Of a stretch of DNA of 64,000 bases, positions 1-64,000 are shown in pieces. How positions within the stretch are numbered: the stretch's first letter is position 1; every line of letters starts with the position of its first letter. The translations under genes were made by a program, and so were the position numbers. The DNA is from Chloroflexota bacterium. Lineage in GTDB: Bacteria > Chloroflexota > Limnocylindria > Limnocylindrales > CSP1-4. Under the pieces are notes generated by a model, which saw nothing but the letters and a program-made list of their open reading frames with translations, had not been told where the DNA came from and made no database searches. The stretch lies in contig SCUO01000064.1 of the NCBI GenBank assembly GCA_004297395.1, positions 1 to 64,000 of the forward strand. Reading direction: 5' to 3'.

Positions 1-72
1 TTCGTGTGCAAGGACGGCCCCGTCTTCAGCGTCGCCGAGCTCGGCGAGGATCTCCGGCGGGAGGGCCTGTGA
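1..72 (+). CDS. hydG: Hydrogenase gamma (electron-transfer flavoprotein) subunit, C-terminal end only
   Basis: Frame 1 is open from the left edge to TGA at 70-72 and gives 23 residues beginning FVCKDGPVFS. That string matches, from memory, the end of the FAD/NAD(P)-binding, 2Fe-2S gamma subunit of group 3b NiFe hydrogenases (sulfhydrogenase HydG), which carries electrons between the hydrogenase module and NAD(P)H in the cytoplasm. The stop overlaps the next start (TGATG), as expected for an operon, and the known gene order hydB-hydG-hydD-hydA fits. Only the tail is visible, so cofactor sites cannot be checked; the call rests on this motif and context. Confidence 0.7.
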   Translation, partial: FVCKDGPVFSVAELGEDLRREGL

Positions 73-1121
73 TGGACGTCGCCATGCGCGCCGGAGCCGC
101 CGCCGCCGGCCCAGTGGCCAGTGGCCCTGCGGCAGCCACGGGCCGCTCCACGGCCGCCCGCCGACCACGGGTGGGCGTCGTCAAGCTCGCCTCCTGCGAC
201 GGCTGCCAGCTGACGATCCTCGACGTCGAGGACCATCTCCTCGAGATCGCGGAGCGCTTCGAGATCGTGGAGTTTGCCGAGGCGACCTCGCGCCGGTCAT
301 CCGGGCCGTTCGACGTCCTCCTGGTCGAGGGCTCGATCTCGACGCCGGAGCAGGCGGTCGAGATCGCCCGCCTCCGGGCCGAGGCCAAGCTCCTCGTCAC
401 GATCGGCGCGTGTGCCACCGCCGGCGGCATCCAGGCCCTTCGGACCGCCGCCGAGCACGAAGCCTTCCGGGCCGCCGTCTATCCCGTCCCGGCCTACGTC
501 GATTCGCTCGCGACCGCCCGCCCGGTCTCGGAGTTCGTCCACGTCGACGCCGAGCTCCGCGGCTGCCCGATCTCGCCGGAGCAGCTGGTGGAGCTCCTCG
601 TCTCGCTGACGACCGGGCGCCGCCCGCAGCTGCCCGACCAGGCCGTCTGCCTCGAGTGCAAGCGGCGCGGCATCCCGTGCGTGGTCGTGGCTCGCGGCCT
701 GCCCTGCCTCGGGCCGGTGACGCGGACGGGCTGCGGGGCGATCTGCCCGGCCTTCGGGCGCGGCTGCTACGGCTGCTTCGGCCCGCGCGAGAGCGCCAAC
801 ACGAGCGGCTTGGCCGATGCCTTCATCTCGGGCGCGGCTGCAGGCTCCGGTGATGGCGCGATGGGCGCCGCCGGTACCGGCGACCTCGGGCGCGACCCGA
901 TCGACGTCGGCCGCCTCTTCGCCGGCTTCAACGGCGCGACGCCGCCGATGCGCTCGGTGACCGACCGCCTGGGCGGCCGCCCGATCATGTCGCTCCGACC
1001 GACGCTCGCCTCGCCGCCCGAGACACTCCTCGAGGGCCCGCCCCGGTGGGGGACGGCGCACGTGGTAACCAGCCAGGCCCCGGACAGCACCACGGAGGAT
1101 CCCGATGGGCCACGGCGGTGA
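72..1121 (+). CDS. hydD: NiFe hydrogenase small (delta) subunit, group 3b type
   Basis: A 349-residue protein of the NADH:ubiquinone oxidoreductase 20 kDa / hydrogenase small-subunit family, carrying the Fe-S clusters that wire the NiFe site to the flavin subunits. Visible ligand motifs are LASCDGCQLT near the N-terminus, ELRGCPISPEQ in the middle, and a C-rich block CLECKRRGIPC / CGAICPAFGRGCYGCFGP; together these can hold three clusters. There is no Tat signal, so the enzyme is cytoplasmic. ATG at 72 is chosen over the track start at 6 because it overlaps the upstream stop and the extra N-terminus is arginine-rich junk. The 3' end overlaps hydA by 17 bp. Confidence 0.9.
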   Translation: MDVAMRAGAAAAGPVASGPAAATGRSTAARRPRVGVVKLASCDGCQLTILDVEDHLLEIAERFEIVEFAEATSRRSSGPFDVLLVEGSISTPEQAVEIARLRAEAKLLVTIGACATAGGIQALRTAAEHEAFRAAVYPVPAYVDSLATARPVSEFVHVDAELRGCPISPEQLVELLVSLTTGRRPQLPDQAVCLECKRRGIPCVVVARGLPCLGPVTRTGCGAICPAFGRGCYGCFGPRESANTSGLADAFISGAAAGSGDGAMGAAGTGDLGRDPIDVGRLFAGFNGATPPMRSVTDRLGGRPIMSLRPTLASPPETLLEGPPRWGTAHVVTSQAPDSTTEDPDGPRR

Positions 1122-2409
1122 CCTCCGGTTCCAGGTACAGAACCTGACCCGCGTCGAGGGCGAGGGCTCGCTCCACCTGCGCGTCAGGGACGGCGTGGTC
1201 GAGGAGGCCCACCTCGAGATCTTCGAGGCGCCCCGCTACTTCGAGGCCCTCGTCGTCGGCCGGACGCCGGACGAGGTGATCGACATCGTCGCCCGGATCT
1301 GCGGCATCTGCCCCGTGGCCTACCAGATGAGCGCGGTCCACGCCTTCGAGGACCTCTTCCACGTCGAGGTCCAGCCCGAGACCCGGGCCCTCCGCCGGCT
1401 CCTCTACTGCGCCGAGTGGATCGAGAGCCACGCCCTCCACATCTACCTCCTCCACGCGCCCGATTTCCTGGGCTACCCCAGCGCCGTCGAGCTGGCTCGC
1501 GACCACAGGGAGCTGGTGGACGGCGGCCTGCGCCTCAAGAAGGCCGGCAACCATCTGCTGTCGGTCCTCGGCGGCCGGCCGATCCACCCGGTCAGCGTCA
1601 AGGTTGGCGGCTTCTCGCGGATGCCGGACCGGGCCGAGCTCGTGGCCCTCCGCCCGAGCCTCGAGGAGGCCCTGGCCCTGTCCCAGGCCACCGTTGATGT
1701 AGTGACTGGCCTGGAGGCCCCGGCATTCGAGCGCGAGCCGCGTCTCGTGTCGCTCAAGCACCGCAACGAGTACCCGCTCAATGACGGCCGGATCGTCTCG
1801 AACGACGGGGTCAACCTGCGGGCCTCGGACTGGCGGAAGGCCTTCCACGAGGTCCAGGTCCCGTGGTCCAACGCCCTCCAGTCGCGCGCAGCCGATGGCC
1901 TGCCGTACCTCCTCGGGCCGGCGGCGCGCGTGGTCCTGGCAGGGGATCAGCTCCACCCCCTGGCGAAGGAGGCGCTCGTCCGGACGGGCGCCCTCGAATC
2001 GATCCGTCGCAATCCCTACCGGAGCATCGTGGCCCGGGCCGTCGAGCTGGTCCACGTCTGCGCCGAGGCGCTCGACATCATCGATGGCTACGTGAAGCCC
2101 GACGCGCCGGCCGTGGCCTACACCCCTCGACCCGGTGTCGCCGCCTGGGCCACCGAGGCGCCGCGTGGCCTCCTGTTCCACCGCTACGTCGTCGGCAACG
2201 ACGGCAAGGTCGCGGCCGCCACGATCGTCCCGCCGACGTCCCAGAACCAGGCCGCCATCGAGGCCGACCTCGCGACCTTCGCGCCGGCCGTCCTGGACCT
2301 GCCGATGGGCGAGGCGACCCACCGCCTGGAGCAGCTCATCCGCTCCTACGACCCCTGCATCTCGTGCGCGACCCACTTCCTCGACCTCAGCGTGGAGGAG
2401 GTGGGATGA
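1105..2409 (+). CDS. hydA: NiFe hydrogenase large (alpha) subunit, group 3b type
   Basis: A 434-residue catalytic subunit with both NiFe ligand motifs: L1 RICGICPVAYQMSA near residue 67 and L2 DPCISCATHFLD near the C-terminus. These four cysteines bind the Ni-Fe(CN)2CO centre. The length and L2 form fit the cytosolic bidirectional NADP-linked group 3b (sulfhydrogenase) enzymes. About ten residues (FLDLSVEEVG) follow the L2 histidine, consistent with a C-terminal tail removed by a maturation protease, which is encoded by the next gene. Start and stop overlap hydD and the protease gene, so the block is one transcription unit. Confidence 0.95.
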   Translation: MGHGGDLRFQVQNLTRVEGEGSLHLRVRDGVVEEAHLEIFEAPRYFEALVVGRTPDEVIDIVARICGICPVAYQMSAVHAFEDLFHVEVQPETRALRRLLYCAEWIESHALHIYLLHAPDFLGYPSAVELARDHRELVDGGLRLKKAGNHLLSVLGGRPIHPVSVKVGGFSRMPDRAELVALRPSLEEALALSQATVDVVTGLEAPAFEREPRLVSLKHRNEYPLNDGRIVSNDGVNLRASDWRKAFHEVQVPWSNALQSRAADGLPYLLGPAARVVLAGDQLHPLAKEALVRTGALESIRRNPYRSIVARAVELVHVCAEALDIIDGYVKPDAPAVAYTPRPGVAAWATEAPRGLLFHRYVVGNDGKVAAATIVPPTSQNQAAIEADLATFAPAVLDLPMGEATHRLEQLIRSYDPCISCATHFLDLSVEEVG

Positions 2410-2900
2410 CCGCCCCGAGGCCGGACCTCCGGATCCTCGTCTGCGGCACGGCCGATCGCGGCGACGACGGGGCTGCGCTGGCCGCCATCTCGCACGTCCT
2501 GCCGGAGCTGCCGGACAGCCTTCGTGGCCGGGTCGAGGTCCGCCGCTGCCCCCAGCTCGACGTCACCGACCTGCTGGACATCGGGGTGGGGGAGTCGGTC
2601 GTGGTCGTCGACACCGTCGTCGGCGTCGAGCCTGGCAACGTGATCACGATGTCGCTCGACGAGCTCGCCCGTCGGCCGGCCGGGGTCGCGCCGCGCTCGT
2701 CGCACGCCCTGTCGGTCGACGACGCGCTGCTCATCGCCGAGGCCCTCCGCGGCGCTGTGCCCTCCGGCGTGTTCGTCGGCATCGGCGGCCGCTGGTTCGG
2801 CTACGGCGAGCGCTTCTCGCGCTCGGTCAAGGGCAACCTGCCCGCCTTCGCCGCCGCCATCCGGACCTCGATCGAGGAGCTCCTCGCGGTTCCTCGCTGA
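2406..2900 (+). CDS. Hydrogenase maturation protease (HycI/HyaD-type family)
   Basis: A 164-residue protein of the hydrogenase maturation endopeptidase family, which trims the large-subunit C-terminus after nickel insertion. The opening LRILVCGTADRGDDGAALA corresponds to the family GNxxxxDDG motif (here GTADRGDDG) containing the acidic nickel-sensing residue; a second acidic block VVVVDTVVG and the histidine in SSHALSVDDAL follow in the expected order. ATG at 2406 overlaps the hydA stop. The track ORF starting at 1863 is an unsupported extension into hydA. The replacement of the usual GN by GT is a small oddity. Specificity for HydA is inferred from adjacency. Confidence 0.88.
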   Translation: MTAPRPDLRILVCGTADRGDDGAALAAISHVLPELPDSLRGRVEVRRCPQLDVTDLLDIGVGESVVVVDTVVGVEPGNVITMSLDELARRPAGVAPRSSHALSVDDALLIAEALRGAVPSGVFVGIGGRWFGYGERFSRSVKGNLPAFAAAIRTSIEELLAVPR

Positions 2901-2909
2901 CGAGCCTGC

Positions 2910-4601
<1,692 letters not shown>

Positions 4602-4607
4602 GCGCAC

Positions 4608-4624
4608 AGGTTAACCGGTTAACC
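4608..4624 (-). promoter_or_regulatory. Palindromic operator overlapping a leaderless -10 box of the GH13 gene
   Basis: GGTTAACCGGTTAACC (4609-4624) is a perfect 16-bp palindrome with a central CG, the symmetry typical of LacI-family operators of sugar genes. On the minus strand its right half contains TAACCT (4613-4608), a TANNNT -10 hexamer ending 6 nt before the ATG at 4601. A bound repressor would cover the -10 box. No LacI-type regulator gene is in the window. Confidence 0.65.
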
Positions 4625-5002
4625 CCTCGCCCTGCGAGCGTGGCTGGCGAGAACAACCGCTACTTCCGATCCGCGTGCATGCAGCGGCCGGGTTTGTGCG
4701 GCGGGTCCGGGTATCGGGCAGTCACGTCCGTGAGGCGCACAGGCAGCAGCGTCGGCCTCGTGCTGCGCAGGTGCCCAAGGCGCGGAGCCCGTGATGCGCG
4801 CACGGGCATCAGGAGTCGGGGTCGATTTCGGCGAGCCCGAGCAGGCCTCGAACGGGCGGACCGCGGCCGGCCGGCCCGCCACCAGAGCAGCACCGGGCTT
4901 CAGGCGCGCCCCATCTCGCCTGCGGCTTGCGGGCCAAGCGGCCCATCACGTTCGGGCCGGAGGGGCCTGCCGGACGGCGCGCCCGAGGACCACCCTTCAG
5001 GC
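4625..5002. other. Intergenic region between the GH13 gene and the POR operon
   Basis: These 378 bp separate divergent genes. The track reads an N-terminal extension of the POR ORF through here, but its composition (arginine- and serine-rich, repetitive) is unlike a protein and no family is recognisable. A weak -10-like CACCCT (4991-4996) ends 6 nt before the POR start at 5003. I see no clear -35, hairpin or RNA gene. Confidence 0.5.
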
Positions 5003-7033
5003 ATGACGTCCACAGCCGCGCCGCGCCCTGCGATCCTCCCCAACCTCGATCCCGTGCCGTACCCCGGCATCCCGGCGATCGTCGACGGCTCCGAGGCCGT
5101 CGCCCACGTCGAGAGCCGCCTGGCCGAGGTCGCCTGCGTCTATCCGATCACGCCCTCGACGACGATGGCTGCGGTCTACCAGGCCGCGGTCGCGGACGGG
5201 CGGACGGACCTCTTCGGCACGCCCCTCCGGTTCATCGAGCCCGAATCCGAGCACTCCTCGGCGAGCGCCGCCGAGGGCGCCGCGCTGGCCGGGGCGAGGG
5301 TCACGAACTTCACCGCCGGCCAGGGCCTCGTCCTCATGAAGGAAGTCCTGTTCGTGATCAGCGGCAAGCGCCTGCCGGTGGTCTTCCACGTCGGGGCCCG
5401 GGCCCTGACGAGCCAGGCCCTCAACATCCACGCGGGCCACGACGACATGATGGCCGTGGCGGACTGCGGCTGGGGCATGCTCTTCGGCCGCAACGCCCAG
5501 GAGGCGGCCGATCTCGCGGCCATCGCCCGGCGCGCAGCGGAGGCATCGGACACGCCCTTCTTCGTGGCCCAGGACGGCTTCCTCACGACCCACACCCTCG
5601 AGAACGTGCTCCTGCCCGAGGACGACCTGCTGCGCGAGTTCGTGGGCGATCCCCGCGACCACATCCGCGACCTGTTCGACCCGGCCGAGGCGCTCATGAC
5701 CGGCGTCGTCCAGAACCAGGACAGCTACATGAAGGGCCGGATCGGCCAGCGGGCCTACACCGACCGGATCCCGGCGATCCTCGAGGACGCCTACGACGAG
5801 TGGTTCCGGCTGACGGGCCGGCGCTACGGCGCCATCGACGCCTACCGGACCGAGGGCGCCGACGAGATTCTCGTCTCGATGGGCACCACCGCCGATACCG
5901 CGATCGCCGTGGTCGATCACCTCCGGGCCCAGGGCCGGCCCGTCGGCTGCGTCACGGTCACCGCCTTCCGTCCCTTCCCGGCCCGCGAGCTCATCGCCGC
6001 GCTCCGACACGCACGGACCGTCGGGGTCGTCGAGCGGACCGACGAGCCGCTCGCGGCTGCGAACCCCCTGACCCGCGAGCTCCGATCCGCGCTCTACGAC
6101 CTGGCCGCCGAGGGCGGCATGGTCCCGCGGGTGCTGTCCATCTCGGCCGGCCTCGGCTCGCGCGACGTCGCGGCCGGGGATCTCGTCGCGGTCTTCGACA
6201 AGCTCGCCGACCACGGCGAGGACGAGCAGCGCCACTACGTCGTGGGGATCAAGCATCCCCTGGCCCTGACCGTGGAGCCGGTGGACCTTCGCCCGGCCGG
6301 CGCCTACAGCCTTCGCGGCCATTCGATCGGCGGCTTCGGCAGCGTCACGACGAACAAGCTCGTGGCGACGCTCTCGGGCGAGCTCTTCGGCAAGCAGGTC
6401 CAGGCCTACCCGCGCTACGGCTCGGAGAAGAAAGGCCTGCCGACGACCTACTACCTCACGATCGCCGACGAGCCGATCCGCCTCCACGCCGAGCTGGATC
6501 GGGTCGAGTTCGTCCCCCTCCACGACGTCTCGGCCTTCGGGCTGGGCGACCCGCTCGCGGGGCTGGCCGATGGCGGCGATGTGTTCATCCAGTCGCGGCT
6601 CGCCGATCCCGAGGCCATCTGGGCCTCGATCCCGGCCCCGGCCCGGGCCGAGATCCTCGCCCGCCGGATCCGGGTGACGGCCCTCGACACGGCTGAGCTT
6701 GCTCTCCGCCACGCGCCCCGGCCGGATCTCCAGGTCCGGATGCAGGGCGTGGCCCTGGTCGGCGTGTTCCTCCGGGTCTCGCCGTTCGCGGCGCGGGCCG
6801 GGATGGACCGCCAGACGCTCCTCGCCGCCGTCCGGGAGCGCCTCGGGCGCTTCTTCGGCAAGCGCGGTGGCTCGGTCGTGGACGCCAACCTCGAGGTCAT
6901 CGCCGAGGCCTACGACGGGCTCATCGACGTGACCGCCGCGATCGGCGCCGGGAATGCGGGGACCGCCGGGGGGCCCGAGCCCGCCCCGTCGCTCACGCCG
7001 GCCGAGCCGGCCCTCCAGGGAGCACCGCGATGA
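5003..7033 (+). CDS. Pyruvate:ferredoxin oxidoreductase, N-terminal part (NifJ domains I-III, alpha plus gamma)
   Basis: A 676-residue protein equal to the first half of single-chain NifJ/PFOR. Residues about 20-260 form the pyrimidine-binding domain (ACVYPITPSTTM, EPESEHSSASAAEGAALAGA), 260-430 the transketolase-C-like domain, and about 450-660 the gamma domain (HSIGGFGSVTTNKLVATL). With the product of the third gene it should oxidise pyruvate with CoA to acetyl-CoA, reducing ferredoxin. ATG at 5003 gives an N-terminus that fits the family. The stop overlaps the CBS gene (ATGA). Related 2-oxoacids as substrate cannot be excluded, but all block similarity is to NifJ rather than to the KorAB type found at 14741-17751. 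Confidence 0.88.
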   Translation: MTSTAAPRPAILPNLDPVPYPGIPAIVDGSEAVAHVESRLAEVACVYPITPSTTMAAVYQAAVADGRTDLFGTPLRFIEPESEHSSASAAEGAALAGARVTNFTAGQGLVLMKEVLFVISGKRLPVVFHVGARALTSQALNIHAGHDDMMAVADCGWGMLFGRNAQEAADLAAIARRAAEASDTPFFVAQDGFLTTHTLENVLLPEDDLLREFVGDPRDHIRDLFDPAEALMTGVVQNQDSYMKGRIGQRAYTDRIPAILEDAYDEWFRLTGRRYGAIDAYRTEGADEILVSMGTTADTAIAVVDHLRAQGRPVGCVTVTAFRPFPARELIAALRHARTVGVVERTDEPLAAANPLTRELRSALYDLAAEGGMVPRVLSISAGLGSRDVAAGDLVAVFDKLADHGEDEQRHYVVGIKHPLALTVEPVDLRPAGAYSLRGHSIGGFGSVTTNKLVATLSGELFGKQVQAYPRYGSEKKGLPTTYYLTIADEPIRLHAELDRVEFVPLHDVSAFGLGDPLAGLADGGDVFIQSRLADPEAIWASIPAPARAEILARRIRVTALDTAELALRHAPRPDLQVRMQGVALVGVFLRVSPFAARAGMDRQTLLAAVRERLGRFFGKRGGSVVDANLEVIAEAYDGLIDVTAAIGAGNAGTAGGPEPAPSLTPAEPALQGAPR

Positions 7034-7533
7034 CCACCGAGCGCATCTCCGCCCCGATCGTCGGCGACCGGATGGCTCTCGAACCGATCGTCATCCGCGC
7101 CGACGCCTCGCTGACCGAGGCCGCCGCGCTCATGGACCATCGCCACATCCACGGCCTGCCGGTGGTCGACGCCTCGGGCTCGCTCGTCGGCGTCCTGTCC
7201 CAGACCGACCTCGCCCGGGCCCGCGGCACCGAGTACCTCTGGGCGAACTGGCCCGGTCTCGCGGTACGCCACCTCATGACCAGCCCGGCGATCATCGTCC
7301 ACCGATCGACGCCGCTGGCGATCGCCGCCCGGAAGATGGAGCGCCACAGGATCCATCGACTCGTCGTCGTCGACGACCTCGACGAGACGATCCCGATCGG
7401 CGTGCTCTCGATGACCGACCTCGTCCACGCCATCGCCGAGGAGACGGCCTCCGCCGCTGCCGCTGCCGCTGCCTCCGCCCCCGACGCCCCGTCCACCGCA
7501 TCCGGCACGACCCCGGGAGCTCCCGATGCCTGA
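7030..7533 (+). CDS. Two-CBS-domain protein inside the POR operon
   Basis: A 167-residue protein made of a CBS pair: CBS1 at about 5-65 (IVIRADASLTEAAALMDHRHIHGLPVVD is its start) and CBS2 at about 78-140 (IIVHRSTPLAIAARKM, HRIHRLVVVDD), followed by an alanine-rich tail. CBS pairs usually bind adenosine ligands (AMP, ATP, SAM) and pass a signal to a partner enzyme. The gene overlaps the POR halves on both sides (ATGA upstream, 8 bp downstream), so all three products are probably made together. A role in adenylate-sensitive control of POR is an inference from position only. No catalytic domain is attached. Confidence 0.85.
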   Translation: MTTERISAPIVGDRMALEPIVIRADASLTEAAALMDHRHIHGLPVVDASGSLVGVLSQTDLARARGTEYLWANWPGLAVRHLMTSPAIIVHRSTPLAIAARKMERHRIHRLVVVDDLDETIPIGVLSMTDLVHAIAEETASAAAAAAASAPDAPSTASGTTPGAPDA

Positions 7534-9262
7534 CGTCCCGACCACCGAGCGCGCCACCGCCACCCTCGTCCCGGCCGCGCCGAACCCGCATCCCGACGAC
7601 ACCCCCTTCGTCAAGGAGGCCGGCGAGCTCAAGGAGTCGCACTCCGATCGGCTGGCCACGATCGCGCCGCCGCTGCTCGACATCGATGCCTACGTCGAGG
7701 AGTTCGGGCGGAGCGTGGTGCCGGCCTATCGCCGCGGCGTTGCCGACCGCGAGCTGCCGGCCGACGCCGGCCTGGCCCGGAGCATCATCCCGCCCGCGAC
7801 CTCGGCGGTCCGCGACTTCTCGAAGCTGGCTCTCACGATCCCCGAGTTCATCGCCGAGAAGTGCGTCGGCTGCATGGCCTGCGTCAGTGCCTGCCCCGAC
7901 ACCGCGATCCTCGGCGTGGTCGTGCCCGAGCCCGAGCTCGACGGCCGGATCGGAACATTCAGCGCCAACCTGAACGGCACCGCGGAGCTGGCCACGACCA
8001 CGGCCCGCAGCCACTTCGCCGACACCCAGAAGTACGGCGAGGTCCCGGCCCGCAAGGGCAACGACCGCGGCTCGTTCGGGATCTTCGTCGACCCCGTGCA
8101 CTGCAAGGGCTGCGCCGAGTGCGTCGAGGTCTGCTCCGCCCTCGGCCACGACGCCCTGATCATGATCGACAAGGTTGCCGAGGAGCCGACCGGCGAATCG
8201 ACCCTCGAGCGCTACGACCGCGACATGCGCTTCTTCCGCTCGCTGCCCCCGACGCCCGACGTCTATCGCAACGAGAAGGCCCTGGCCGACCTCATGCTCG
8301 GCGAGCACGCCCACGGCTACGTCGGCGGCGCCGGCTCGTGCGCCGGCTGCGGCGAGGCGTCGGCGATCCGGATGGTCCTGGCCGCGACTCGCCAGATCCA
8401 CGGTCCCGAATCGATGGGCATCGTGGCCGCGACCGGCTGCAACTCGGTCTTCGGCGCGACCTACCCGTTCAACCCGTACCGGGTCCCGTGGACGAACTCG
8501 CTGTTCGAGAACTCGCCCGCGGTGGCCCTCGGCATCCGCGCCCGCTGGGATGCGGCCGGTCACCCCGAGCGCAAGCTGTGGGTCTTCGGCGGTGACGGGG
8601 CGATGTACGACATCGGCTTCCAGAGCCTGTCCCGGATGGTCGCCTCGGGCGCCGACATCAAGGTCCTCGTCCTCGACACCCAGGTCTATTCGAACACCGG
8701 CGGCCAGGCCTCGACGGCGACGTTCGGTGGCCAGGTCACGAAGCTCTCGGCCTACGGCAAGGCCCTCCACGGCCGGCCCGAACGGCGCAAGGAGCTGGCC
8801 CGGATCATTGCCGCGCACGGCGAGGTCTACGTGGCCCAGACGAGCCCGGCCCACCTCAACCACTTCTACCGCTCGGTCATGGACGCCAACGAGTACCCGG
8901 GACCGGCGGTCATCGTGGCCTACACGCCATGCATGCCGGAGCACGGCATCCCCGACGATGCCGCCACCCGCCAGGCCAAGCTGGCGGTCGAGTCGCGGGC
9001 CTTCCCGCTCTTCACCTACGACCCGCGCCGCGGCGAATCGATGGCCGAGCGGTTGTCGCTGCAGGGCAACCCGGCCCTCAAGGAGGACTGGTCAAAGGCG
9101 CCCGACGGCTCCCCGATCGACTTCCTGGCCTTCGCCCGGACCGAGGGGCGGTTCGCCCAGCACTTCGGCAAGGACGGCAGCGAGACGCCCGAGATCCTTG
9201 CCACCCAGGACGATCGCCTCGCCAACTGGCACACGCTCCAGGAGATGGCCGGCATCCGCTAG
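7526..9262 (+). CDS. Pyruvate:ferredoxin oxidoreductase, C-terminal part (ferredoxin plus TPP domains)
   Basis: A 578-residue protein equal to the second half of NifJ. Residues about 110-230 carry two 4Fe-4S motifs (CVGCMACVSACP and CKGCAECVEVC); from about 265 comes the thiamine-diphosphate domain with GSCAGCGEASAIRM, GCNSVFGATYPFNPY, the Mg/TPP motif GGDGAMYDIGFQSLSR and DTQVYSNTGGQAS, a strong NifJ signature. The region before the first cluster, where NifJ has its EKR domain, is shortened and divergent. It needs the 5003-7033 product for activity. Start ATG at 7526 overlaps the CBS stop. This is the last gene of the operon; 217 bp without an evident gene follow. Confidence 0.9.
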   Translation: MPDVPTTERATATLVPAAPNPHPDDTPFVKEAGELKESHSDRLATIAPPLLDIDAYVEEFGRSVVPAYRRGVADRELPADAGLARSIIPPATSAVRDFSKLALTIPEFIAEKCVGCMACVSACPDTAILGVVVPEPELDGRIGTFSANLNGTAELATTTARSHFADTQKYGEVPARKGNDRGSFGIFVDPVHCKGCAECVEVCSALGHDALIMIDKVAEEPTGESTLERYDRDMRFFRSLPPTPDVYRNEKALADLMLGEHAHGYVGGAGSCAGCGEASAIRMVLAATRQIHGPESMGIVAATGCNSVFGATYPFNPYRVPWTNSLFENSPAVALGIRARWDAAGHPERKLWVFGGDGAMYDIGFQSLSRMVASGADIKVLVLDTQVYSNTGGQASTATFGGQVTKLSAYGKALHGRPERRKELARIIAAHGEVYVAQTSPAHLNHFYRSVMDANEYPGPAVIVAYTPCMPEHGIPDDAATRQAKLAVESRAFPLFTYDPRRGESMAERLSLQGNPALKEDWSKAPDGSPIDFLAFARTEGRFAQHFGKDGSETPEILATQDDRLANWHTLQEMAGIR

Positions 9263-9479
9263 GGTCCACCCCCGGCGGTCCCCTGGGCGCCGCCAGCGCC
9301 GGCCAGCGGCGTCGCAGGTCGCCTCGCAGACGATTCGTGGTGCGTCGCCGCAACGGGCCCTTTGCCTGACCCTCGGATGACCTCCGGCCTCTGGCTCGAC
9401 CCGTGCGGACGGACCATGCTCGCCGCCTCTCGGGGGCCGGCACGAGCCGGGACATTCGTCGCCAATTGGAGCGACGCGC

Positions 9480-12389
9480 GTGATCGATCTCGGCATGGAC
9501 CAGGCCAGCCTCAGCCCGCGCTCCCTGCGCGCCCTCCAGCGGATCTCATCGATCCTGGCCGGGGCGACCATCGTCATCGGGACGGCCGCGATCGCCGGGT
9601 GGCTCGTGGGGATCCCGCTGGCCACGAGCTGGCTGCCCTGGCTCTCGCCGGTCCGTCCCAACGCGGCGCTCATCGCCGCGGCGCTCGGTGTCGCGTTCGT
9701 GCTGGCCACGCGGCCCGGCAGCCGCGCACGGTTGCTCGCCCAGGTGGTCGCGGCGGGCGCCCTTGCGCTGGCCGTTGCGACCGTCGCGGAATGGCTCGCC
9801 GGCCGCGACCTCGGCTTCGACAACCTCTTCTGGCCGGCATCGATGGAGGGCCCGTCCGAGCTCGCGTCCGAGCGGATGTCGCTCGGCTCGGCCATCGGGT
9901 TCGCCTGTCTTGCGGTGGCGGTCGTGGCGCGAGCCGACGGCCTGCACCTCGCCCGATTCGTCGAGCCGGCCGCGGTGATGACCAGCCTCTTCTCGGCCTT
10001 CGGCCTCGTGACCATCGTCATGGGCGCGGACCCCGAGTTCGCTGTCGTCGGCAGCCGCGTGTCCGTGCCCGGCGCGACCGCCGCCGGCCTGCTGGCCGTC
10101 GCCGTCCTGATCTCGCGGCCCGAGCACCGGCTCGTCCAGGTGCTGCTGGATCCGGGGCCGGCAGCCCGGTCGACTCGCGGCATCCTGCCGGCGGTAGCCG
10201 GATTCCCGATCGCCGCCTTCCTCGTCCTGAAGGCCTACGAGTCGGGTGCCATGACCCCGGCCGTGGCGGCCGTGGCGGCCTCGATATTCGGGGTCGCCTA
10301 CGCGGCCTGGCTCCTGGCCCGCGGCGCCCACGGCGTGGGCGAGCTCGTCCGCGAGGCGGTGGCCGCCCGCGAGGCCCGCGACCGGTTCTTCGACCTGACA
10401 GGCGACATCGTGGTGATCGTCGGCCCGGATGGCGTGATCCGGTACGTGAGCGCCGCAGCGCAGACGGCGCTTGGCTATGCACCGGCGTCCGTCGTCGGGC
10501 GCGCCTATGCGGACTTCTTCCCCCAGGAGGAGCACGACCGGCGGGTTGCGACCTTCACCCGTCTCCTGCGCTCGGACGAGGGTCACCGCCATGTCGAGCG
10601 CCGCATACGTCACGCCGACGGCTCATGGCGCTGGATCGAGTGGGCGACGAACCGCGACCCGGGATCAGGTGCCCTGTACGCCGTTGGCCGCGACGTGACC
10701 GAGCTGCGCGAGCAGCGCGATGGGCGCGAGCGGCTGGCCGCCGTGATCGAGCAGTCGAACGAGACCGTCGTCTTGAGCGACGCGGCAGGCACCGTCGTCT
10801 ACGCCAACTCGGCCTTCGAGCGGGCGAGCGGTCGGAGCGCGGCCGAGGTCGTCGGCCTCCCAGCGCGCGCCCTCGGGCGGGGCCCGCAGGAGCCCTCGAT
10901 CCTCATGGAGATTGGGCGGGCGATGGCCGCCGGCGAGGCGTGGCAGGGCGAGTGGACGGAACTCCGACCCGACAACTCGACCCGGACCGAGATGGTCCGG
11001 ATCACCCCGATCCGGGACGCGGCAGGCACGGTCTCCAACTGGGTCTACGTCGGCAACGACGTGACCGACCACCGCGCCGCCCAGGCGGCCTTCGAACGCG
11101 AGGTCCAGGAACGCGCGGACGTGGTCGCGGCGCTCGCGCGGCTGGATCTCTCCGGCCCGCTCGATTCGACCGCCGCCGACATCTGCGGCGAGCTGATGGC
11201 GCTGCCCGGGGTCGACTACGCGGCCGTAGTCGCGTTTGGTCGCAGGCAAGGCGAGGTCATCGCTTCGGCCGGGCTCGTGGATCCCGACCTGACCGCTGGG
11301 GCGATCGTCCCGGCCGACGCCACCCATCGGCTCCGGACTCGAGCCGAGCATGGCCCATGGACGTACGTGCTGACGCCCAACCTCCGGCGCGCGACGCACG
11401 ACCCGCTCGTCGCGGCCGGAATTCGGATGCTCGCCTGTGCGCCCCTTCGAAACGGCACCGACGTGATCGGGATCGTCCGAATAGGGACGCTCCGGGCGGA
11501 CCTCAACGAGGAGATGATCCGGCTGCTGCCGGCGGTGAGCGAGTTCGCGGCAGCCGCGGGCGGTGCGCTGGGTCCCGCGCTGGCGGCACGGACCGCCGAT
11601 GCGACGGTGCGAGCCAAGGTCCGAGCGTGGATCGACGGCGAGACGTTCTCGACGGTCTTCCAGCCGATCGTCGATCTGAGCTCGAGGGACATCGCGGGCT
11701 ACGAGGCGCTCAGCCGGTTCGAGGATGGGACGCGGCCCGACCTCGCCTTCGCCGAAGCCCATGCCGCCGGGCTCGGGCTGGACCTCGAGATCGCGACGCT
11801 CCGGACCGCCCTCCGATCCGCGCTGGACCTGCCGGCCGGGATCCCGCTCGATGTCAACGTCTCGCCCGCACTCCTGCTCGAGGGGGTGCGCCTGGCCGAG
11901 GTCCTCAGCGGCCGCGATCGGCCGATCGTCCTCGAGATCACCGAGCACGATCGGATCGACGATTACGGGGCCGTCCGGCATGCGATCCAGGAGCTCGGCC
12001 CGGACATTCGGCTGGCCGTCGACGATGCCGGCGCCGGGGCCGCGAACATGATCCACCTCGTCGAGCTCCGGCCGGACCTCGTGAAGCTCGACATCAGCCT
12101 GGTTCGCGGCATCAACATCGACCCGACGCGCCAGGCCCTCGTCGTGGGCCTTCGCCACTTCGCCACGACCGCCCGCTGCCGCCTCGTGGCCGAGGGCATC
12201 GAATCGTCGGCCGAGGCGACCACCCTTGCGGCTTTCGGGATCGAGTACGGGCAGGGGTTCTGGCTCGGCCGACCGGCCTCGGCCGCCGCGCTCGCCGAGA
12301 TGCCCGCGACGGTCACCCGGCCCGGCGGTCTCGCCTCGAGGCCCCGCGCCCGCGTTCAGGACAGCGATTCGGCGAGCCTGATCGCCTGA
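9480..12389 (+). CDS. Membrane PAS-PAS-GAF-EAL protein, probable c-di-GMP phosphodiesterase
   Basis: A 969-residue sensor. The first 280 residues contain about six to eight membrane segments (for example LAGATIVIGTAAIAGWLVGI). Two PAS domains follow (about 295-415 and 420-540; RYVSAAAQTALGYAPASVVG and VVYANSAFERASGRSAAEVV), then a GAF-like region (about 550-700), then an EAL domain (about 715-950). EAL catalytic landmarks are present: YEALSRF, DVNVSP, LEITEHD, a DDAGAG loop, VKLD and AEGIE, so it may hydrolyse c-di-GMP. No GGDEF domain is present. GTG 9480 or ATG 9495 could be the start. The 3' end overlaps the convergent anti-sigma gene by 34 bp. Confidence 0.88.
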   Translation: MIDLGMDQASLSPRSLRALQRISSILAGATIVIGTAAIAGWLVGIPLATSWLPWLSPVRPNAALIAAALGVAFVLATRPGSRARLLAQVVAAGALALAVATVAEWLAGRDLGFDNLFWPASMEGPSELASERMSLGSAIGFACLAVAVVARADGLHLARFVEPAAVMTSLFSAFGLVTIVMGADPEFAVVGSRVSVPGATAAGLLAVAVLISRPEHRLVQVLLDPGPAARSTRGILPAVAGFPIAAFLVLKAYESGAMTPAVAAVAASIFGVAYAAWLLARGAHGVGELVREAVAAREARDRFFDLTGDIVVIVGPDGVIRYVSAAAQTALGYAPASVVGRAYADFFPQEEHDRRVATFTRLLRSDEGHRHVERRIRHADGSWRWIEWATNRDPGSGALYAVGRDVTELREQRDGRERLAAVIEQSNETVVLSDAAGTVVYANSAFERASGRSAAEVVGLPARALGRGPQEPSILMEIGRAMAAGEAWQGEWTELRPDNSTRTEMVRITPIRDAAGTVSNWVYVGNDVTDHRAAQAAFEREVQERADVVAALARLDLSGPLDSTAADICGELMALPGVDYAAVVAFGRRQGEVIASAGLVDPDLTAGAIVPADATHRLRTRAEHGPWTYVLTPNLRRATHDPLVAAGIRMLACAPLRNGTDVIGIVRIGTLRADLNEEMIRLLPAVSEFAAAAGGALGPALAARTADATVRAKVRAWIDGETFSTVFQPIVDLSSRDIAGYEALSRFEDGTRPDLAFAEAHAAGLGLDLEIATLRTALRSALDLPAGIPLDVNVSPALLLEGVRLAEVLSGRDRPIVLEITEHDRIDDYGAVRHAIQELGPDIRLAVDDAGAGAANMIHLVELRPDLVKLDISLVRGINIDPTRQALVVGLRHFATTARCRLVAEGIESSAEATTLAAFGIEYGQGFWLGRPASAAALAEMPATVTRPGGLASRPRARVQDSDSASLIA

Positions 12390-13231
12390 TCGAGGGTCAG
12401 CTCGCCCTCGAGCCGATAGGTCACGCCGTCGCGCGTCCAGAGCAGGGCGTTGCCGACGTCGCGCATGGTGTCCTCGATCCGGCTGCCGTCGGGTGCGATG
12501 TACGACAGGAAGTGATGCGCGCCGGCGATCCAGTAGCCGGGGGCGCCGGCGACCGTGACGGGCTCGACCACGGTGCCGGTGTGGATCAGCTTCTCGACCG
12601 ATTCGGGCTCGACCCGGCCGTCGATCACGACGAGGAGGAGACCGAGCCCCTCGTGCGCCGTGCCCGGCAGCGCGGGATCTGGACCCCAGGCGAGGGCCAG
12701 GCGGCCGCCGCTGAGGTAGACCGCGTCGGGCGGGCCGATGCCCGGGTCGGCTGGCAGGGCGACCTCGAAGGCCACGAGCCCGGCGGCCTCGTCGAGCGTG
12801 ACCGAGCGACCCAGCCCGAGATCGGCACCGGGTGCCGCCGGCGACGGGCTCATCGAGGTCGCAGGGCCTGACGGGCTCGGGGCGCTCGAGCTCGGGGCAG
12901 CCGATGGGGGCGGGCCGAACAGGATCCGGAGGCCGGGCAGGCCGTAGCCGATGGCCGCGGTGACGGCCGCGGCGACGAGGAGGACCGCCGCCGCGGCGAG
13001 CAGGAGGCTGCGGCGGACCCGCGGCATCCGGCCCGGGGCACCCGGGCCGCCCGCGCCCTTGATCGTCCGCCACCACGGACCTGTTGCCCGGGCTGGCCGC
13101 TCGGCCTCGATCCGCGCCCTGACCCGCCCGGCCAGCCCGGGCGCAGCGGGGGCGTCGATGGCGCCCCCGAGGTCACGCAGCGCCACCTCGAGCTCAAGGC
13201 CGAGCCTGGACATCGACCGGTCCTCGCTCAT
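12356..13231 (-). CDS. Single-pass membrane protein, probable anti-sigma factor
   Basis: A 291-residue protein with a soluble N-terminus (1-70), one membrane segment at about 73-97 (LLLAAAAVLLVAAAVTAAIG), a Ser/Pro/Ala linker and an extracytoplasmic domain ending IRLAESLS. I do not recognise the outer domain, and there is no zinc-binding anti-sigma motif. Its ATG at 13231 overlaps the stop of the ECF sigma gene (ATGA), the standard arrangement for a sigma factor and its membrane-bound inhibitor, so the role is inferred from context. The track ORF starting at 13792 is an out-of-frame read of the sigma gene. Confidence 0.7.
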   Translation of the reverse strand: MSEDRSMSRLGLELEVALRDLGGAIDAPAAPGLAGRVRARIEAERPARATGPWWRTIKGAGGPGAPGRMPRVRRSLLLAAAAVLLVAAAVTAAIGYGLPGLRILFGPPPSAAPSSSAPSPSGPATSMSPSPAAPGADLGLGRSVTLDEAAGLVAFEVALPADPGIGPPDAVYLSGGRLALAWGPDPALPGTAHEGLGLLLVVIDGRVEPESVEKLIHTGTVVEPVTVAGAPGYWIAGAHHFLSYIAPDGSRIEDTMRDVGNALLWTRDGVTYRLEGELTLDQAIRLAESLS

Positions 13232-13749
13232 GTCGGGACCTCGTCGAGCTCGGCGCGGAGGCGCCCCAGGGCGCGGGACAGCCGCGATTTCACCGTGCCG
13301 CGCGGGATCCCGAGAACCTCGGCCGTCTCGGCCTCCGACAGCTCCAGGAAATAGCGCGCGGCGATGACCTCGCGGTCCTCGTCCCGCAGGCGGTTGACCG
13401 CCCCGACGAGCGAGGCCCGCCGTTCGCCGGCAAGGGCCGCCGCCTCGGGCGACGGGGCCGCGTCGTCCGAGGGGCGGTCGATCGTGGCCCGGACCGCGAG
13501 ACCCTCGCGCCGGCCCGCCGATCGGCGACGGTTGCGGGCCTCGTTGGCCACGATCCGGAGCAGCCACGGCCGGAACGGGGCGCCGACGCGGAACCGGGGC
13601 AGGGCGATCCAGGCCTTGACGAAGGCCTCCTGGGCGGCGTCGTCGGCATCCGCCGCGGGCGCGATGACGTGCGCCGTGCGCACCGCCACGTCCTGGTAGC
13701 GGCGGACCAGCTCTTCGTAGGCCATCACCTCGCCCGCGCCGGCGCGCAC
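13228..13749 (-). CDS. ECF RNA polymerase sigma factor
   Basis: A 173-residue group IV sigma factor. Region 2 is at about 10-75 (YEELVRRYQDVAVRTA, DAAQEAFVKAWIALPRF, PFRPWLLRIVANEARNRRR) and region 4 at about 115-168 (LRDEDREVIAARYFLELSEAETAEVLGIPRGTVKSRLSRAL). It should direct transcription of a small regulon under control of the downstream membrane protein. Start is uncertain: GTG at 13749 is the first ordinary codon, but homologous-looking sequence (EDTELIV) continues upstream, and a strong GAGGAGG lies 8 nt before an ACG codon at 13770, so translation may begin there. A stop codon lies a little further upstream in the same frame. Confidence 0.92.
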   Translation of the reverse strand: MRAGAGEVMAYEELVRRYQDVAVRTAHVIAPAADADDAAQEAFVKAWIALPRFRVGAPFRPWLLRIVANEARNRRRSAGRREGLAVRATIDRPSDDAAPSPEAAALAGERRASLVGAVNRLRDEDREVIAARYFLELSEAETAEVLGIPRGTVKSRLSRALGRLRAELDEVPT

Positions 13750-13870
13750 GATCAGCTCGGTGTCTTCCGTCGGACGGCCCTCCTCGGGTCAACCGTACGT
13801 CCTACACCGTTCGCGGGCGAGTGGTTCCCCTCGGGGCGCCTCGAGCGGGCGCAGGGCCGGCGCGCGGTGC

Positions 13871-13944
13871 CAGCGTGTCGCACCAGCGTGTCGCACCAGC
13901 GTGTCGCACCAGCGTGTCGCACCGGCGCCGTGCCGGCGCCGTGC
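13871..13944. repeat. Short tandem repeats in the sigma/acetyltransferase intergenic region
   Basis: Four exact copies of the 13-mer CAGCGTGTCGCAC (13871-13922) are followed by two copies of the 11-mer CGGCGCCGTGC (13923-13944). They lie in an approximately 400-bp region (13750-14153) without a convincing gene; the rest of that region contains several scattered GATTC/GAATC words but no structured RNA I can name. The copies make ORFs in several frames, which explains the repetitive peptides in the ORF track. Confidence 0.9.
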
Positions 13945-14139
13945 CGGCGTGCCAGGCCGAGAATCGTCGTCGCGGCGTCGTGAGTCGGCACCCCGGGCCG
14001 AGCCACGACGATTCGAGGCACCTGATCCGTCGAATCCCGGCGTGCGAGTCCGATTCGCCGCACCCGTCTCACGATTCCCGGCGTGCCACGCCGGATTCGG
14101 AGCGGATCGCCACCTCGGGACCGCCCGTCGGCCCAGACC

Positions 14140-14145
14140 TAGAAT
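14140..14145 (+). promoter_or_regulatory. -10 box of a leaderless promoter
   Basis: TAGAAT ends 8 nt before the ATG at 14154. This spacing puts the transcription start at or next to the start codon, and there is no Shine-Dalgarno sequence. Confidence 0.6.
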
Positions 14146-14153
14146 CCGTCCCG

Positions 14154-14729
14154 ATGCCGGAGCAACCCCATCCCGTCGCCGACGTCCGGACGATCTCGAC
14201 CGCCGAGCTGACATCGGCCGAGGTCGCGGCGATCCGGTCGCTCCTGTGGGCGGCATTCGAGCGGCCCGACGAGCCCGACGAGGCCTTCACCGAGGACGAC
14301 TGGCAGCATGCCCTCGGCGGTGCGCACGTCGTCGTCGAGGTGGATGGCGAGATCGTTGCTCACGCCGCGGTCGTCGAGCGTCCGATCGAGTTCGGGGGGC
14401 GGCGCCTCCGGACCGGCTACGTCGAGGCCGTCGCGACCCATCCGGATTTCCAGGGTCGCGGCTACGGGCGCCTGGCGATGCGCGCCGCGAACGACATCGT
14501 CGCCCGCGACTTCGAGATCGGGATGCTCGGGACCGGCGAGCACGGCTTCTACGAGCGACTCGGCTGGTCGAGCTGGCGCGGACGATCGTACCTGCGGATG
14601 GACGGCGGCCTCGTCGCGACGCCGGACGACGATGGCTACCTCATGATCCTGCGGACGCTTGGAACGCCGCCCAACCTCGATCTCGAGGCAGCGGTCAGCT
14701 GCGACGCGCGTCCGGGCGACGTCTGGTAG
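14154..14729 (+). CDS. GNAT acetyltransferase resembling aminoglycoside 2'-N-acetyltransferase
   Basis: A 191-residue GNAT protein. The acetyl-CoA loop is in VATHPDFQGRGYGRLAMR (about 95-112), preceded by RLRTGYVEAV, and the C-terminal part HGFYERLGWSSWRGR followed by TPDDDGYLMIL matches, from memory, the layout of AAC(2')-I enzymes of mycobacteria and Providencia. Such enzymes acetylate the 2'-amino group of aminoglycosides, though chromosomal members may have other natural substrates. ATG 14154 is chosen because the upstream track extension runs through tandem repeats and a -10 box lies just before it. It stands alone, convergent with the kor operon. Confidence 0.72.
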   Translation: MPEQPHPVADVRTISTAELTSAEVAAIRSLLWAAFERPDEPDEAFTEDDWQHALGGAHVVVEVDGEIVAHAAVVERPIEFGGRRLRTGYVEAVATHPDFQGRGYGRLAMRAANDIVARDFEIGMLGTGEHGFYERLGWSSWRGRSYLRMDGGLVATPDDDGYLMILRTLGTPPNLDLEAAVSCDARPGDVW

Positions 14730-14740
14730 GCGTGCCGGCC

Positions 14741-15298
14741 CTAGACGGGCGTGAGCGCGCCTTCGAGCGCGGCGGCGTAGCCGGCCTCGAGGGCCGCCAG
14801 GTCGGCCGCGAGGATCTCCGGTCGCTTGGCCAGGAGCACGACCTCGAGCGCCCGTCGCACGGCGGCCAGGGGCACCAGCGGTCGCCTCGCGATGAGCGCC
14901 CCGAGGGCGACCACGCTGACCAGCTTGTCGTCGCCCGCCGTCCGGGCGAGGGCCGTACAGGGCACGGCCACGACCTCGATGTCGGTCCGCGACGGCTGGG
15001 CCTCGATGAGCGAGGTGTTCAGGACGAGCAGGCCCCGCGGGCCGACCGACGCCTCGAACCTGGCCATCGAGGGTGGGTTGAGGGCCACCACGGCGTCGGC
15101 CCGGTCGATGACCGGCGAGCCGATCGGCTCCTCGGCCACGATGACCGTGCACGACGCGGTCCCGCCGCGCATCTCCGGCCCGTAGGACGGGATCCAGAAG
15201 ACTTCGAGGCCCTCGGCCATCGCCGCCCGGGCCAGGATGTTGCCGGCGAACAGGATCCCCTGGCCGCCGAAGCCCGCGAAGATCGTCGAACGTTCCAT
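14741..15298 (-). CDS. korC: 2-oxoacid:ferredoxin oxidoreductase, gamma subunit
   Basis: A 185-residue subunit with the family opening IFAGFGGQGILFAGNILARAA and the PSYGPEMRGGTASCTVIV block that contacts TPP/CoA. Together with KorA, KorB and the ferredoxin-like subunit it forms a 2-oxoglutarate-type:ferredoxin oxidoreductase that can run either in an oxidative or a reductive TCA direction. It is the last gene of the kor operon and follows korB after a 2-nt gap. The acceptor substrate (2-oxoglutarate versus branched-chain 2-oxoacids) is not decided by sequence alone. Confidence 0.92.
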   Translation of the reverse strand: MERSTIFAGFGGQGILFAGNILARAAMAEGLEVFWIPSYGPEMRGGTASCTVIVAEEPIGSPVIDRADAVVALNPPSMARFEASVGPRGLLVLNTSLIEAQPSRTDIEVVAVPCTALARTAGDDKLVSVVALGALIARRPLVPLAAVRRALEVVLLAKRPEILAADLAALEAGYAAALEGALTPV

Positions 15299-15300
15299 CG

Positions 15301-16230
15301 TCAGGCCTCCGCCGCGGTGGCCGGCTCCAAGGTGAGGGACGAGGGCGCCGGGGCGGCCGCGGTCGTCGGTGCAGAAACCGCGGCGGCCGGCGCGGGAGGT
15401 GCCGCGGCAGCCTTGAGCCGGTCGACGAGGACCCCGGTCGGGTAGGTCTGGGCGACCGTCTGGAGGTGGTCGATGGACTGCTGGGCGGTCATGCCCCAGC
15501 CGACCGGGCAGTTGGACAGGACCTCGACGATGGCGAACCCGGCGTCGTGGACCTGAACCTCCATTGCCCGCCGGAGCATCGCCTTGAGCTTGCCGATGGA
15601 CGCCGCGTCGGCGAGCGTCCCGCGGGCCGCGTAGGCGACCCCGGGCAGGATCGCCAGCATCTCGGTGATCGGGATCGGGCCACCCATCAGGCGCTCGTCA
15701 CGGCCGGTCGGCGACGAGGTCGTCTTCTGGCCGAGGAGCGTCGTCGGGGCCATCTGGCCGCCGGTCATGCCGTAGATCCCGTTGTTCACGAAGACCGCGG
15801 TGATCCGCTCGCCGCGGGCGGCGGCGTGGACGATCTCGCCGGTCCCGATCGCGGCCAGGTCGCCGTCGCCCTGGTACATCAGCACGAACGCCTCGGGCCG
15901 GACCCGCCGGATGCCAGTCGCGACGGCCGGCGCCCGGCCGTGGGGCGCCTCGACCCAGTCGACATCGATGTAGTCGTAGGCGAAGACGGAACAGCCGACC
16001 GGTGCGACCGCGATCGTCCGCTCGGCCACGCCGAGGTCGGCGAGGAGCTCGGCCAGGAGCCGGTGGATCACGCCGTGGCCGCAGCCCGGGCAGTAATGGG
16101 TCGACTTGTCCTCGAGCAGCGCAGGTCGGCCGGCGATCACCCGCGCCGAGGCGGCGACGGAGGCGGGGGCCGGAGATGCTGCCGCACCGGCCGTCGCCTC
16201 CGGAGGGCGCTCGATGAGCGGGGTGGTCAT
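15301..16230 (-). CDS. korB: 2-oxoacid:ferredoxin oxidoreductase, beta (TPP) subunit
   Basis: A 309-residue thiamine-diphosphate subunit. The 4Fe-4S ligand motif CPGCGHGVIHRLLAE is near residue 48, PVGCSVFAYDYIDVDWVEA follows, the Mg/TPP motif YQGDGDLAAIGTGEIVHAA lies near 120 and VFVNNGIYGMTGGQMAPTT near 150. The C-terminal 50 residues are an Ala/Pro-rich tail not needed by the fold. ATG at 16230 overlaps the korA stop. The catalytic fold and motifs are of the KorB/VorB type rather than NifJ, so this is a second, separate 2-oxoacid oxidoreductase from that at 5003-9262. Confidence 0.94.
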   Translation of the reverse strand: MTTPLIERPPEATAGAAASPAPASVAASARVIAGRPALLEDKSTHYCPGCGHGVIHRLLAELLADLGVAERTIAVAPVGCSVFAYDYIDVDWVEAPHGRAPAVATGIRRVRPEAFVLMYQGDGDLAAIGTGEIVHAAARGERITAVFVNNGIYGMTGGQMAPTTLLGQKTTSSPTGRDERLMGGPIPITEMLAILPGVAYAARGTLADAASIGKLKAMLRRAMEVQVHDAGFAIVEVLSNCPVGWGMTAQQSIDHLQTVAQTYPTGVLVDRLKAAAAPPAPAAAVSAPTTAAAPAPSSLTLEPATAAEA

Positions 16231-17450
16231 CGCCAGACCTCCTGGAAGGCGGGCTCGTCGACGCCCTCGGGCGTGGACGCAGGACGACGCATGGAAGGCT
16301 CGATGGGCACCGAGCGGGCGGTTCGGCGCGGCGGTCGTTCGTCACGACCCGCCTCGGGCGGCCGCGGCGCGGTGATCGCCCACAGGTGGCGGAGCGAGAC
16401 GAGGACCTCGTCCGGCGTCGGGACCATGCCCCCGGTCCGGCCGTGGAAGGCGACCGGGGCACGACCCTCGACGGCCAGCCGGACGTCCTCGACCATCTGG
16501 CCGGCGGACAGCTCGACGACGAGGATCCCGCGGGCCCGCGACGCCAGCTCGGCGATCGGCGCGGACGGGAACGGCCACAGGCTGATGGGCCGCAGGAGGC
16601 CGGCCCGGAGGCCGCCCTCGCGGGCCCGGCGGATGGCCGTCCGGGCGACCCGGGCAGCCGTGCCGTACGCGACGATGACGAGCTCGGCGTCATCGAGGAG
16701 CTCCCCGGTCCAGCGCGTCTCCGCCGCCTCGATGGCCCGGTACTTGGCCTGGAGGTGCTCGTTGTGAGCCTCGAGGTCCTCCGGCTTCAGGTGGAGTGAG
16801 CGGACGACGCGGGGCCGGCGGCCGGTGGCGCCGGTGGCAGCCCAGTCGAAGACCTGACGGGCGGGGTTGCGGTAGGCCGGCACGACCGGCTCCATCGCCT
16901 GGCCCAGGGTCCCGTCGGCGAGGATGACCACCGGCGTCCGGAAGCGCTCGGCGATCTCGAAGGCATCGGCCACGAGGGCGATCGCCTCGGCGATCGAGGA
17001 CGGCGCCAGGACCGGCGTCCGGTAGTCGCCGTGACCGTGGCCCTTGACCATCTGGAAGTAGTCGCCCTGGCTGGGGCCGATCGAGCCGAGGCCCGGTCCG
17101 CCGCGCATGACGTCGACGAAGACGAGCGGGACCTCGGAGCCGGCCATGTACGACATGCCCTCGGCCATGAGCGAGGTGCCCGGCGAGGACGAGCTGACGA
17201 GGACCCGGGCGCCGGTGGAGGCAGCCCCGAGGCCCATGTTGATGGCGCCGAGCTCGCTCTCTGCCTGGACGAAGACACGCCCCAGCTCGGGCATCCGGCG
17301 GGCCATCCACTCGAGGATCTCCGCCTGGGGCGTGATGGGATAGCCGAAATAGGCGTCGCAGCCGGCCTGGATGGCCGCTTCCGCGATCGCCTCGTTGCCC
17401 TTCATGAGGACCCGCTCGGGGGCGGGCCTCGGCGGGACCGCACTGGCCAC
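16227..17450 (-). CDS. korA: 2-oxoacid:ferredoxin oxidoreductase, alpha subunit
   Basis: A 407-residue subunit with the pyrimidine-binding domain at the N-terminus (LMKGNEAIAEAAIQAGCDAYFGYPITPQ, then ESELGAINMGLGAASTGARV and SSSSPGTSLMAEGMSY) and the transketolase-C-like domain from about 255. It pairs with KorB across the TPP site. GTG at 17450 is one nucleotide after the ferredoxin stop and is preferred to the track start at 17492, which lies inside the ferredoxin gene; ATG at 17405 (MKGNEA) is another possibility. The last 50 residues are low-complexity. The stop overlaps the korB start. Confidence 0.93.
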   Translation of the reverse strand: MASAVPPRPAPERVLMKGNEAIAEAAIQAGCDAYFGYPITPQAEILEWMARRMPELGRVFVQAESELGAINMGLGAASTGARVLVSSSSPGTSLMAEGMSYMAGSEVPLVFVDVMRGGPGLGSIGPSQGDYFQMVKGHGHGDYRTPVLAPSSIAEAIALVADAFEIAERFRTPVVILADGTLGQAMEPVVPAYRNPARQVFDWAATGATGRRPRVVRSLHLKPEDLEAHNEHLQAKYRAIEAAETRWTGELLDDAELVIVAYGTAARVARTAIRRAREGGLRAGLLRPISLWPFPSAPIAELASRARGILVVELSAGQMVEDVRLAVEGRAPVAFHGRTGGMVPTPDEVLVSLRHLWAITAPRPPEAGRDERPPRRTARSVPIEPSMRRPASTPEGVDEPAFQEVWR

Positions 17451-17451
17451 G

Positions 17452-17751
17452 TCAGGCCCCCTTTCGCGGCGCGAAGACGGTGAAGACCGCATCCGGGCAG
17501 ACCCGCGCGCAGAGGGCGCAGCTCGTGCAGCCCGCGGCGTCGATCAGCCGAATCGGGTGGTAGCCGAGGGGATTGACGACACCGACGTCGAGGGCGAGGA
17601 CCCCGTGGGGACAGGCCCCGATGCACAGCTCGCAGCCCTTGCACCGATCGCTCGCGATGGCGAGGGGGGTGTACGGCGGCGTCTCGGCCGGTCGGTGAGG
17701 CGGGGGCGGCGACACCTTGCCGCCGGGGACGTTGCTGAGCGCGACGGTCAT
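17452..17751 (-). CDS. korD: 2x[4Fe-4S] ferredoxin-like subunit of the 2-oxoacid oxidoreductase
   Basis: A 99-residue protein with two cluster motifs, CKGCELCIGACPHGVL and CTSCALCARVCPDAVF, after a 40-residue Pro-rich leader. It should pass electrons from KorAB to free ferredoxin. First gene of the korDABC operon. ATG at 17751 is chosen; the track start at 18210 would run across the divergent hypC gene. A 180-bp region separates it from hypC on the other strand and presumably holds both promoters, although I could not pick clear boxes there. Confidence 0.9.
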   Translation of the reverse strand: MTVALSNVPGGKVSPPPPHRPAETPPYTPLAIASDRCKGCELCIGACPHGVLALDVGVVNPLGYHPIRLIDAAGCTSCALCARVCPDAVFTVFAPRKGA

Positions 17752-17931
17752 TGGACGCGCACCTCCGATCGAAGGGTGCGCCGGCAGCGACGAGCCGCGG
17801 GAGGGCCGGACGGCGCGAGGTCGCGGGCCGGAGGACCCGGCCCTGAGTGACTCGCGGCTCTCACCCGGGGGGACCGTTCGCGGGAGGCTGTCAAGCATGA
17901 GGCGTCCCCTGCGCTTCGGGAGGGGCTGAGC

Positions 17932-18195
17932 ATGTGCATCGGCTTCCCGGGCACCGTGATCACCGTGGACGAGGCGGGCGCGACCGTCGACCAGGAGGGC
18001 CGTGTCCGGCGCGCCTCGACGCTCCTCATCCCGGACATCGCCCCGGGTGACCACGTCTTCGTGGCCGCAGGGACGATCGTCGAGCGACTCGACCCAGCCG
18101 AGGCCGAGCTGATCCGCGCGACGCTCCTGGAAGCGATCGCGCTCGAGCAGGCCGAGGCCGAGGCCACGGCAGCAGGAAACGGAGGACCCGCATGA
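17932..18195 (+). CDS. hypC: HypC/HupF family hydrogenase maturation chaperone
   Basis: An 87-residue protein starting MCIGFPG, the family signature in which Cys2 coordinates the Fe(CN)2CO unit during NiFe-site assembly. The rest (VDQEGRVRRASTLLIPDI, then PGDHVFVAAGTIVERLDP) fits the HypC beta-barrel and C-terminal helix. A GGGAGGGG ribosome-binding site lies 7 nt before the ATG. Other hyp genes are not in the window. It would serve the hydrogenase at 72-2409, about 15 kb away, and shares a transcription unit with a transporter and a DUF6390-like protein. Confidence 0.9.
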   Translation: MCIGFPGTVITVDEAGATVDQEGRVRRASTLLIPDIAPGDHVFVAAGTIVERLDPAEAELIRATLLEAIALEQAEAEATAAGNGGPA

Positions 18196-19178
18196 TCCGC
18201 GCCACCGCACGAACCACCGCCGGCCACGCCGCCGGCTCGCGGCGCGTCCCGGATTCGCTCGGCTGGGGCATCGGGCTCGCCTTCGCGACCGCGCTCATCA
18301 GCGGCGTCTCGATCTACGTCAACGGCTTCGCCGTGAAGCAGCTGCCGGACGCCGCCGTCTTCACGACTCTCAAGAACGCAGTTGCGGCCCTCATCCTGGT
18401 CGGCCTCGCGGCGGCGACCCTTCGCCCGGCCGACGTCCGGTCGATGGACCGCACCTCCTGGACCCGGCTCGCCGTCATCGGCGTCGTCGGCGGCAGCCTG
18501 CCGTTCATCCTGTTCTTCGGCGGCCTCGCCATGGCCAGCGCGCCCTCGGCGGCGTTCATCCACAAGACGCTCTTCATCTGGGTCGCCATCCTCGCCGTGC
18601 CGTTCCTCGGCGAGCGGCTGGGCCTGGCCCAGCTGGGCGCCCTCGGCGTGCTCCTCGCCGCCCAGCTCCTCATCATCCCGCCGAACGGCGTGGCCTGGGG
18701 CACCGGCGAGACGATGATCGCGGCGGCCACCCTGCTCTGGGCGGTCGAGGCGATCCTGGCCAAGCGGCTCCTCGGGTCCGTGCCGTCCCAGGTCGTCGGT
18801 GCGGGCCGGCTGGGCATCGGGCTCGTCGTCCTGGTGGGCTACCTCCTCGTCTCCGGCAAGGCCGGGACGCTCCTGGCGCTGTCTGGCGAGCAGTGGGCCT
18901 GGGCCCTCGGCACCGGCGTCCTCCTGTTCGCCTACGTCGGGACCTGGTACGCCGCCCTGCAGCGGGCCCCGGCCAGCCTCGTGACCGCGATTCTCGTGGT
19001 CGGCGCTCCGATCACCGCAGTACTCCAGGCGTTCCAGAAGGGCGCCCTCCCGGCGACCCCGGTCCTGGCCGGCCAGCTGCTCATCGGCCTCGCCGCCATC
19101 GCCCTCGCCGTCTACGCGATCCGCGCCGGCCGTGGGACTGCCGTGCGAGCCGCCGCGCCGGCCACCACTGGCGCATGA
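18192..19178 (+). CDS. EamA/DMT-superfamily transporter
   Basis: A 328-residue, ten-helix membrane protein of the drug/metabolite transporter type, with two EamA repeats (about 25-160 and 175-310). Typical features are ALISGVSIYVNGFAVKQLPD in helix 1 and FLGERLGLAQLGALGVLLA in the first repeat. Substrate unknown. The start overlaps the hypC stop (ATGA) and the stop overlaps the DUF6390 start, so it is translated with hydrogenase-related genes. That suggests, without proving, a transported compound connected to hydrogenase maturation or H2 metabolism. Confidence 0.88.
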   Translation: MIRATARTTAGHAAGSRRVPDSLGWGIGLAFATALISGVSIYVNGFAVKQLPDAAVFTTLKNAVAALILVGLAAATLRPADVRSMDRTSWTRLAVIGVVGGSLPFILFFGGLAMASAPSAAFIHKTLFIWVAILAVPFLGERLGLAQLGALGVLLAAQLLIIPPNGVAWGTGETMIAAATLLWAVEAILAKRLLGSVPSQVVGAGRLGIGLVVLVGYLLVSGKAGTLLALSGEQWAWALGTGVLLFAYVGTWYAALQRAPASLVTAILVVGAPITAVLQAFQKGALPATPVLAGQLLIGLAAIALAVYAIRAGRGTAVRAAAPATTGA

Positions 19179-19996
19179 CCCTGGCGGGCAACCTGGCAAC
19201 CCCGGGGGTCGGGCAGGGGAGCCTGCCCGTGCCCGCGGCTCGGGAGCGGCCGATCCGTCCGGTCCCCGGCCCGATTCGCTTCGCCCGCTACGCCTACGGT
19301 CCCAACCGCCTCGGCTACTGCGGTCCCGAGGAGGTTCAGGAGCTCTTCGAGCAGGCGACCGGCGGCGCCGAGGACGCGGCCCTCCGGGCCCTGGCTCGCC
19401 AGTTCGAGGGTGCCTACCCGTACCTCGAGCTGATCGCCCGCTCGAACGACATCGCGGACCCGCTCGACGGCCGGGTCGTCGAGGCCTACTGGCTGGGCAA
19501 CCGCCTCCTCGACCGCGTCGGGCCGGGCCGGCTCGGCCCGTCGCTCGAGCGCCGGTTCAAGCCGCGCCTCCGCGGTGACGGCTGGCACTGGCTGGCGACC
19601 AAGCCCGAGGCCGGCGCCGTGCCGGTCCACGCCTTCCACGTGCTCGACGTGTTCCCACGCCTCGGCCTCATGCGAACGGGCGCCACGGATCGCGCCCTCG
19701 AGGTCATGGATTCGTGCCGCATCCGCTGGGGACGGGTCCTCGAACGCGATGGCGACTGGCTGGTCGTGTCGGCCGTGCCCCTCGAGATGGTCGAGGCGAA
19801 GATCCGGCTCGCCGCGCCGCGGGTCGAGCGGATCCGGGGCTGGATCGACGGCGCCGGCTTCGTCGACGATGTCGAGCCCGGCGACGTCGTCTCGATCCAT
19901 TGGGACTGGGCCTGCGAGCGCCTGGACCGGGCCATGCTGGCCGCCCTCCGGTCGTGGACCGACCGCGAGCTCGAGATCGCCAACCTGACGATGTAG
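19175..19996 (+). CDS. DUF6390-like protein
   Basis: A 273-residue soluble protein. The core begins FARYAYGPNRLGYCGPEEVQ at about 30 and includes YPYLELIARSNDIADPLDGR, VVEAYWLGNRLLDRV, VHAFHVLDVFPRLGLMR, and IHWDWACERLD near the end. From memory this matches DUF6390, a family of unknown function often found beside NiFe hydrogenase maturation genes. Conserved His, Trp and Cys residues are visible but no catalytic motif can be assigned. The start overlaps the transporter stop (ATGA). The hypC link is the best clue to its role. Confidence 0.7.
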   Translation: MTLAGNLATPGVGQGSLPVPAARERPIRPVPGPIRFARYAYGPNRLGYCGPEEVQELFEQATGGAEDAALRALARQFEGAYPYLELIARSNDIADPLDGRVVEAYWLGNRLLDRVGPGRLGPSLERRFKPRLRGDGWHWLATKPEAGAVPVHAFHVLDVFPRLGLMRTGATDRALEVMDSCRIRWGRVLERDGDWLVVSAVPLEMVEAKIRLAAPRVERIRGWIDGAGFVDDVEPGDVVSIHWDWACERLDRAMLAALRSWTDRELEIANLTM

Positions 19997-20135
19997 GAGC
20001 CCTGGGCGCGTCGCCGGCGCCCCGGCCTCCTGGGTCGCCCCGCGTCGGGCCTCGGCCCCGACCGACAGCCCCGGACCGGGCCGACCGGCCCATCCGGCCC
20101 GGGCCGGTAGGACCGCGGAACGGGACCCTCGGCAC

Positions 20136-20155
20136 GTATGCGCACGTGCGCATAC
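20136..20155. promoter_or_regulatory. 20-bp perfect palindrome before arsR, probable autoregulatory operator
   Basis: GTATGCGCACGTGCGCATAC is fully self-complementary over 20 bp. It lies 16 bp before the ArsR start and directly upstream of a weak -10-like CACGAT (20160-20165), so a bound dimer would block or position polymerase. It is the likely target of the ArsR protein encoded next. Confidence 0.65.
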
Positions 20156-20171
20156 CGCGCACGATCCGGGC

Positions 20172-20516
20172 ATGGATGAGATCACGATGCTGCAGGCCGA
20201 GGTCCTCAAGGTCCTCGCCAGCCCGCGCCGGCTGGAGATCCTGCACGTCCTCGCCGACGGTCCCATGGAGGTCGGGCGGCTTGCCGTCGCCCTCGGGGCC
20301 AGCCAGCCGAACGTCTCCCAGCACCTCGCGGTGATGCGTTCGGCCGGCATGGTCGAGGCCGAGCGCGATGGGCGCGAGATCCGCTACCGCCTCGTCGACC
20401 CCGAGGTGCTCACCGCCTGCGCCGTCATGCGGGGCGTCCTCGAGCGCCGGGTCGATCGCCTGGCCCGGGCCGCCGACGCCGCCCGGATGTCCGACCTGCT
20501 GACCCCGGTCAGCTGA
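20172..20516 (+). CDS. ArsR-family transcriptional regulator of the sulfur operon
   Basis: A 114-residue winged-helix protein. The HTH is SASQPNVSQHL-like (GASQPNVSQHLAVMRSAGMV, about 42-61) with wing AERDGREIRYRL. It heads an operon of DsrE, TusA and SQR-like genes, so it probably senses sulfide or reactive sulfur, as SqrR/BigR do. Unlike those dithiol sensors it has a single cysteine (Cys83 in LTACAV), so a two-cysteine tetrasulfide switch within one subunit is not possible. Metal sensing through other residues is an alternative. The palindrome just upstream suggests autoregulation. Confidence 0.88.
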   Translation: MDEITMLQAEVLKVLASPRRLEILHVLADGPMEVGRLAVALGASQPNVSQHLAVMRSAGMVEAERDGREIRYRLVDPEVLTACAVMRGVLERRVDRLARAADAARMSDLLTPVS

Positions 20517-20542
20517 AGCCAGTCCCGGAAGGAACACCACCC

Positions 20543-20956
20543 ATGGACGAACCGATCAACCTGGTCCTCTTCTCGGGGACCGACGACAAGCTCCAGGCCG
20601 CGGCCGTGCTCACCGCCGGGGCCGCCGCGCTCGGCAAGCCCGTGAACCTCTTCCTCCAGTACTGGGCCCTCGATGCCTTCCGCCGCGAGCGGATCGATCG
20701 CGATCACGGCCTCGCCCCCGAGGCGGGCGCCGAGGGACGCGGGCACGTTGAGGCTCTCAGGATCGCCGGCCAGGCCAGCTGGGCGGAGACCCTCCGCCAG
20801 GCCAAGGACCTCGGCGCGGTCGACATCCAGGCCTGCTCCCTGTCGATGGACCTCCTCGGCCTCGAGGAGTCCGACCTCGACCCGCTCGTCGACGGTGTGG
20901 AGGGCGTGACCGCGTTCTACCTCAACGCCGGCGAGGGCCAGGTCGTCTTCATCTAG
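20543..20956 (+). CDS. DsrE-family sulfur-transfer protein
   Basis: A 137-residue DsrE/DsrF-like protein starting INLVLFSGTDDKLQAAAVLTAG, with the probable active cysteine in QACSLSMDLLGL at about 97. DsrE proteins carry persulfides between enzymes in the cytoplasm. The C-x-x-x-M-D-x-x-G-L block is shared with the second DsrE protein of this operon (CQMTMDMFGL), so the two are paralogs of different length. An AGGAAGGA-type ribosome-binding site precedes ATG 20543. It sits 26 bp after arsR. Confidence 0.85.
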   Translation: MDEPINLVLFSGTDDKLQAAAVLTAGAAALGKPVNLFLQYWALDAFRRERIDRDHGLAPEAGAEGRGHVEALRIAGQASWAETLRQAKDLGAVDIQACSLSMDLLGLEESDLDPLVDGVEGVTAFYLNAGEGQVVFI

Positions 20957-21023
20957 TCGCATGACCGATCGGGCGTCGATCGAGATCGATCGACCGGCGC
21001 CGGTCGGGGAAGGAGCCAACACC

Positions 21024-21287
21024 ATGGATACCCTCGAGACCACCGCCCCACCCGCCGACGCCACGGTCGGCGCCACCGTCGACGCCCGCGGGCTGTCGTG
21101 CCCGATGCCGATCGTCAAGACGGCCCAGGCCATCAAGACGGTCGCCTCCGGCGCCCTCGTCGAGGTCCTCGCCACCGATCCCGGGTCCACCAAGGACTTC
21201 ACGGCCTGGTGCCGCTCGACGGGCAACGAGCTCGTGGAGCAGTCGGCCGACGGGGCCGTCTACCGCTTCGTCATCCGCCGGAAGTGA
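21024..21287 (+). CDS. TusA-family sulfur carrier, first copy
   Basis: An 87-residue TusA protein with the signature DARGLSCPMPIVKTAQAI; the cysteine of the CPMP motif carries the persulfide. ATG 21024 is chosen over 20961 because GGGGAAGGAG lies 8 nt before it and the longer form only adds a non-conserved stretch. TusA proteins hand sulfur to DsrE partners or rhodaneses; here it alternates with DsrE genes, which suggests a dedicated pair. Confidence 0.93.
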   Translation: MDTLETTAPPADATVGATVDARGLSCPMPIVKTAQAIKTVASGALVEVLATDPGSTKDFTAWCRSTGNELVEQSADGAVYRFVIRRK

Positions 21288-21298
21288 GGCACGAACCG

Positions 21299-21883
21299 AT
21301 GACCATCCTTGCCGATCGACCCGCCGGGACGCAGCCCCTCGACGCCATCGCCGACGCCATCGCGGCCGCGCAGCCCAAGCCGGCCGCCGCGCCCGAGGAT
21401 GAGGTCAAGAACCGCGACCTCGTCCTGATCTGGTACAGCGGCGACCTCGAGAAGAGCTGGGCCTCGCTGATCCTGGCCACCACCGCCGCCGCCAGCGGCG
21501 TCAACACCAAGGTCTTCATCACCTTCTGGGGCCTCCAGGCCTTCGTCAAGGACTCGAAGCGCATCACCGGCGAGACGTGGATGCAGAAGATGCTGTCGTT
21601 CATGCAGCGCCCCGGCATGAGCCACCGCAAGCTCTCGAAGATGAACTTCCTCGGGATGGGCCCCTGGATGATGGGCGTCCTCGCCAAGAAGTACGGCGTC
21701 GCCAAGCCGCCGGAGCTGCTCGAGGCGGCCCAGGCCCTGGGCGTCGAGTTCATGCCCTGCCAGATGACGATGGACATGTTCGGCCTCAAGCGCGAGGACA
21801 TGATCGACGGGCTCAGCGAGCCCGTTGGTGCCGCCACCGTCATCGATCTCCTCAACAACGGCGCCGCGTCGCTGTTCATCTGA
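21299..21883 (+). CDS. DsrE2-like (DsrE/DsrF/DrsH) protein, second DsrE gene
   Basis: A 194-residue protein of the DsrE/DsrF/DrsH-like family. The core starts at about 40 (RDLVLIWYSGDLEKSWASLILA), includes the family's characteristic FITFWGLQAFVKDSK and GMSHRKLSKMNFLGMGPWMM, and ends with the cysteine block MPCQMTMDMFGLKREDM. These larger DsrE proteins are thought to act with TusA in sulfane-sulfur transfer, possibly at the membrane. Start ATG 21299; it lies 11 bp after tusA. The 35 N-terminal residues are Ala/Pro-rich. Confidence 0.9.
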   Translation: MTILADRPAGTQPLDAIADAIAAAQPKPAAAPEDEVKNRDLVLIWYSGDLEKSWASLILATTAAASGVNTKVFITFWGLQAFVKDSKRITGETWMQKMLSFMQRPGMSHRKLSKMNFLGMGPWMMGVLAKKYGVAKPPELLEAAQALGVEFMPCQMTMDMFGLKREDMIDGLSEPVGAATVIDLLNNGAASLFI

Positions 21884-21939
21884 CCCGCCACGCAACGACG
21901 GGCCGCCGCGTCCCAGGTGACCCGGGAAGGGACAATCCG

Positions 21940-22185
21940 ATGCTCGAGACCACACCCACCATCAACCGGACCATCGATGCCCGCGGGAGCTTCTGCCCCG
22001 GCCCCCTGATGGAGCTCATTCGCGGGATCCGCGAGGCCCAGGTCGGCGACGTCCTGGCGGTCCTGTCGTCCGACAAGGGCTCCAAGGTGGACATCCCCAA
22101 GTGGATCGAGAAGGCCGGCCATCGGCTCATCGCCGTCGAGACCCTCGAGGGCCACGACCGGATCCTGGTCGAGAAGGCCCGGTAG
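21940..22185 (+). CDS. TusA-family sulfur carrier, second copy
   Basis: An 81-residue TusA-like protein with DARGSFCPGPLMELIRGI; CPGP replaces the CPMP of the first copy, and it keeps the typical DKGSKVDIPKWIEKAGH block. Such CPGP forms are often encoded beside DsrE2 and SQR. GGGAAGGG precedes the ATG by about 8 nt. It is 4 bp upstream of the flavoprotein gene, so close coupling is likely. Confidence 0.92.
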   Translation: MLETTPTINRTIDARGSFCPGPLMELIRGIREAQVGDVLAVLSSDKGSKVDIPKWIEKAGHRLIAVETLEGHDRILVEKAR

Positions 22186-22189
22186 CCCA

Positions 22190-23347
22190 ATGGACCGGAT
22201 TCTCGTCCTCGGTGGCGGGGTGGGCGGCACGCTGACCGCGAACCTCCTCGCCCGCCGACTCAAGAAGCGCATCGACGCCGGCGACGTCGACCTCGCCGTC
22301 GTGGACGCCAGCGGCGCCCACGTCTACCAGCCCGGCTTCATGTACATCGCCATGGGTGGCGAGCGGGCCGAGAAGCTCGAGAAGCGCGAGCGAGCGCTCC
22401 TCGACAAGCGGATCCGGCTCATCATCGGGACCGTCAACCACGTCGACGAAGCCGCCGGGGCGGTCTCCCTGACCGACGGCACGGTCCTGCCTTACGACCA
22501 CCTCGTCCTGGCCACCGGGGCCCGCATCCTGCCCGAGGCGATCGAGCACTTCGAGACCGAGGCCCATCACTTCTACACGGCCGCCGCGGCCCTGAAGCTG
22601 CGCCTGGCGCTCGATGCCTTCACCGGCGGCAAGATCGTGGTCGGCATCGCCTCGATGCCCTACAAGTGCCCACCGGCGCCGCTCGAGGTCTCCTTCCTCA
22701 TCGAATCGGAGCTCCGCGAGCGGGGTCTTCGCGACAAGGCCGAGGTCCACTTCTGTTCGCCGATCAGCCGCGCCTTCACGATCGAATCGGTCAGCGAGAT
22801 GGCGACCCCGATCCTCGAGGAAAAGGGCATCGAGCTCCACACGTTCTTCAACGTCGAGGCCATCGACCCCGAGCGGAAGCTGGTCCTGTCGCTCGAGGGC
22901 GAGGAGCTGCCGTACGACCTCCTCGTCCTGGTGCCGCCGCACAAGGGCCAGCAGTTCCTCATCGACTCCGGGCTCGCCCCGGCGCCGGGCGGCTGGCTCC
23001 CGACCGACCGCCACACGCTTCGCGTCGGCGGCCGCGAGAACGTCTACGCCCTGGGTGACGCCACGGACCTGCCGCTCTCGAAGGCCGGCTCCACGGCCCA
23101 CTTCGAGGCGCCGGTCGTCGTCGAGGGGATCGTGGCCGCGGTCGAGCGCCGCGTCGCCAAGGGAAAGCACGCCCGCTACGAGGGCAACGTCATGTGCTTC
23201 TTCGAGATCGGCGACGGCAAGGGCACCCTCCTCCGCTTCGACTACGACCATCCGCCCAAGCCGCCCAAGCCGAGCGCGCTCTGGCACCTCGGGAAGATCG
23301 TCTTCAACAAGACCTACTTCCACACCGTGCCGAAGGGCCGCGTCTGA
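22190..23347 (+). CDS. Sulfide:quinone oxidoreductase-like FAD flavoprotein
   Basis: A 385-residue flavoprotein of the SQR/flavocytochrome c sulfide dehydrogenase group. It opens with the FAD dinucleotide motif ILVLGGGVGGTLTANLLARR, has the second FAD motif VYALGDATDLPLSKAGS at about 285, and cysteines at ASMPYKCPPAPLEVSF (about 158) and VHFCSPIS (about 188), consistent with the persulfide-forming pair of SQR. It should oxidise sulfide or a persulfide carried by TusA/DsrE and reduce a quinone or similar acceptor at the membrane face. Last gene of the operon; a terminator follows about 95 bp later. Confidence 0.88.
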   Translation: MDRILVLGGGVGGTLTANLLARRLKKRIDAGDVDLAVVDASGAHVYQPGFMYIAMGGERAEKLEKRERALLDKRIRLIIGTVNHVDEAAGAVSLTDGTVLPYDHLVLATGARILPEAIEHFETEAHHFYTAAAALKLRLALDAFTGGKIVVGIASMPYKCPPAPLEVSFLIESELRERGLRDKAEVHFCSPISRAFTIESVSEMATPILEEKGIELHTFFNVEAIDPERKLVLSLEGEELPYDLLVLVPPHKGQQFLIDSGLAPAPGGWLPTDRHTLRVGGRENVYALGDATDLPLSKAGSTAHFEAPVVVEGIVAAVERRVAKGKHARYEGNVMCFFEIGDGKGTLLRFDYDHPPKPPKPSALWHLGKIVFNKTYFHTVPKGRV

Positions 23348-23442
23348 TCCCTGGCTGGGCGGTGCCTGCCTGACGGCTCATTCCGAGCGCGCCCGTTCGG
23401 GCCACCACCGCGGCCACGCCAACGCCGCTCCCTACGCGGCAA

Positions 23443-23480
23443 GGACAGCGCTCCGGGTCCCTTCCCCCGGGGCGCTGTCC
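23443..23480 (+). terminator. Intrinsic terminator of the sulfur operon
   Basis: GGACAGCGCTCCGGG (23443-23457) pairs with CCCGGGGCGCTGTCC (23466-23480): 15 pairs including one G-T wobble, with an 8-nt loop, followed by a T-rich GCTTGTTCTTCGCTTCGCTT. It lies about 95 bp after the SQR stop. Confidence 0.75.
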
Positions 23481-23540
23481 GCTTGTTCTTCGCTTCGCTT
23501 CGCCCTCCGTTCCGCTCCGCCGCGCCCCGGTCCGCTCCGC

Positions 23541-23649
23541 CCCGCCCGGCTTGGAAGCCGGCCCCACCGGACCCTTGCCCCGCCCGGCTTGGAAGCCGGC
23601 CCCGCCGGACCCTTGCCCCGCCCGGCTTGGAAGCCGGCCCCGCCGGACC
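23541..23649. repeat. 38-bp tandem repeat, three copies, each with an internal hairpin
   Basis: Two full 38-bp units start at 23541 and 23579 and a 33-bp third at 23617; they differ by one base. Each contains CCGGCTTGGAAGCCGG, a 7-bp inverted repeat around GG. The region between the terminator and the HTH gene (23481-23867) has no believable gene; ORFs called there are repeats read as protein. It may be a minisatellite or a REP-like element. Confidence 0.9.
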
Positions 23650-23867
23650 GTTTGCACCGCGCCTCGGCCCTCGCCCCCCCACATTTCGGTCGTCCGTCGA
23701 AGCTGGGCCCGCCGCTCGGCGCGGCGACGCGGTTCGAGCGTCGATCGTCCGATCCTTCGGTCGACCGGCGGCCGAACCCGGGCATCGGTTGGATTGGGGC
23801 AGCCTGCTTCGTCGGATGACCGGAATCCCGGTCACTCGCAGGTGATTGGCAGGGAAGTGCCGGCGCC

Positions 23868-23873
23868 TACCCT
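23868..23873 (+). promoter_or_regulatory. -10 box of a leaderless promoter
   Basis: TACCCT ends 6 nt before the GTG start at 23880; no ribosome-binding site is present. The same hexamer is seen before 39721 and 42161. Confidence 0.55.
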
Positions 23874-23879
23874 GCGGCC

Positions 23880-24530
23880 GTGCCCATCCGCGAGTCAGCC
23901 TCCGAACGTGGTGCCCGGCGAGGTCGCCACCTCCGGACCAGGACCTCGTCCGAGCTCGATGATGCCCGGCGACGGGCCGGGCTCAGCTTCCGCGAGCTGG
24001 CACGACGCCTCGGCGTCAGCGTCGACAAGGTTCAGCGGGCGCTCCGCGGCGAGCCAGGAGCCCTGACGATCGACTTCGCCGCCCGTTTGGCGGCCGTTCT
24101 CGGCCAGCAGCTGAGCGTCGGGCTGTACCCGGACGGAGACCCGGTTCGGGACCGCGCGCACCGCGCTTTGCTTGCTCGGCTGCGCACAAGGTTGGGTCCG
24201 GGAATGCGGTGGCGAACGGAGGTCCCGATCCCGATCGCCGGTGACCAGCGCAGTGGCAACGCCCTCATCGAGGCCGATGGCTTCAGCGCCCTGGTCGAGG
24301 CCGAGACGCACCTCCACGACATCCAGGCGCTCGAGCGCTCGATCGCCGGCAAGCAGCGCGACCTCGGTGCGAGCCGGGTCGTGCTGATCGTGTCGGACAC
24401 GCGGCACAACCGCGAGGTGATCCGCGACGTCGTGGAGCTTCGGCGGCGGTTCCCGGTCGGCACCCGGGCATGCCTGGCCGCCCTGGGCCGCGGGCGGGAT
24501 CCCGGCGGCGATGCGCTCGTGATCCTGTGA
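23880..24530 (+). CDS. HTH (XRE-type) protein with an unrecognised C-terminal domain
   Basis: A 216-residue protein. Residues about 25-80 form an XRE-type helix-turn-helix (LSFRELARRLGVSVDKVQRALRG, then LTIDFAARLAAVLG). The rest (WRTEVPIPIAGDQRSGNALIEADGFSALVEAETHLHDIQALERSI, then VVLIVSDTRHNREVIRD) is a mixed alpha/beta domain I do not recognise; the order of acidic and basic residues could fit a PD-(D/E)XK-like nuclease fold, but this is speculation. GTG 23880 is supported by the -10 box 6 nt upstream. It may be part of an abortive-infection or toxin-type system, but no partner gene is adjacent. Confidence 0.75.
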   Translation: MPIRESASERGARRGRHLRTRTSSELDDARRRAGLSFRELARRLGVSVDKVQRALRGEPGALTIDFAARLAAVLGQQLSVGLYPDGDPVRDRAHRALLARLRTRLGPGMRWRTEVPIPIAGDQRSGNALIEADGFSALVEAETHLHDIQALERSIAGKQRDLGASRVVLIVSDTRHNREVIRDVVELRRRFPVGTRACLAALGRGRDPGGDALVIL

Positions 24531-24584
24531 CCATGTGTCGCACCGTCCGACATCCCGTGGCGATGCGCTGGCGATCCTGTGACC
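24507..24584. repeat. Direct repeat spanning the end of the HTH gene
   Basis: GGCGATGCGCTCGTGATCCTGTGACC-like 26-mers occur at 24507-24532 (containing the stop codon) and at 24559-24584, 52 bp apart, with two mismatches. This looks like a partial duplication of the gene's 3' end. Confidence 0.8.
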
Positions 24585-24598
24585 GTCGTCTCGCCACC

Positions 24599-24604
24599 TA
24601 CAAT
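24599..24604 (+). promoter_or_regulatory. -10 box of a leaderless promoter
   Basis: TACAAT ends 7 nt before ATG 24612. It supports 24612 rather than the track start 24579 as the beginning of the aminotransferase. Confidence 0.6.
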
Positions 24605-24611
24605 CCGAGCG

Positions 24612-25958
24612 ATGTCCTCCCACGTCTTCCGGCGTTCGCTCGATCCCGGGCTGCCCGTCGCGGTGCGAGCCGAGGGCAGCACGATCTGGGATGCCGAGGG
24701 CAAGGCCTACCTCGACGCGGCAGGTGGCGCGATCGTCGTCAATGTCGGCCACGGCCGGCACTCGATCGCCGAGGTCATGGCGACCCAGGCCGGTCGCCTG
24801 GCGTACGCCCACGGCAGCGCATTCACCACCGAGCCCCTCGAGGCCTACGCCGAGGCGATCGCGCCCCACCTCCCGCTCGACGACCCGCGGCTCTACCCGG
24901 TCAGCGGCGGCTCCGAGGCGATCGAGACCGCGCTCAAGCTGACCCGGGCCTGGCACCTGGCCCGGGGCGAGAAGGACCGCTGGATCGTCATCGCCCGGTG
25001 GGGGAGCTACCACGGCAACTCCCTCGGCGCCCTTGACCTCTCCGGCCGCAAGCCCCTGCGCCGCCCGTACGAGGGCTGGCTGGGGCGGTTCCGACATGTC
25101 AGCGCCGCCTACCCGTACCGGGCCGGCGATCCCGGCGCCAATGCCCTGGCCACCGCGGAGGAGCTGGCCGAGGAGCTCGAACGCGCCATCGCCACGGCCG
25201 GTCCCGGCACCGTCGCCGCATTCGTCGCGGAACCCATCGTCGGTGCCACGCTGGCCGCCGCGGTGCCGCCGGACGGCTACTGGCCGGCGGTCGCCGAGGT
25301 CTGTCGCCGTCATGGCGTCCTGCTCATCGCCGACGAGGTCATGACCGGATTCGGCCGGACCGGGCGCTGGTTCGGTGTCGACCACTGGGGGACCCGCCCG
25401 GACATCCTCGTCGCGGCCAAGGGCGCGACATCGGGCTATTGGCCGTTCGGGTTCGCGGCCGTCTCCGGCGCCGTCCACGACGCGATCATCGCGGCGGGCG
25501 GCTTCGTCCACGGCTTCACCTTCTCGCACCACGCCATCGGTGCGGCCGTGGCCGGCGAGGTCCTCCGGATCATCGAGGCCGAAGACCTCGTGGCCGCCAG
25601 CGTGGCCAGGGGCGAGCGCCTCCACGACCGGCTGTGGGAGCGCCTGGCCGCCAGTCCCCACGTCGGCGAGGTCCGGGGCCGGGGCCTGATGGTCGGGCTG
25701 GAGCTGGTCGCCGATCGCGAGACCCGCGAGCCATTCCCCCGAGCGGCCAGGGTCACCGAGGCTGTCGTCCGGGCGGCGAAATCGAGGGGCGTGCTGGTCT
25801 ACTCGGGCACCGGCCTGGCCGACGGCACGGATGGCGATTCGATCCTCCTCGGCCCGCCGTTCGTCGTGACCGACGCCGAGATCGACCAGATCGTCGAAGT
25901 CCTGGGCCACGCGGTCGAGTCGTCGACGTCCGCCGCGGTCGCCGCTGCTCGGCAGTGA
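24612..25958 (+). CDS. Class III PLP-dependent aminotransferase
   Basis: A 448-residue fold-type I aminotransferase. Visible landmarks are YPVSGGSEAIETALKLTRAW (PLP phosphate contact), SYHGNSLGALDLSG, LLIADEVMTGFGRTGRWFG with the PLP-pyridine Asp, and the Schiff-base lysine in ILVAAKGATSGYWPFG; VHGFTFSHHAIGAAV closes the active site. Class III enzymes move the omega-amino group of diamines, GABA, beta-alanine or similar substrates; which one cannot be read here. Start set by the upstream -10 box. It is followed after 50 bp by a HAD protein on the same strand. Confidence 0.9.
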   Translation: MSSHVFRRSLDPGLPVAVRAEGSTIWDAEGKAYLDAAGGAIVVNVGHGRHSIAEVMATQAGRLAYAHGSAFTTEPLEAYAEAIAPHLPLDDPRLYPVSGGSEAIETALKLTRAWHLARGEKDRWIVIARWGSYHGNSLGALDLSGRKPLRRPYEGWLGRFRHVSAAYPYRAGDPGANALATAEELAEELERAIATAGPGTVAAFVAEPIVGATLAAAVPPDGYWPAVAEVCRRHGVLLIADEVMTGFGRTGRWFGVDHWGTRPDILVAAKGATSGYWPFGFAAVSGAVHDAIIAAGGFVHGFTFSHHAIGAAVAGEVLRIIEAEDLVAASVARGERLHDRLWERLAASPHVGEVRGRGLMVGLELVADRETREPFPRAARVTEAVVRAAKSRGVLVYSGTGLADGTDGDSILLGPPFVVTDAEIDQIVEVLGHAVESSTSAAVAAARQ

Positions 25959-26008
25959 CAGCGAGCGCACCCTGACCTCGGACGAGCAGTGACCGCGGGC
26001 GCGCGACC

Positions 26009-26689
26009 GTGACCTCGGGTGTGGCCGGCCCGGCGGGCCGCAACGCCATCCGGGCGGTGGTCTTCGACGTCGGCGAGACGCTCGTCGACGAGACCCGGCC
26101 GTGGGGCGAGTGGGCTGACTGGCTGGGTATCCCCAGGCTGACGATGTTCGCCGTCCTCGGCGGGATGATCGAGCGCGGCGAGGAGCACCGCCGGGCCGCC
26201 GAGCTCCTCCGGCCCGGCGTCGACCTGCGGGCCGAGAGCGCCCGCCGCCGAGAGGCGATGGGCACGTCGTGGATGGAGGCGGATGACCTCTACCGTGACG
26301 CGGTGCCGGCCCTCCGCGCGCTGCGGGCTGCGGGCTATCGGGTGGGTGTCGCGGGCAACCAGCCTGTCGAGACCGAACGGGTCATTGCCGGCCTGGGCCT
26401 GGAGCTCGATCTCGTAGCCAGCTCGGCCGGGCTCGGCGTCTCGAAGCCCGACCCGGCGTTCTTCAGGCGGATCGCCGAGGCCCTCGACCTCGCGCCATTG
26501 GCGATTGCCTACGTCGGCGATCGGGTCGACAACGACGTTCGGCCCGCGGCCGCGGCCGGGATGCGGGCGATCTTCATCCGTCGCGGCCCATGGGCCCATC
26601 TCCAGGCGAGGGACGGGTCGCCGGCCGAGGCGGCCGCCACGATCGATTCGCTGCTCGAGCTGCCCGAGGTCCTCGCCGGGCTCAGCTGA
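26009..26689 (+). CDS. HAD-superfamily hydrolase-like protein
   Basis: A 226-residue HAD protein. Motif I is VVFDVGETLVDE: the nucleophile Asp is present but the usual second Asp (DxD) is Gly, as in dehalogenase-type members, so ordinary phosphatase activity is doubtful. Motif III lysine is in GVSKPDPAFF and motif IV is AYVGDRVDNDVRPA. The cap is C1-like and helical (about 25-105). Possible substrates are small phosphorylated or halogenated metabolites. GTG at 26009 is the start; downstream of the aminotransferase and perhaps co-transcribed. Confidence 0.85.
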   Translation: MTSGVAGPAGRNAIRAVVFDVGETLVDETRPWGEWADWLGIPRLTMFAVLGGMIERGEEHRRAAELLRPGVDLRAESARRREAMGTSWMEADDLYRDAVPALRALRAAGYRVGVAGNQPVETERVIAGLGLELDLVASSAGLGVSKPDPAFFRRIAEALDLAPLAIAYVGDRVDNDVRPAAAAGMRAIFIRRGPWAHLQARDGSPAEAAATIDSLLELPEVLAGLS

Positions 26690-26732
26690 GCGACGAGCGT
26701 CGGATCCGCCGCGCTGTGAGAGGCCCGGTCCC

Positions 26733-27269
26733 TCAGCCGCGACCGCCGCGCAGCAGCAGCAACAGCCCCAGGACGACGAGCAGCGCGGGCAGGACGTAGG
26801 CGCCGACGTCCGGGACCGCGATCTCGGTCGATGCCAGGAGCACGAGCGCGCCGCCGGCCAGCGCCTGCCAGCCCCAGCCGCCGCGACCGGCGGCCCGGAC
26901 GAAGGCGATGAACAGCAGCGCGATCCCGAAGGCGAGCGTGCCCCAGCCGGCTCCCAGATCGGTCTGGCTCGCGGCCTCGATCGTGCCCGGCAGCGCGGCC
27001 GCGGTCAGGAACGCCCCGAAGTACAGGGCCACCGTCCCGCGGCGGACGACCCAGGCCAGGAGTGACGCCAGTCCCGCCGCCAGGACGGCGATGTTGCCGA
27101 GGTCGCCGTAGACCGAGTTCTCGAGGATGAGCAGCGCCCCGAAGACGACGAGGAACACGCCGATCCAGCTGAGGCGCGGCCGCCGGGCGTCCTCCTCGCC
27201 CCACTGCCAGCCATAGACGCGGACGGTCGGCCCGCTCACCGGCGTCGAACCCCGGTCATCCATCGTCAT
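26733..27269 (-). CDS. Five- to six-helix membrane protein of unknown function
   Basis: A 178-residue protein with a 35-residue hydrophilic head (including VRVYGWQWGEEDARRPR) and then strongly hydrophobic segments such as LSWIGVFLVVFGALLILENS, NIAVLAAGLASLLAWVV and YVLPALLVVLGLLLLLRGG. I do not recognise a named family. ATG at 27269 (or 27263) is chosen because the longer track ORF enters the MMPL gene. It starts 23 bp after the MMPL stop and is likely co-transcribed with it under TetR control. Confidence 0.75.
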   Translation of the reverse strand: MTMDDRGSTPVSGPTVRVYGWQWGEEDARRPRLSWIGVFLVVFGALLILENSVYGDLGNIAVLAAGLASLLAWVVRRGTVALYFGAFLTAAALPGTIEAASQTDLGAGWGTLAFGIALLFIAFVRAAGRGGWGWQALAGGALVLLASTEIAVPDVGAYVLPALLVVLGLLLLLRGGRG

Positions 27270-27292
27270 GCCCCGGCCCTCCACTCCCTCCG

Positions 27293-29638
27293 TCAGGCGG
27301 GGGTGGTCGCCGTGCCCGCGGCACTCGCCGCCGGCGCATCCTCGCCCTCGTCCTCCACGTGGCTGAAGCCGAGCCGCTCGGCCAGCCGTCCGAGGATACC
27401 CGGCGCCCACCAGTTCCACTCGCCCAGGAGGCGCATCGTGGCCGGCACGAGGAGGACGCGGACGACGGTGGCATCCAGGAGGACGGCCAGCGCCATGCCC
27501 ACGCCGATCGACTTGATCGTCACGACATCGGCCAGGGCGAAGGCCGAGAAGACGACGACCATGACCATCGCCGCCCCGGTGATGACCCCGGCAGTCTTCG
27601 CCAGGCCCTCGGCGACCGCCTTCGTGTTGTCTCCCGTGCGACGGTACGACTCCTGGATCCGCGACAGGAGCAGGACCTCGTAGTCCATCGACAGGCCGAT
27701 GAGGACGGCGAACATGATGATCGGGTTGCCGGCGATCGTGAACCCGAGCGGCTCGAAGCCCAGGAACTCATGGAGGTTGCCCTCCTGGAAGATCCAGACC
27801 AGGGCGCCGAAGCTCGCGGACAGCGACAGCAGGGTCATCACGACCGCCTTCAGCGGGATGAAGACCGAGCCGAAGAGCAGGAACAGGATGAGGGCCGAGG
27901 CCAGCAGCGTCGTCCCCACGGCCCATGGCAGCTTCTCGTTCTGGGCGGCGAGGAAGTCCTCGGCCACGGCGGCCGTCCCGCCGACCATCACGCCATCGAT
28001 GCCCTCGCCGGCGTCGACGCCGCGGACGCGGGGCACGACCGCGGTGCCGTCCGGCGTCGTCGGCGGCAGCGGGCTGATGGCATCGAGCCGGACGGTCGAG
28101 CCCCGGATGTAGGCGTCCCGGAGCGCCGTGACAGCGGCTTCGAGCTGGGGCGGCAGGGTACCCACGGGGGCCGCGTAGAGCTGGGCCACCTGGTCGGCGT
28201 CGAGGAGGGCGCCGCTGGCCGGATCGGCGATCGTGAAGGGACCCTCGACCCGATCGATGCCCTCGAGCTCGGCGACCGCGGCGGCGTAGGTCATGACGGC
28301 CTCGATGCTGGCCGGGTCCGTGGCCTCGGCCGTCGTGTCGAGAACGATCGCGATCGGGTTCGTCTCGCCGGCCCGGAACTCGGTCGTCAGGGCCACCCAG
28401 GCGTCGCGACTCGGCACGCCGGCCGGGTAGACCGTCGCGTCGGGCACGCCCTGCTGGAGCCGGAAGAACGGCGAGCCGGCGATGAACAGGACGGCCAGCA
28501 CCGGGACGAGCACGGCGAACGGCCGGCGCATGACAGCGTGGGCCACCCGCTCCCAGCGCGAGTGGCGGGCGGTCGGCTCGTCGCCGAGGACCCCGACGCG
28601 GCGGCGGAGCGACCGGACGGACAGGGCGTTGACCTTGGGCCCGAGCATCCCGAGGACGGCCGGCAGGAAGGTCAGCGAGAAGATCACCGAGGTCAGGACG
28701 ACGATGGCCCCGCCGAGCCCGATGGAGCTGAGCGCGGAGGCATCGAACCACAGCAGGCCGGACAGGCCGATGGCGACGGCGACCCCGGAGAAGAGGACCG
28801 CCTTGCCGGCCGTGCCGATCGCGATCGTCACTGCCTGCTCCACCGTCCGGCCCCTTGCCAGCTCCTCGCGGAAGCGGCTTGTGATGAACAGCGAGTAGTC
28901 GATGGCCAGGGCCAGGCCGAGCATCGTCGCGATGTTCAGGACGTAGATGCTCATCTCGGCCTGGCGGGCGACGAGGTTGATGATCGCGAGCGAGGTCGGG
29001 ATCGCCAGGCCGGCCACGAGCAGTGGCATCCCGGCGGCGACGATCGAGGCGAAGACGAGGATCAGGACGATGGCGGCGATGGGCAGGGACACGACCTCGG
29101 CCCGCTGGAGATCCTGTTCCGACAGCTCGGCCGAGTCCTTCTGGATCGGCCCGAAGCCGGTCAGTCCCAGGCTGTAACCGGCGGGCGGCGCGAGCTGGTC
29201 GCCGATGGCGTCGACGACCTCGACCGATTCGTCCTCGGTCATGTCGAGGCCGATGACGATGTACGCGGCATCGCCATCGATGCTGATGAAGCGGTCGTCA
29301 CCGGTCTCGGCGTAGCCGGTGATCTCGGCGACCCGCTCGTCGTCGGCGAGCGGCGCGACCGTCTCGGCGATCGCCGCCTGGAACGCGGTCGAACGGGCGT
29401 CGGCGGCCGAGTCGTCGGACCGGATGACCGCGATGAAGGCGGTTCGCGAGCCACCGAACTCGGCCTCGAGGCGGTCGGCCACGGCAGCGGACTCGGACTT
29501 CGGGTCCAGCCACCCGCCCGAGCTCAGCTGCTCGGCCGTGCCGGCGGCGAGGGGCGAGGCTGCCGCCGCCAGGACGAGCATCACGAGGAGGACGAACCGG
29601 CGCCGTCGATAGACGAACGCACCCCAGCGGCTGAACAT
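27293..29638 (-). CDS. MMPL/RND-family membrane transporter
   Basis: A 781-residue protein with two repeats of six membrane helices. The proton-relay pairs typical of MMPL proteins are visible as GLALAIDYSLFITSRFREEL and LIGLSMDYEVLLLSRIQESY; a large extracytoplasmic loop follows helix 1 in each half. These proteins export lipids, hydrophobic drugs or siderophores. ATG 29638 has GGAAGGA seven nt upstream; the longer track start lies in the untranslated leader. The promoter between it and the divergent TetR gene has the repressor operator inside its spacer, so it is most likely TetR-repressed and induced by its substrate. Confidence 0.92.
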   Translation of the reverse strand: MFSRWGAFVYRRRRFVLLVMLVLAAAASPLAAGTAEQLSSGGWLDPKSESAAVADRLEAEFGGSRTAFIAVIRSDDSAADARSTAFQAAIAETVAPLADDERVAEITGYAETGDDRFISIDGDAAYIVIGLDMTEDESVEVVDAIGDQLAPPAGYSLGLTGFGPIQKDSAELSEQDLQRAEVVSLPIAAIVLILVFASIVAAGMPLLVAGLAIPTSLAIINLVARQAEMSIYVLNIATMLGLALAIDYSLFITSRFREELARGRTVEQAVTIAIGTAGKAVLFSGVAVAIGLSGLLWFDASALSSIGLGGAIVVLTSVIFSLTFLPAVLGMLGPKVNALSVRSLRRRVGVLGDEPTARHSRWERVAHAVMRRPFAVLVPVLAVLFIAGSPFFRLQQGVPDATVYPAGVPSRDAWVALTTEFRAGETNPIAIVLDTTAEATDPASIEAVMTYAAAVAELEGIDRVEGPFTIADPASGALLDADQVAQLYAAPVGTLPPQLEAAVTALRDAYIRGSTVRLDAISPLPPTTPDGTAVVPRVRGVDAGEGIDGVMVGGTAAVAEDFLAAQNEKLPWAVGTTLLASALILFLLFGSVFIPLKAVVMTLLSLSASFGALVWIFQEGNLHEFLGFEPLGFTIAGNPIIMFAVLIGLSMDYEVLLLSRIQESYRRTGDNTKAVAEGLAKTAGVITGAAMVMVVVFSAFALADVVTIKSIGVGMALAVLLDATVVRVLLVPATMRLLGEWNWWAPGILGRLAERLGFSHVEDEGEDAPAASAAGTATTPA

Positions 29639-29711
29639 CGCAGATCCTTCCGGTATCGGGTCTCTCGGCGGCGCCCGTGAGCGACGCAGAACGGTGGCGT
29701 AAGCGGCGTCC

Positions 29712-29741
29712 ACCATAGAGAATGAACATTCTCCTTGTCAA
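29712..29741 (-). promoter_or_regulatory. MMPL promoter with TetR operator in the spacer
   Basis: On the minus strand, -35 TTGACA (29741-29736), an 18-bp spacer and -10 TATGGT (29717-29712). The spacer region 29718-29733 reads GAGAATGAACATTCTC, a 7+7 inverted repeat: a textbook TetR-family operator blocking the promoter. Confidence 0.75.
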
Positions 29742-29775
29742 GCGATGGAAGGTTGTGCTTGCGTAAACGGCGCGC

Positions 29776-29798
29776 TAGGATAGCGAGGACATGTTCTC
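29776..29798 (+). promoter_or_regulatory. -10 box and second operator-like repeat before tetR
   Basis: TAGGAT (29776-29781) is a -10 hexamer for rightward transcription. GAGGACATGTTCTC (29785-29798) is a near-palindrome that shares TTCTCCTTG at its edge with the MMPL-side operator, so TetR may also bind here and repress its own gene. Confidence 0.5.
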
Positions 29799-29826
29799 CT
29801 TGAGGTTGCTGCGTTGCCTCGCGTGA
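29791..29826 (+). CDS. Possible 11-codon leader peptide before tetR
   Basis: ATG at 29791 opens an 11-codon frame (MFSLRLLRCLA) whose TGA (29824-29826) overlaps a GTG at 29823, giving GTGA, the coupling arrangement used elsewhere in this window. The ATG is 9 nt after the TAGGAT -10 box. It could be a translated leader that delivers ribosomes to tetR. No homology can be judged at this length. Confidence 0.3.
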   Translation: MFSLRLLRCLA

Positions 29827-30527
29827 CGGCTGCCCACGAGCAGGAGGTCCGGGAGCGGATCGCCGGCGCCGCGCTCCGGGTCTTCGGCGATCGAGGCTTC
29901 CACGGGGCCACGATCGCCGACGTCGTTCGCGAGAGCGGCCTGTCCGTCGGCGCCATCTACACCCACTTCCGGGGCAAGGAGGACCTCTTCCTCGCCGCCT
30001 GCGACCTGGCGTCCGGTCGAGGGCTCGGCGAGCTGGCCGCGCGGCTTGCGGCGGGCACCTCGGTCGCGGAGAAGCTGGCAATCGCCGTCGGGTTCTACTT
30101 CGACACCGCCGAGGAGACAGCGGTCGGTCCAGGCAACGCCGAGTTCCTCGTCCAGGCCTGGGCCCAGGCCGACGCTGAGCCGGCGGCCCGCGAGATGCTC
30201 CTGCGGCGGCGCGAGCAGCTGGTGATGGCCGGCACATTCCTCCTCGAGGAGGGGATGGCGCGGGGCGACCTCGCCCGCTGGATGGACGCCGGCGCCGTCG
30301 CCCGCGCCTACGTCGCGCTGCTCGACGGGATGCTCCTCGCCCGGGCCGAGCAGGGCGACGCCTTCCGGCGCTCCGAGGCCGAGCGCGCCGCTCGCGAGAT
30401 CCTGACCCTCGTCGTCGCGGCGGCCGCGGTCCCGGACCGGCCATCCGTGCCGGCGATCCCGCCGAACCCGTACTCGATCGTGGGACTCGAGGCGGCCGAC
30501 TCCCGGCGCGCCCGCGCCGGGTCGTAG
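29823..30527 (+). CDS. TetR-family transcriptional repressor
   Basis: A 234-residue regulator. The N-terminal HTH is ALRVFGDRGFHGATIADVVRESGLSVGAIYTHFRGKEDLF (shown in parts: GATIADVVRESGLSVGAIYT) at about 17-55; the C-terminal ligand domain is helical. It most likely controls the divergent MMPL transporter. The track uses TTG 29814; I prefer GTG 29823 because it overlaps the stop of a short upstream frame, but TTG cannot be excluded. The stop codon TAG forms part of the -10 box of the next gene. Confidence 0.88.
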   Translation: MTAAHEQEVRERIAGAALRVFGDRGFHGATIADVVRESGLSVGAIYTHFRGKEDLFLAACDLASGRGLGELAARLAAGTSVAEKLAIAVGFYFDTAEETAVGPGNAEFLVQAWAQADAEPAAREMLLRRREQLVMAGTFLLEEGMARGDLARWMDAGAVARAYVALLDGMLLARAEQGDAFRRSEAERAAREILTLVVAAAAVPDRPSVPAIPPNPYSIVGLEAADSRRARAGS

Positions 30528-30530
30528 ACT
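30525..30530 (+). promoter_or_regulatory. -10 box overlapping the tetR stop codon
   Basis: TAGACT begins with the tetR stop codon and ends 8 nt before ATG 30539, so the hydrolase gene may be transcribed leaderless from its own promoter. Confidence 0.5.
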
Positions 30531-30538
30531 CGTCGGCG

Positions 30539-31504
30539 ATGGCTCCGTCGCCGCAGCCCCACGTCCAGACCGTCCTCGGACCCGTGGATCCCGCCACGCT
30601 CGGATTCACCCTGCCGCACGAGCACACCGCGATCGCGTTGTGGCACATCCAGGGCCGCTGGGACTACTGGGAGCTGACCCGCGACGAACCGATCATCACG
30701 GCCGAGCTCGCGCGGTTCCGCGATGCCGGCGGGACGGCCCTCGCCGACCTCACCCTTCCCGGGAACGGGCGCGACCCGGGCTGGCTGGTGCGGCTCGCCC
30801 GGGCCACCGGCCTGCATCTCGTGATGGGCGGCGGCTGGTACCGTGAGGCCTACTACCCGGCCGAGGCCCTGATCAATCGCCGCACGGTCGACGACCTCGC
30901 CGACGAGCTCGTCCGCGAGGCGGAGGAGGGGATCGCGGTCGAGGGCCTCGATGCCCCCGTCCAACCCGGGATCCTGGGCGAGATCGGGACCGACAAGCCG
31001 TGGCTCTCGGCCCAGGAGGAGCGCGTCCATCGGGCGGTCGCCCGGGCCGCCCGGCGGACCGGCCTCGCGATCTCGACCCATGCCGTGATGAGCCCGGTCG
31101 GGCTGGCCCAGCTCGACGTCTTCGAGGCCGAGGGCGCCGATCTCACGCGGATCGTCATCGGCCACGCCGATTCGTACCCGGTCCTCGAGCACTACCTCGA
31201 GATCATCCGCCGCGGCGCGAGCCTCGAGTTCGACTTCCTGGGCATGACCTTCACGCCCCAGGAGCGCCACGGCGAGCCGCGGATCATCGACCTCCTGCTC
31301 GAGCTGCTCTCTCGCGGCCACGCCGACCGCGTCCTCGTGAGCCAGGACGTCTGCCACAACCAGCAGCTCCACCACTACGAGGGCAACGGCTACACCTACC
31401 TCCAGGACACCTTCCTGCCTCGCCTCCGCACCCGCGGCGTCTCCGACGCCGAGATCGACCAGCTCACGATCCAGAACCCGCGGCGGATCCTCACCATCGG
31501 GTGA
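30539..31504 (+). CDS. Phosphotriesterase-related (PHP-family) metal hydrolase
   Basis: A 321-residue amidohydrolase-superfamily TIM barrel. Metal ligands are visible as GFTLPHEHT (HxH), LAISTHAVM, VIGHADSY and a late Asp in VLVSQDVCHN. The residue that bridges the two metals in phosphotriesterase is a carboxylated Lys; here the equivalent strand reads PGILGEIGTD, so Glu is the probable bridge, as in the E. coli PHP subclass. True phosphotriesterase activity is therefore unlikely; a lactonase or esterase role is more plausible. ATG 30539 follows a -10 box by 8 nt. Confidence 0.87.
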   Translation: MAPSPQPHVQTVLGPVDPATLGFTLPHEHTAIALWHIQGRWDYWELTRDEPIITAELARFRDAGGTALADLTLPGNGRDPGWLVRLARATGLHLVMGGGWYREAYYPAEALINRRTVDDLADELVREAEEGIAVEGLDAPVQPGILGEIGTDKPWLSAQEERVHRAVARAARRTGLAISTHAVMSPVGLAQLDVFEAEGADLTRIVIGHADSYPVLEHYLEIIRRGASLEFDFLGMTFTPQERHGEPRIIDLLLELLSRGHADRVLVSQDVCHNQQLHHYEGNGYTYLQDTFLPRLRTRGVSDAEIDQLTIQNPRRILTIG

Positions 31505-31589
31505 CGTCACGCAGAGCGAAGCGTCCGCCGATGCGGTTCATCGACAAGGCGGTCCCGAACGTCGATTCGAGCGGCGTGAGTTCTGCGGA

Positions 31590-31617
31590 TTGACACGGGT
31601 TCGGTCCACTGCACAAT
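31590..31617 (+). promoter_or_regulatory. -35/-10 promoter of the FAD oxidoreductase gene
   Basis: TTGACA (31590-31595), a 16-bp spacer and CACAAT (31612-31617), followed by a GGAGGAG ribosome-binding site. This leadered promoter shows that the ORF-track start at 31590 lies in the -35 box. Confidence 0.6.
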
Positions 31618-31646
31618 CGACTGCGCGATCAAACGGAGGAGTGCCG

Positions 31647-33002
31647 ATGCTGGGCGAGGCGGTTCGTGATCTCCGCGGGCGGACGCGCGGCGAGGTTATG
31701 GAGCCCGGCGATGGAGGGTACGAGCCGGCTCGAGCGGCCTACAACGCAATGGCGACCGGACGTCCGGTGGCGATTCTCCGGCCGGCCGACATGCCCGACA
31801 TCATCGCTGCGGTGCGTTGGGCAGCGGAGTCGGATCTCGCGATCGGCGTTCGGGGCGGCGGCCACAGCGTCGCCGGCCACTCCTCTCCGAACGGAGCGCT
31901 GCTCATCGACCTGTCGCGGTGGCGCGGAGCGACGGTCGACCCGGCTGCGTATACGGCGGACGCGCTCGCCGGGTCCCGGTTGATGGACCTCGACGCGGCA
32001 ACCTTCGCCCACGGCTTGGCTGCGCCGTCCGGGACCTTCATCGACACCGGGATCGGTGGCCTGACCCTGACCGGCGGGATCAGCTGGCTCCTGTCGTCGG
32101 AGGGGTTCGCGTGCGACGCGCTCACCGGCGCCCAGCTCGTGACGGCGGACGGCGACGTCCTCGAGGTCGACGAGCAGCGCGAGCCCGAGGTGCTTTGGGG
32201 CCTTCGCGGCGGCGGCGGCAACTTCGGCATCGTCACGCACCTGCGATACGCGTTGACGCCCGTGCCGGCGATGTTCGGCGGACGCCTCCGGTTCCGTGGC
32301 GATGCCGTCCGGGAGGCGATCCTTCGGACGTTCGAGGTCGAGGCGTCGGCGCCCGACGAGCTCGTCCTGGCGATCGTCGCGTGGCGCGCCGAGGACGGCT
32401 CGCCCGCCATCTCGGTGAACGTCGGGTGGCGCGGCGACCCGGAGGGCGGCACCGCGGCGATCCGGGCCCTGGCAGACCACCCTGCCTGCTATGAAACCGA
32501 CCTCAAGGCCATGAGCTGGCTCCAGCAGCAGTCCCTGTACCAGCCGATTCCGTTCGGGCTCCGGCAGTACTGGAAGGGCCATCTCGTCGGGCGCCTGGAC
32601 GAGACCCTCGCCGACGCCCTGATCGCGTCCGCAGCCGAGGAGACGAACGAGTCATTCGCGCTCGTCGAGCTCATCCACGGCCGGGCGCATCGGATCCCGG
32701 AGTCGTGGGCTGCGTTCGGCGGCCGGGCCGCTGTCGCAAACGTAACCGCGCTCGCGATCTGGAGCGACCCGGCGGACGACGAGGCGGAGATCGCCTGGGC
32801 ACGCCGGTTCGCCGATCGCGTCTCGCCGCTGTCGCTCCGAGGCGGCGGCTACCTCAACTACCCCGAGCTCGACCAGACGGCGGCGCGCGTGGCGGCGGCA
32901 TACCCGCCGGACTCGTGGGCTCGACTTCGGCAGCTCAAGCGGCGCCTCGATCCAGCCAACCGGTTCCACTTCAACGCGAACATCCCGCCCGCGGATGCCT
33001 GA
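31647..33002 (+). CDS. FAD-linked oxidoreductase with BBE domain
   Basis: A 451-residue flavoprotein of the PCMH/berberine-bridge type. The FAD domain holds GVRGGGHSVAGHS, whose first His normally forms the 8-alpha-histidyl bond to FAD; the second (cysteinyl) attachment site of bicovalent members is absent (GIGGLTLTGGISWLL in its place), so the flavin should be mono-covalent. GLRGGGGNFGIVTHLRY follows, and the C-terminal BBE motif ends LRQLKRRLDPANRFHFNANI. Substrates range from sugars to alkaloids and cannot be predicted. ATG 31647 is set by a strong GGAGGAG at the right distance. No secretion signal. Confidence 0.9.
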   Translation: MLGEAVRDLRGRTRGEVMEPGDGGYEPARAAYNAMATGRPVAILRPADMPDIIAAVRWAAESDLAIGVRGGGHSVAGHSSPNGALLIDLSRWRGATVDPAAYTADALAGSRLMDLDAATFAHGLAAPSGTFIDTGIGGLTLTGGISWLLSSEGFACDALTGAQLVTADGDVLEVDEQREPEVLWGLRGGGGNFGIVTHLRYALTPVPAMFGGRLRFRGDAVREAILRTFEVEASAPDELVLAIVAWRAEDGSPAISVNVGWRGDPEGGTAAIRALADHPACYETDLKAMSWLQQQSLYQPIPFGLRQYWKGHLVGRLDETLADALIASAAEETNESFALVELIHGRAHRIPESWAAFGGRAAVANVTALAIWSDPADDEAEIAWARRFADRVSPLSLRGGGYLNYPELDQTAARVAAAYPPDSWARLRQLKRRLDPANRFHFNANIPPADA

Positions 33003-33128
33003 TCTGTCCCCTGGGTTGCCCCCAGCGGCCGGGTTCCACATGACATCCGCGAACGCGGACTGACGGCGTGCGATGTCCCATGCGACATCGATGCGGGATG
33101 AAGACGGACGTGGACGTCGCCTTCGGAC

Positions 33129-33434
33129 GGCGGGACCGGGTCGTTGGCCCTCCGCCGACTCGTTGCCCCCACGCTTGACGATGGGATCGTCAAATCGGGG
33201 GCTGGCCGGCCGATAGGCGCCGTCGAGGGCCCACCACAGGGCCGCGCCACGCACGATCCGGGCCTCAGCGAGCTCGCCGAGGCCCGATTTGGGTGCCGCA
33301 ATCCGCTCGGTAGGCGTCTTGTTGACGATGCCATCGGAATCGACGAGGTCAAGGCGCGCCAGCGGGCTCGTCCGGGCCACGCCCAAGCGGATCCGCGAGC
33401 CCGCCCGGCCTGCCGGCCCCTCGGGACCGCCTCG
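33129..33434 (-). pseudogene. Possible degraded coding sequence
   Basis: The 460-bp gap 33003-33464 has no intact gene, but the minus-strand frame across 33434-33129 reads like protein (RIRLGVARTSPLARLDLVDS, AAPKSGLGELAEARIVRGAA) with high GC3 and balanced composition and no convincing start codon. I do not recognise a family. It may be a gene remnant or chance. An 8+8 inverted repeat TTGACGAT-GGG-ATCGTCAA lies inside it at 33175-33193. Confidence 0.25.
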
Positions 33435-33464
33435 TCTCGGCCGGATCGGCGTGCCGGCCCTCGG

Positions 33465-33908
33465 CTACGAAGCGAGCGTGGCCTCCACCGACAGCTCCAC
33501 GTTGCCCTTGAGGGCAATCGAGATCGGGCAGTTGTCCTTCGCGTCGTCGGCGATGCGGGCGAACGTCTCGGCATCGATGCCGGGGACCACGCCCTCGACC
33601 TTGAGGTGGCTCTTCTCGACCTTCCAGCCGCCGCTGGCGTTGTCGAACGTGATCTCGGCTCGCACGCTCAGCTTCGTCGGCGGCGTGCCGTTCTTGGCGA
33701 GGCGCGACGAGAAGGCCATCGAGAAGCAGGCCGAGTGGGCGGCCGCGAGGAGCTCCTCGGGTGAGGTCTTGCCGTTGTGGGCGCTCGTCCGCGAGGCCCA
33801 CGACACGGGCATCCGCGAGAAGGCGCCGCTGGACACGTAGTCGATCGTCCCGGCGCCCGACGTCAGGTCGCCGCTCCAGGTGGTGATGGCGTGGCGGATC
33901 TCGGCCAT
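33465..33908 (-). CDS. OsmC-family peroxiredoxin
   Basis: A 147-residue OsmC protein. Both catalytic cysteines are present: AAHSACFSMAFSS at about 56 and DDAKDNCPISIAL at about 127, with the family ending NVELSVEAT. OsmC enzymes reduce organic hydroperoxides with thiol donors in the cytoplasm; the length and PEELLAAAHSACF motif fit OsmC rather than Ohr. ATG 33908 has GGAGGAG upstream; the longer track start is not supported. Confidence 0.93.
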   Translation of the reverse strand: MAEIRHAITTWSGDLTSGAGTIDYVSSGAFSRMPVSWASRTSAHNGKTSPEELLAAAHSACFSMAFSSRLAKNGTPPTKLSVRAEITFDNASGGWKVEKSHLKVEGVVPGIDAETFARIADDAKDNCPISIALKGNVELSVEATLAS

Positions 33909-34014
33909 GGGGGCTCCTCCTGGGGTCGCTGGCATCGATGTCGACGTTCGCATCGTCGCACGGACCGCCGCAGATCGCCGCCGCGCGGCCGGCCGCACTC
34001 GATCGTCGTGCCGC

Positions 34015-35334
34015 TCAGCGGGCGAGCATCGCCCGGACCATGGTCAGGAACGGCCGATGCCGGACCGTCCGTGGGAAGACAACGCGCTTCATCCCGCCGA
34101 AGTCGCGATGGGCCTCGATCGCGCTCGCGAAGGCCGGCGCGAAGCCGGGATCGGCCAGCGGATCGAAGCCGTCCTCCCACCACAGCCCCACGACCCGGAG
34201 CGTGCCTGCCCGCCGCTCGATCCGGGGCTCGATCCGGCCCACCGGCCGGTCGCCGTACAGGATCGGCAGGACGTAGTAGCCCCAGCGCCGCTTCGCGGCC
34301 GGGACGTAGACCTCCCAGAGGTAGTCGAAGTCGAAGAGCCGGCGCAACAGGTCGCGGTCCCAGCAGAACGGGTCGAGGGGGGCCAGGAACGCGACGCCGG
34401 GAGTCCCGCCCCCGGGCGGTGACCCGTCGGCGACCTCGCGTCGGGCCTGCTCGAGGAAATCCACATCCGAGCCGACGATGAACCGCACGCCCTTGACGCC
34501 CTCGACGGCCACCGGGACGAGCGCGCCGTCCTCGACGAGCTCGTCCCGGAGCGCTGTCCGATGCGCGCCCGGGCGCTCGCCGTCTCCGGCCGCCGACGAA
34601 GGCCCAGTCCCGACCCACAGCTCCTGCTGGCCGCCGATCCCGAGCAGCCCGCCGCCGCGGTAGCGCGACAGGAGCCGGTGCCGGCGCTGCTCCCGCTCGG
34701 GCCGGACGTCGGCCAGGATCTCCGCCGGGAAGAGGCGCTCGGCGAGGTCGTAGATCCGGAGGTTGCCCTGGCGCCTCGCGATGCCTAGAACGCCCGATTC
34801 GGCGAGGGCCTCGAGGATCGCCCGGACCTGGTTCGTGGGGCGCCAGTACCAGTCGATCGCCTCGCGCGCCCCGACGTCCCGGGGCAGCAACGGCCCGTGG
34901 TCGCGGATTCGGGTCACCAGCTCGTCCACGAGCGGGGCGTGCCGCTCGAACGTCCCGCCGAGGTGAGCCTGGTTGTTCGTGTCCCAGGTCAGCCGGTACA
35001 GCGGCAGCTCCGCGGTAGGCACGATCGAGAGGCCCTTGTTGTAGGTCTCGTACAGGCGGCGCTCCTCGTACAGCCAGTGGTCCGTCCATGCACGGCGGTA
35101 GCCGGCGATCCGCGACAGCAGGACGAGGTCGTGGTTCCGGCCGGCGACCTCGAGCGGGTCGAACTGGAGCGAGCCGATCCGCTCGACGACCCGGAGCACG
35201 CTCGCCGGCTCCGCCGGCAACGAACGCGGCGGGGCGAGGAGGTGGCGCAGGACGAGGAATCGGCGCGCGACGGCGCGGTCGAGGTGGAGAGGGGGACCGG
35301 GCACCAGCGGATGGTAGCGGCGGAACCATGTCAC
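34015..35334 (-). CDS. YcaQ/AlkZ-like DNA glycosylase (winged-helix HTH_42 family)
   Basis: A 439-residue protein of the HTH_42 family that unhooks interstrand cross-links or removes bulky alkylated bases. The catalytic QxD motif appears in IGSLQFDPLEVAGRNHDLVL at about 54; Asp at the third position is the E. coli YcaQ form rather than the QxQ of Streptomyces AlkZ. Further family blocks are LYETYNKGLSIVP, FLAPLDPFCWDRDLLRRLFDFDYLWEVY and RWGYYVLPILYGDRPVGR. GTG at 35334 is used; a few residues could be trimmed. Divergent from the next gene across about 80 bp. Confidence 0.87.
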   Translation of the reverse strand: MTWFRRYHPLVPGPPLHLDRAVARRFLVLRHLLAPPRSLPAEPASVLRVVERIGSLQFDPLEVAGRNHDLVLLSRIAGYRRAWTDHWLYEERRLYETYNKGLSIVPTAELPLYRLTWDTNNQAHLGGTFERHAPLVDELVTRIRDHGPLLPRDVGAREAIDWYWRPTNQVRAILEALAESGVLGIARRQGNLRIYDLAERLFPAEILADVRPEREQRRHRLLSRYRGGGLLGIGGQQELWVGTGPSSAAGDGERPGAHRTALRDELVEDGALVPVAVEGVKGVRFIVGSDVDFLEQARREVADGSPPGGGTPGVAFLAPLDPFCWDRDLLRRLFDFDYLWEVYVPAAKRRWGYYVLPILYGDRPVGRIEPRIERRAGTLRVVGLWWEDGFDPLADPGFAPAFASAIEAHRDFGGMKRVVFPRTVRHRPFLTMVRAMLAR

Positions 35335-35378
35335 GAAGCTGGCAGCATTTCAGGTCGTGCCTCTATTACGTGATGCGA

Positions 35379-35384
35379 TATAGT
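35379..35384 (+). promoter_or_regulatory. -10 box of the 35414 gene
   Basis: TATAGT, about 30 nt before ATG 35414, followed by GGAGGAGGGGAG as ribosome-binding site, so this gene is leadered. No good -35 is visible. Confidence 0.5.
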
Positions 35385-35413
35385 GCCTGCCTGGACTGGA
35401 GGAGGGGAGATCG

Positions 35414-36199
35414 ATGGCCATCCGGTTCGTTGACGTCCTGCGCCAGATCGTGACCGGCGGTCTTGCCGGCGCGGTCACCGGCATCGTCGTGGCTGGCGCC
35501 GGGGGACGGCTTGTCATGCGGGCCGCGGCGGCTCTCAACCCCCAGGCGACCGGCGCCCGGACTGAGAACGGTGAGCTGGTCGGGGCGATCACCCTCGGCG
35601 GCAGCGCCTTCCTGATCGTCTTCAACGGGCTGTTGGCGGGGGTTACCGCCGGGATCGTCTGGGTCGTCCTCGCGCCGTGGCTCCCACGGGGCCGGTGGCG
35701 GCTCCCGATGGCGATGATCGCCGCGGCCGCGATCGGGACGCCGCTGCTCGTCCAGCCCGACAACCCCGACTTCCGGATCCTCGAGGCCGATGTCCCGATC
35801 CTGGCGATGCTCATCGGGCTGGTCGCGCTCATCGGCCTGGCGATCGCCTGGCTCGACGGACTCCTGGACCGGCGCCTGGCGCGACCCTCGAACGGGCCAT
35901 TGCCCCTGGGCGTGATCTATGCCGCCGCGACGCTCCCGGGTCTCCTCTTCGTGCCGCTCGCCCTCGGTTTCTATCTCTCGGCCGAGACTTGTGGCTGCCC
36001 GGACCCACCGATCGCGGTCGGCTTGGCGCTCGTCGCTGTCGGGCTCGCGACCGCATTGCTCTGGGCGATCCGGATCGTGTCCGGGCGGTCGGAGCCACCC
36101 GCTGCCCTGGCCGTCGCGGGCCGCATCGCCGTCCTCGCGGCAGTCCTGCTGGGGGCGATCCGCGTTGTGAGCGACGTGTCGCGGATCCTCGCGATCTGA
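35414..36199 (+). CDS. Multi-pass membrane protein of unknown function
   Basis: A 261-residue protein with about seven hydrophobic segments, for example IVTGGLAGAVTGIVVAGAGG, AFLIVFNGLLAGVTAGIVWV, ILAMLIGLVALIGLAIAWL and AVGLALVAVGLATALLWAI. A loop ETCGCPDPP contains two cysteines. No family recognised. The start has a strong Shine-Dalgarno. It stands alone between the divergent glycosylase and the next secreted protein. Confidence 0.75.
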   Translation: MAIRFVDVLRQIVTGGLAGAVTGIVVAGAGGRLVMRAAAALNPQATGARTENGELVGAITLGGSAFLIVFNGLLAGVTAGIVWVVLAPWLPRGRWRLPMAMIAAAAIGTPLLVQPDNPDFRILEADVPILAMLIGLVALIGLAIAWLDGLLDRRLARPSNGPLPLGVIYAAATLPGLLFVPLALGFYLSAETCGCPDPPIAVGLALVAVGLATALLWAIRIVSGRSEPPAALAVAGRIAVLAAVLLGAIRVVSDVSRILAI

Positions 36200-36278
36200 G
36201 CCGTGATCCCGGCGCGCTCGAGCCGCTTCACGGTTACCAAGGGAGCCGGCAGGGCCCGGCCGGCAGTACGGCCGGGGC

Positions 36279-37802
36279 ATGACTTCCGAGCCGGTGCGTA
36301 CCGCTGTCGCCGGCGCGCACCATGCGCCCGCGATGTCCGTGCTCCGCCGGAGTCCGCTCCCCACTCGGCGGGTTGGCGCTCGGGGAGTGCCGCTCGCCGC
36401 CCGCCTCGCGCTTGGCGCGGCGATCCTCGTTGCGCTCGGCGCGGGCCTATCCCTCGGGCCGTCGCGAGTCCTCGCCGCCGACCCCTCGGTGGCGCCCTCG
36501 CCGATGGTCTTTCACAACCCCCAGTACCTCGTCTGGATGGAGACGCATCAGACGAGCAACGGGCCCGTGGTCGACCAGGCGTACTGGCTCTACATCGAGC
36601 CGCCCGACGAGGATGGGCATTGGGCCGTCCCCGACGGCGGCGGCGGCATCTTCCACTACTGGGGCCACCTCGTCGGCGGGCCATTCAGCGGCGAGGCGGA
36701 CGCCTGCCCGGCGATGCTCGCCGCGGGCGTCACGTCGCTGCAGGCCTGGATCGTCGCGGCCGGCGAGGAGGCCCAGATCGCCGACTGCGCCCGCTACCTC
36801 GTCACCTCCGCCCCGGCGGTCACCGCACCACCCGGCGATGCCGGGGGCACTGTCGGCTCCGGCGATGTCGATGGTCCGGGCATCGATCCGGACGTCGATC
36901 CCGAGGGGCTCGGAATCGCGATCATGCTGATCGGCGCGCTCCTCTTCGGCGGCAGCGCCGCCCTCGGCGTCGGCGCCGGCGGGGTCCGCTCGCCGGCAGT
37001 CGACCCGGTCCTCGGCCAGCCACCCACCAGGACCACCGAGCCCGTGGAGCCGGAGGCGGACCCCTGCGCCGCTCAGGCCGACGCCGTGGGCCAGGCCAGC
37101 GCGACAGGCCGCTACCTGAATGACCTCCTCGCCTCGTGCCGGCGCTACGAGGCCCTGCTCCAGGAGCAGATCGACACGCTCGCCAACCTCGTCCTGCCGG
37201 GCAGCGTCCTGCTCGACCTGGGTTTCGCGGCCGGCGGGCTGTCGGGCGGCCTCGGTGGGGTCCTGGGCCGGAAGCTGATCGCCTCGGCGACGTTCCGGGC
37301 CGCGCTCGGCGAGGCGGTCGTCAAGGACGTCGTCAAGGAGCTCGGAAAGCAGGCCCTCGGCAGCGCCGGCGATGCCCTCGATCCGGGCAAGCTCGGGACG
37401 GAGGGCGGCAGGAGCGCGGTCAAGCAGTCCGTCCTCGCCGGCGTCAAGGAGATGCTCATCAACAAGCACTTCTTCGATTCCGTCGCACCGGGTGCGCCGA
37501 GCAAGGTCTTCCGCGACCCAGTTGGCTACACGAAGTTCCTGCGCGAGGTGGGCGAGTACGCCGAATCGGTGGCCGGCCCGATCACGGAAGGGATGGGCGC
37601 CCTCTTCGACCTCTACGAAGGCGTCAGCAATGGCCTCGAGCTCAAGGAGCGGCTGGACACGCTCCGCGCACTCCGGGACCGGATCGCCGACCGGCGTGTC
37701 GAGCTCGAGATCAAGTTCGAGGACGCGGTTGCTGCGCAGCAGTTCGCGGCCGAGCGGCTGGCCCACTGCCGCGAGATCAACGCACCCGGCTGGCGGCCGT
37801 GA
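36279..37802 (+). CDS. Exported protein with membrane segment and C-terminal helical region, function unknown
   Basis: A 507-residue protein. An N-terminal signal or anchor lies at about 38-66 (LAARLALGAAILVALGAG); ATG 36333 is an alternative start closer to it. An outer region with paired Cys (about 70-190) is followed by a Gly/Asp linker, a second membrane segment at about 208-235 (GIAIMLIGALLFGGSAALGV), then a mostly helical C-terminal half with coiled-coil character near the end (ELKERLDTLRALRDRIADRR). No family recognised. The stop overlaps the next gene (GTGA), so the two products probably act together. Confidence 0.7.
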   Translation: MTSEPVRTAVAGAHHAPAMSVLRRSPLPTRRVGARGVPLAARLALGAAILVALGAGLSLGPSRVLAADPSVAPSPMVFHNPQYLVWMETHQTSNGPVVDQAYWLYIEPPDEDGHWAVPDGGGGIFHYWGHLVGGPFSGEADACPAMLAAGVTSLQAWIVAAGEEAQIADCARYLVTSAPAVTAPPGDAGGTVGSGDVDGPGIDPDVDPEGLGIAIMLIGALLFGGSAALGVGAGGVRSPAVDPVLGQPPTRTTEPVEPEADPCAAQADAVGQASATGRYLNDLLASCRRYEALLQEQIDTLANLVLPGSVLLDLGFAAGGLSGGLGGVLGRKLIASATFRAALGEAVVKDVVKELGKQALGSAGDALDPGKLGTEGGRSAVKQSVLAGVKEMLINKHFFDSVAPGAPSKVFRDPVGYTKFLREVGEYAESVAGPITEGMGALFDLYEGVSNGLELKERLDTLRALRDRIADRRVELEIKFEDAVAAQQFAAERLAHCREINAPGWRP

Positions 37803-38575
37803 GCGGTCCTCGCCGCCCCCTCCGCGCTCGCCTCTCCCGGCGCGGCATGGTCCTGGGCTCCGCGCTCATGCTGGGTGGTGCGATCCTGCGGTTCGGCGCG
37901 GTTCCGCTGGGCTGGGCCGCCGGAAGCCCAGACCCGGGCTCGAGCCCGTCGCCGGCCTCGGCCGGGGACCTGGCCACCTCGCCGCCGGCTGCCCTGGCAT
38001 CCACGGACGACCTGCCCGACGATGCCGACCTGTGGTTCGCGGACGACTTCATCGCGGAGGGAGCCTGGCCGGTCGGTGATCTCGACCTCGTGGTGGCGTC
38101 GATCTCCTCGGCAGGCTACGTCCTCGAGGCGGACCCGGCCGATCTGCCGGTCGTGATCGTCGCCGCTGCCGGGGAGGGCTCACCCGGCGGGGGCGGACGA
38201 TCGGTCACCGTCCAGGTGGTCGTGACGTTCGGGCCGGGCGACCCAGGAGTGAGCGCCGGCCCGATCCTGGAGGACGCCACTGGGGTGCGCCTCATGGTCC
38301 TGGTCTCGGCCGACGGCGGGGTCGGCCTCTACCGCGACAGCATCGAGTCCTTCGACCTCCTCGCCTCGGCCTCGGTGGCCCCGCCCGAGGGCGCGCTGAC
38401 CGTCGGCCTGACCCTCGATCGCGGGACGGTGCTCGTGATCGCCGACGGCGTGGCCGTGACGTCGGCTGCCGTGGGCGCGGAGCCCGTGGCCGTGGGCTTG
38501 GCGGTCTGGTCGCCCTTCGGGGCCGCGACCGTCTCGTTCGGCGGCTATCGCGTCTGGTCGCGGCTACCCGCCTGA
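37799..38575 (+). CDS. Exported protein with Tat-like signal, function unknown
   Basis: A 258-residue protein. The N-terminus has twin arginine followed by a hydrophobic stretch (LSRRGMVLGSALMLGGAIL), a possible Tat signal, then a Ser/Pro linker and a beta-rich domain (FADDFIAEGAWPVGDLDL to the C-terminus) that resembles a jelly-roll or laminin-G-like sandwich in pattern. No family named. GTG 37799 overlaps the upstream stop; its 3' end overlaps the convergent NUDIX gene by 12 bp. Confidence 0.65.
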   Translation: MSGPRRPLRARLSRRGMVLGSALMLGGAILRFGAVPLGWAAGSPDPGSSPSPASAGDLATSPPAALASTDDLPDDADLWFADDFIAEGAWPVGDLDLVVASISSAGYVLEADPADLPVVIVAAAGEGSPGGGGRSVTVQVVVTFGPGDPGVSAGPILEDATGVRLMVLVSADGGVGLYRDSIESFDLLASASVAPPEGALTVGLTLDRGTVLVIADGVAVTSAAVGAEPVAVGLAVWSPFGAATVSFGGYRVWSRLPA

Positions 38576-39064
38576 TCCGCCGTTTCCGACAAGCTCCAGG
38601 AATCGATCGACCAGCTCGGCCTGGGACGGGTTCGCGCGACGGCGGGCCTCGTCGACGCCGAACCACGCCACCCGGTCGATCTCGGGGAACGTCCGGAGGC
38701 GCGTGCTGCCGGGTGGCCATGGCATCTCGAACGTGTTCGACGTGGCGGCATCGGGGTCCATATCGCCCTCGACGGCCCAGCAGTGGACGTGCTTGCCGCT
38801 CGCCTGGACGACGAACCCGAGATCCAGTGGCGCGGTCGCGGGATCCCGGGCGACGGCGGCGAGGGCGTGGCCCGTCTCCTCCTCGAACTCCCGGGCCGCG
38901 GCGGCGAGGAGCTCGTCGGATCCGTCTGGCTCGCCCTTTGGGATCGTCCAGTGCCCGGCATCGCGATTCGCGAAGAAGGGTCCGCCCGGGTGGGCGAGGA
39001 GGACCTCCACGACACCGTCCCGGTGGCGGTAGAGCAGGATCCCGGCGCTGACCTTCCGGCTCAC
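38564..39064 (-). CDS. NUDIX hydrolase
   Basis: A 166-residue NUDIX protein. The NUDIX box is recognisable as GEPDGSDELLAAAAREFEEETGH with the REFEEETG core that binds Mg; the start SRKVSAGILLYRHRDGVVEV and the block PGGPFFANRDAGHWTIPKGE fit the diadenosine tetraphosphatase/MutT-like group that keeps the PKGE form. It should cleave a nucleoside diphosphate linked to another moiety. GTG 39064 overlaps the YetF gene stop (4 bp), so the two are translated together. Confidence 0.9.
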   Translation of the reverse strand: MSRKVSAGILLYRHRDGVVEVLLAHPGGPFFANRDAGHWTIPKGEPDGSDELLAAAAREFEEETGHALAAVARDPATAPLDLGFVVQASGKHVHCWAVEGDMDPDAATSNTFEMPWPPGSTRLRTFPEIDRVAWFGVDEARRRANPSQAELVDRFLELVGNGGSGG

Positions 39065-39606
39065 CGCCCCGCTCCCCGTGTTCGGTAACGGCGGACGCCC
39101 TTTCGGAGGCGGACGCTCGTCCCGGCCCGCGGGATGACGCTGATCGAGCCGTCGTGCTCGAGGACCGCGAGCTTCACCTCGTCGACCGATTCGAGACCGT
39201 GCTCGCGGAGGGCCGCGGCGAGGTCCTCGTCGTCGAGCTCCTCGCGATCGAGGGCCGGCCGGTCCCACTTGCCATCGGTGGCGATCGTCGTCGCCGGGAC
39301 GTCCAGGATCCGGCGGACGATCGCGAAGCGATGGCGAGCCACGGCGACGGTCTTGTTGGCGAGGAACAGCGTCACCACGATCATCGCGGCCCCGGGCAGC
39401 GACGCGTCCGGGCCGGTGATCGCGGGCTGGAGCGCGTTCGCGGCCAGGAGCACCGCGGCGAGATCGAAGATCGTGAACTGGCCGAGCTCGCGCTTGCCGG
39501 ACAGGCGCAGGGCGACCAGGAAGACGACGTAGACGACGAGGCTGCGGACGACGAGCTCGATGGGCGAGACGGCCAGGCGCCAGGCATCGCCGAAGAGATC
39601 GGGCAC
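39061..39606 (-). CDS. YetF-like (DUF421) membrane protein
   Basis: A 181-residue protein with about three N-terminal membrane helices (VVRSLVVYVVFLVALRLSGK, QFTIFDLAAVLLAANALQPA, AAMIVVTLFLANKTVAVA) and a C-terminal soluble YetF domain (about 95-181; DREELDDEDLAAALREHGLE, VKLAVLEHDGSISVIPR). KRELGQFTIFDL is a family hallmark. Function unknown; linked to the cell envelope in Bacillus. GTG 39606 is chosen; the long track ORF upstream is antisense to the Eis-like gene. First of a two-gene unit with the NUDIX gene. Confidence 0.85.
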   Translation of the reverse strand: MPDLFGDAWRLAVSPIELVVRSLVVYVVFLVALRLSGKRELGQFTIFDLAAVLLAANALQPAITGPDASLPGAAMIVVTLFLANKTVAVARHRFAIVRRILDVPATTIATDGKWDRPALDREELDDEDLAAALREHGLESVDEVKLAVLEHDGSISVIPRAGTSVRLRKGVRRYRTRGAGR

Positions 39607-39708
39607 GGCGGCATCCTGCCACAGTGCCGGACCCGCCGGCCCGGCGATAGGGCGGGCGTGGCGCGCCGGGCGGGCTCGGCGGGCCGGCATCGCGGCGGCA
39701 GCCCGTTG

Positions 39709-39714
39709 TACCCT
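39709..39714 (+). promoter_or_regulatory. -10 box of a leaderless promoter
   Basis: TACCCT ends 6 nt before ATG 39721; no Shine-Dalgarno. Confidence 0.55.
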
Positions 39715-39720
39715 CGCCCG

Positions 39721-40962
39721 ATGTCCTCCCAGCCTGACATCGATGTCCGCCGCATCCGGCCCGAGGAGCTCGTCCCGTGGCTGGAGACGATGGCGACCGC
39801 GTTCCTCAGCAACCCCGACGTCGCCCGGGTCGCCGAGCGCAACGCGCCGTACTACGACTACGCTCGGACGTGGGGCGCCTTCGACGGCCGGGTCGTGGGC
39901 ACCCTCCGCTCGTGGGCGACCGAGCTCACCGTCCCCGGCGGCGCGCTGGTCCCGGCGGCTGCGGTCGCGGGCGTCACCGTCCTGCCGAGCCATCGACGCC
40001 GGGGGATCCTCCGCCGGATGATCGCCGCCGAGCACGAGGCCGCCCGCGAGCGGGGCGAGCCGATCGGGCTCCTGTACGCGTCGGAGGCCTCGATCTACGG
40101 CCGCTTCGGCTATGGCGTGGGGGTCACCGAGTGCGACCTGACGCTCGACACGCGGTCGACCGGTTTCGCCGCCGGTACGGCGGTCGGCGGCGTGGCGCTG
40201 GCGTCGCTCGACGAGGCGACCGTCGCGCTCATCCGCGACGTGTACGACCGCTACCGACGGACGCGGGCCGGCGAGATCCGGCGGCGCGACCACTCGTTCG
40301 CATCGGCCCTCGGGCTGGTCGATTCCGGCTGGGACCGGCCCTGGAAGGGCTGGGTCGCCGTGCATCGGGGCGCCGCCGGCGTCGCCGACGGCTACGTCCG
40401 CTACGGGGCCGAGCTGAAATGGGAGCACGGCCAGCCACGCTCGATCGTGACGGTCAACGACCTCATCGCCCTGGACGATGCCGCATACGACGCGCTCTGG
40501 CGATTCATCGCCGAGCTCGATCTCGTGGCCACGGTCAACGCCGAGCGGCGCTCACCGTTCGAGCGCCTGCCGTGGATCCTCAGCGACAGGCGCGCCCTCG
40601 TCCTCGAGGGCGTCGGGGACGGGCTGTGGGTCAGTCTCCTCGACGTCCCCACCGCGCTCGCCGCGCGCCGCTACGAGCGACAGGGCGACATCGTCATCGA
40701 GGTCATCGATGCCGAGCCGGGGGCCGGGCGGACCCGGGTCCGGCTGGAGGCCGGGCCGGACGTCGCGGCCTGCTCGGCGACCACTCGCGGCCCCGACCTG
40801 ACCGTCCATGCCGATGCCCTCGGCGCGGCATATCTCGGCGGAACGCCACTCCGCCACGCCGTGCTGCCGCGGGGCTTCGAGGAGCACCGGCCGGGCGCGC
40901 TGGCCGAGGCCGACGCGCTCCTGCGGACGCTCGACGCGCCGCGCTGCGCGACCTTCTTCTGA
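39721..40962 (+). CDS. Eis-family GNAT acetyltransferase
   Basis: A 413-residue protein with the Eis architecture: two GNAT domains and a C-terminal SCP2-like domain. The acetyl-CoA loop is VAGVTVLPSHRRRGILRRMI at about 85; EASIYGRFGYGVG follows, and the protein ends with the free C-terminal carboxylate region APRCATFF, as in Eis where the C-terminus acts in catalysis. Mycobacterial Eis acetylates several amines of aminoglycosides; natural substrates here are unknown. ATG 39721 is supported by the -10 box just upstream. Confidence 0.88.
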   Translation: MSSQPDIDVRRIRPEELVPWLETMATAFLSNPDVARVAERNAPYYDYARTWGAFDGRVVGTLRSWATELTVPGGALVPAAAVAGVTVLPSHRRRGILRRMIAAEHEAARERGEPIGLLYASEASIYGRFGYGVGVTECDLTLDTRSTGFAAGTAVGGVALASLDEATVALIRDVYDRYRRTRAGEIRRRDHSFASALGLVDSGWDRPWKGWVAVHRGAAGVADGYVRYGAELKWEHGQPRSIVTVNDLIALDDAAYDALWRFIAELDLVATVNAERRSPFERLPWILSDRRALVLEGVGDGLWVSLLDVPTALAARRYERQGDIVIEVIDAEPGAGRTRVRLEAGPDVAACSATTRGPDLTVHADALGAAYLGGTPLRHAVLPRGFEEHRPGALAEADALLRTLDAPRCATFF

Positions 40963-40979
40963 GCTCCGCGCCGCGCTCG

Positions 40980-42137
40980 TCAGCGGCCGGCCGGCCGACC
41001 CCTTGTCACCTCGGTGTAGATCGACGCCAGCGCTCGGGCGGTCCAGTCGGCGTCATGTTCCTCGGCCCACGCTCGGGCCGCGCGGCCGAGGCGGACACGC
41101 CGCTCCGGGTCGCGAGCCAGGGCCACGATCGCGTCGCCGAGGGCGGCCGCGTCGCCGACCGGCACGGCTACCGCGGCCGGCGGGTCGGTCCGGGCCAGTT
41201 CCGCGACCAGGCCGACGGCTGTGCCGACCGTCGGGACGCCCGCCGCCGCGGCCTCGAGGACGGCCACGCCCTGGCTCTCGTGGTACGAGCCCTGGACCGC
41301 GAGGTCCGCCGATCGCCACGCGGCACGAACCGCCGCGTGCGGCTGGAAACCGGCAAACGCGACGGCCCTATCGATCCCCAGGGCCCGGGCGAGACCGGCG
41401 GTCGAGCCGCCGAGGGTGTCCTCACCCAGCCATTCGAGGCGGACTGCGTCGCCCAGGCTGGCCCTGGCCCTCGCCACCGCGCCGAGCACGAGCTCGGGGC
41501 CCTTGACCCGATTGATGCTCGCCGCGACGACGAGGCGGAGCGGACGCTCGGGCCCAGGGCCGGAATCGGGTGGGAGGGCGACCGGGGCATCAGGCGGATC
41601 GTCGCGTTCGGCGCCGAGGGGCAGCCAGCGGGAATCGGGACGACGGACGAGCAGCGGTTCCAGGGCCAAGCGGCTCCCAGCCGTGACCACGGACGCCCGC
41701 CTGAGGGCCAGGGCTGCGTGGCCGCGGCGCCGCCACGTCCTCGCTCCGCCGTACTCGATCCTCGGCAGGGCAACGAGCTCGCCGCCGCCCACGCTCGCCA
41801 CGACGGGGACCCGGGCCAGTGCGCCCCCGAGGATCGCGATCGTGCTCGACGGGCCGAGCCAGATCGCGTGGATGACGTCGGGCTGGAAGCCGCGGATCGC
41901 CGAGATCGCGGCCGCCGTGGCACCTGGCCGCCCGAGGAGGCCCCGCCGTCGCCGGCCGAGCGCGAGGATCGCGGCGCCCTCGAGCCGGTAGGAGGCCGGC
42001 TCGGCGACCTGGTCCGTCGCCACGACGAGCACGTCGTGTCGCATCGAAAGGCGACGGACGAGCGACAGCAGGGCCGGGATGACCGCGCGAACGCCGTCCG
42101 CGCCCACGCCGCCCGGAACGACCAGCACGATGCGCAC
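40980..42137 (-). CDS. GT4-type glycosyltransferase
   Basis: A 385-residue GT-B fold glycosyltransferase of family 4. The N-domain starts VRIVLVVPGGVGADGVRAVI with a donor/acceptor Gly loop, and the C-domain has LVVAASINRVKGPELVLGAV, FAGFQPHAAVRAAWRSADLAV and the nucleotide-sugar motif GSYHESQGVAVLEAAAAGVP, with the E-x7-E pair. It should transfer a sugar from an NDP donor, probably in envelope glycan or lipid synthesis. GTG 42137 is only 23 bp from the divergent start at 42161, and a -10 hexamer ends 6 nt before it. Confidence 0.88.
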   Translation of the reverse strand: MRIVLVVPGGVGADGVRAVIPALLSLVRRLSMRHDVLVVATDQVAEPASYRLEGAAILALGRRRRGLLGRPGATAAAISAIRGFQPDVIHAIWLGPSSTIAILGGALARVPVVASVGGGELVALPRIEYGGARTWRRRGHAALALRRASVVTAGSRLALEPLLVRRPDSRWLPLGAERDDPPDAPVALPPDSGPGPERPLRLVVAASINRVKGPELVLGAVARARASLGDAVRLEWLGEDTLGGSTAGLARALGIDRAVAFAGFQPHAAVRAAWRSADLAVQGSYHESQGVAVLEAAAAGVPTVGTAVGLVAELARTDPPAAVAVPVGDAAALGDAIVALARDPERRVRLGRAARAWAEEHDADWTARALASIYTEVTRGRPAGR

Positions 42138-42143
42138 GCCGCG

Positions 42144-42153
42144 ACGGTACCCT
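42144..42153. promoter_or_regulatory. Overlapping divergent -10 boxes (bidirectional leaderless promoter)
   Basis: ACGGTACCCT contains TACCCT on the plus strand (42148-42153, 7 nt before ATG 42161) and TACCGT on the minus strand (42149-42144, 6 nt before GTG 42137). The two hexamers share the central TA. The whole intergenic region is 23 bp. Confidence 0.6.
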
Positions 42154-42160
42154 GCCGCTG

Positions 42161-42502
42161 ATGCGTCGAACCATCGGTTTCGTCCTCGCTGGCGTCGTGG
42201 CGCTGTGGCTGGTGGGATTCGTGCCTGCCTCTGCCTCGACGATCGGCCTTGCCCTGGTCGTTGGCGTGGGGGTCGCGGGTGGGCGAGCCGCCGGTGAGCC
42301 GATGCATGTCCTGGCGCTCGCCGGCGGCGCCTTCCTGGGGGCGGCGTCGAGCGGCTACGCCAGGGGGCTGGCGGGTGACGGCCCGGACATGGCCGCCATC
42401 GCGACCGGGTCGGCGGTCGTCGCGATCGTCGTCGGGGTCGCCGGGCTCGTCGCGCATGCGCTGAACGCGGCGGCGCGGCCGGCCTCGCCGCCCCGTCGCT
42501 GA
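42161..42502 (+). CDS. Small four-helix membrane protein of unknown function
   Basis: A 113-residue protein, almost entirely hydrophobic: TIGFVLAGVVALWLVGFVPA, TIGLALVVGVGVAGGRAAG, LALAGGAFLGAASSGYARGL and IATGSAVVAIVVGVAGLVAHA. No family recognised. It begins leaderless 7 nt after a -10 box shared with the divergent glycosyltransferase, so the two genes are probably co-expressed. Confidence 0.7.
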   Translation: MRRTIGFVLAGVVALWLVGFVPASASTIGLALVVGVGVAGGRAAGEPMHVLALAGGAFLGAASSGYARGLAGDGPDMAAIATGSAVVAIVVGVAGLVAHALNAAARPASPPRR

Positions 42503-42574
42503 GGGAGGCTCCGGCGCGCTCTGGCAAGCTTGGGCGGGGGCCGTGCCCAACCACGTGAGCGTCGACATCCGGTG

Positions 42575-42609
42575 AACATGACAGGTCTTGTCATGTTGTC
42601 GGGATAGGC
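42575..42609 (+). promoter_or_regulatory. 23-bp inverted repeat plus -10 box before the 42626 gene
   Basis: AACATGACAGGTCTTGTCATGTT (42575-42597) is a perfect 9+9 inverted repeat with a 5-bp centre. Six bp later lies TAGGCT (42604-42609), a -10 hexamer. A second copy with the same spacing precedes the WYL gene, so the WYL protein is the probable ligand. Confidence 0.7.
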
Positions 42610-42625
42610 TTCGGACATCAACGGA

Positions 42626-42832
42626 ATGCGGTCAAGACGATCGCCCAGCGAGGTTGGTGTCCCGATGTTGAACCTCGGTATCGGCATCCTCATCCACAAG
42701 GACCGGGAGCGTGAGCTCGAGCGCCAGCTCGAGCTGCGGCGCCTGCTCCAGCGGCCGGTGACGGAGCCTCGAACCTCCGTCCGGGTGCCGCGCCTGGACC
42801 GGCGTCAGAGCCCGGCCGGTGCCGCCTCGTAG
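42626..42832 (+). CDS. Small protein, convergent with the WYL regulator
   Basis: A 68-residue ORF (or 55 residues from ATG 42665, MLNLGIGILIHKDRERELER). After a short hydrophobic start comes a charged helix ERELERQLELRRLLQRP, suggesting a membrane-associated amphipathic peptide. It has its own promoter with an operator matching that of the WYL gene. The 3' end overlaps the WYL gene by 28 bp in convergent orientation. The ORF is short, so reality rests on the promoter and on the non-random start; no family recognised. Confidence 0.5.
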   Translation: MRSRRSPSEVGVPMLNLGIGILIHKDRERELERQLELRRLLQRPVTEPRTSVRVPRLDRRQSPAGAAS

Positions 42833-43785
42833 CGGTCTGCCACGCGGCGGGCGATCCGCGCCACGCGATCGCGAATCTCCACCGGCTCGATGACCTCGAT
42901 CGAGGCGCCGGCGCCGAGCAGGCGGCCCGGCACCTCATCGGGCCAATCGAGCCGGAGACGGAGGTGGACCCAGCCCTCGGCGTCGCCGGCCGGCAGCCGC
43001 TCGGCCGCGGCCACAACCCGCGAGCCGACCGCGGCGCGAAGGTGATCGAGCCGCTCGGGGTCGGCTCGGACGGTGACGTCGACGCGGGCGGCCTCCCGCT
43101 CGTAGGCGGCCGACGACTCCGCCCAGAACGCCCCGAGGTCGAAGTCCGGAGGCCGCGCGACGCGCTCGTCGAGCGGCCGCACGCGGCGGACGCGCGAGAC
43201 TCGGTACGTGCGTGGCTGTCCATCGGCCAGGGCCACCAGGTACCACACGCCCGCCTTGAGGACCAGGCCGAGCGGCGCCAGGCGCCGCGTCGCCACGGCC
43301 TGGCCCCGGTCGTAGTCGATGTCGATGCACTGGCCGTTCCAGACCGCGTCGGCCAGGGCGGCCAGGCCCGGGACCGGCTCGTCGGCCTGGAACCAGCCGG
43401 CGGCGTCGAGATGGAAACGCTCGACGAGCCGGGTCGCCCGGCCGCGGAGCTCGCCCGGCAGTGCGGCGAGGACCTTGAGTCGGGCCGCCGCGACGACCGT
43501 CCCGAGCCCCAGCTCGGCGGCGGGGCCGGGCAGGCCGGACAGGAACAGCGCCTCGGCCTCGTCGGCCGTCAGGCCGGTGAGCCGCGTCCGGTAGCCATCG
43601 ACCAGGCGGATGCCCCCGCGGAGGCCGCGTTCAGCATAGATCGGCACGCCGGACTCGGCCAGTGCGTCGACGTCACGGTGGACCGTCCGGATCGAGATCT
43701 CGAGTTCGCGGGCTAGCTCGGCCGCGGTCATCTGGCCGCGCGTCTGCAGCAGCAGCAGGAGCGAGACGAGCCGCGACGCGCGCAT
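42805..43785 (-). CDS. WYL-domain HTH transcriptional regulator
   Basis: A 326-residue regulator. The N-terminal HTH_11 domain is RLVSLLLLLQTRGQMTAAEL and SIRTVHRDVDALAESGVPIY (about 5-60); the WYL domain lies at about 140-220 (KAGVWYLVALADGQPRTYRV) and a WCX extension at about 235-318. WYL domains sense nucleotides or ssDNA and may repress or activate. ATG 43785 follows the -10 box TACGAT by 8 nt, and a 23-bp inverted repeat lies just upstream, so it probably controls itself and the small gene at 42626. Confidence 0.9.
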   Translation of the reverse strand: MRASRLVSLLLLLQTRGQMTAAELARELEISIRTVHRDVDALAESGVPIYAERGLRGGIRLVDGYRTRLTGLTADEAEALFLSGLPGPAAELGLGTVVAAARLKVLAALPGELRGRATRLVERFHLDAAGWFQADEPVPGLAALADAVWNGQCIDIDYDRGQAVATRRLAPLGLVLKAGVWYLVALADGQPRTYRVSRVRRVRPLDERVARPPDFDLGAFWAESSAAYEREAARVDVTVRADPERLDHLRAAVGSRVVAAAERLPAGDAEGWVHLRLRLDWPDEVPGRLLGAGASIEVIEPVEIRDRVARIARRVADRYEAAPAGL

Positions 43786-43793
43786 CGCCGCGG

Positions 43794-43828
43794 ATCGTAG
43801 CGCAGAACATGACGGCTTGTGTCATCTA
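43794..43828 (-). promoter_or_regulatory. WYL promoter: -10 box and second copy of the 23-bp operator
   Basis: On the minus strand TACGAT (43799-43794) ends 8 nt before ATG 43785. The 23-bp element 43806-43828 (AACATGACGGCTTGTGTCATCTA read on plus) matches the element at 42575 in its left 8 bp and in GTCAT of the right half, and also ends 6 bp from the -10 box. Confidence 0.65.
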
Positions 43829-43867
43829 TCCCCGGCGGGACGTGTTCAGGCAGCGATCACGTCGCGA

Positions 43868-45172
43868 TCAGGTGGAGGCTGGGCCCACGTCGACGGCGAC
43901 CTGTTGGATGCAGGTGCCGACCTCCATCCGAATCCACCAGCGGCCGACCTCATCGAGCACGAACGAGCCCACGTAGTCCTCGCCGTCGGGCATGAGCGTC
44001 CCGAACCCCTGCTTCGAGGATCCCGCCGGGGCGATGACGCCGACGCCCGGTCGATCGCCCTCGACCAGCTCGCCGAAGACCAGGTCGCTCAACCGGAAGT
44101 CCAGCTGGGCGTACGGGAGCTGGAAGTCGGGTTCCTCCGGATGGACCCCCAGCAGCTCGTGCTCCGAGTTGCCCAGGCCTAACGCGTATGGAGCCGCGAG
44201 GGCGGTGCTGGTGCCGGCGACCCGCAGCTCGAGCCGGCAATCACCGATGGCCGTCGCCTCCACCGGTGGTCCGAACCGGATCGATTCGAGCACTGCCTGG
44301 AGGTCCGCGAGCGCCCCGGCATCCGCCCCCGTGGCCGAGAGCGCGGCGACGAGGAGGACCTCGCCGTTGATGTCCAGGACCCAGACGCGGTAGTTGGTCC
44401 GCTCCGCCCAGAATTCGACTCCGCCCTCGTGCTCGGCATCCCGCATCCACTCGGACCGGGCCGTCCAGAGCCGGTACGTCGAGAGCCCGCACCCGGCGTC
44501 GGGTCCCACGCTGAACTCGAGGTAGCTCCCGCTGTAGCCCGCGAGGCTGGTGGGCGTTGGATCCGTAGCGTCGACATCCGGGAGTGCGGCCAGGGCGGCC
44601 GAGATGCCATCGACCGTCGGTTCGACCGGCGGATCCATGAGCCCGACGGCACACGGATCGGCGTAGACGTTGGCGACGCGGGCGAACATCAGCGAGATCC
44701 CGCGAGCGTCGTCGATGATCTCGACGTCCCGGCTCGTCCAGCCCTCGCCGATCGTGAACGTGAAGGCGAACGGCAGGTCCCAGATCATGCTCGTGGTGTA
44801 GGTCCCGGCCGCCAACGCGTTCGGCCACGTGTAGACCGATCCGGTCGGCTCCGTGGCCGGCGTTGGCGTCGGCGCGACAGGCGCCGACGGCTCGAAGGAC
44901 GCCGACGGCTCGGCGGACGCCCCAATACCCGGATCGCCCCGGGACAGGAGCATGTTCGCGCCCACGATGACGACCGCCACCACGGCGACCGCCGCGAGCG
45001 CCGTCGCGAGGAAGGTGCGCATCTGAGGTTCCCTCCACGGGCCGATGACGACCCGTTGACGTGTCTGGTCGATGTGGGAGCGGACGGCGTCATATGTCCG
45101 GTCCGGGAGCTGCCCCGGCCCCTCGTCGAGGTAGGCGCGGATGAGCCGATCCGGATCGCGAGGCGTCGTCAT
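43868..45172 (-). CDS. Membrane-anchored protein, probable anti-sigma factor
   Basis: A 434-residue protein with a cytoplasmic N-terminus (1-50; RLIRAYLDEGPGQLPDRTYD), one membrane segment at about 53-75, a Pro/Ser/Ala linker and a large outer domain. The start ATG at 45172 overlaps the stop of the ECF sigma gene. The N-terminal motif (RxYLDEGPxQLPDR) is, from memory, common at the start of anti-sigma-like proteins in high-GC Chloroflexota. The outer domain contains several paired Cys and is not recognised. Function as an inhibitor of the adjacent sigma factor is inferred. Confidence 0.72.
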   Translation of the reverse strand: MTTPRDPDRLIRAYLDEGPGQLPDRTYDAVRSHIDQTRQRVVIGPWREPQMRTFLATALAAVAVVAVVIVGANMLLSRGDPGIGASAEPSASFEPSAPVAPTPTPATEPTGSVYTWPNALAAGTYTTSMIWDLPFAFTFTIGEGWTSRDVEIIDDARGISLMFARVANVYADPCAVGLMDPPVEPTVDGISAALAALPDVDATDPTPTSLAGYSGSYLEFSVGPDAGCGLSTYRLWTARSEWMRDAEHEGGVEFWAERTNYRVWVLDINGEVLLVAALSATGADAGALADLQAVLESIRFGPPVEATAIGDCRLELRVAGTSTALAAPYALGLGNSEHELLGVHPEEPDFQLPYAQLDFRLSDLVFGELVEGDRPGVGVIAPAGSSKQGFGTLMPDGEDYVGSFVLDEVGRWWIRMEVGTCIQQVAVDVGPAST

Positions 45173-45723
45173 GCGAATCGCTCCTGGGAGTCGGATGGGG
45201 TCCGGGCGTCGGCCTCGATGCTTGCCCGGAGGGCCGCCGATGCGTGAAACAGCCGGGACTTCACGGTCCCGACGGGGATGCCGAGGCGATCAGCCACCTC
45301 GACCACGGGCAGGTCGAGGTAGTGATGGAAGACGAGCACGGCCCGTTGCTCGAGGGTGAGCCTCCGGAAGGCCCGGTCGAGCTGGTCGCGATCGTTGACG
45401 GACAGGATTCCACCGGGATCGTGCTCGCGATCGACGGGCAGGACCCGGATGTCGGCCGACCATCGAGTTCGACGCCTGGCCTCGGCGTAGCACTCGTTGG
45501 TCAGGATTCGGTGGAGCCAGGGTTCGAAGCGATCGGGATCGCGCAACGTGCGAAGCTCCCGCCAGGCGGTGATGAGCGCGGCCTGCACCGCGTCGTCCGC
45601 CAGGTCGGCATCGCGCAGGATGCGGTACGCGATCGCCATGCACCGGTCGCCGACGGTCCGCGCCAGGGCGTCGAAGGCTTCGCCATCGCCGCTTCGTGCC
45701 CGGTCCACCAGCCCTCGGTCCAC
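45169..45723 (-). CDS. ECF RNA polymerase sigma factor
   Basis: A 184-residue group IV sigma factor. Region 2 reads AFDALARTVGDRCMAIAYRI and DLADDAVQAALITAWRELRT, RFEPWLHRILTNECYAEARR; region 4 reads RLTLEQRAVLVFHHYLDLPV and RLGIPVGTVKSRLFHASAAL. It is co-translated with the following membrane protein. GTG 45723 is chosen because GGGAGGG lies just before it and the protein then begins VDRGLVDRARSGD, typical for the family; the track start at 45816 adds 31 unrelated residues. Confidence 0.92.
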   Translation of the reverse strand: MDRGLVDRARSGDGEAFDALARTVGDRCMAIAYRILRDADLADDAVQAALITAWRELRTLRDPDRFEPWLHRILTNECYAEARRRTRWSADIRVLPVDREHDPGGILSVNDRDQLDRAFRRLTLEQRAVLVFHHYLDLPVVEVADRLGIPVGTVKSRLFHASAALRASIEADARTPSDSQERFA

Positions 45724-45843
45724 GCGTCCCTCCCAGGCCCGCGACGGTCGCCCTTCGACCGCACACCCAGCAGAGTGATCGCCGGGGGCGGCTGGTTCAA
45801 TCTGGGCCGGGGGCACCTCGCGCCACGCGCGCCACGTGCCTCG

Positions 45844-45886
45844 TTGACGCTTCCGAGGCTAATCCCGATAATCTAGGTCGGGATTA
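45844..45886 (+). promoter_or_regulatory. suf promoter with 27-bp inverted-repeat operator over the -10 box
   Basis: TTGACG (45844-45849), a 17-bp spacer and GATAAT (45867-45872) form a good promoter for sufB. TAATCCCGA-N9-TCGGGATTA (45860-45886) is a perfect 9+9 inverted repeat centred on the -10/start region, the position of a repressor site. No matching regulator gene is in the window. Confidence 0.72.
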
Positions 45887-45959
45887 CTGATGCGACGCCA
45901 TGACCCGGCGCCGGACCGCCGCACGACGCACCCGGACCACCCGGAGAAGCCGAGACCTG

Positions 45960-47369
45960 ATGACCTCCTCGAAGACCCGCGAAGCCGTCGCCGACCGGCG
46001 AGACCAGTACGCGTTCCACGACGACATCGCGTACCTGAAGGAGACGAAGCGCGGCCTCACCCGCGACACGGTCGAGGAGATCAGCGCGTTCAAGAACGAG
46101 CCCGACTGGATGCTCCAGTCCCGGCTCCGGGCCTACGACCACTTCCTGAAGCGGCCGATGCCGATGTGGACGGATGGGCTCGACAAGATCGACTTCGACA
46201 AGATCGTCTACTACCGCAAGCCGTCCGAGCGCGAGGAGAAGTCCTGGGACGACGTCCCGGAGCAGATCAAGGCGACGTTCGAGAAGCTCGGCATCCCCGA
46301 GGCCGAGCGCAAGTTCCTCGCCGGCGTGGGCGCCCAGTACGACTCCGAGGTCGTCTACCACTCCGTCAAGGAAGAGCTCTCGAAGCTCGGCGTCGTGTTC
46401 ATGGGCACGGACCAGGGGCTCATCGAGTATCCGGAGATCTTCAGGAAGTACTACGGCACCGTCGTGCCGCACGAGGACAACAAGTTCTCGGCCCTCAACG
46501 GCGCGGTCTGGTCGGGCGGCTCGTTCGTCTACGTCCCCAAGGGCGTCGAGGTCCCGCTGCCGCTGCAGGCCTACTTCCGGATCAACGGCGAGAACACCGG
46601 CCAGTTCGAACGGACGCTCATCGTTGTTGACGAGGGCGCCAAAGTTCATTACATCGAGGGTTGTACTGCCCCCATCTACGCGACTGATTCACTTCATGTC
46701 GCGGTCGTCGAAGTGATTGCGCTGCCCGGTTCGAAGGTACGATATACGACCATTCAGAACTGGTCGAACGACGTGTATAATCTAGTGACGAAACGTGCTC
46801 ACGCCCACAGAGATGCGACTGTGGAGTGGATCGATGCTAACACGGGGTCGCGCAAGACGGTTAAATTCCCGAGTATTTACCTGCGTGGCGAGAATGCATC
46901 TGCGGACATCATTAGTGTAGCAGTTGCAGGCAAGGGGCAGCACCAGGACACCGGCGCGAAGGCCATCCACCTGGCGAAGAACACGACGTCGCGGATCGTC
47001 TCCAAGTCGGTCTCGAAGGATGGCGGGCGGGCGACCTACCGCGGCCAGCTGAAGGTCTCGCCGGGCGCCACCGGCGTCGTGGCCAGCGTCCGTTGCGACG
47101 CCCTGATGCTCGACGACGAGAGCCGCAGCGACACGTACCCCTACATCGACATCCAGGAAGACGACACGACGATGACCCACGAGGCCACCGTCGGGAAGAT
47201 CAGCGCCGACCAGATCTTCTACCTGATGAGCCGCGGCCTGACCGAGAACGAGGCCCAGAACCTCGTCATCCAGGGCTTCCTCGAGGTGTTCACCAAGGAG
47301 CTCCCGATGGAGTACGCCATCGAGTTCAACCGCCTCGTGAAGCTCGAGATGGAGGGCTCGCTCGGGTGA
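45960..47369 (+). CDS. sufB: Fe-S cluster assembly protein SufB
   Basis: A 469-residue SufB, the usual length. It forms the SufBCD scaffold where Fe-S clusters are built. Hallmarks are GLTRDTVEEISAFKNEPDWM near the start, SGGSFVYVPKGVEVPLPLQA, EGCTAPIYATDSLH, YTTIQNWSNDVYNLVTKRA, GQHQDTGAKAIHLA and VRCDALMLDDESRSDTYPY with the essential C-terminal Cys. No intein is present. ATG 45960 has GGAGAAG upstream; the extra track N-terminus from 45900 is arginine-rich. Residues about 221-326 are encoded by a stretch of much lower GC (separate entry). sufC is not adjacent. Confidence 0.96.
   Translation: MTSSKTREAVADRRDQYAFHDDIAYLKETKRGLTRDTVEEISAFKNEPDWMLQSRLRAYDHFLKRPMPMWTDGLDKIDFDKIVYYRKPSEREEKSWDDVPEQIKATFEKLGIPEAERKFLAGVGAQYDSEVVYHSVKEELSKLGVVFMGTDQGLIEYPEIFRKYYGTVVPHEDNKFSALNGAVWSGGSFVYVPKGVEVPLPLQAYFRINGENTGQFERTLIVVDEGAKVHYIEGCTAPIYATDSLHVAVVEVIALPGSKVRYTTIQNWSNDVYNLVTKRAHAHRDATVEWIDANTGSRKTVKFPSIYLRGENASADIISVAVAGKGQHQDTGAKAIHLAKNTTSRIVSKSVSKDGGRATYRGQLKVSPGATGVVASVRCDALMLDDESRSDTYPYIDIQEDDTTMTHEATVGKISADQIFYLMSRGLTENEAQNLVIQGFLEVFTKELPMEYAIEFNRLVKLEMEGSLG
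46621..46937 (+). other. Low-GC, atypical-codon segment inside sufB
   Basis: Counting 46621-46920 gives 157 G+C in 300 (52 percent), against about 70 percent on either side. Codons rare elsewhere in the window are frequent (GTT, AAA, TAT, CTA, AGA, ATT, AGT, GTA, TCA). Both edges are sharp and the reading frame and conserved SufB sequence are kept throughout, so this is a replaced segment rather than an insertion. The GCTAP intein site known from mycobacterial SufB (from memory) lies about 45 bp inside its left edge. Confidence 0.88.
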
Positions 47370-48814
47370 CGTCGACCTCCGCCCCGAAGGAGGCCGTCCC
47401 CGCCTCGAACACCGACTCGGCAGCGACGCTGGACCGGCCCGCCCGGACCCCGCGTCGCTCGCCGACCGACCTGTCGTTCGTCCTCGACGAAGCCGATGTG
47501 ACCGCGCGTGCCGCCAATGAGCCGGACTGGCTCGCCGCCGACCGTCGCGACGCCCTCGAGCGCTACCGCTCGCTGCCGATCGAATCCAACCAGCTCTACA
47601 CGCCGTACGTCGACCTCCGACCGGCCGAGCTCGGCGACGTGCGCGTTTACCCGTTGCCCGGGGGCCCGCCTCTCGGCGCGGCCTCGGCCGCCGATCTTCC
47701 GGCGGGCGCCGTGGCGCTTGCCCGGTTCGACGAGGACAAGGTCTCGGCGATCTCGCTCGACGCCACGGCCCGCGACGCCGGGGTCACGGTCGAGACGCTC
47801 GGCAGCCTCATCGGGCGTGACGCGCAGCTCGCCCGCCGCCTGATCGGCGGGGCGGGCCTGCCAGGCGACGACCGGCTTGCCCAGCTGACCCGTGCCGCCT
47901 GGAACCAGGGCGTCGTGATCCGGGTGCCGAAAGGCGTCCGCCTCGATCGCCCGATCCTCGTCCGCTGGGCCGCCGGCGCGGCCGACCGGGCCATCTTCAG
48001 CCGGACCATCGTCGAGCTCGGCGAGCGAGCCGCGGCCTCGATTGTCGAGGAGTTCGTCCCGTCGTCCGCGTCCGACGAGGGGCCCGATTCCGGGCAGGCC
48101 CTGTTCACCTCGACCTTCGAGGCCCATCTCGGCGCCGAGGCGGAGCTCGCCGTGGCGAGCATCCAGGACTTCGGGCCCCGCCAGGTGCTGTTCCAGCACC
48201 GGACTGCGGCGATCGGCGAGGGCGCGTCGCTCCACTGGGCCCTCGCCCAGCTCGGCTCGCGGCTCGTCCGCTCGCGCGTCGACAACCGCCTCGAGGGCGA
48301 TCGAAGCTCGGTCGAGCAGGTCGAGATCGTGTTCGGGACCGGCGAGCAGCTGTTCGACCTCACGAGCTACACGCTCCACCTGGGTCGGGATACGACCGGC
48401 AACCTCCTCTCGAAGGGCGCCCTGCTCGATCGTGCCAGGTCGTACATGAAGGGCCTGATCACGATCGAGAAGTCGGCCGTCGGGACGGATTCGTTCCTCG
48501 GCGAGTTCGGGATGAACCTGTCCAAGGCCACCCGGGCGGTGGCCATCCCGTCGCTCGAGATCGACCAGCCGGACTGCCGCCGGGCCGCCCATTCGTCGTC
48601 GGTCGGCCCGATCGACGCGAACCAGCTCTTCTATCTCGAGTCACGGGGCATCGCGCCCGACGAGGCCCGCAAGTTCATCGTCCTCGGCTTCCTGGAGCCG
48701 GTCGTCGCCCGGGTGCCGCTCGAGGCAGCCCAGGAGCGCCTCCGCGAGCTCCTCGAGGAGAAGTGGGCGGCGGGCGCGGACGGGACCGCCGGGTCGGCCG
48801 GCGCCGCCGCCTGA
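47366..48814 (+). CDS. sufD: Fe-S cluster assembly protein SufD
   Basis: A 482-residue SufD. It pairs with SufB and SufC in the scaffold complex. Recognisable blocks are VVIRVPKGVRLDRPILVRW, ASIVEEFVPSSASDEGPDSG, LHWALAQLGSRLVRSRVDNR, GLITIEKSAVGTDSFLGEFG and the C-terminal HSSSVGPIDANQLFYLESRG with the conserved His. GTG 47366 overlaps the sufB stop (GTGA). Composition is normal for the window throughout, in contrast to sufB. About 35 N-terminal residues are variable. Confidence 0.94.
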   Translation: MTSTSAPKEAVPASNTDSAATLDRPARTPRRSPTDLSFVLDEADVTARAANEPDWLAADRRDALERYRSLPIESNQLYTPYVDLRPAELGDVRVYPLPGGPPLGAASAADLPAGAVALARFDEDKVSAISLDATARDAGVTVETLGSLIGRDAQLARRLIGGAGLPGDDRLAQLTRAAWNQGVVIRVPKGVRLDRPILVRWAAGAADRAIFSRTIVELGERAAASIVEEFVPSSASDEGPDSGQALFTSTFEAHLGAEAELAVASIQDFGPRQVLFQHRTAAIGEGASLHWALAQLGSRLVRSRVDNRLEGDRSSVEQVEIVFGTGEQLFDLTSYTLHLGRDTTGNLLSKGALLDRARSYMKGLITIEKSAVGTDSFLGEFGMNLSKATRAVAIPSLEIDQPDCRRAAHSSSVGPIDANQLFYLESRGIAPDEARKFIVLGFLEPVVARVPLEAAQERLRELLEEKWAAGADGTAGSAGAAA

Positions 48815-48827
48815 GGCCGACCGCGGG

Positions 48828-49196
48828 GTGCGCCGGATCGATCTCCTGGCCCTCGACGAGGTGCCCGAGGGCACGATGCAGATGGCCTTCGTGGACGGCA
48901 CGGACCAGGTCATCGTGGTCCACACCGGCGGCGTCGTCCGGGCCTACCAGGGCATCTGCACCCACGAGTACTTCGAGCTCGACAAGGGCTTCCTGACCGC
49001 GGGCGGCTCGCCAGGCCCGGACGGTGAGCCCGCCGGCACCCTGACCTGCGCCCTCCACCTGTCGCGCTTCGATCTCGCTGACGGCGAGCCCCTCGATCCG
49101 CCCGCCGAGCTGCCGCTCGCCCGCTACGACGTGGTCGTCGAGGACGGCCGCGTCCTGATCGAGGTCCCCGAGGGTCCGCTCGAGGTCAACGAGTAG
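48828..49196 (+). CDS. Rieske-type [2Fe-2S] ferredoxin of the suf operon
   Basis: A 122-residue soluble Rieske protein. Cluster ligands are C-x-H in GICTHEYFEL and C-x2-H in LTCALHLSRF. Such small Rieske ferredoxins are commonly encoded with sufBD in high-GC bacteria and may supply electrons or test cluster assembly. GTG 48828 follows sufD by 13 bp. It is the last plus-strand gene of the operon; sufS, sufU and sufC, which often follow, are missing here. Confidence 0.9.
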   Translation: MRRIDLLALDEVPEGTMQMAFVDGTDQVIVVHTGGVVRAYQGICTHEYFELDKGFLTAGGSPGPDGEPAGTLTCALHLSRFDLADGEPLDPPAELPLARYDVVVEDGRVLIEVPEGPLEVNE

Positions 49197-49215
49197 TCGA
49201 GCACCTCGGGGGCTT

Positions 49216-49232
49216 CGACACGCGTCGTGTCG
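49216..49232. terminator. Hairpin between convergent genes
   Basis: CGACACG-CGT-CGTGTCG, a 7-bp stem with a 3-nt loop, in the 48-bp gap between the convergent Rieske and acylase genes. It has no T tract, so termination activity is uncertain. Confidence 0.35.
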
Positions 49233-49244
49233 ACAATGTCGCGC

Positions 49245-51881
49245 CTACGGCTCGAGCGTCAGCGTCGCGGCGGCGCTCGCCTCGATGGCGTCCCACGAGA
49301 ACTTCAGCGGCACGGTCCCGCCCGAGGCCCAGTCGTCGATGAGGTCGCCGTAGTGGCGGTCGAACGGGTTGCCGCTCTGGCCGGTGGTGATGACGATCCG
49401 CGCGGCGTCCAGGTTCGACATGTCGATCGAGAGCCGGTACGACGGCCCGTTCGAGACCGTGAACAGGCGGTCGAGGCCGACCGGGGCAACCTCCGGGTCG
49501 TCGGGGTCCGGGAACGCCAGCCACGTCCGGTAGTAGTTGTTGTTGACCGCCCCGTCGACGCCGGCGACCTGGCGTGCGCCGCTGTTGAAGTACCACTCGA
49601 GCGGGCCGATGCCGGAAAGGCCAAGGCTCTGCTCCCGGAAGTTCACGGTGTGGAGCCGGCCCCACGTCCAGCGCCCCGGCTCGCCCACGGCGGCCCGCAG
49701 GTCGGCGGCCGTCGCGTCGAGCGCCGCCGCGATGACGTCACGGGCCCGCTCGACCTCGGTCGTCGAGACGTCGTCCCACCACGGGCTGGCGGGGTCGGAC
49801 AGGACCGCGAGGAGCGACTGCCACGATGCTGTCGAACCCACGTAGTCCCGGGCCAGCGGCCCGAGCTCGTCCTCGAAGATGGCCCTGGTGAGCACGAACT
49901 CGGCGCTCACGTAGGCCGCACAACCCGTGGAATCGATGCCGCAGGTCCGGTCCCAGCCGCGGATCCGGGACAGCAGGAGTTGCCCGTCGGCGGTCGCGGG
50001 CGCCGCGTCGGCGAGGAGCAGCGGGATCGTCCGGTCCGCGCGCAGGAGGTACGTATCCATCTGGATGGCACGCAGGTCGGCTGGCGTGAGGCTGCCCTCG
50101 GGCGCGGCCGCCAGGAGATCGGTGATCCGCTGGGCCCGGTAGCCGGGATCCCAGTCGTGGCCGATGAAGAACGGGTAGTCGGCATCGACCGCGGCGTTAT
50201 TGGCGCTGACGATGAAGCCGCTCGGCGGGTTGAGCTGCCAGGGCAGGTCATCGAACGGGATGTACCCGCCCCAGTCGTCGTCGCCCGAGGCGCCGTCCCG
50301 GATGCGGTCACCGGTCGGGGCACCGTTGCGGAGCGGCACGAGGCCCGGGAGCTGGTAGCCGATGTTGCCGGAGATGTCGGCGTAGACGAAGTTCTGGCTC
50401 GGCGAGCCGTAGCCCTCGAAGGCGGCCCGGAAGCCCTCGAAGTCGGCCACCGTGTTGAGCCGGAAGATTGAGGTGAACGCCCCGTCGGCCTCCTGGATCG
50501 AGGTCCAGGCAAGGGCGACCGGCGCCTCGTCCGCCAGGCGGTCGTCGACGTCGTTGAGGATCGGGCCGTGACGGGTTGATCGGACCTCGATCGTCACGTC
50601 CTCGCCACCGGCCACCTTGATCGTCTCCGTCCGGACGTCGAACGGGATCGAATCGCCCTTGTAGAGATAGTGGCTCGGGTCCTGGGGATCGACCGTCTCG
50701 CGGAACAGGTCCTGGACGTCGGGACCCACGTTCGTGGCGCCCCACGCGACGCGGGCATTGTGGCCCAGGACGACCGCCGGGACACCCGGGAACGAGACGC
50801 CGGTCACGTCGAACGGACAGGCCTCCGATACCGTCCGGCAGTGGAGCCCGTTCATGATCCAGACGCTCGGCATGTTGAAGCCCAGGTGCGGGTCGTTGGC
50901 CAGGAGGGCGCCGCCCGACGCCGACTTCGAGCCGGAGACGACCCAGTTGTTCGAGCCGATGCCGTGGTTGCCGGCGAGGCCTGCGGCGTTGTCCAGCCCG
51001 GCGAGGGCCAGGATCTCGGCCCCGAGATCGGCGAGGTCGTGCCACGCGCCGTCCGCCTCCGTGGAGAGGCGGGCATCGGAGGCCGCGACGGCGATCGCGG
51101 GCGTGGACGTCGTCGCGGACCCCTGGACCGGGACCGGCACGACGTTGAGGTTCCCGGCGCCGCCCGAGCCCTCGAGGCCCGACGGGGTGATGACAGGCGC
51201 GTCGGCCTCGTAGGCCGGGAAGAGCTCGTCGGTGCGATCAGGCGAGCCGAGCCGGGCATCGGCCAGGAGCCGGAAGATCTCGGTGTCCATGTTGCCGCCC
51301 AGGTTCCAGGCCTGGACCTTCTGCCAGGCGGCCGAATCGAGCGGCGTCCAGGGCTCCGGCGTGTAGCCGCCGACGCCGCCCGTGCCGGCGAGCAGCCCGG
51401 CGACGACGAACGGCGGCCCGAACGCGCCGTCATGATCGGCCAGCCAGGCGTTGACCCCGTCGGCGTAGGCCTGGAGGGCATCGACGACATCCGGTGGCAT
51501 CGCGTCGAGGTCGTGCTGGGCCGCCCCCCGCCAGCCGAGCGTCCGGATGAAGCGATCGGTGTCCAGGCTGCCCTCGCCGAACAGCTCGGCCAGCCGGCCG
51601 CTGCTGATGTGGCGCCAGACCTCCATCTGCCACATCCGCTCCTGGGCGTGGACGTAGCCCTGGGCCAGGAACAGGTCGTGCGGGTCGTCGGCCCGGATCT
51701 GGATGATCCCGGCGTCGTCGCGGATCACGGTCGCGGACGCGTGCAGGCCGTCGATCCGGATCGTGCCGGACGTCTGGGGCAGGCCCCGACCGGTGAACGC
51801 GGCGAGCATCGCCACCACTCCCAGCATGACGGCGACCACGATGATTGCGAGGACGCGGAGACCCGTTCGCAGGATTCGCAC
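49245..51881 (-). CDS. Penicillin acylase-family Ntn hydrolase
   Basis: An 878-residue exported enzyme of the penicillin/AHL acylase family. A membrane anchor or signal lies at about 5-30 (GLRVLAIIVVAVMLGVVAM). The precursor should be cut before the catalytic Ser in HGIGSNNWVVSGSKSASGGA (about residue 310), giving alpha and beta chains; LLANDPHLGF and the later Asn-containing GFIVSANNAAVD fit the active site. Substrates may be acyl-homoserine lactones, N-acyl amino acids or beta-lactams. GTG 51881 has GGGAGG four nt upstream and is preferred; ATG 51893 sits directly on the GAGGAGG. It follows the cyclodeaminase gene by about 80 bp. Confidence 0.88.
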   Translation of the reverse strand: MRILRTGLRVLAIIVVAVMLGVVAMLAAFTGRGLPQTSGTIRIDGLHASATVIRDDAGIIQIRADDPHDLFLAQGYVHAQERMWQMEVWRHISSGRLAELFGEGSLDTDRFIRTLGWRGAAQHDLDAMPPDVVDALQAYADGVNAWLADHDGAFGPPFVVAGLLAGTGGVGGYTPEPWTPLDSAAWQKVQAWNLGGNMDTEIFRLLADARLGSPDRTDELFPAYEADAPVITPSGLEGSGGAGNLNVVPVPVQGSATTSTPAIAVAASDARLSTEADGAWHDLADLGAEILALAGLDNAAGLAGNHGIGSNNWVVSGSKSASGGALLANDPHLGFNMPSVWIMNGLHCRTVSEACPFDVTGVSFPGVPAVVLGHNARVAWGATNVGPDVQDLFRETVDPQDPSHYLYKGDSIPFDVRTETIKVAGGEDVTIEVRSTRHGPILNDVDDRLADEAPVALAWTSIQEADGAFTSIFRLNTVADFEGFRAAFEGYGSPSQNFVYADISGNIGYQLPGLVPLRNGAPTGDRIRDGASGDDDWGGYIPFDDLPWQLNPPSGFIVSANNAAVDADYPFFIGHDWDPGYRAQRITDLLAAAPEGSLTPADLRAIQMDTYLLRADRTIPLLLADAAPATADGQLLLSRIRGWDRTCGIDSTGCAAYVSAEFVLTRAIFEDELGPLARDYVGSTASWQSLLAVLSDPASPWWDDVSTTEVERARDVIAAALDATAADLRAAVGEPGRWTWGRLHTVNFREQSLGLSGIGPLEWYFNSGARQVAGVDGAVNNNYYRTWLAFPDPDDPEVAPVGLDRLFTVSNGPSYRLSIDMSNLDAARIVITTGQSGNPFDRHYGDLIDDWASGGTVPLKFSWDAIEASAAATLTLEP

Positions 51882-51959
51882 GCTGCCTCCCATCCTCCTC
51901 GTGCCGAGCCGACCAGTCGGCGACAGTCTGCCCCGCGGCGCGCCGCCCCGCTCAGCCCC

Positions 51960-52970
51960 TCAGCGCGGGAGCTCGATTCCCAGGCCCAGCCGCATCGCCC
52001 GCGCGACGATCGCATCGGCGAACACGACGTCGGCCAGCCCGACCCCAAGATGGCTCACCACGACTCGGCCGGCCGGCCGCGGCGTGCCCGCCAGGATCGC
52101 CTCGCCGAGCATCGCGTGCGGCTCCGGGTAGCCGTCGAAGTTGCCCCCGTCGCGGTTGTACAGGTACTGGTCGCGATGGTCGACGAGGAAGAGCGACGCA
52201 TCCCGTGCGACCTCGGCCGCGCAGTAGGTCGCGTAGTCGATGGGCACGATCGTGGCGCCCTCTGCCAGCCAGGCGTTGGTCATCGACTGGCGCTCGGCGG
52301 CGGGTCCGAACGACGCTGCGGTCAGCACGACGTCGCTGACCTCGACGGCCTCGCGGGCCGTGTCGTGGACGGTCACGCCACCGATCCCGGGGGTGCCCGC
52401 GGCGGCGCGGGCAAGGACCTCGGCCCGGGAGCGGTCCCGATCGAAGAGCTGGAGCTCGACTCCGGGCAGGACATGGCCGAAGACCGGCAGGTGCGAGTGG
52501 CCCTGGACGCCCGCGCCGATGAGCGCCGCCCGCGGCGGGCGCTCGCCGATCGCCGGGCCGAAGCGAGCGATCGCCACCCCGGAGACCGCCGCGGTCCGCT
52601 GGGCTGTGATCGGGCCGCCGTCGAGGATCGCCGTCGGGAAGCCCGTCGCCGGGTCGTTGAGGATCACGGTCGCGCTGATCCCGGGCAGGCCGAGAGCCGT
52701 GTTCGTGGCAAAGCCGGCGACCCACTTCATCCCGATTCTGTCCTCGGCCAGGGTCGCGCCGCGGTAGATCGCCGGCATGGCGTGGACGAACGACGCGGCC
52801 GGCCGGGGATGGATGGCCAGCTTCGGCGGTAGCTCGGCGCCGTCCGGCGTCGCCAGCGCGACGAGCGTCCGCTCGGCCAGGGCGAGGCGTTCCGGGATCG
52901 CCGGCATCGCCGCCTCGACGTCGGCCGCCGAGAGCCAGCGAAGGGGCGGGAGCTCTGGGATGGTCGGCAT
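51960..52970 (-). CDS. Ornithine cyclodeaminase/mu-crystallin family protein
   Basis: A 336-residue NAD(P)-dependent protein. The Rossmann motif is AALIGAGVQGHSHLPVFGHV at about 125; DGGPITAQRTAAVSGVAIAR, KWVAGFATNTALGLPG and the PIDYATYCAAEV block are family landmarks. Members act as ornithine cyclodeaminase, alanine dehydrogenase or ketimine reductase; the exact reaction cannot be read. ATG 52970 follows a TACACT -10 box by 7 nt, so it is leaderless and the longer track start is rejected. Probably co-transcribed with the acylase downstream. Confidence 0.87.
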   Translation of the reverse strand: MPTIPELPPLRWLSAADVEAAMPAIPERLALAERTLVALATPDGAELPPKLAIHPRPAASFVHAMPAIYRGATLAEDRIGMKWVAGFATNTALGLPGISATVILNDPATGFPTAILDGGPITAQRTAAVSGVAIARFGPAIGERPPRAALIGAGVQGHSHLPVFGHVLPGVELQLFDRDRSRAEVLARAAAGTPGIGGVTVHDTAREAVEVSDVVLTAASFGPAAERQSMTNAWLAEGATIVPIDYATYCAAEVARDASLFLVDHRDQYLYNRDGGNFDGYPEPHAMLGEAILAGTPRPAGRVVVSHLGVGLADVVFADAIVARAMRLGLGIELPR

Positions 52971-52977
52971 GGCCGCG

Positions 52978-53022
52978 AGTGTAGCGCCGGTTCGGGTCCG
53001 TCCGGGCACGACGGGCTAGCAT
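52978..53022. promoter_or_regulatory. Pair of divergent leaderless -10 boxes
   Basis: Minus strand TACACT (52983-52978) ends 7 nt before ATG 52970; plus strand TAGCAT (53017-53022) ends 6 nt before ATG 53029. The 58-bp gap holds both promoters and no ribosome-binding site. Confidence 0.55.
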
Positions 53023-53028
53023 GCAGCC

Positions 53029-54327
53029 ATGCCCATCGACGTCGAGCAGAGCCTCGAGAACCTCAAGCTCGAGCGGGACGCGATCCAGCTCTACGACGCC
53101 CTCGCTGCGATCGAGAAGGATCCCGGCCGCGCCGCCGCCTTCCGGACGATCGCCCGCAATGAGCGCCGCCACGCCGACGTCTGGACGGCTCGCCTGACCG
53201 AGCTGGGCGCATCGGTGCCGGCGGTCGGGGGCCCACGGTTCCGGATCCGCGTCATCGTCGCCCTCGCTCGGCTCCTCGGGACGCATGCCGTGAAGGACCT
53301 GGTCCTCGCCCTCGAGGGCGACGAGGAGGACATCTACATGGCCCAGGCGGCGCCCGAGGTCGAGGCGATCGCGGCCGATGAGCGCGAGCACGCCGAGATC
53401 TGGAAGCGCCTGTCGGCCGATCGGTCGAATGGATCGACCACATCGACCACATCGAACGGCGCTAACGGCCCGAACGGCTTGGCCGGAGCGGACGGCGCGG
53501 GAGCCGCCGATCGATCGCCCCGGCCGGCGATCCCGGCCGGGGCGCGGGCCGCCGTCATGGCCGGCGCCGCCGATCATGCCGCCGCCGCACAGGGAGTCGC
53601 CTCGCCGACCGAGATCGCATCGCGCGAGGGCTGGCATCGGGCCGGCCGCTCGGGCACCCTTCGGGCCGTCATCTTCGGGGTCTCCGACGGGCTCGTCTCG
53701 AATCTTGCCCTGGTGATGGGCGTCGCGGGCGCCGGGACGGCCATCGGCGAGGGTCGCTTCGTGCTCCTGGCCGGGATCGCCGGCCTGCTGGCGGGGGCGT
53801 TCTCGATGGCCGCCGGCGAGTACATCTCGATGCAGTCGCAGCGCGAGCTCTTCGAGCGCCAGATCGCGCTCGAGCGGGCGGAGCTCGAGGCCATGCCGGA
53901 CGAGGAGGAGGCCGAGCTCGCAGCGGTGTACCGGGCCAAGGGGTTCACGGCCGACGAAGCCCGGACCATCGCGGGCCGGATGTTCGCCGACCCCGAGCAT
54001 GCCCTGGACACCCTCGTCCGCGAGGAGCTCGGCCTGGACCCCGACGAGCTCGGATCAGCCTGGGGTGCGGCCGGCGGCTCGTTCGTGGCGTTCGCCCTGG
54101 GCGCGGTCGTCCCGGTCCTGCCCTACCTGTTCGGGTCCGGCGCGGCGGCGTTCTGGGTCGCGATCGCGGCGTCGCTCGCCGCGCTCTTCCTCGTCGGCGC
54201 CGGGGTGAGCCTCCTGACCGGCCGGGGCCTGCTCTTCTCGGGCGCCAGGCAGGTCGGGATCGGGGCCGCGGCGGCTGTCGTGACCTTCCTCGTCGGCAGC
54301 GTCATCGGCGTCTCGGTGGCCGGCTGA
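53029..54327 (+). CDS. Ferritin-like plus VIT1/CCC1 membrane protein (MbfA-like)
   Basis: A 432-residue fusion. Residues about 5-135 are a ferritin-like helical bundle with E/H iron ligands (KLERDAIQLYDALAAIEKDP, ARNERRHADVWTARL, ADEREHAEIWKRL). A 65-residue Ser/Gly/Ala linker follows, then a VIT1/CCC1 domain (about 205-430; AVIFGVSDGLVSNLALVMGV, GAFSMAAGEYISMQSQREL) with five membrane helices. MbfA-type proteins export iron or manganese into the outside after sensing by the ferritin head. ATG 53029 is leaderless. Confidence 0.88.
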   Translation: MPIDVEQSLENLKLERDAIQLYDALAAIEKDPGRAAAFRTIARNERRHADVWTARLTELGASVPAVGGPRFRIRVIVALARLLGTHAVKDLVLALEGDEEDIYMAQAAPEVEAIAADEREHAEIWKRLSADRSNGSTTSTTSNGANGPNGLAGADGAGAADRSPRPAIPAGARAAVMAGAADHAAAAQGVASPTEIASREGWHRAGRSGTLRAVIFGVSDGLVSNLALVMGVAGAGTAIGEGRFVLLAGIAGLLAGAFSMAAGEYISMQSQRELFERQIALERAELEAMPDEEEAELAAVYRAKGFTADEARTIAGRMFADPEHALDTLVREELGLDPDELGSAWGAAGGSFVAFALGAVVPVLPYLFGSGAAAFWVAIAASLAALFLVGAGVSLLTGRGLLFSGARQVGIGAAAAVVTFLVGSVIGVSVAG

Positions 54328-54330
54328 GCC

Positions 54331-54669
54331 ATGCCGCCGGTTCGGGCCCTGGTCATCGCCGTCGGGGTCGGCGGCGGCGTCGCCGCCTACACGCTGTTGT
54401 GGTGGCACTGGCCACTGCCGCTCGGGATCGGTGCGGCGATCCTCCTCGGAGGACTGAGCCTGACCGGTTTTGTCTCGGTGCGGCGCGAGGGAGCGGCCGC
54501 CGACGCGGCCTGGCGGTCCGCGGCGCCGGACCTCCAGGAGGTGCCGGCGGTGCCCCTCCCCGACGTGCCGGTACGTCGTCCCATCGCGAGTCCCGCGAGT
54601 CCCGCGAGTCCCGCGGGGCCGGCAGGGCCGGCAGCCAGCCAGGACCACGACCTCCCATCCGGTGACTGA
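54331..54669 (+). CDS. Small two-helix membrane protein
   Basis: A 112-residue protein with two hydrophobic segments (ALVIAVGVGGGVAAYTLLWW, LGIGAAILLGGLSLTGFVSV) and a hydrophilic tail containing a Pro/Ala/Ser repeat. The tail is encoded in part by three copies of the 9-mer GCGAGTCCC (54586-54612). It starts 3 bp after the transporter stop and is likely translated with it. No family recognised. Confidence 0.7.
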   Translation: MPPVRALVIAVGVGGGVAAYTLLWWHWPLPLGIGAAILLGGLSLTGFVSVRREGAAADAAWRSAAPDLQEVPAVPLPDVPVRRPIASPASPASPAGPAGPAASQDHDLPSGD

Positions 54670-54722
54670 GCGGCGCTGCGCGCCGCTCAGGTGGCACGTT
54701 CGCGCCGCTGGAGGGCCAGCTC

Positions 54723-55031
54723 ATGGCGCTTGAGCGCCGGCTCAAGGATGAGGGGCTGTTCGCAGGGACATGGTCGAATGGCCCGGGGGATCGCTACGGC
54801 GCCCACGACCACGACTACGACAAGGTCCTGGTCTGCCGGTCGGGGTCGATCCGGTTCGGCCTGCCCGACCTCGGGCGCACCGTGGACCTCGGGCCGGGTG
54901 ATCGCCTCGATCTCCCGGCGCGAACCAGGCACGACGCGCTGGTCGGCGAGACCGGCGTCACCTGCCTCGAGGCGCATCTGCGGGCCGGCTCGCTGGCCGG
55001 GCTCGTCCACCGGCCCGCGGGGGAGTGGTGA
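54723..55031 (+). CDS. Cupin-domain protein
   Basis: A 102-residue single cupin. Motif 1 is visible as GDRYGAHDHDYDKVLVCRSG with metal-binding His, and motif 2 as DLGPGDRLDLPARTRHDALV. Such small cupins bind a metal and act as sensors, isomerases or dioxygenases; no substrate can be assigned. ATG 54723 has GGAGGG upstream. Last in a short run of plus-strand genes. Confidence 0.8.
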   Translation: MALERRLKDEGLFAGTWSNGPGDRYGAHDHDYDKVLVCRSGSIRFGLPDLGRTVDLGPGDRLDLPARTRHDALVGETGVTCLEAHLRAGSLAGLVHRPAGEW

Positions 55032-55089
55032 CGGAAGTCGGCAAATCGCCGGATGCCACCGCGCGACACCGAAGCCCGCCGGAATCGAA

Positions 55090-55117
55090 ACGGCCCTCGG
55101 GGAGGGCCGAGGGCCGT
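55090..55117 (-). terminator. Intrinsic terminator of the 42-residue gene
   Basis: ACGGCCCTCGG-6-nt loop-CCGAGGGCCGT is a perfect 11-bp hairpin. On the minus strand it is followed by TTTCGATT, about 25 bp after the stop of the small gene at 55141. On the plus strand no T tract follows. Confidence 0.7.
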
Positions 55118-55140
55118 CGTTGGCGGGGAGGCGATGGACG

Positions 55141-55269
55141 TCAGCGGGTCCAGGGGCTCCCGTATTCGAAGTTGTCGGAAGGGTCGGTGTTCCGACGCCG
55201 ATCCTCGCCAAGCAGGAAGCTGAGCAGCGAGAACAGCGCCAGGAGCCCGAAACCGGAAGAGGCGATCAT
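55141..55269 (-). CDS. Small single-pass membrane protein (42 residues)
   Basis: ATG 55269 opens a 42-residue ORF: a hydrophobic helix (MIASSGFGLLALFSLLSFLL) then a charged tail ending NFEYGSPWTR. A terminator lies right after its stop and a divergent promoter/operator region precedes it, so the unit is complete. The track reports a longer form from 55377 without support. The DNxEYGSPWTR-type tail looks conserved, but I cannot name a family. Confidence 0.55.
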   Translation of the reverse strand: MIASSGFGLLALFSLLSFLLGEDRRRNTDPSDNFEYGSPWTR

Positions 55270-55418
55270 GAGATGGGTACCTGTCGCGTGCCGAATGCCG
55301 TCGGATCGAGGCGCTCTCGGCACATCCCGATCCCGTGGGGTCGGGTCGCCTCGGCTCCCGATCCCGTCGCAGCGCAACGGGTCCCGGCATCCAATTGGAC
55401 CTTGCGAAGGGATGATAG

Positions 55419-55462
55419 CCTAACCTTGTTAGGTTGACAAGCCGTATTGCCTAAGATATCGA
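55419..55462. promoter_or_regulatory. Operator and divergent promoters beside the Lrp/AsnC gene
   Basis: CCTAAC-CTT-GTTAGG (55419-55433) is a perfect 6+6 inverted repeat. TTGACA (55434-55439) and TATCGA 17 bp later serve the Lrp gene; on the minus strand TTGTCA and TATCAT, spaced 18 bp, point to the 42-residue gene. The repeat lies between both promoters. Confidence 0.6.
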
Positions 55463-55468
55463 GGTCAA

Positions 55469-55942
55469 ATGGCAGGTAAGAGTGGCATCGACCACATCGA
55501 CGCCCGGCTCCTGGAGCTGCTCCAGCTGGACGGCCGGCGACCCTACGCCGAGCTCGGGGCGGATGTCGGGATCAGTGGCCCGGCCGCCCACGAGCGAGTC
55601 AAGAAGCTCGAAGCCCGCGGGATCATCAGCGGCTACGCGGCCCGGGTGTCGGCCGAGGCGGTCGGCCTGGGCGTCCTGGCCTTCACCTGGGTCACCCAGG
55701 CCCCGGGGACGGTGGCGACGGACCTGACCGGTGACTTCGGCGCGGTGCCCGAGATCGAGGAGTGCCACCACATCACCGGCGAGGCCGACTACCTCCTGAA
55801 GATCCGGGCCCGCGACACCCGCGACCTCGAGCGCGTCATCCGGGCCGTGCAGGCCACCCGGCACGTCTTCTCGACCGAATCCGACGTCGTCTTCTCGACT
55901 GCCTTCGAGCGCCGCCCGATCCGCCCCGTCGAGCGGGGCTAG
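55469..55942 (+). CDS. Lrp/AsnC-family transcriptional regulator
   Basis: A 157-residue regulator. The HTH is IDARLLELLQLDGRRPYAEL with VGISGPAAHERVKKLEARGI (about 10-55) and the RAM ligand domain at about 75-150 (GAVPEIEECHHITGEADYLL). Such proteins sense amino acids and bind as octamers. It is divergent from the 42-residue membrane gene, which, with itself, is its likely target through the inverted repeat between them. Confidence 0.92.
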   Translation: MAGKSGIDHIDARLLELLQLDGRRPYAELGADVGISGPAAHERVKKLEARGIISGYAARVSAEAVGLGVLAFTWVTQAPGTVATDLTGDFGAVPEIEECHHITGEADYLLKIRARDTRDLERVIRAVQATRHVFSTESDVVFSTAFERRPIRPVERG

Positions 55943-56121
55943 CCCCGGGGCTTGCGCCGCTCAACGACGACGCGGGCATCAGCCCGCCTCGTGCTCGTCG
56001 TGCATCGATGGGCGCCCAACCACGTTCCGCGGACCCGTCCATTCGACGTGCATGGCTGCGGGCCACGCTCGTCTGTGGCGGGGCCGATGCCTCAGCCGCA
56101 TGAGGACGCCGGAGTGGGCGA

Positions 56122-56439
56122 CTAGGAGTCCCCCGAAGGGGCCGGCCTGTCGTCGGCCGCGCCTGAGGCTCGTGGCCCCGGCGAAGCGACCGGATCCAGG
56201 CGATCCGGCGGCGGCAGCTGGCGGTATTCGCGGTGCTCGCGCAGGACGGCCTCGACCATCCGTGGCTCAAGGCTCCGCTCGCCGGTGCCGAGCCGGGCCG
56301 CGATCCAGCTGGCCTCTGCCGGCAGCTCGGCGTCATCGATGTCCTGGTCCCGGCGCGCCCCGTCGAGGAACACCACGGCCACGAGCCCGCCGCCGGCAAC
56401 CAGGCCGACGAGCAGCAGCCACCACTGGAACTCGGCCAT
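56122..56439 (-). CDS. Small membrane-anchored protein of unknown function
   Basis: A 105-residue protein: N-terminal membrane helix FQWWLLLVGLVAGGGLVAVVF, then a charged segment with a helical domain (DDAELPAEASWIAARLGTGE) and a Pro/Ala tail. It is divergent from lgt; the opening fits single-pass proteins often found next to lgt in high-GC Chloroflexota, but no family is known to me. A -10-like TAGACT lies about 34 nt before the start, so the gene is probably leadered. Confidence 0.65.
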   Translation of the reverse strand: MAEFQWWLLLVGLVAGGGLVAVVFLDGARRDQDIDDAELPAEASWIAARLGTGERSLEPRMVEAVLREHREYRQLPPPDRLDPVASPGPRASGAADDRPAPSGDS

Positions 56440-56502
56440 CAGCGCTGGCCCCCGATCGGTCGCATCGGCGCGAGTCTACGGGGATCGGCGGGCGCGCGCC
56501 GG

Positions 56503-56508
56503 TACACT
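56503..56508 (+). promoter_or_regulatory. -10 box of the lgt leaderless promoter
   Basis: TACACT ends 8 nt before ATG 56517; no Shine-Dalgarno. Confidence 0.6.
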
Positions 56509-56516
56509 CCACGACC

Positions 56517-57620
56517 ATGATCAACTTCACCCCGGACCCGATCGCCATCCAGATCGGCCCGCTCCCGGTCTACTGGTACGGGATCGCCTATGCCGTCGGC
56601 CTGGCGGTGTCGTACTTCGTCCTGGTCCGGCAGGCACGGCGGTTCGGGCAGGACCCCGAGCTCATCGGCAACGCGCTCATCGTGATCGCCGTCGCCGCGC
56701 TCGTCGGCGGGCGCATCTACCACGTCATCGACCAGTGGTCGCTGTACCAGGACGATCTCGTCAAGATCATCCTGCCGCCGTATTCCGGGCTGGGCGTGTA
56801 CGGCGGCCTCGTGACCGGCGTCATCGCGTTCATCGCCCTCGTCCGGTATCACCGGGTCAATCCCTGGGTCTGGGCGGACATCGTGGCCCCGGCGCTGTTC
56901 ACGATGCAGGCGATCGGGCGGTGGGGGAACTTCTTCAACCAGGAGCTGTACGGTCCGCCGACGAACCTGCCGTGGGGCATCGCCATCGACTGCGCCCACC
57001 GGATCGGCGACCACGGCCTGGCCCAGTACGCCTGCAGCCAGTACCCGGAGGCGACCACGGCGTTCCATCCGCTGTTCCTGTACGAGTCGATCAGCGGGAT
57101 CGTCGGCGCCCTGTTCCTGATCTGGCTGTCGCGGCGGCGGCCCTACCCGCTTCGGCCCGGCGACCAGGCCCTGATCTTCTTCATCTGGTACCCGGTCGTC
57201 CGGTTCCTCCTCGAGAACCTGCGGACCGGGAACTGGGTGGTCGGCGGGATCCCGGCGGCCCAGATCATGTCCATCCTGTTCGCACTTGGGGCGTTCCTCA
57301 TCCTGCTGTACCGACATCGGCGCCCGATGCAGGACGAGCCGGCGACCGCCTCGCCGGAGCCACGCCGGAAGGCCGAGCGGGAACCGTTCGACGACGACTT
57401 CGACGACGACTTCGACGACGACGACGTCGACGAGGACGACGCCTTCGACGACGACGACGAGCTCGATGACGGCGTCGATGAGGCCGGGCCCGACTCGGCG
57501 ACCGAAGACGCCGAGCCCGACACCGCGACCGAAGACGCCGGGCCCGCGCCGACTACCGACGACGACCCGACCGCCGATCCCGGTGACCGGCGGTCCGCGC
57601 CGCCGGGCGCGATCGACTGA
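56517..57620 (+). CDS. lgt: Prolipoprotein diacylglyceryl transferase with acidic C-terminal tail
   Basis: A 367-residue Lgt, which moves a diacylglyceryl group from phosphatidylglycerol to the lipobox Cys of prolipoproteins. About seven membrane helices; the signature is IGRWGNFFNQELYGPPTNLP, with FHPLFLYESISG later. The enzyme part ends near residue 270; the last about 95 residues are an unusual Asp/Glu-rich tail (DDDFDDDFDDDDVDEDDAFD, then repeated Asp-Ala-Thr-Glu phrases) built on repeated GAC codons. It faces the cytoplasm and may be for charge or protein contact. ATG 56517 is leaderless. Confidence 0.93.
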   Translation: MINFTPDPIAIQIGPLPVYWYGIAYAVGLAVSYFVLVRQARRFGQDPELIGNALIVIAVAALVGGRIYHVIDQWSLYQDDLVKIILPPYSGLGVYGGLVTGVIAFIALVRYHRVNPWVWADIVAPALFTMQAIGRWGNFFNQELYGPPTNLPWGIAIDCAHRIGDHGLAQYACSQYPEATTAFHPLFLYESISGIVGALFLIWLSRRRPYPLRPGDQALIFFIWYPVVRFLLENLRTGNWVVGGIPAAQIMSILFALGAFLILLYRHRRPMQDEPATASPEPRRKAEREPFDDDFDDDFDDDDVDEDDAFDDDDELDDGVDEAGPDSATEDAEPDTATEDAGPAPTTDDDPTADPGDRRSAPPGAID

Positions 57621-57629
57621 GCGTGCGCG

Positions 57630-58505
57630 GTGGGTGACGACCCCGCGCGGCCGCGACACGACCGCCCGCCGCCGGGCCGGGTCTCCCCCGAGGCCCTGGC
57701 TCGCGCCCGGGGCGATGCCCGCGAAGGGCTCGACTGGCTCAGGCGACAGCCCGAGGTCCGGGCCACGATCCAGTACCGGGCCGCCCGGATCCTGGCGAGG
57801 TTGGTGCTGTTCGGGATCTTCCGGTTCCGGATCCGGGTCGAGGGCCGCGAGCACCTGCCCCGCGGCGGCTACCTCCTGATCGGGGCCGCGCACCGCGGCT
57901 GGATGGACCCCTTTCTCGTGCTCCATGCCCTTCCGCCCGCACCGCGGGCTTGGTTCCTCGGCAGTGCGGCCTCGACGTTCTCGTCGCGCTGGCGCGAGCG
58001 GCTGATCCACTGGATCGGCGGCCTGCTGCCGGTCTGGCGCGGCGGCATCGGCATCGACCAGCACCTGCGAGCGGCGGAGGCCGTCCTCGAGGCCGGCGGC
58101 GTCTTCGTCCAGATGCCGGAGGGGACGGTCAGCGGTCCGGTTGGCCGGATCGGGCCGTTCCGGACCGGCGCGGCGCTCATCGCCCTTCGCACCGGTGCCC
58201 CGATCGTGCCGCTGGCGATGGCCGGGACCGAGGAGCTCTACCTCGGGCGACGGATGGCGGCCAGGGTCCTGCCGTCGACGTCGGCCTCGGCGCTCCTGGG
58301 CGAGACGTGGGACGGCGTCCTGGCGGAGCCCGGCAGCCGGGCCGAGCTCGACCTGGCCCGCCGTCTCAGCGACTGCCTGGCCGACCTCCTGGGACCGGTC
58401 GTCCTGGAGCTGCATCCCTGGACGGTCGATCCGGCCGGCCACCCGCGGCGCTTCCGTCGCCGGCTGACCTGGCTGTTCCTCGCCCCGGGGCGCCTCGACC
58501 GATGA
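57630..58505 (+). CDS. PlsC-type 1-acyl-glycerol-3-phosphate acyltransferase family protein
   Basis: A 291-residue membrane-associated acyltransferase. The H-x4-D motif is IGAAHRGWMDPFLV at about 88, and the EGT motif is VFVQMPEGTVSGPVGRIGPF at about 158, followed by IVPLAMAGTEELY. It likely adds an acyl chain to lysophosphatidic acid or a related lipid. GTG 57630 lies 9 bp after the lgt stop, so the two envelope-lipid genes are likely one operon. Confidence 0.87.
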   Translation: MGDDPARPRHDRPPPGRVSPEALARARGDAREGLDWLRRQPEVRATIQYRAARILARLVLFGIFRFRIRVEGREHLPRGGYLLIGAAHRGWMDPFLVLHALPPAPRAWFLGSAASTFSSRWRERLIHWIGGLLPVWRGGIGIDQHLRAAEAVLEAGGVFVQMPEGTVSGPVGRIGPFRTGAALIALRTGAPIVPLAMAGTEELYLGRRMAARVLPSTSASALLGETWDGVLAEPGSRAELDLARRLSDCLADLLGPVVLELHPWTVDPAGHPRRFRRRLTWLFLAPGRLDR

Positions 58506-58559
58506 CCTGGCGCGGCGGCGCCGCTATCGAGGGACGGGCACCGCGCCGGCGGACCGGGC

Positions 58560-58565
58560 TATCCT
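58560..58565 (+). promoter_or_regulatory. -10 box of a leaderless promoter
   Basis: TATCCT ends 7 nt before ATG 58573; no Shine-Dalgarno. Confidence 0.6.
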
Positions 58566-58572
58566 CCGCGCG

Positions 58573-60009
58573 ATGAACTACGCCGAATCCATCCTCGACC
58601 TGGTCGGCAACACGCCGCTCGTCCGGCTCAGCCGGGTGACCCGCGATCTCGGGCCGGCCGAGGGCCAGCCGCTCATCCTGGCCAAGCTCGAGGCCCTCAA
58701 CCCGGGCGGCTCGGTCAAGGACCGGATCGGGCTGCCGATGATCGAGGCCGCCGAGCGTGCCGGGCTCCTGAAGCCGGGGGGCACGATCATCGAGCCGACG
58801 TCCGGCAACACCGGCCATGGCCTGGCCATCGCGGCGGCCCTCAAGGGCTACCGCTGCATCTTCGTCATGGCCGACAAGCAGTCGCCCGAGAAGCAGGCCC
58901 TGCTGCGGGCCTATGGCGCCGAGGTCGTCCTGTGCCCCACGAACGTGGAGCCGGAATCGCCCGAGTCCTACTACTCCGTGGCGGCCAGACTGGCCCGTGA
59001 CATTCCCGGAGCCTTCAAGCCCGACCAGTACTGGAACCCCGAGAACCCACTGGCCCACGAACGGACCACCGGCCCCGAGATCTGGGACCAGACCGAGGGC
59101 CGGATCACCCACCTCGTGGCCAGCGCCGGGACCGGCGGCACGGTCTCCGGGATCGGGCACTTCCTGAAGGCGAAAAATCCCTCGATCACGATCGTGGGTG
59201 CAGATCCCGAGGGCAGCGTCCTGTCCGGCGACGTCGCCCGACCGTACCTGACCGAAGGAGTGGGGGAGGACTTCTTCCCGGGCACCCACGACCCGGCCGT
59301 CGTGGACCGCTGGGTCCGGGTCTCGGATCGTGACGCGTTCCTCATGGCCCGCCGGATCACCCGCGAGGAGGGGATCCTGGCCGGGGAATCGTGCGGCACG
59401 GCGGTCGTGGCCGCGCTTGACGAAGCCCGCCGGATCATGGCCGCAGACGCGGCGACCGCCATGGGCGCCACCGCGGCCGGCGACGCGGTCATGGTCGTGA
59501 TCCTGCCCGACGGCGGCCGCTCGTACCTCTCGAAGCTCTACAACGACGAGTGGATGCGGGCCAACGGCCTGCTGGCCACGACCGGCGCGATCATCCGGGT
59601 CGGCGACCTGCTCGCCGCCCGGCACCATGGCGCCGAGCTGCCCGACGTCGTGATCGCCCGGACCACTGACCGGGTCGGGGCGGCCATCGACCTCCTCCAG
59701 CTCTACGGGATCAGCCAGCTCCCGGTATCGCAGGAGGCTGAGGGCGATGCCCTCGAGGGAATCGTCGGTTCGGTGAGCGAGCAGGGCCTGCTCGATCGGG
59801 CCTACCGCAACCCCGAGATCGTCGAGCGAACCGTCGGCGAGGTCATGGACAGGCCCTTCCCGACGGTCGCAGTCGAGGCCTCGCTCGACGAGGCGTTCGC
59901 GCTCCTCGCCGGCGGCTCGCCGGCGGCGCTGGCCGTCCGGGGCGGTCGCCCGGCCGGCGTGATCACGAAGCTCGACCTGCTCGAGTACCTGGCCCACCGG
60001 GGAGGCTGA
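58573..60009 (+). CDS. Cystathionine beta-synthase
   Basis: A 478-residue fold-type II PLP enzyme with a C-terminal CBS pair. The PLP lysine is in LNPGGSVKDRIGLPMIEAAE at about 49, SGNTGHGLAIAAALKGY follows, and the phosphate loop is ASAGTGGTVSGIGHFLK. CBS domains occupy about 345-475. It should join serine and homocysteine to cystathionine (or cysteine synthesis from O-acetylserine in some relatives) and can make H2S. It fits the sulfur theme of the window. ATG 58573 is leaderless. Confidence 0.9.
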   Translation: MNYAESILDLVGNTPLVRLSRVTRDLGPAEGQPLILAKLEALNPGGSVKDRIGLPMIEAAERAGLLKPGGTIIEPTSGNTGHGLAIAAALKGYRCIFVMADKQSPEKQALLRAYGAEVVLCPTNVEPESPESYYSVAARLARDIPGAFKPDQYWNPENPLAHERTTGPEIWDQTEGRITHLVASAGTGGTVSGIGHFLKAKNPSITIVGADPEGSVLSGDVARPYLTEGVGEDFFPGTHDPAVVDRWVRVSDRDAFLMARRITREEGILAGESCGTAVVAALDEARRIMAADAATAMGATAAGDAVMVVILPDGGRSYLSKLYNDEWMRANGLLATTGAIIRVGDLLAARHHGAELPDVVIARTTDRVGAAIDLLQLYGISQLPVSQEAEGDALEGIVGSVSEQGLLDRAYRNPEIVERTVGEVMDRPFPTVAVEASLDEAFALLAGGSPAALAVRGGRPAGVITKLDLLEYLAHRGG

Positions 60010-60045
60010 CATCCTTCGGGGCCTGGGGTCGGCGGGCCGTGAGCC

Positions 60046-63000
60046 TCAGCCGGATCGCTCGCTCGCCCGCTCGGCGAGGGCCTCGGCTTCGGCCATCAGC
60101 GGGCGCGCCTTGAGCCTCGCGGCGATTCGCCGCACCCCGGCCGCGCGGGCTCTCGCCTCGTCGGGGCGACCGAGTGCGACGAGCGATCGACCCTCGCCGA
60201 GGAGCGAATAGGCGCGTTCCACCGGGCTGCCGAAGGCCCCCCAGTCCTGGGCTGTCGAGGCGTACAGGGCCTCGGCCAGGTGGAAGTCTCCCTGGGCCTC
60301 CGCGACCATCGCCCGACCGCTCGCCACGCACAGCTGGCCCCGCCAGAATGGCAGCTTCGCATCGCGCGGGGCCAGCTCCTCGGCGAGGTCGACGGCGTTG
60401 CCGGCCACCAGGATGCGCACGGCCACCGGGAGCTCCTGGACTCGCCGCGAGACGTCCCTGTCCCTGGTGATCGCCTCGAGCTGCGCGATGAGGGCCACCG
60501 CGCCGGATGTGTCTCCCAGGCCATGTCGCACCATCGCAGCGGTGGCAAGCGCCGGAACGAGGTCCTGGGGGTCCTCACCCGCCTGCGCCGGAGCAAGGTA
60601 GTCGCGCTCGATCGCAGCGGCTTCGCCCGCCCGACCCCGGAGCGCAAGCACCCGGGCCGTGGTTGTCAGGGCGCCCATGGAGACCCGGCTGGCGCCGTGC
60701 TCGCGATCCCACGCGATCAGCCCCTTCGCCGCTGCGAGCAGCTCATCCCAGGCGCCGAGCTCGAGCATCAGCCACTGCATGTCTGCCCGGACAGTGTTCT
60801 CGTACCAGGTGAGGCCCCGGCCGTGAGCGAACTCGGCCGACGTCCGCTTCAGCGCCAGCGCCGCGGCCGGTCCCTCCGTCAGCCAGATGGGATCAGCCAG
60901 GTCCGAGTATCCCGTGGCGGTTTCCCAGCTGAGACCCGTTTCGAGGCCGATTGCGAGCGCCTCCCGCATGTCGTCGATTCCTGACAGGTCGCCCAGCTCG
61001 AACTTGGCGATCCCGAGGTACTGGAGGGGCTGATTCCTCAACCAGGCGACCCCAAGATCGTTCGCGACGGCAAGCGCTTTCAGCGACCAGTCCCGACAGG
61101 CCTGGGCTCGTCCGCCCTGGATCTCGTGGGTCGCCAGTCGTGCGTAGGCCTGCACGAGCTCCTTGCCGGGAGTCAGTGCTTCGAGGATTCCGATCGCCGC
61201 TTCGACGGGTCGACGCCGATCCTCGTCGGATCGGCCCAGGCGCCAGCGAATGACGGACAGGGTGACCATCGCTTCACCTGCGCCTTGGCGATCGCCGTGT
61301 GCCTGGAGCTCGGCGATGGCCGCCTCACAGAGCTGCTCGGCCTCGACCAGCCGGCCCGTGTACTGCGCGACATCGGCGAGGCGGCTCAGCAGCCGGCCTC
61401 GTTCCGCATCGCCATCGGGGGTCAGGTCGAGAGCCCGCTGGAAAAACTGCTCGGCCTGGACGACGTCGAGCCGCTGGACGTGCTCGCCCGCGAGGGCCAG
61501 GAACCGCCTCGCCCGGAGCTCGAGCTCGCGCGTCTGGACCGTGTCCGCGGAACCCGCTGCCGCCTCCAGGGCTTGCACGGCGTGATACGCGATCAGCTCG
61601 GCATGTTCCGCGATGCGGTCGCCCGCAAGGCGCTCGATCCAGGCCGATGCGGCCTGGTGCTTCGTCACTCGGTCGCGACGTGGGATCTGGCCGTAGGCCA
61701 CATCACGGACGAGCACGTGCCGAAACGAGAACTCGCTTTGTCGCGTCACGGCCGAAGTCCGCCGGCGCCTCGCAACGTCGTTGGCGACGAGGCGATACAG
61801 CCGCTCCTCGACCTCCCGCTCATCGATCCCGGCCATCGCGGCCAGGGCCCCGGACCAGAAGACGTCGCCGACGACCGCCGCATCGGCCGCGAGGGCCTTC
61901 AGCTCCGGCGGCAGGGTGTCGAGTCGGGCCGCGATCACGGCGTGCAACGATTCCGGAATCGTGACGGCATCTTCTGATGCGCCTCGGCCGACGATGAGCG
62001 CCAGCTCGTGGGCGAACAGGGGGTTCCCGCCGGCTCGCCGAATCGTGGCCGGCCGGGGTGCCCGGCCCAGCAGCGCGTGCAGGATCCGCTCGGTCTCGGC
62101 ATCGCTCAGTGGCTCGAGTGCGATCGTGGCCGCATTTCGCTTGCCGCCGCCCCATCCCGGCCGCGCCTCGAGCAGCTCAAGCCTGGCCGTGCAGAGGACG
62201 AGCATCGGCACGCCGCTGGCGTGGCTGACGAGGTGATCGACGAACTCGAGGAGGGCCGCGTCGGCCCAGTGAATGTCCTCGAAGACGACGACGAGCGGCT
62301 CCTTCACCGCGATCGCCTCGAGGAACTGGCGCCACACCGCGAACGCCTGCTCGCGATCGCCGGATGCCGTCGCGCCTTCGATGCCGAGGAGCGCCGCCAG
62401 GCTCCGCTCCAGCCATGACTGTCGGGTCTCGTCCGGCTCGAGCCCGGCAATCGCCGAGGACAGCTTCCGGGCTGACGCCTCCGAGTCATCCGACTCCAGG
62501 ATCCCGGCGTGGGCCTTGACGACCTCACCGAGTGCCCAGTACGTCACCCCTTCGCCATAGGGCAGGCAGCGACCCTGGCGCCACGCGGGCGGGTCGGCCG
62601 TCCTGTCCAGCAGCTCCCGAAGCTCTCGGACGAGCCGCGACTTGCCGCCGCCCGGCTCGGCGGTGACGGTCACGAGCTGAACGGAGCTCTCGTCGCGGGC
62701 CCGGGCAAACGCCCGCTCGAGCACGGCCAGCTCGTCTTCGCGCCCGATGAGCGGTGCCTCGGGCGTGGCATCGGCCATGGCCTGGCGTCGCTCCGCGGCC
62801 ACCCACCGACCGGCGTCGTCTTCCAGGAAGTCGATCGCCGACGCGGTTGCGCGATGGGCCGCCGGCCCAACGATGATGGCGTCATCCGGCGCCGTGGCTT
62901 GCAGCTGGGAGGCCACGGCGAGGACGTTGCCGGTGACCGACAGGCCGGTGCGGTCGAGGGTCACGAGGGCCTCGCCGGTCTCGATCCCGATCCGGAGTCG

Positions 63001-64000
63001 GCGCGGCGCCCCGGCCATCGCATCTCGCAGATCCAGGGCGGCCCCGACCGCGCGCAGGGCGTCGTCGTCGTGGGCTCGTGGCGCACCGAAGATGCCGAGG
63101 ATCGCGTTCGCGAACAGCGGCTGTGGGGTACCGCCGTGGCGCTCGATCACCGAGCGCGCCCGCTCGAGGACCGGCCCGGCGTGCCGTTGGAGGTCCTCTG
63201 GATCCGTCGTCCCCGTCGCTGAGGCCTCGGCCACGAGCACCGTGACGACCTTGCGCTCCTGACGCGGGCTGGCACCTGCGCGTTGGCCGTCGGCCGGAGG
63301 CGCGAGTGCCGGATCGTGGGCCAGGATCTGTCGTTCCAAGGCCTGGAGCTGTGCGCCGGGATCGATTCCGAGCTCGTCGGCGAGGATCCGCCGTCCGTCC
63401 TGATAGGCATGCAGTGCTTCCGACTGGCGTCCGCTGCGGTACAGGGCCAGCATCAGCTGCGCCCGGAGCCGCTCGCTCAGTGGGTGTTGGCCCAGGAGGA
63501 GCTCGAGGTCGGGCACGAGCTCGACATGATGGCCAAGCTCGAGCTCGGCATCGGCCCGATCCACCTGCGCCACGAGGCGAAGCGCCTCGAGGCGCGCGAT
63601 CTCGGGTCCGGCGAATCGCTCGAGCCGGAGGTCTGCCAGCGGCTCACCTCTCCAGCCAGCCAGCGCATCGGCGAGGAGCGCGGCCCGATCGCCGGGATCG
63701 GTCATGGTCCGGGCCGCCCTCAACGCCGATTCGAATCGATCGAGGTCGAGCTCCCCCGCCTTCACCTCGAGCCGATAGCCGCCGCGCTCGGTCCGCACCC
63801 GACCGAGGCCCAGGAGCTTGCGCAGCCCCGACACGTGGCCGTGAAGGGCCTTCGCCGCGGTGTTCGGCGGTTCGTCGCCCCACAACGCTTCGATCAGGCC
63901 ATCGGTCCCGATTGGCTCATTGGGGTGGAGCAGGAGCAATCCGAGCAGGGCGCGCTGCTTGGGCCGACGAGGCGCAACGTCGCGCCCTTCGTCGAGCGCC
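60046..64000 (-). CDS. BTAD/SARP-like regulator with cyclase-like and AAA ATPase domains (5' end outside the window)
   Basis: A protein of more than 1,317 residues running off the right edge; the frame is open to 64000 and reads GRDVAPRRPKQRALLGLLLL there, a typical start of the trans_reg_C/BTAD domain, so the real start lies just beyond. In order: winged-helix and BTAD helical repeats (to about residue 220 of the track ORF), an adenylate/guanylate cyclase-like region (about 230-365), an AAA ATPase with P-loop TAEPGGGKSRLVRELRELLD near 415 and Walker B VVVFEDIHWADAALLEF, then TPR-like helices. Such AfsR-type giants couple signals to transcription. Cyclase catalytic residues look incomplete. 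Confidence 0.88.
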   Translation of the reverse strand, partial: ALDEGRDVAPRRPKQRALLGLLLLHPNEPIGTDGLIEALWGDEPPNTAAKALHGHVSGLRKLLGLGRVRTERGGYRLEVKAGELDLDRFESALRAARTMTDPGDRAALLADALAGWRGEPLADLRLERFAGPEIARLEALRLVAQVDRADAELELGHHVELVPDLELLLGQHPLSERLRAQLMLALYRSGRQSEALHAYQDGRRILADELGIDPGAQLQALERQILAHDPALAPPADGQRAGASPRQERKVVTVLVAEASATGTTDPEDLQRHAGPVLERARSVIERHGGTPQPLFANAILGIFGAPRAHDDDALRAVGAALDLRDAMAGAPRRLRIGIETGEALVTLDRTGLSVTGNVLAVASQLQATAPDDAIIVGPAAHRATASAIDFLEDDAGRWVAAERRQAMADATPEAPLIGREDELAVLERAFARARDESSVQLVTVTAEPGGGKSRLVRELRELLDRTADPPAWRQGRCLPYGEGVTYWALGEVVKAHAGILESDDSEASARKLSSAIAGLEPDETRQSWLERSLAALLGIEGATASGDREQAFAVWRQFLEAIAVKEPLVVVFEDIHWADAALLEFVDHLVSHASGVPMLVLCTARLELLEARPGWGGGKRNAATIALEPLSDAETERILHALLGRAPRPATIRRAGGNPLFAHELALIVGRGASEDAVTIPESLHAVIAARLDTLPPELKALAADAAVVGDVFWSGALAAMAGIDEREVEERLYRLVANDVARRRRTSAVTRQSEFSFRHVLVRDVAYGQIPRRDRVTKHQAASAWIERLAGDRIAEHAELIAYHAVQALEAAAGSADTVQTRELELRARRFLALAGEHVQRLDVVQAEQFFQRALDLTPDGDAERGRLLSRLADVAQYTGRLVEAEQLCEAAIAELQAHGDRQGAGEAMVTLSVIRWRLGRSDEDRRRPVEAAIGILEALTPGKELVQAYARLATHEIQGGRAQACRDWSLKALAVANDLGVAWLRNQPLQYLGIAKFELGDLSGIDDMREALAIGLETGLSWETATGYSDLADPIWLTEGPAAALALKRTSAEFAHGRGLTWYENTVRADMQWLMLELGAWDELLAAAKGLIAWDREHGASRVSMGALTTTARVLALRGRAGEAAAIERDYLAPAQAGEDPQDLVPALATAAMVRHGLGDTSGAVALIAQLEAITRDRDVSRRVQELPVAVRILVAGNAVDLAEELAPRDAKLPFWRGQLCVASGRAMVAEAQGDFHLAEALYASTAQDWGAFGSPVERAYSLLGEGRSLVALGRPDEARARAAGVRRIAARLKARPLMAEAEALAERASERSG

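Follow-up and report, generated by a model that had tools for sequence, protein, structure and literature searches.

Why would a gene for a pair of CBS domains lie between the two halves of a pyruvate:ferredoxin oxidoreductase (PFOR)? PFOR connects glycolysis to acetyl-CoA and low-potential electrons. We analysed a stretch of 64,000 nucleotides (the window) that is part of a 3.08-Mb MAG of a Chloroflexota bacterium. A preliminary description of the locus had suggested that the CBS protein might be an energy-sensing subunit of a split enzyme.

The PFOR halves and the gene between them

The three genes are all on the forward strand. The N-terminal half of the PFOR (N-half; 5003-7033, with an ATG at 5003) has domains I, II, and III according to Pfam (POR_N, PFOR_II, and POR gamma). 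Next is the CBS-pair protein (7030-7533; 167 amino acids), which matches PF00571 twice (E = 5e-28). Its CBS domains are at residues ~11-64 and ~79-138, and it has an alanine-rich tail. The C-terminal half (C-half; 7526-9262) has an N-terminal arm, the EKR domain (IV), the ferredoxin domain (V), and the TPP domain (VI), with Pfam matches to Fer4 and TPP_enzyme_C. The arm (residues ~26-50, encoded by 7601-7675 on the forward strand) is a candidate site for docking of the CBS protein. The stop codon of the N-half and the start codon of the CBS gene share an ATGA (4 bp, 7030-7033), and the 3' end of the CBS gene overlaps the start of the C-half by 8 bp (7526-7533). The sequence and the Pfam matches thus agree with the preliminary description, which had reported a two-CBS gene between the halves of a split NifJ-type PFOR and overlaps of exactly these lengths.

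The same description had placed the cut between the gamma and ferredoxin domains. The cut does come after the gamma domain (III), but the next domain is EKR (IV), which precedes the ferredoxin domain (V). In an alignment with the PFOR of D. africanus, C-half residues 54-105 match from about residue 631 onwards, in the region of the EKR domain, so the cut is between domains III and IV, and the C-half comprises the EKR, ferredoxin, and TPP domains.

The functional residues of PFOR are present. The N-half aligns to residues 8-613 of the D. africanus enzyme and keeps the threonine and arginine of the pyruvate site as well as the glutamate that binds TPP. The YSNTGGQ loop, the four cysteines of the proximal cluster in domain VI, and the two CxxCxxCxxxC motifs in domain V are all retained. 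The invariant cysteines of the C-half are C113, C116, C119, C123, C193, C196, C199, C203, C272, C275, C305, and C469. (We take the roles of the pyruvate and TPP residues and of the cluster cysteines from established PFOR structures.) An AF2 model of the C-half has a mean pLDDT of 82, and its best matches in the PDB are PFORs. Both halves match TIGR02176, in complementary parts (the N-half covers model positions 3-613), with scores of 367.6 and 214.5 bits against a cut-off of 911. TIGR02176 describes a single chain of about 1,170 amino acids, and here there are two open reading frames; by sequence homology and domain order, rather than by chain count, we assign the enzyme to the NifJ family.

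The surrounding genes include other redox proteins. At the start of the contig (6-2900, forward strand) are hydrogenase genes: a small-subunit-like gene (Oxidored_q6), a NiFe large subunit, and, judging from its sequence, a maturation protease. The hydrogenase may be a redox partner of the PFOR. Directly downstream of the cassette (9480-12389, forward strand) is the gene for a large PAS-PAS-EAL protein that resembles c-di-GMP phosphodiesterases. About 5 kb downstream, on the reverse strand (14741-17760), consecutive genes for ferredoxin-like, alpha, beta, and gamma subunits encode another, multi-subunit 2-oxoacid:ferredoxin oxidoreductase. Several Chloroflexota relatives likewise have weaker relatives of both PFOR halves downstream. 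The genome also encodes components of E1-type 2-oxoacid dehydrogenases, so PFOR may not be the sole route for pyruvate, and we consider a regulated choice between the routes to be possible.

Presence, ancestry, and loss of the CBS gene

The preliminary description had held that absence of the CBS gene from most relatives with the same split would speak against a CBS subunit. Within the window's class, we found the C-half in 51 of 177 genomes, and the junction between the halves could be read in 47 of these 51. (In the other four, a contig end interrupts the locus, or the locus lies outside those that were read.) The CBS gene is between the halves at 44 of the 47 readable junctions, which is most of the relatives with the same split, so the idea of a dedicated CBS subunit survives this comparison. 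Together with the occurrence of the gene in other phyla, this also rules out a local oddity of one MAG. The three junctions that lack the gene are in genomes G007 (L008/L034), G025 (L015), and G013 (L022). In L022, what is left of the CBS gene (1100-1600) runs into the C-half, the start of which is degraded, and the PFOR there looks decayed or misassembled. In a congener (L025/L032 of G002), the C-half is interrupted, with an internal stop and two separate matches; this could be a pseudogene or an assembly error.

For genomes outside the class, we combined a profile search (one genome per species) with mapping of open reading frames at the best 80 of at least 579 places. Nearly all of the data are from MAGs. 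Among these best 80, a single PFOR family has four architectures. Single chains are mainly from Acidobacteria. Two chains with nothing between them are found in Kryptonia, Calditrichota, Gammaproteobacteria, Anaerolineae, Planctomycetes, Bdellovibrionota, and others. The arrangement of the window, in which the CBS gene separates the halves, is found in Chloroflexota, Rokubacteria, Methylomirabilota, one WOR-3 genome, and MAGs labelled as Deltaproteobacteria and Acidobacteria. Two Myxococcota MAGs (L101 and L097) have the fourth architecture, a single open reading frame in which the N-half continues at its C-terminus into the CBS pair. The C-half gene follows the fusion in both MAGs, with a 4-bp ATGA overlap in L101. 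Besides these two, we found no fusions of the N-half to a CBS pair among 284 genomes of the Myxococcota phylum.

The aligned halves are separated by a gap of bimodal length: ~0-250 bp without the CBS gene and ~350-525 bp with it. Single-chain PFORs of this family never have a CBS gene with them in the sample that we surveyed. In Methylomirabilota, the phylum of the Rokubacteria genome, the gene is at 16 of 22 readable junctions. Because some lineages with split PFORs have the gene and others do not, the CBS protein appears to be a lineage-specific subunit that can be lost, rather than a component that every split PFOR has. Eight single-chain forms from Acidobacteria make up one clade that nests among the split forms, so a fusion or a fission occurred within this PFOR family. 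(A sequence labelled as Bacillota lies inside that clade and may be from a misbinned contig.)

Where did the CBS gene come from? On the PFOR tree, its presence requires 9 changes, and the clustering of the architectures far exceeds that of shuffled labels. In a tree of CBS pairs, the 28 pairs from between the halves and the 2 fused pairs form one clade (support 95/89), versus 21 other CBS pairs that were drawn from the genomes sampled. These trees are most simply read as a single origin with later transfer or loss. By its place in the tree, the CBS part of the Myxococcota fusion is from the same CBS family as the unfused pairs. Given the single clade, the tree does not support separate recruitment of unrelated CBS proteins in each lineage. 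Flanking genes are common to close relatives and hardly any are common between phyla, so the cassette is not carried by wider synteny. Lower-scoring CBS genes elsewhere in five loci (L054, L062, L066, L068, and L077) belong to other CBS families and are not linked to PFOR.

Some close relatives have lost the CBS gene (L034, L015, and L077). In L034, the start codon of the CBS gene is now in frame with the core of the C-half, and the CBS gene and the arm were lost together. A similar deletion in L059 removed the CBS gene and the arm, and in both loci the catalytic core is left. In a neighbour of L059 (L055), an internal part of the CBS gene is deleted. L066 and L077 have many flanking genes in common, at ~80-96% identity, yet they differ by the CBS gene. 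Since the gene is missing from numerous split PFORs in this family and was lost in some close relatives, it is dispensable for catalysis. Where present, it is under purifying selection (pN/pS of 0.2-0.35 versus congeners).

Ligand sites, a candidate docking arm, and a proposed three-part enzyme

The ribose-aspartate motifs of the window's CBS protein are GVLSQTD in the first CBS domain (CBS1) and GVLSMTD in the second (CBS2). Across the PFOR-associated CBS pairs (PFOR-CBS), the corresponding motifs are near-invariant (GV[LI]SxTD in CBS1 and G[VI][LIF]SxxD in CBS2). In 22 diverse pairs, the invariant or near-invariant residues include G54, S57, T59, and D60 in CBS1; G124, S127, and D130 in CBS2; and H109-R110. 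G-h-h-S/T-x-x-D, which is G-h-h-S-x-T-D in CBS1, is the established signature for ribose binding in Bateman modules that bind adenosine. Since this signature is kept in each domain, both predicted ligand sites look usable.

The arm of the C-half has the motif K-x2-G-x5-H (K30, G33, and H39 in the window). This motif is present at 29 of 44 loci with the CBS gene, versus 2 of 40 loci without it. Chloroflexota, Rokubacteria, Methylomirabilota, WOR-3, and the fused Myxococcota have the arm in common. The 2 CBS-less loci with the arm are recent losses of the CBS gene in Methylomirabilota, and the 15 CBS-bearing loci that lack it belong to one Chloroflexota clade. Among phylogenetically independent pairs, about 5 are concordant for the arm and the CBS gene and 0 are discordant (corrected sign test, p ~ 0.06). 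Given this p value, and because the motif was picked after the sequences had been inspected, the association is suggestive only. Also, one deletion can remove the adjacent CBS gene and arm without any functional link between them. In the AF2 model of the isolated C-half, the body matches PFOR structures, residues 1-24 are disordered (pLDDT below 50), and the arm is poorly ordered (pLDDT ~51-68). In this model, the poorly ordered arm fits an element that needs a partner, which is no proof of one.

We propose, with a probability of about 0.65, that this is a three-part PFOR: two catalytic chains plus a dedicated regulatory CBS subunit that binds adenine nucleotides at the junction of domains III and IV. 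In terms of the NifJ fold, one catalytic chain would comprise domains I-III and the other domains IV-VI, and the CBS subunit would most likely sit where a single-chain PFOR goes from III to IV. The C-terminus of the N-half, which is the site of the fusion in the two Myxococcota, would hold it in place, and in most lineages the arm of the C-half probably would as well. Adenine nucleotides, which are the presumed ligands, would bind at the two conserved sites. Binding would shift the N-half relative to the EKR/ferredoxin/TPP half, and this shift would tune the oxidation of pyruvate to acetyl-CoA and reduced ferredoxin to the energy charge. As for the sign of regulation, our guess is that activity at low energy charge is likeliest. 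(We infer complex formation, arm docking, the identity of the ligand, and this sign.) In an AF2 model of the L101 fusion, which was built on an alignment of N-half rows, the part with PFOR domains I-III is good; the CBS part has a pLDDT of ~34-60 because the alignment there had two rows. Comparative genomics offers good support for what the preliminary description had suggested, namely a dedicated subunit of the nucleotide-sensing type: the N-half::CBS fusions, the single CBS clade, the kept ligand motifs, and the co-occurring arm all point this way. Somewhat more tentatively, we lean towards viewing it as an undescribed kind of allosteric PFOR, with two NifJ-type chains bridged by an adenylate-sensing CBS subunit, present in several phyla, fused in two genomes, and repeatedly lost, sometimes along with its docking arm.

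Other explanations for the CBS gene differ in how much of this regulation they keep. The protein might regulate PFOR and sense something other than AMP, ADP, or ATP, such as Ap4A, NAD(P)(H), CoA esters, or SAM. AMP and ATP are not the only ligands that CBS pairs accept, and diverse adenosyl ligands are among the others. AcuB, which is the CBS/ACT adaptor of the deacetylase AcuC, binds Ap4A (PMC13039410). But the sequence data separate no ligands, and the ribose-aspartate motif suits any adenosine moiety; we consider a different ligand to be unlikely, if well within reach. A role without ligand-dependent regulation, in which the CBS protein clamps the two chains together or helps them to assemble, is decidedly improbable. 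CBS pairs dimerise readily, and a clamp would suit the position at the split, the arm on the C-half, and the fact that single-chain PFORs in the sample never carry the CBS gene. However, the ligand-site residues of both CBS domains are among the best-conserved positions, and many split PFORs manage without a CBS protein.

CBS proteins are common, and this one has been lost from some relatives, so might it be a hitchhiker in the operon that is merely co-expressed and has another target? We give this little credence. The CBS pair is fused to the N-half in two genomes, the pairs form one clade across phyla even though the flanking genes are unrelated, the gene is always in the slot between the halves, and its presence correlates with that of the arm.

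If the three-part, nucleotide-regulated PFOR is correct, then the conserved CBS subunit would be an energy sensor, similar to the gamma subunit of AMPK, within a central enzyme, and energy status may directly control PFOR in several unrelated bacterial groups. There is a natural series of enzymes (single chain, split, split with CBS, CBS fused, and CBS deleted), so the idea is directly testable.

Comparison with known systems

Our literature search, from which subscription papers were mostly absent, found nothing that links CBS domains with PFOR or NifJ and no report of the control of PFOR by a CBS subunit. Chain H of PDB entry 9sr9, along with related entries (8), is a chain of a solved complex, named only "Dehydrogenase", with a CBS pair that matches the window's CBS protein (P0002). 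The complex may be a further example of an oxidoreductase that has a CBS subunit.

The window's enzyme resembles the NifJ-type PFORs of D. africanus and M. thermoacetica (TIGR02176) in the order of domains I-VI, in the pyruvate and TPP residues, and in having three [4Fe-4S] sites. Those enzymes are one chain, whereas this one is two, with the cut at III/IV, no equivalent in the C-half of domain VII of the D. africanus PFOR, and a putative CBS subunit added. The four-subunit PFORs and related oxidoreductases (PorABCD) are also multi-chain 2-oxoacid:ferredoxin oxidoreductases, but their cut points are different, and we know of no CBS subunit in enzymes of that type.

Among regulators, AcuB is like PFOR-CBS, as we propose it, in that a CBS pair controls a partner enzyme via an adenosine-type ligand. 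But AcuB contacts its partner through an ACT domain and has a different target, while PFOR-CBS is a bare pair that is sometimes fused to the enzyme. CBSX1 and CBSX2 are chloroplast proteins with a single CBS pair that are proposed to modulate thioredoxins (PMC7921703). Like PFOR-CBS, they are stand-alone pairs with a proposed redox target, and CBSX structures (4gqy and 3sl7) are among the best PDB sequence matches of the window's CBS protein. Unlike PFOR-CBS, they are neither in an operon with an oxidoreductase nor fused to one, and the partner differs. In the CBS-domain pyrophosphatase, AMP and ADP inhibit and ATP and diadenosine polyphosphates activate (PMC11172384). There, a CBS pair regulates a metabolic enzyme, which is what we propose for PFOR-CBS, but the CBS domains are within the catalytic chain of a hydrolase instead of being separate, and the pattern is opposite to our guess of activity at low energy charge. 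We found no orthology of PFOR-CBS to AcuB or to CBSX-type adaptors; by analogy, we propose that it works as they do.
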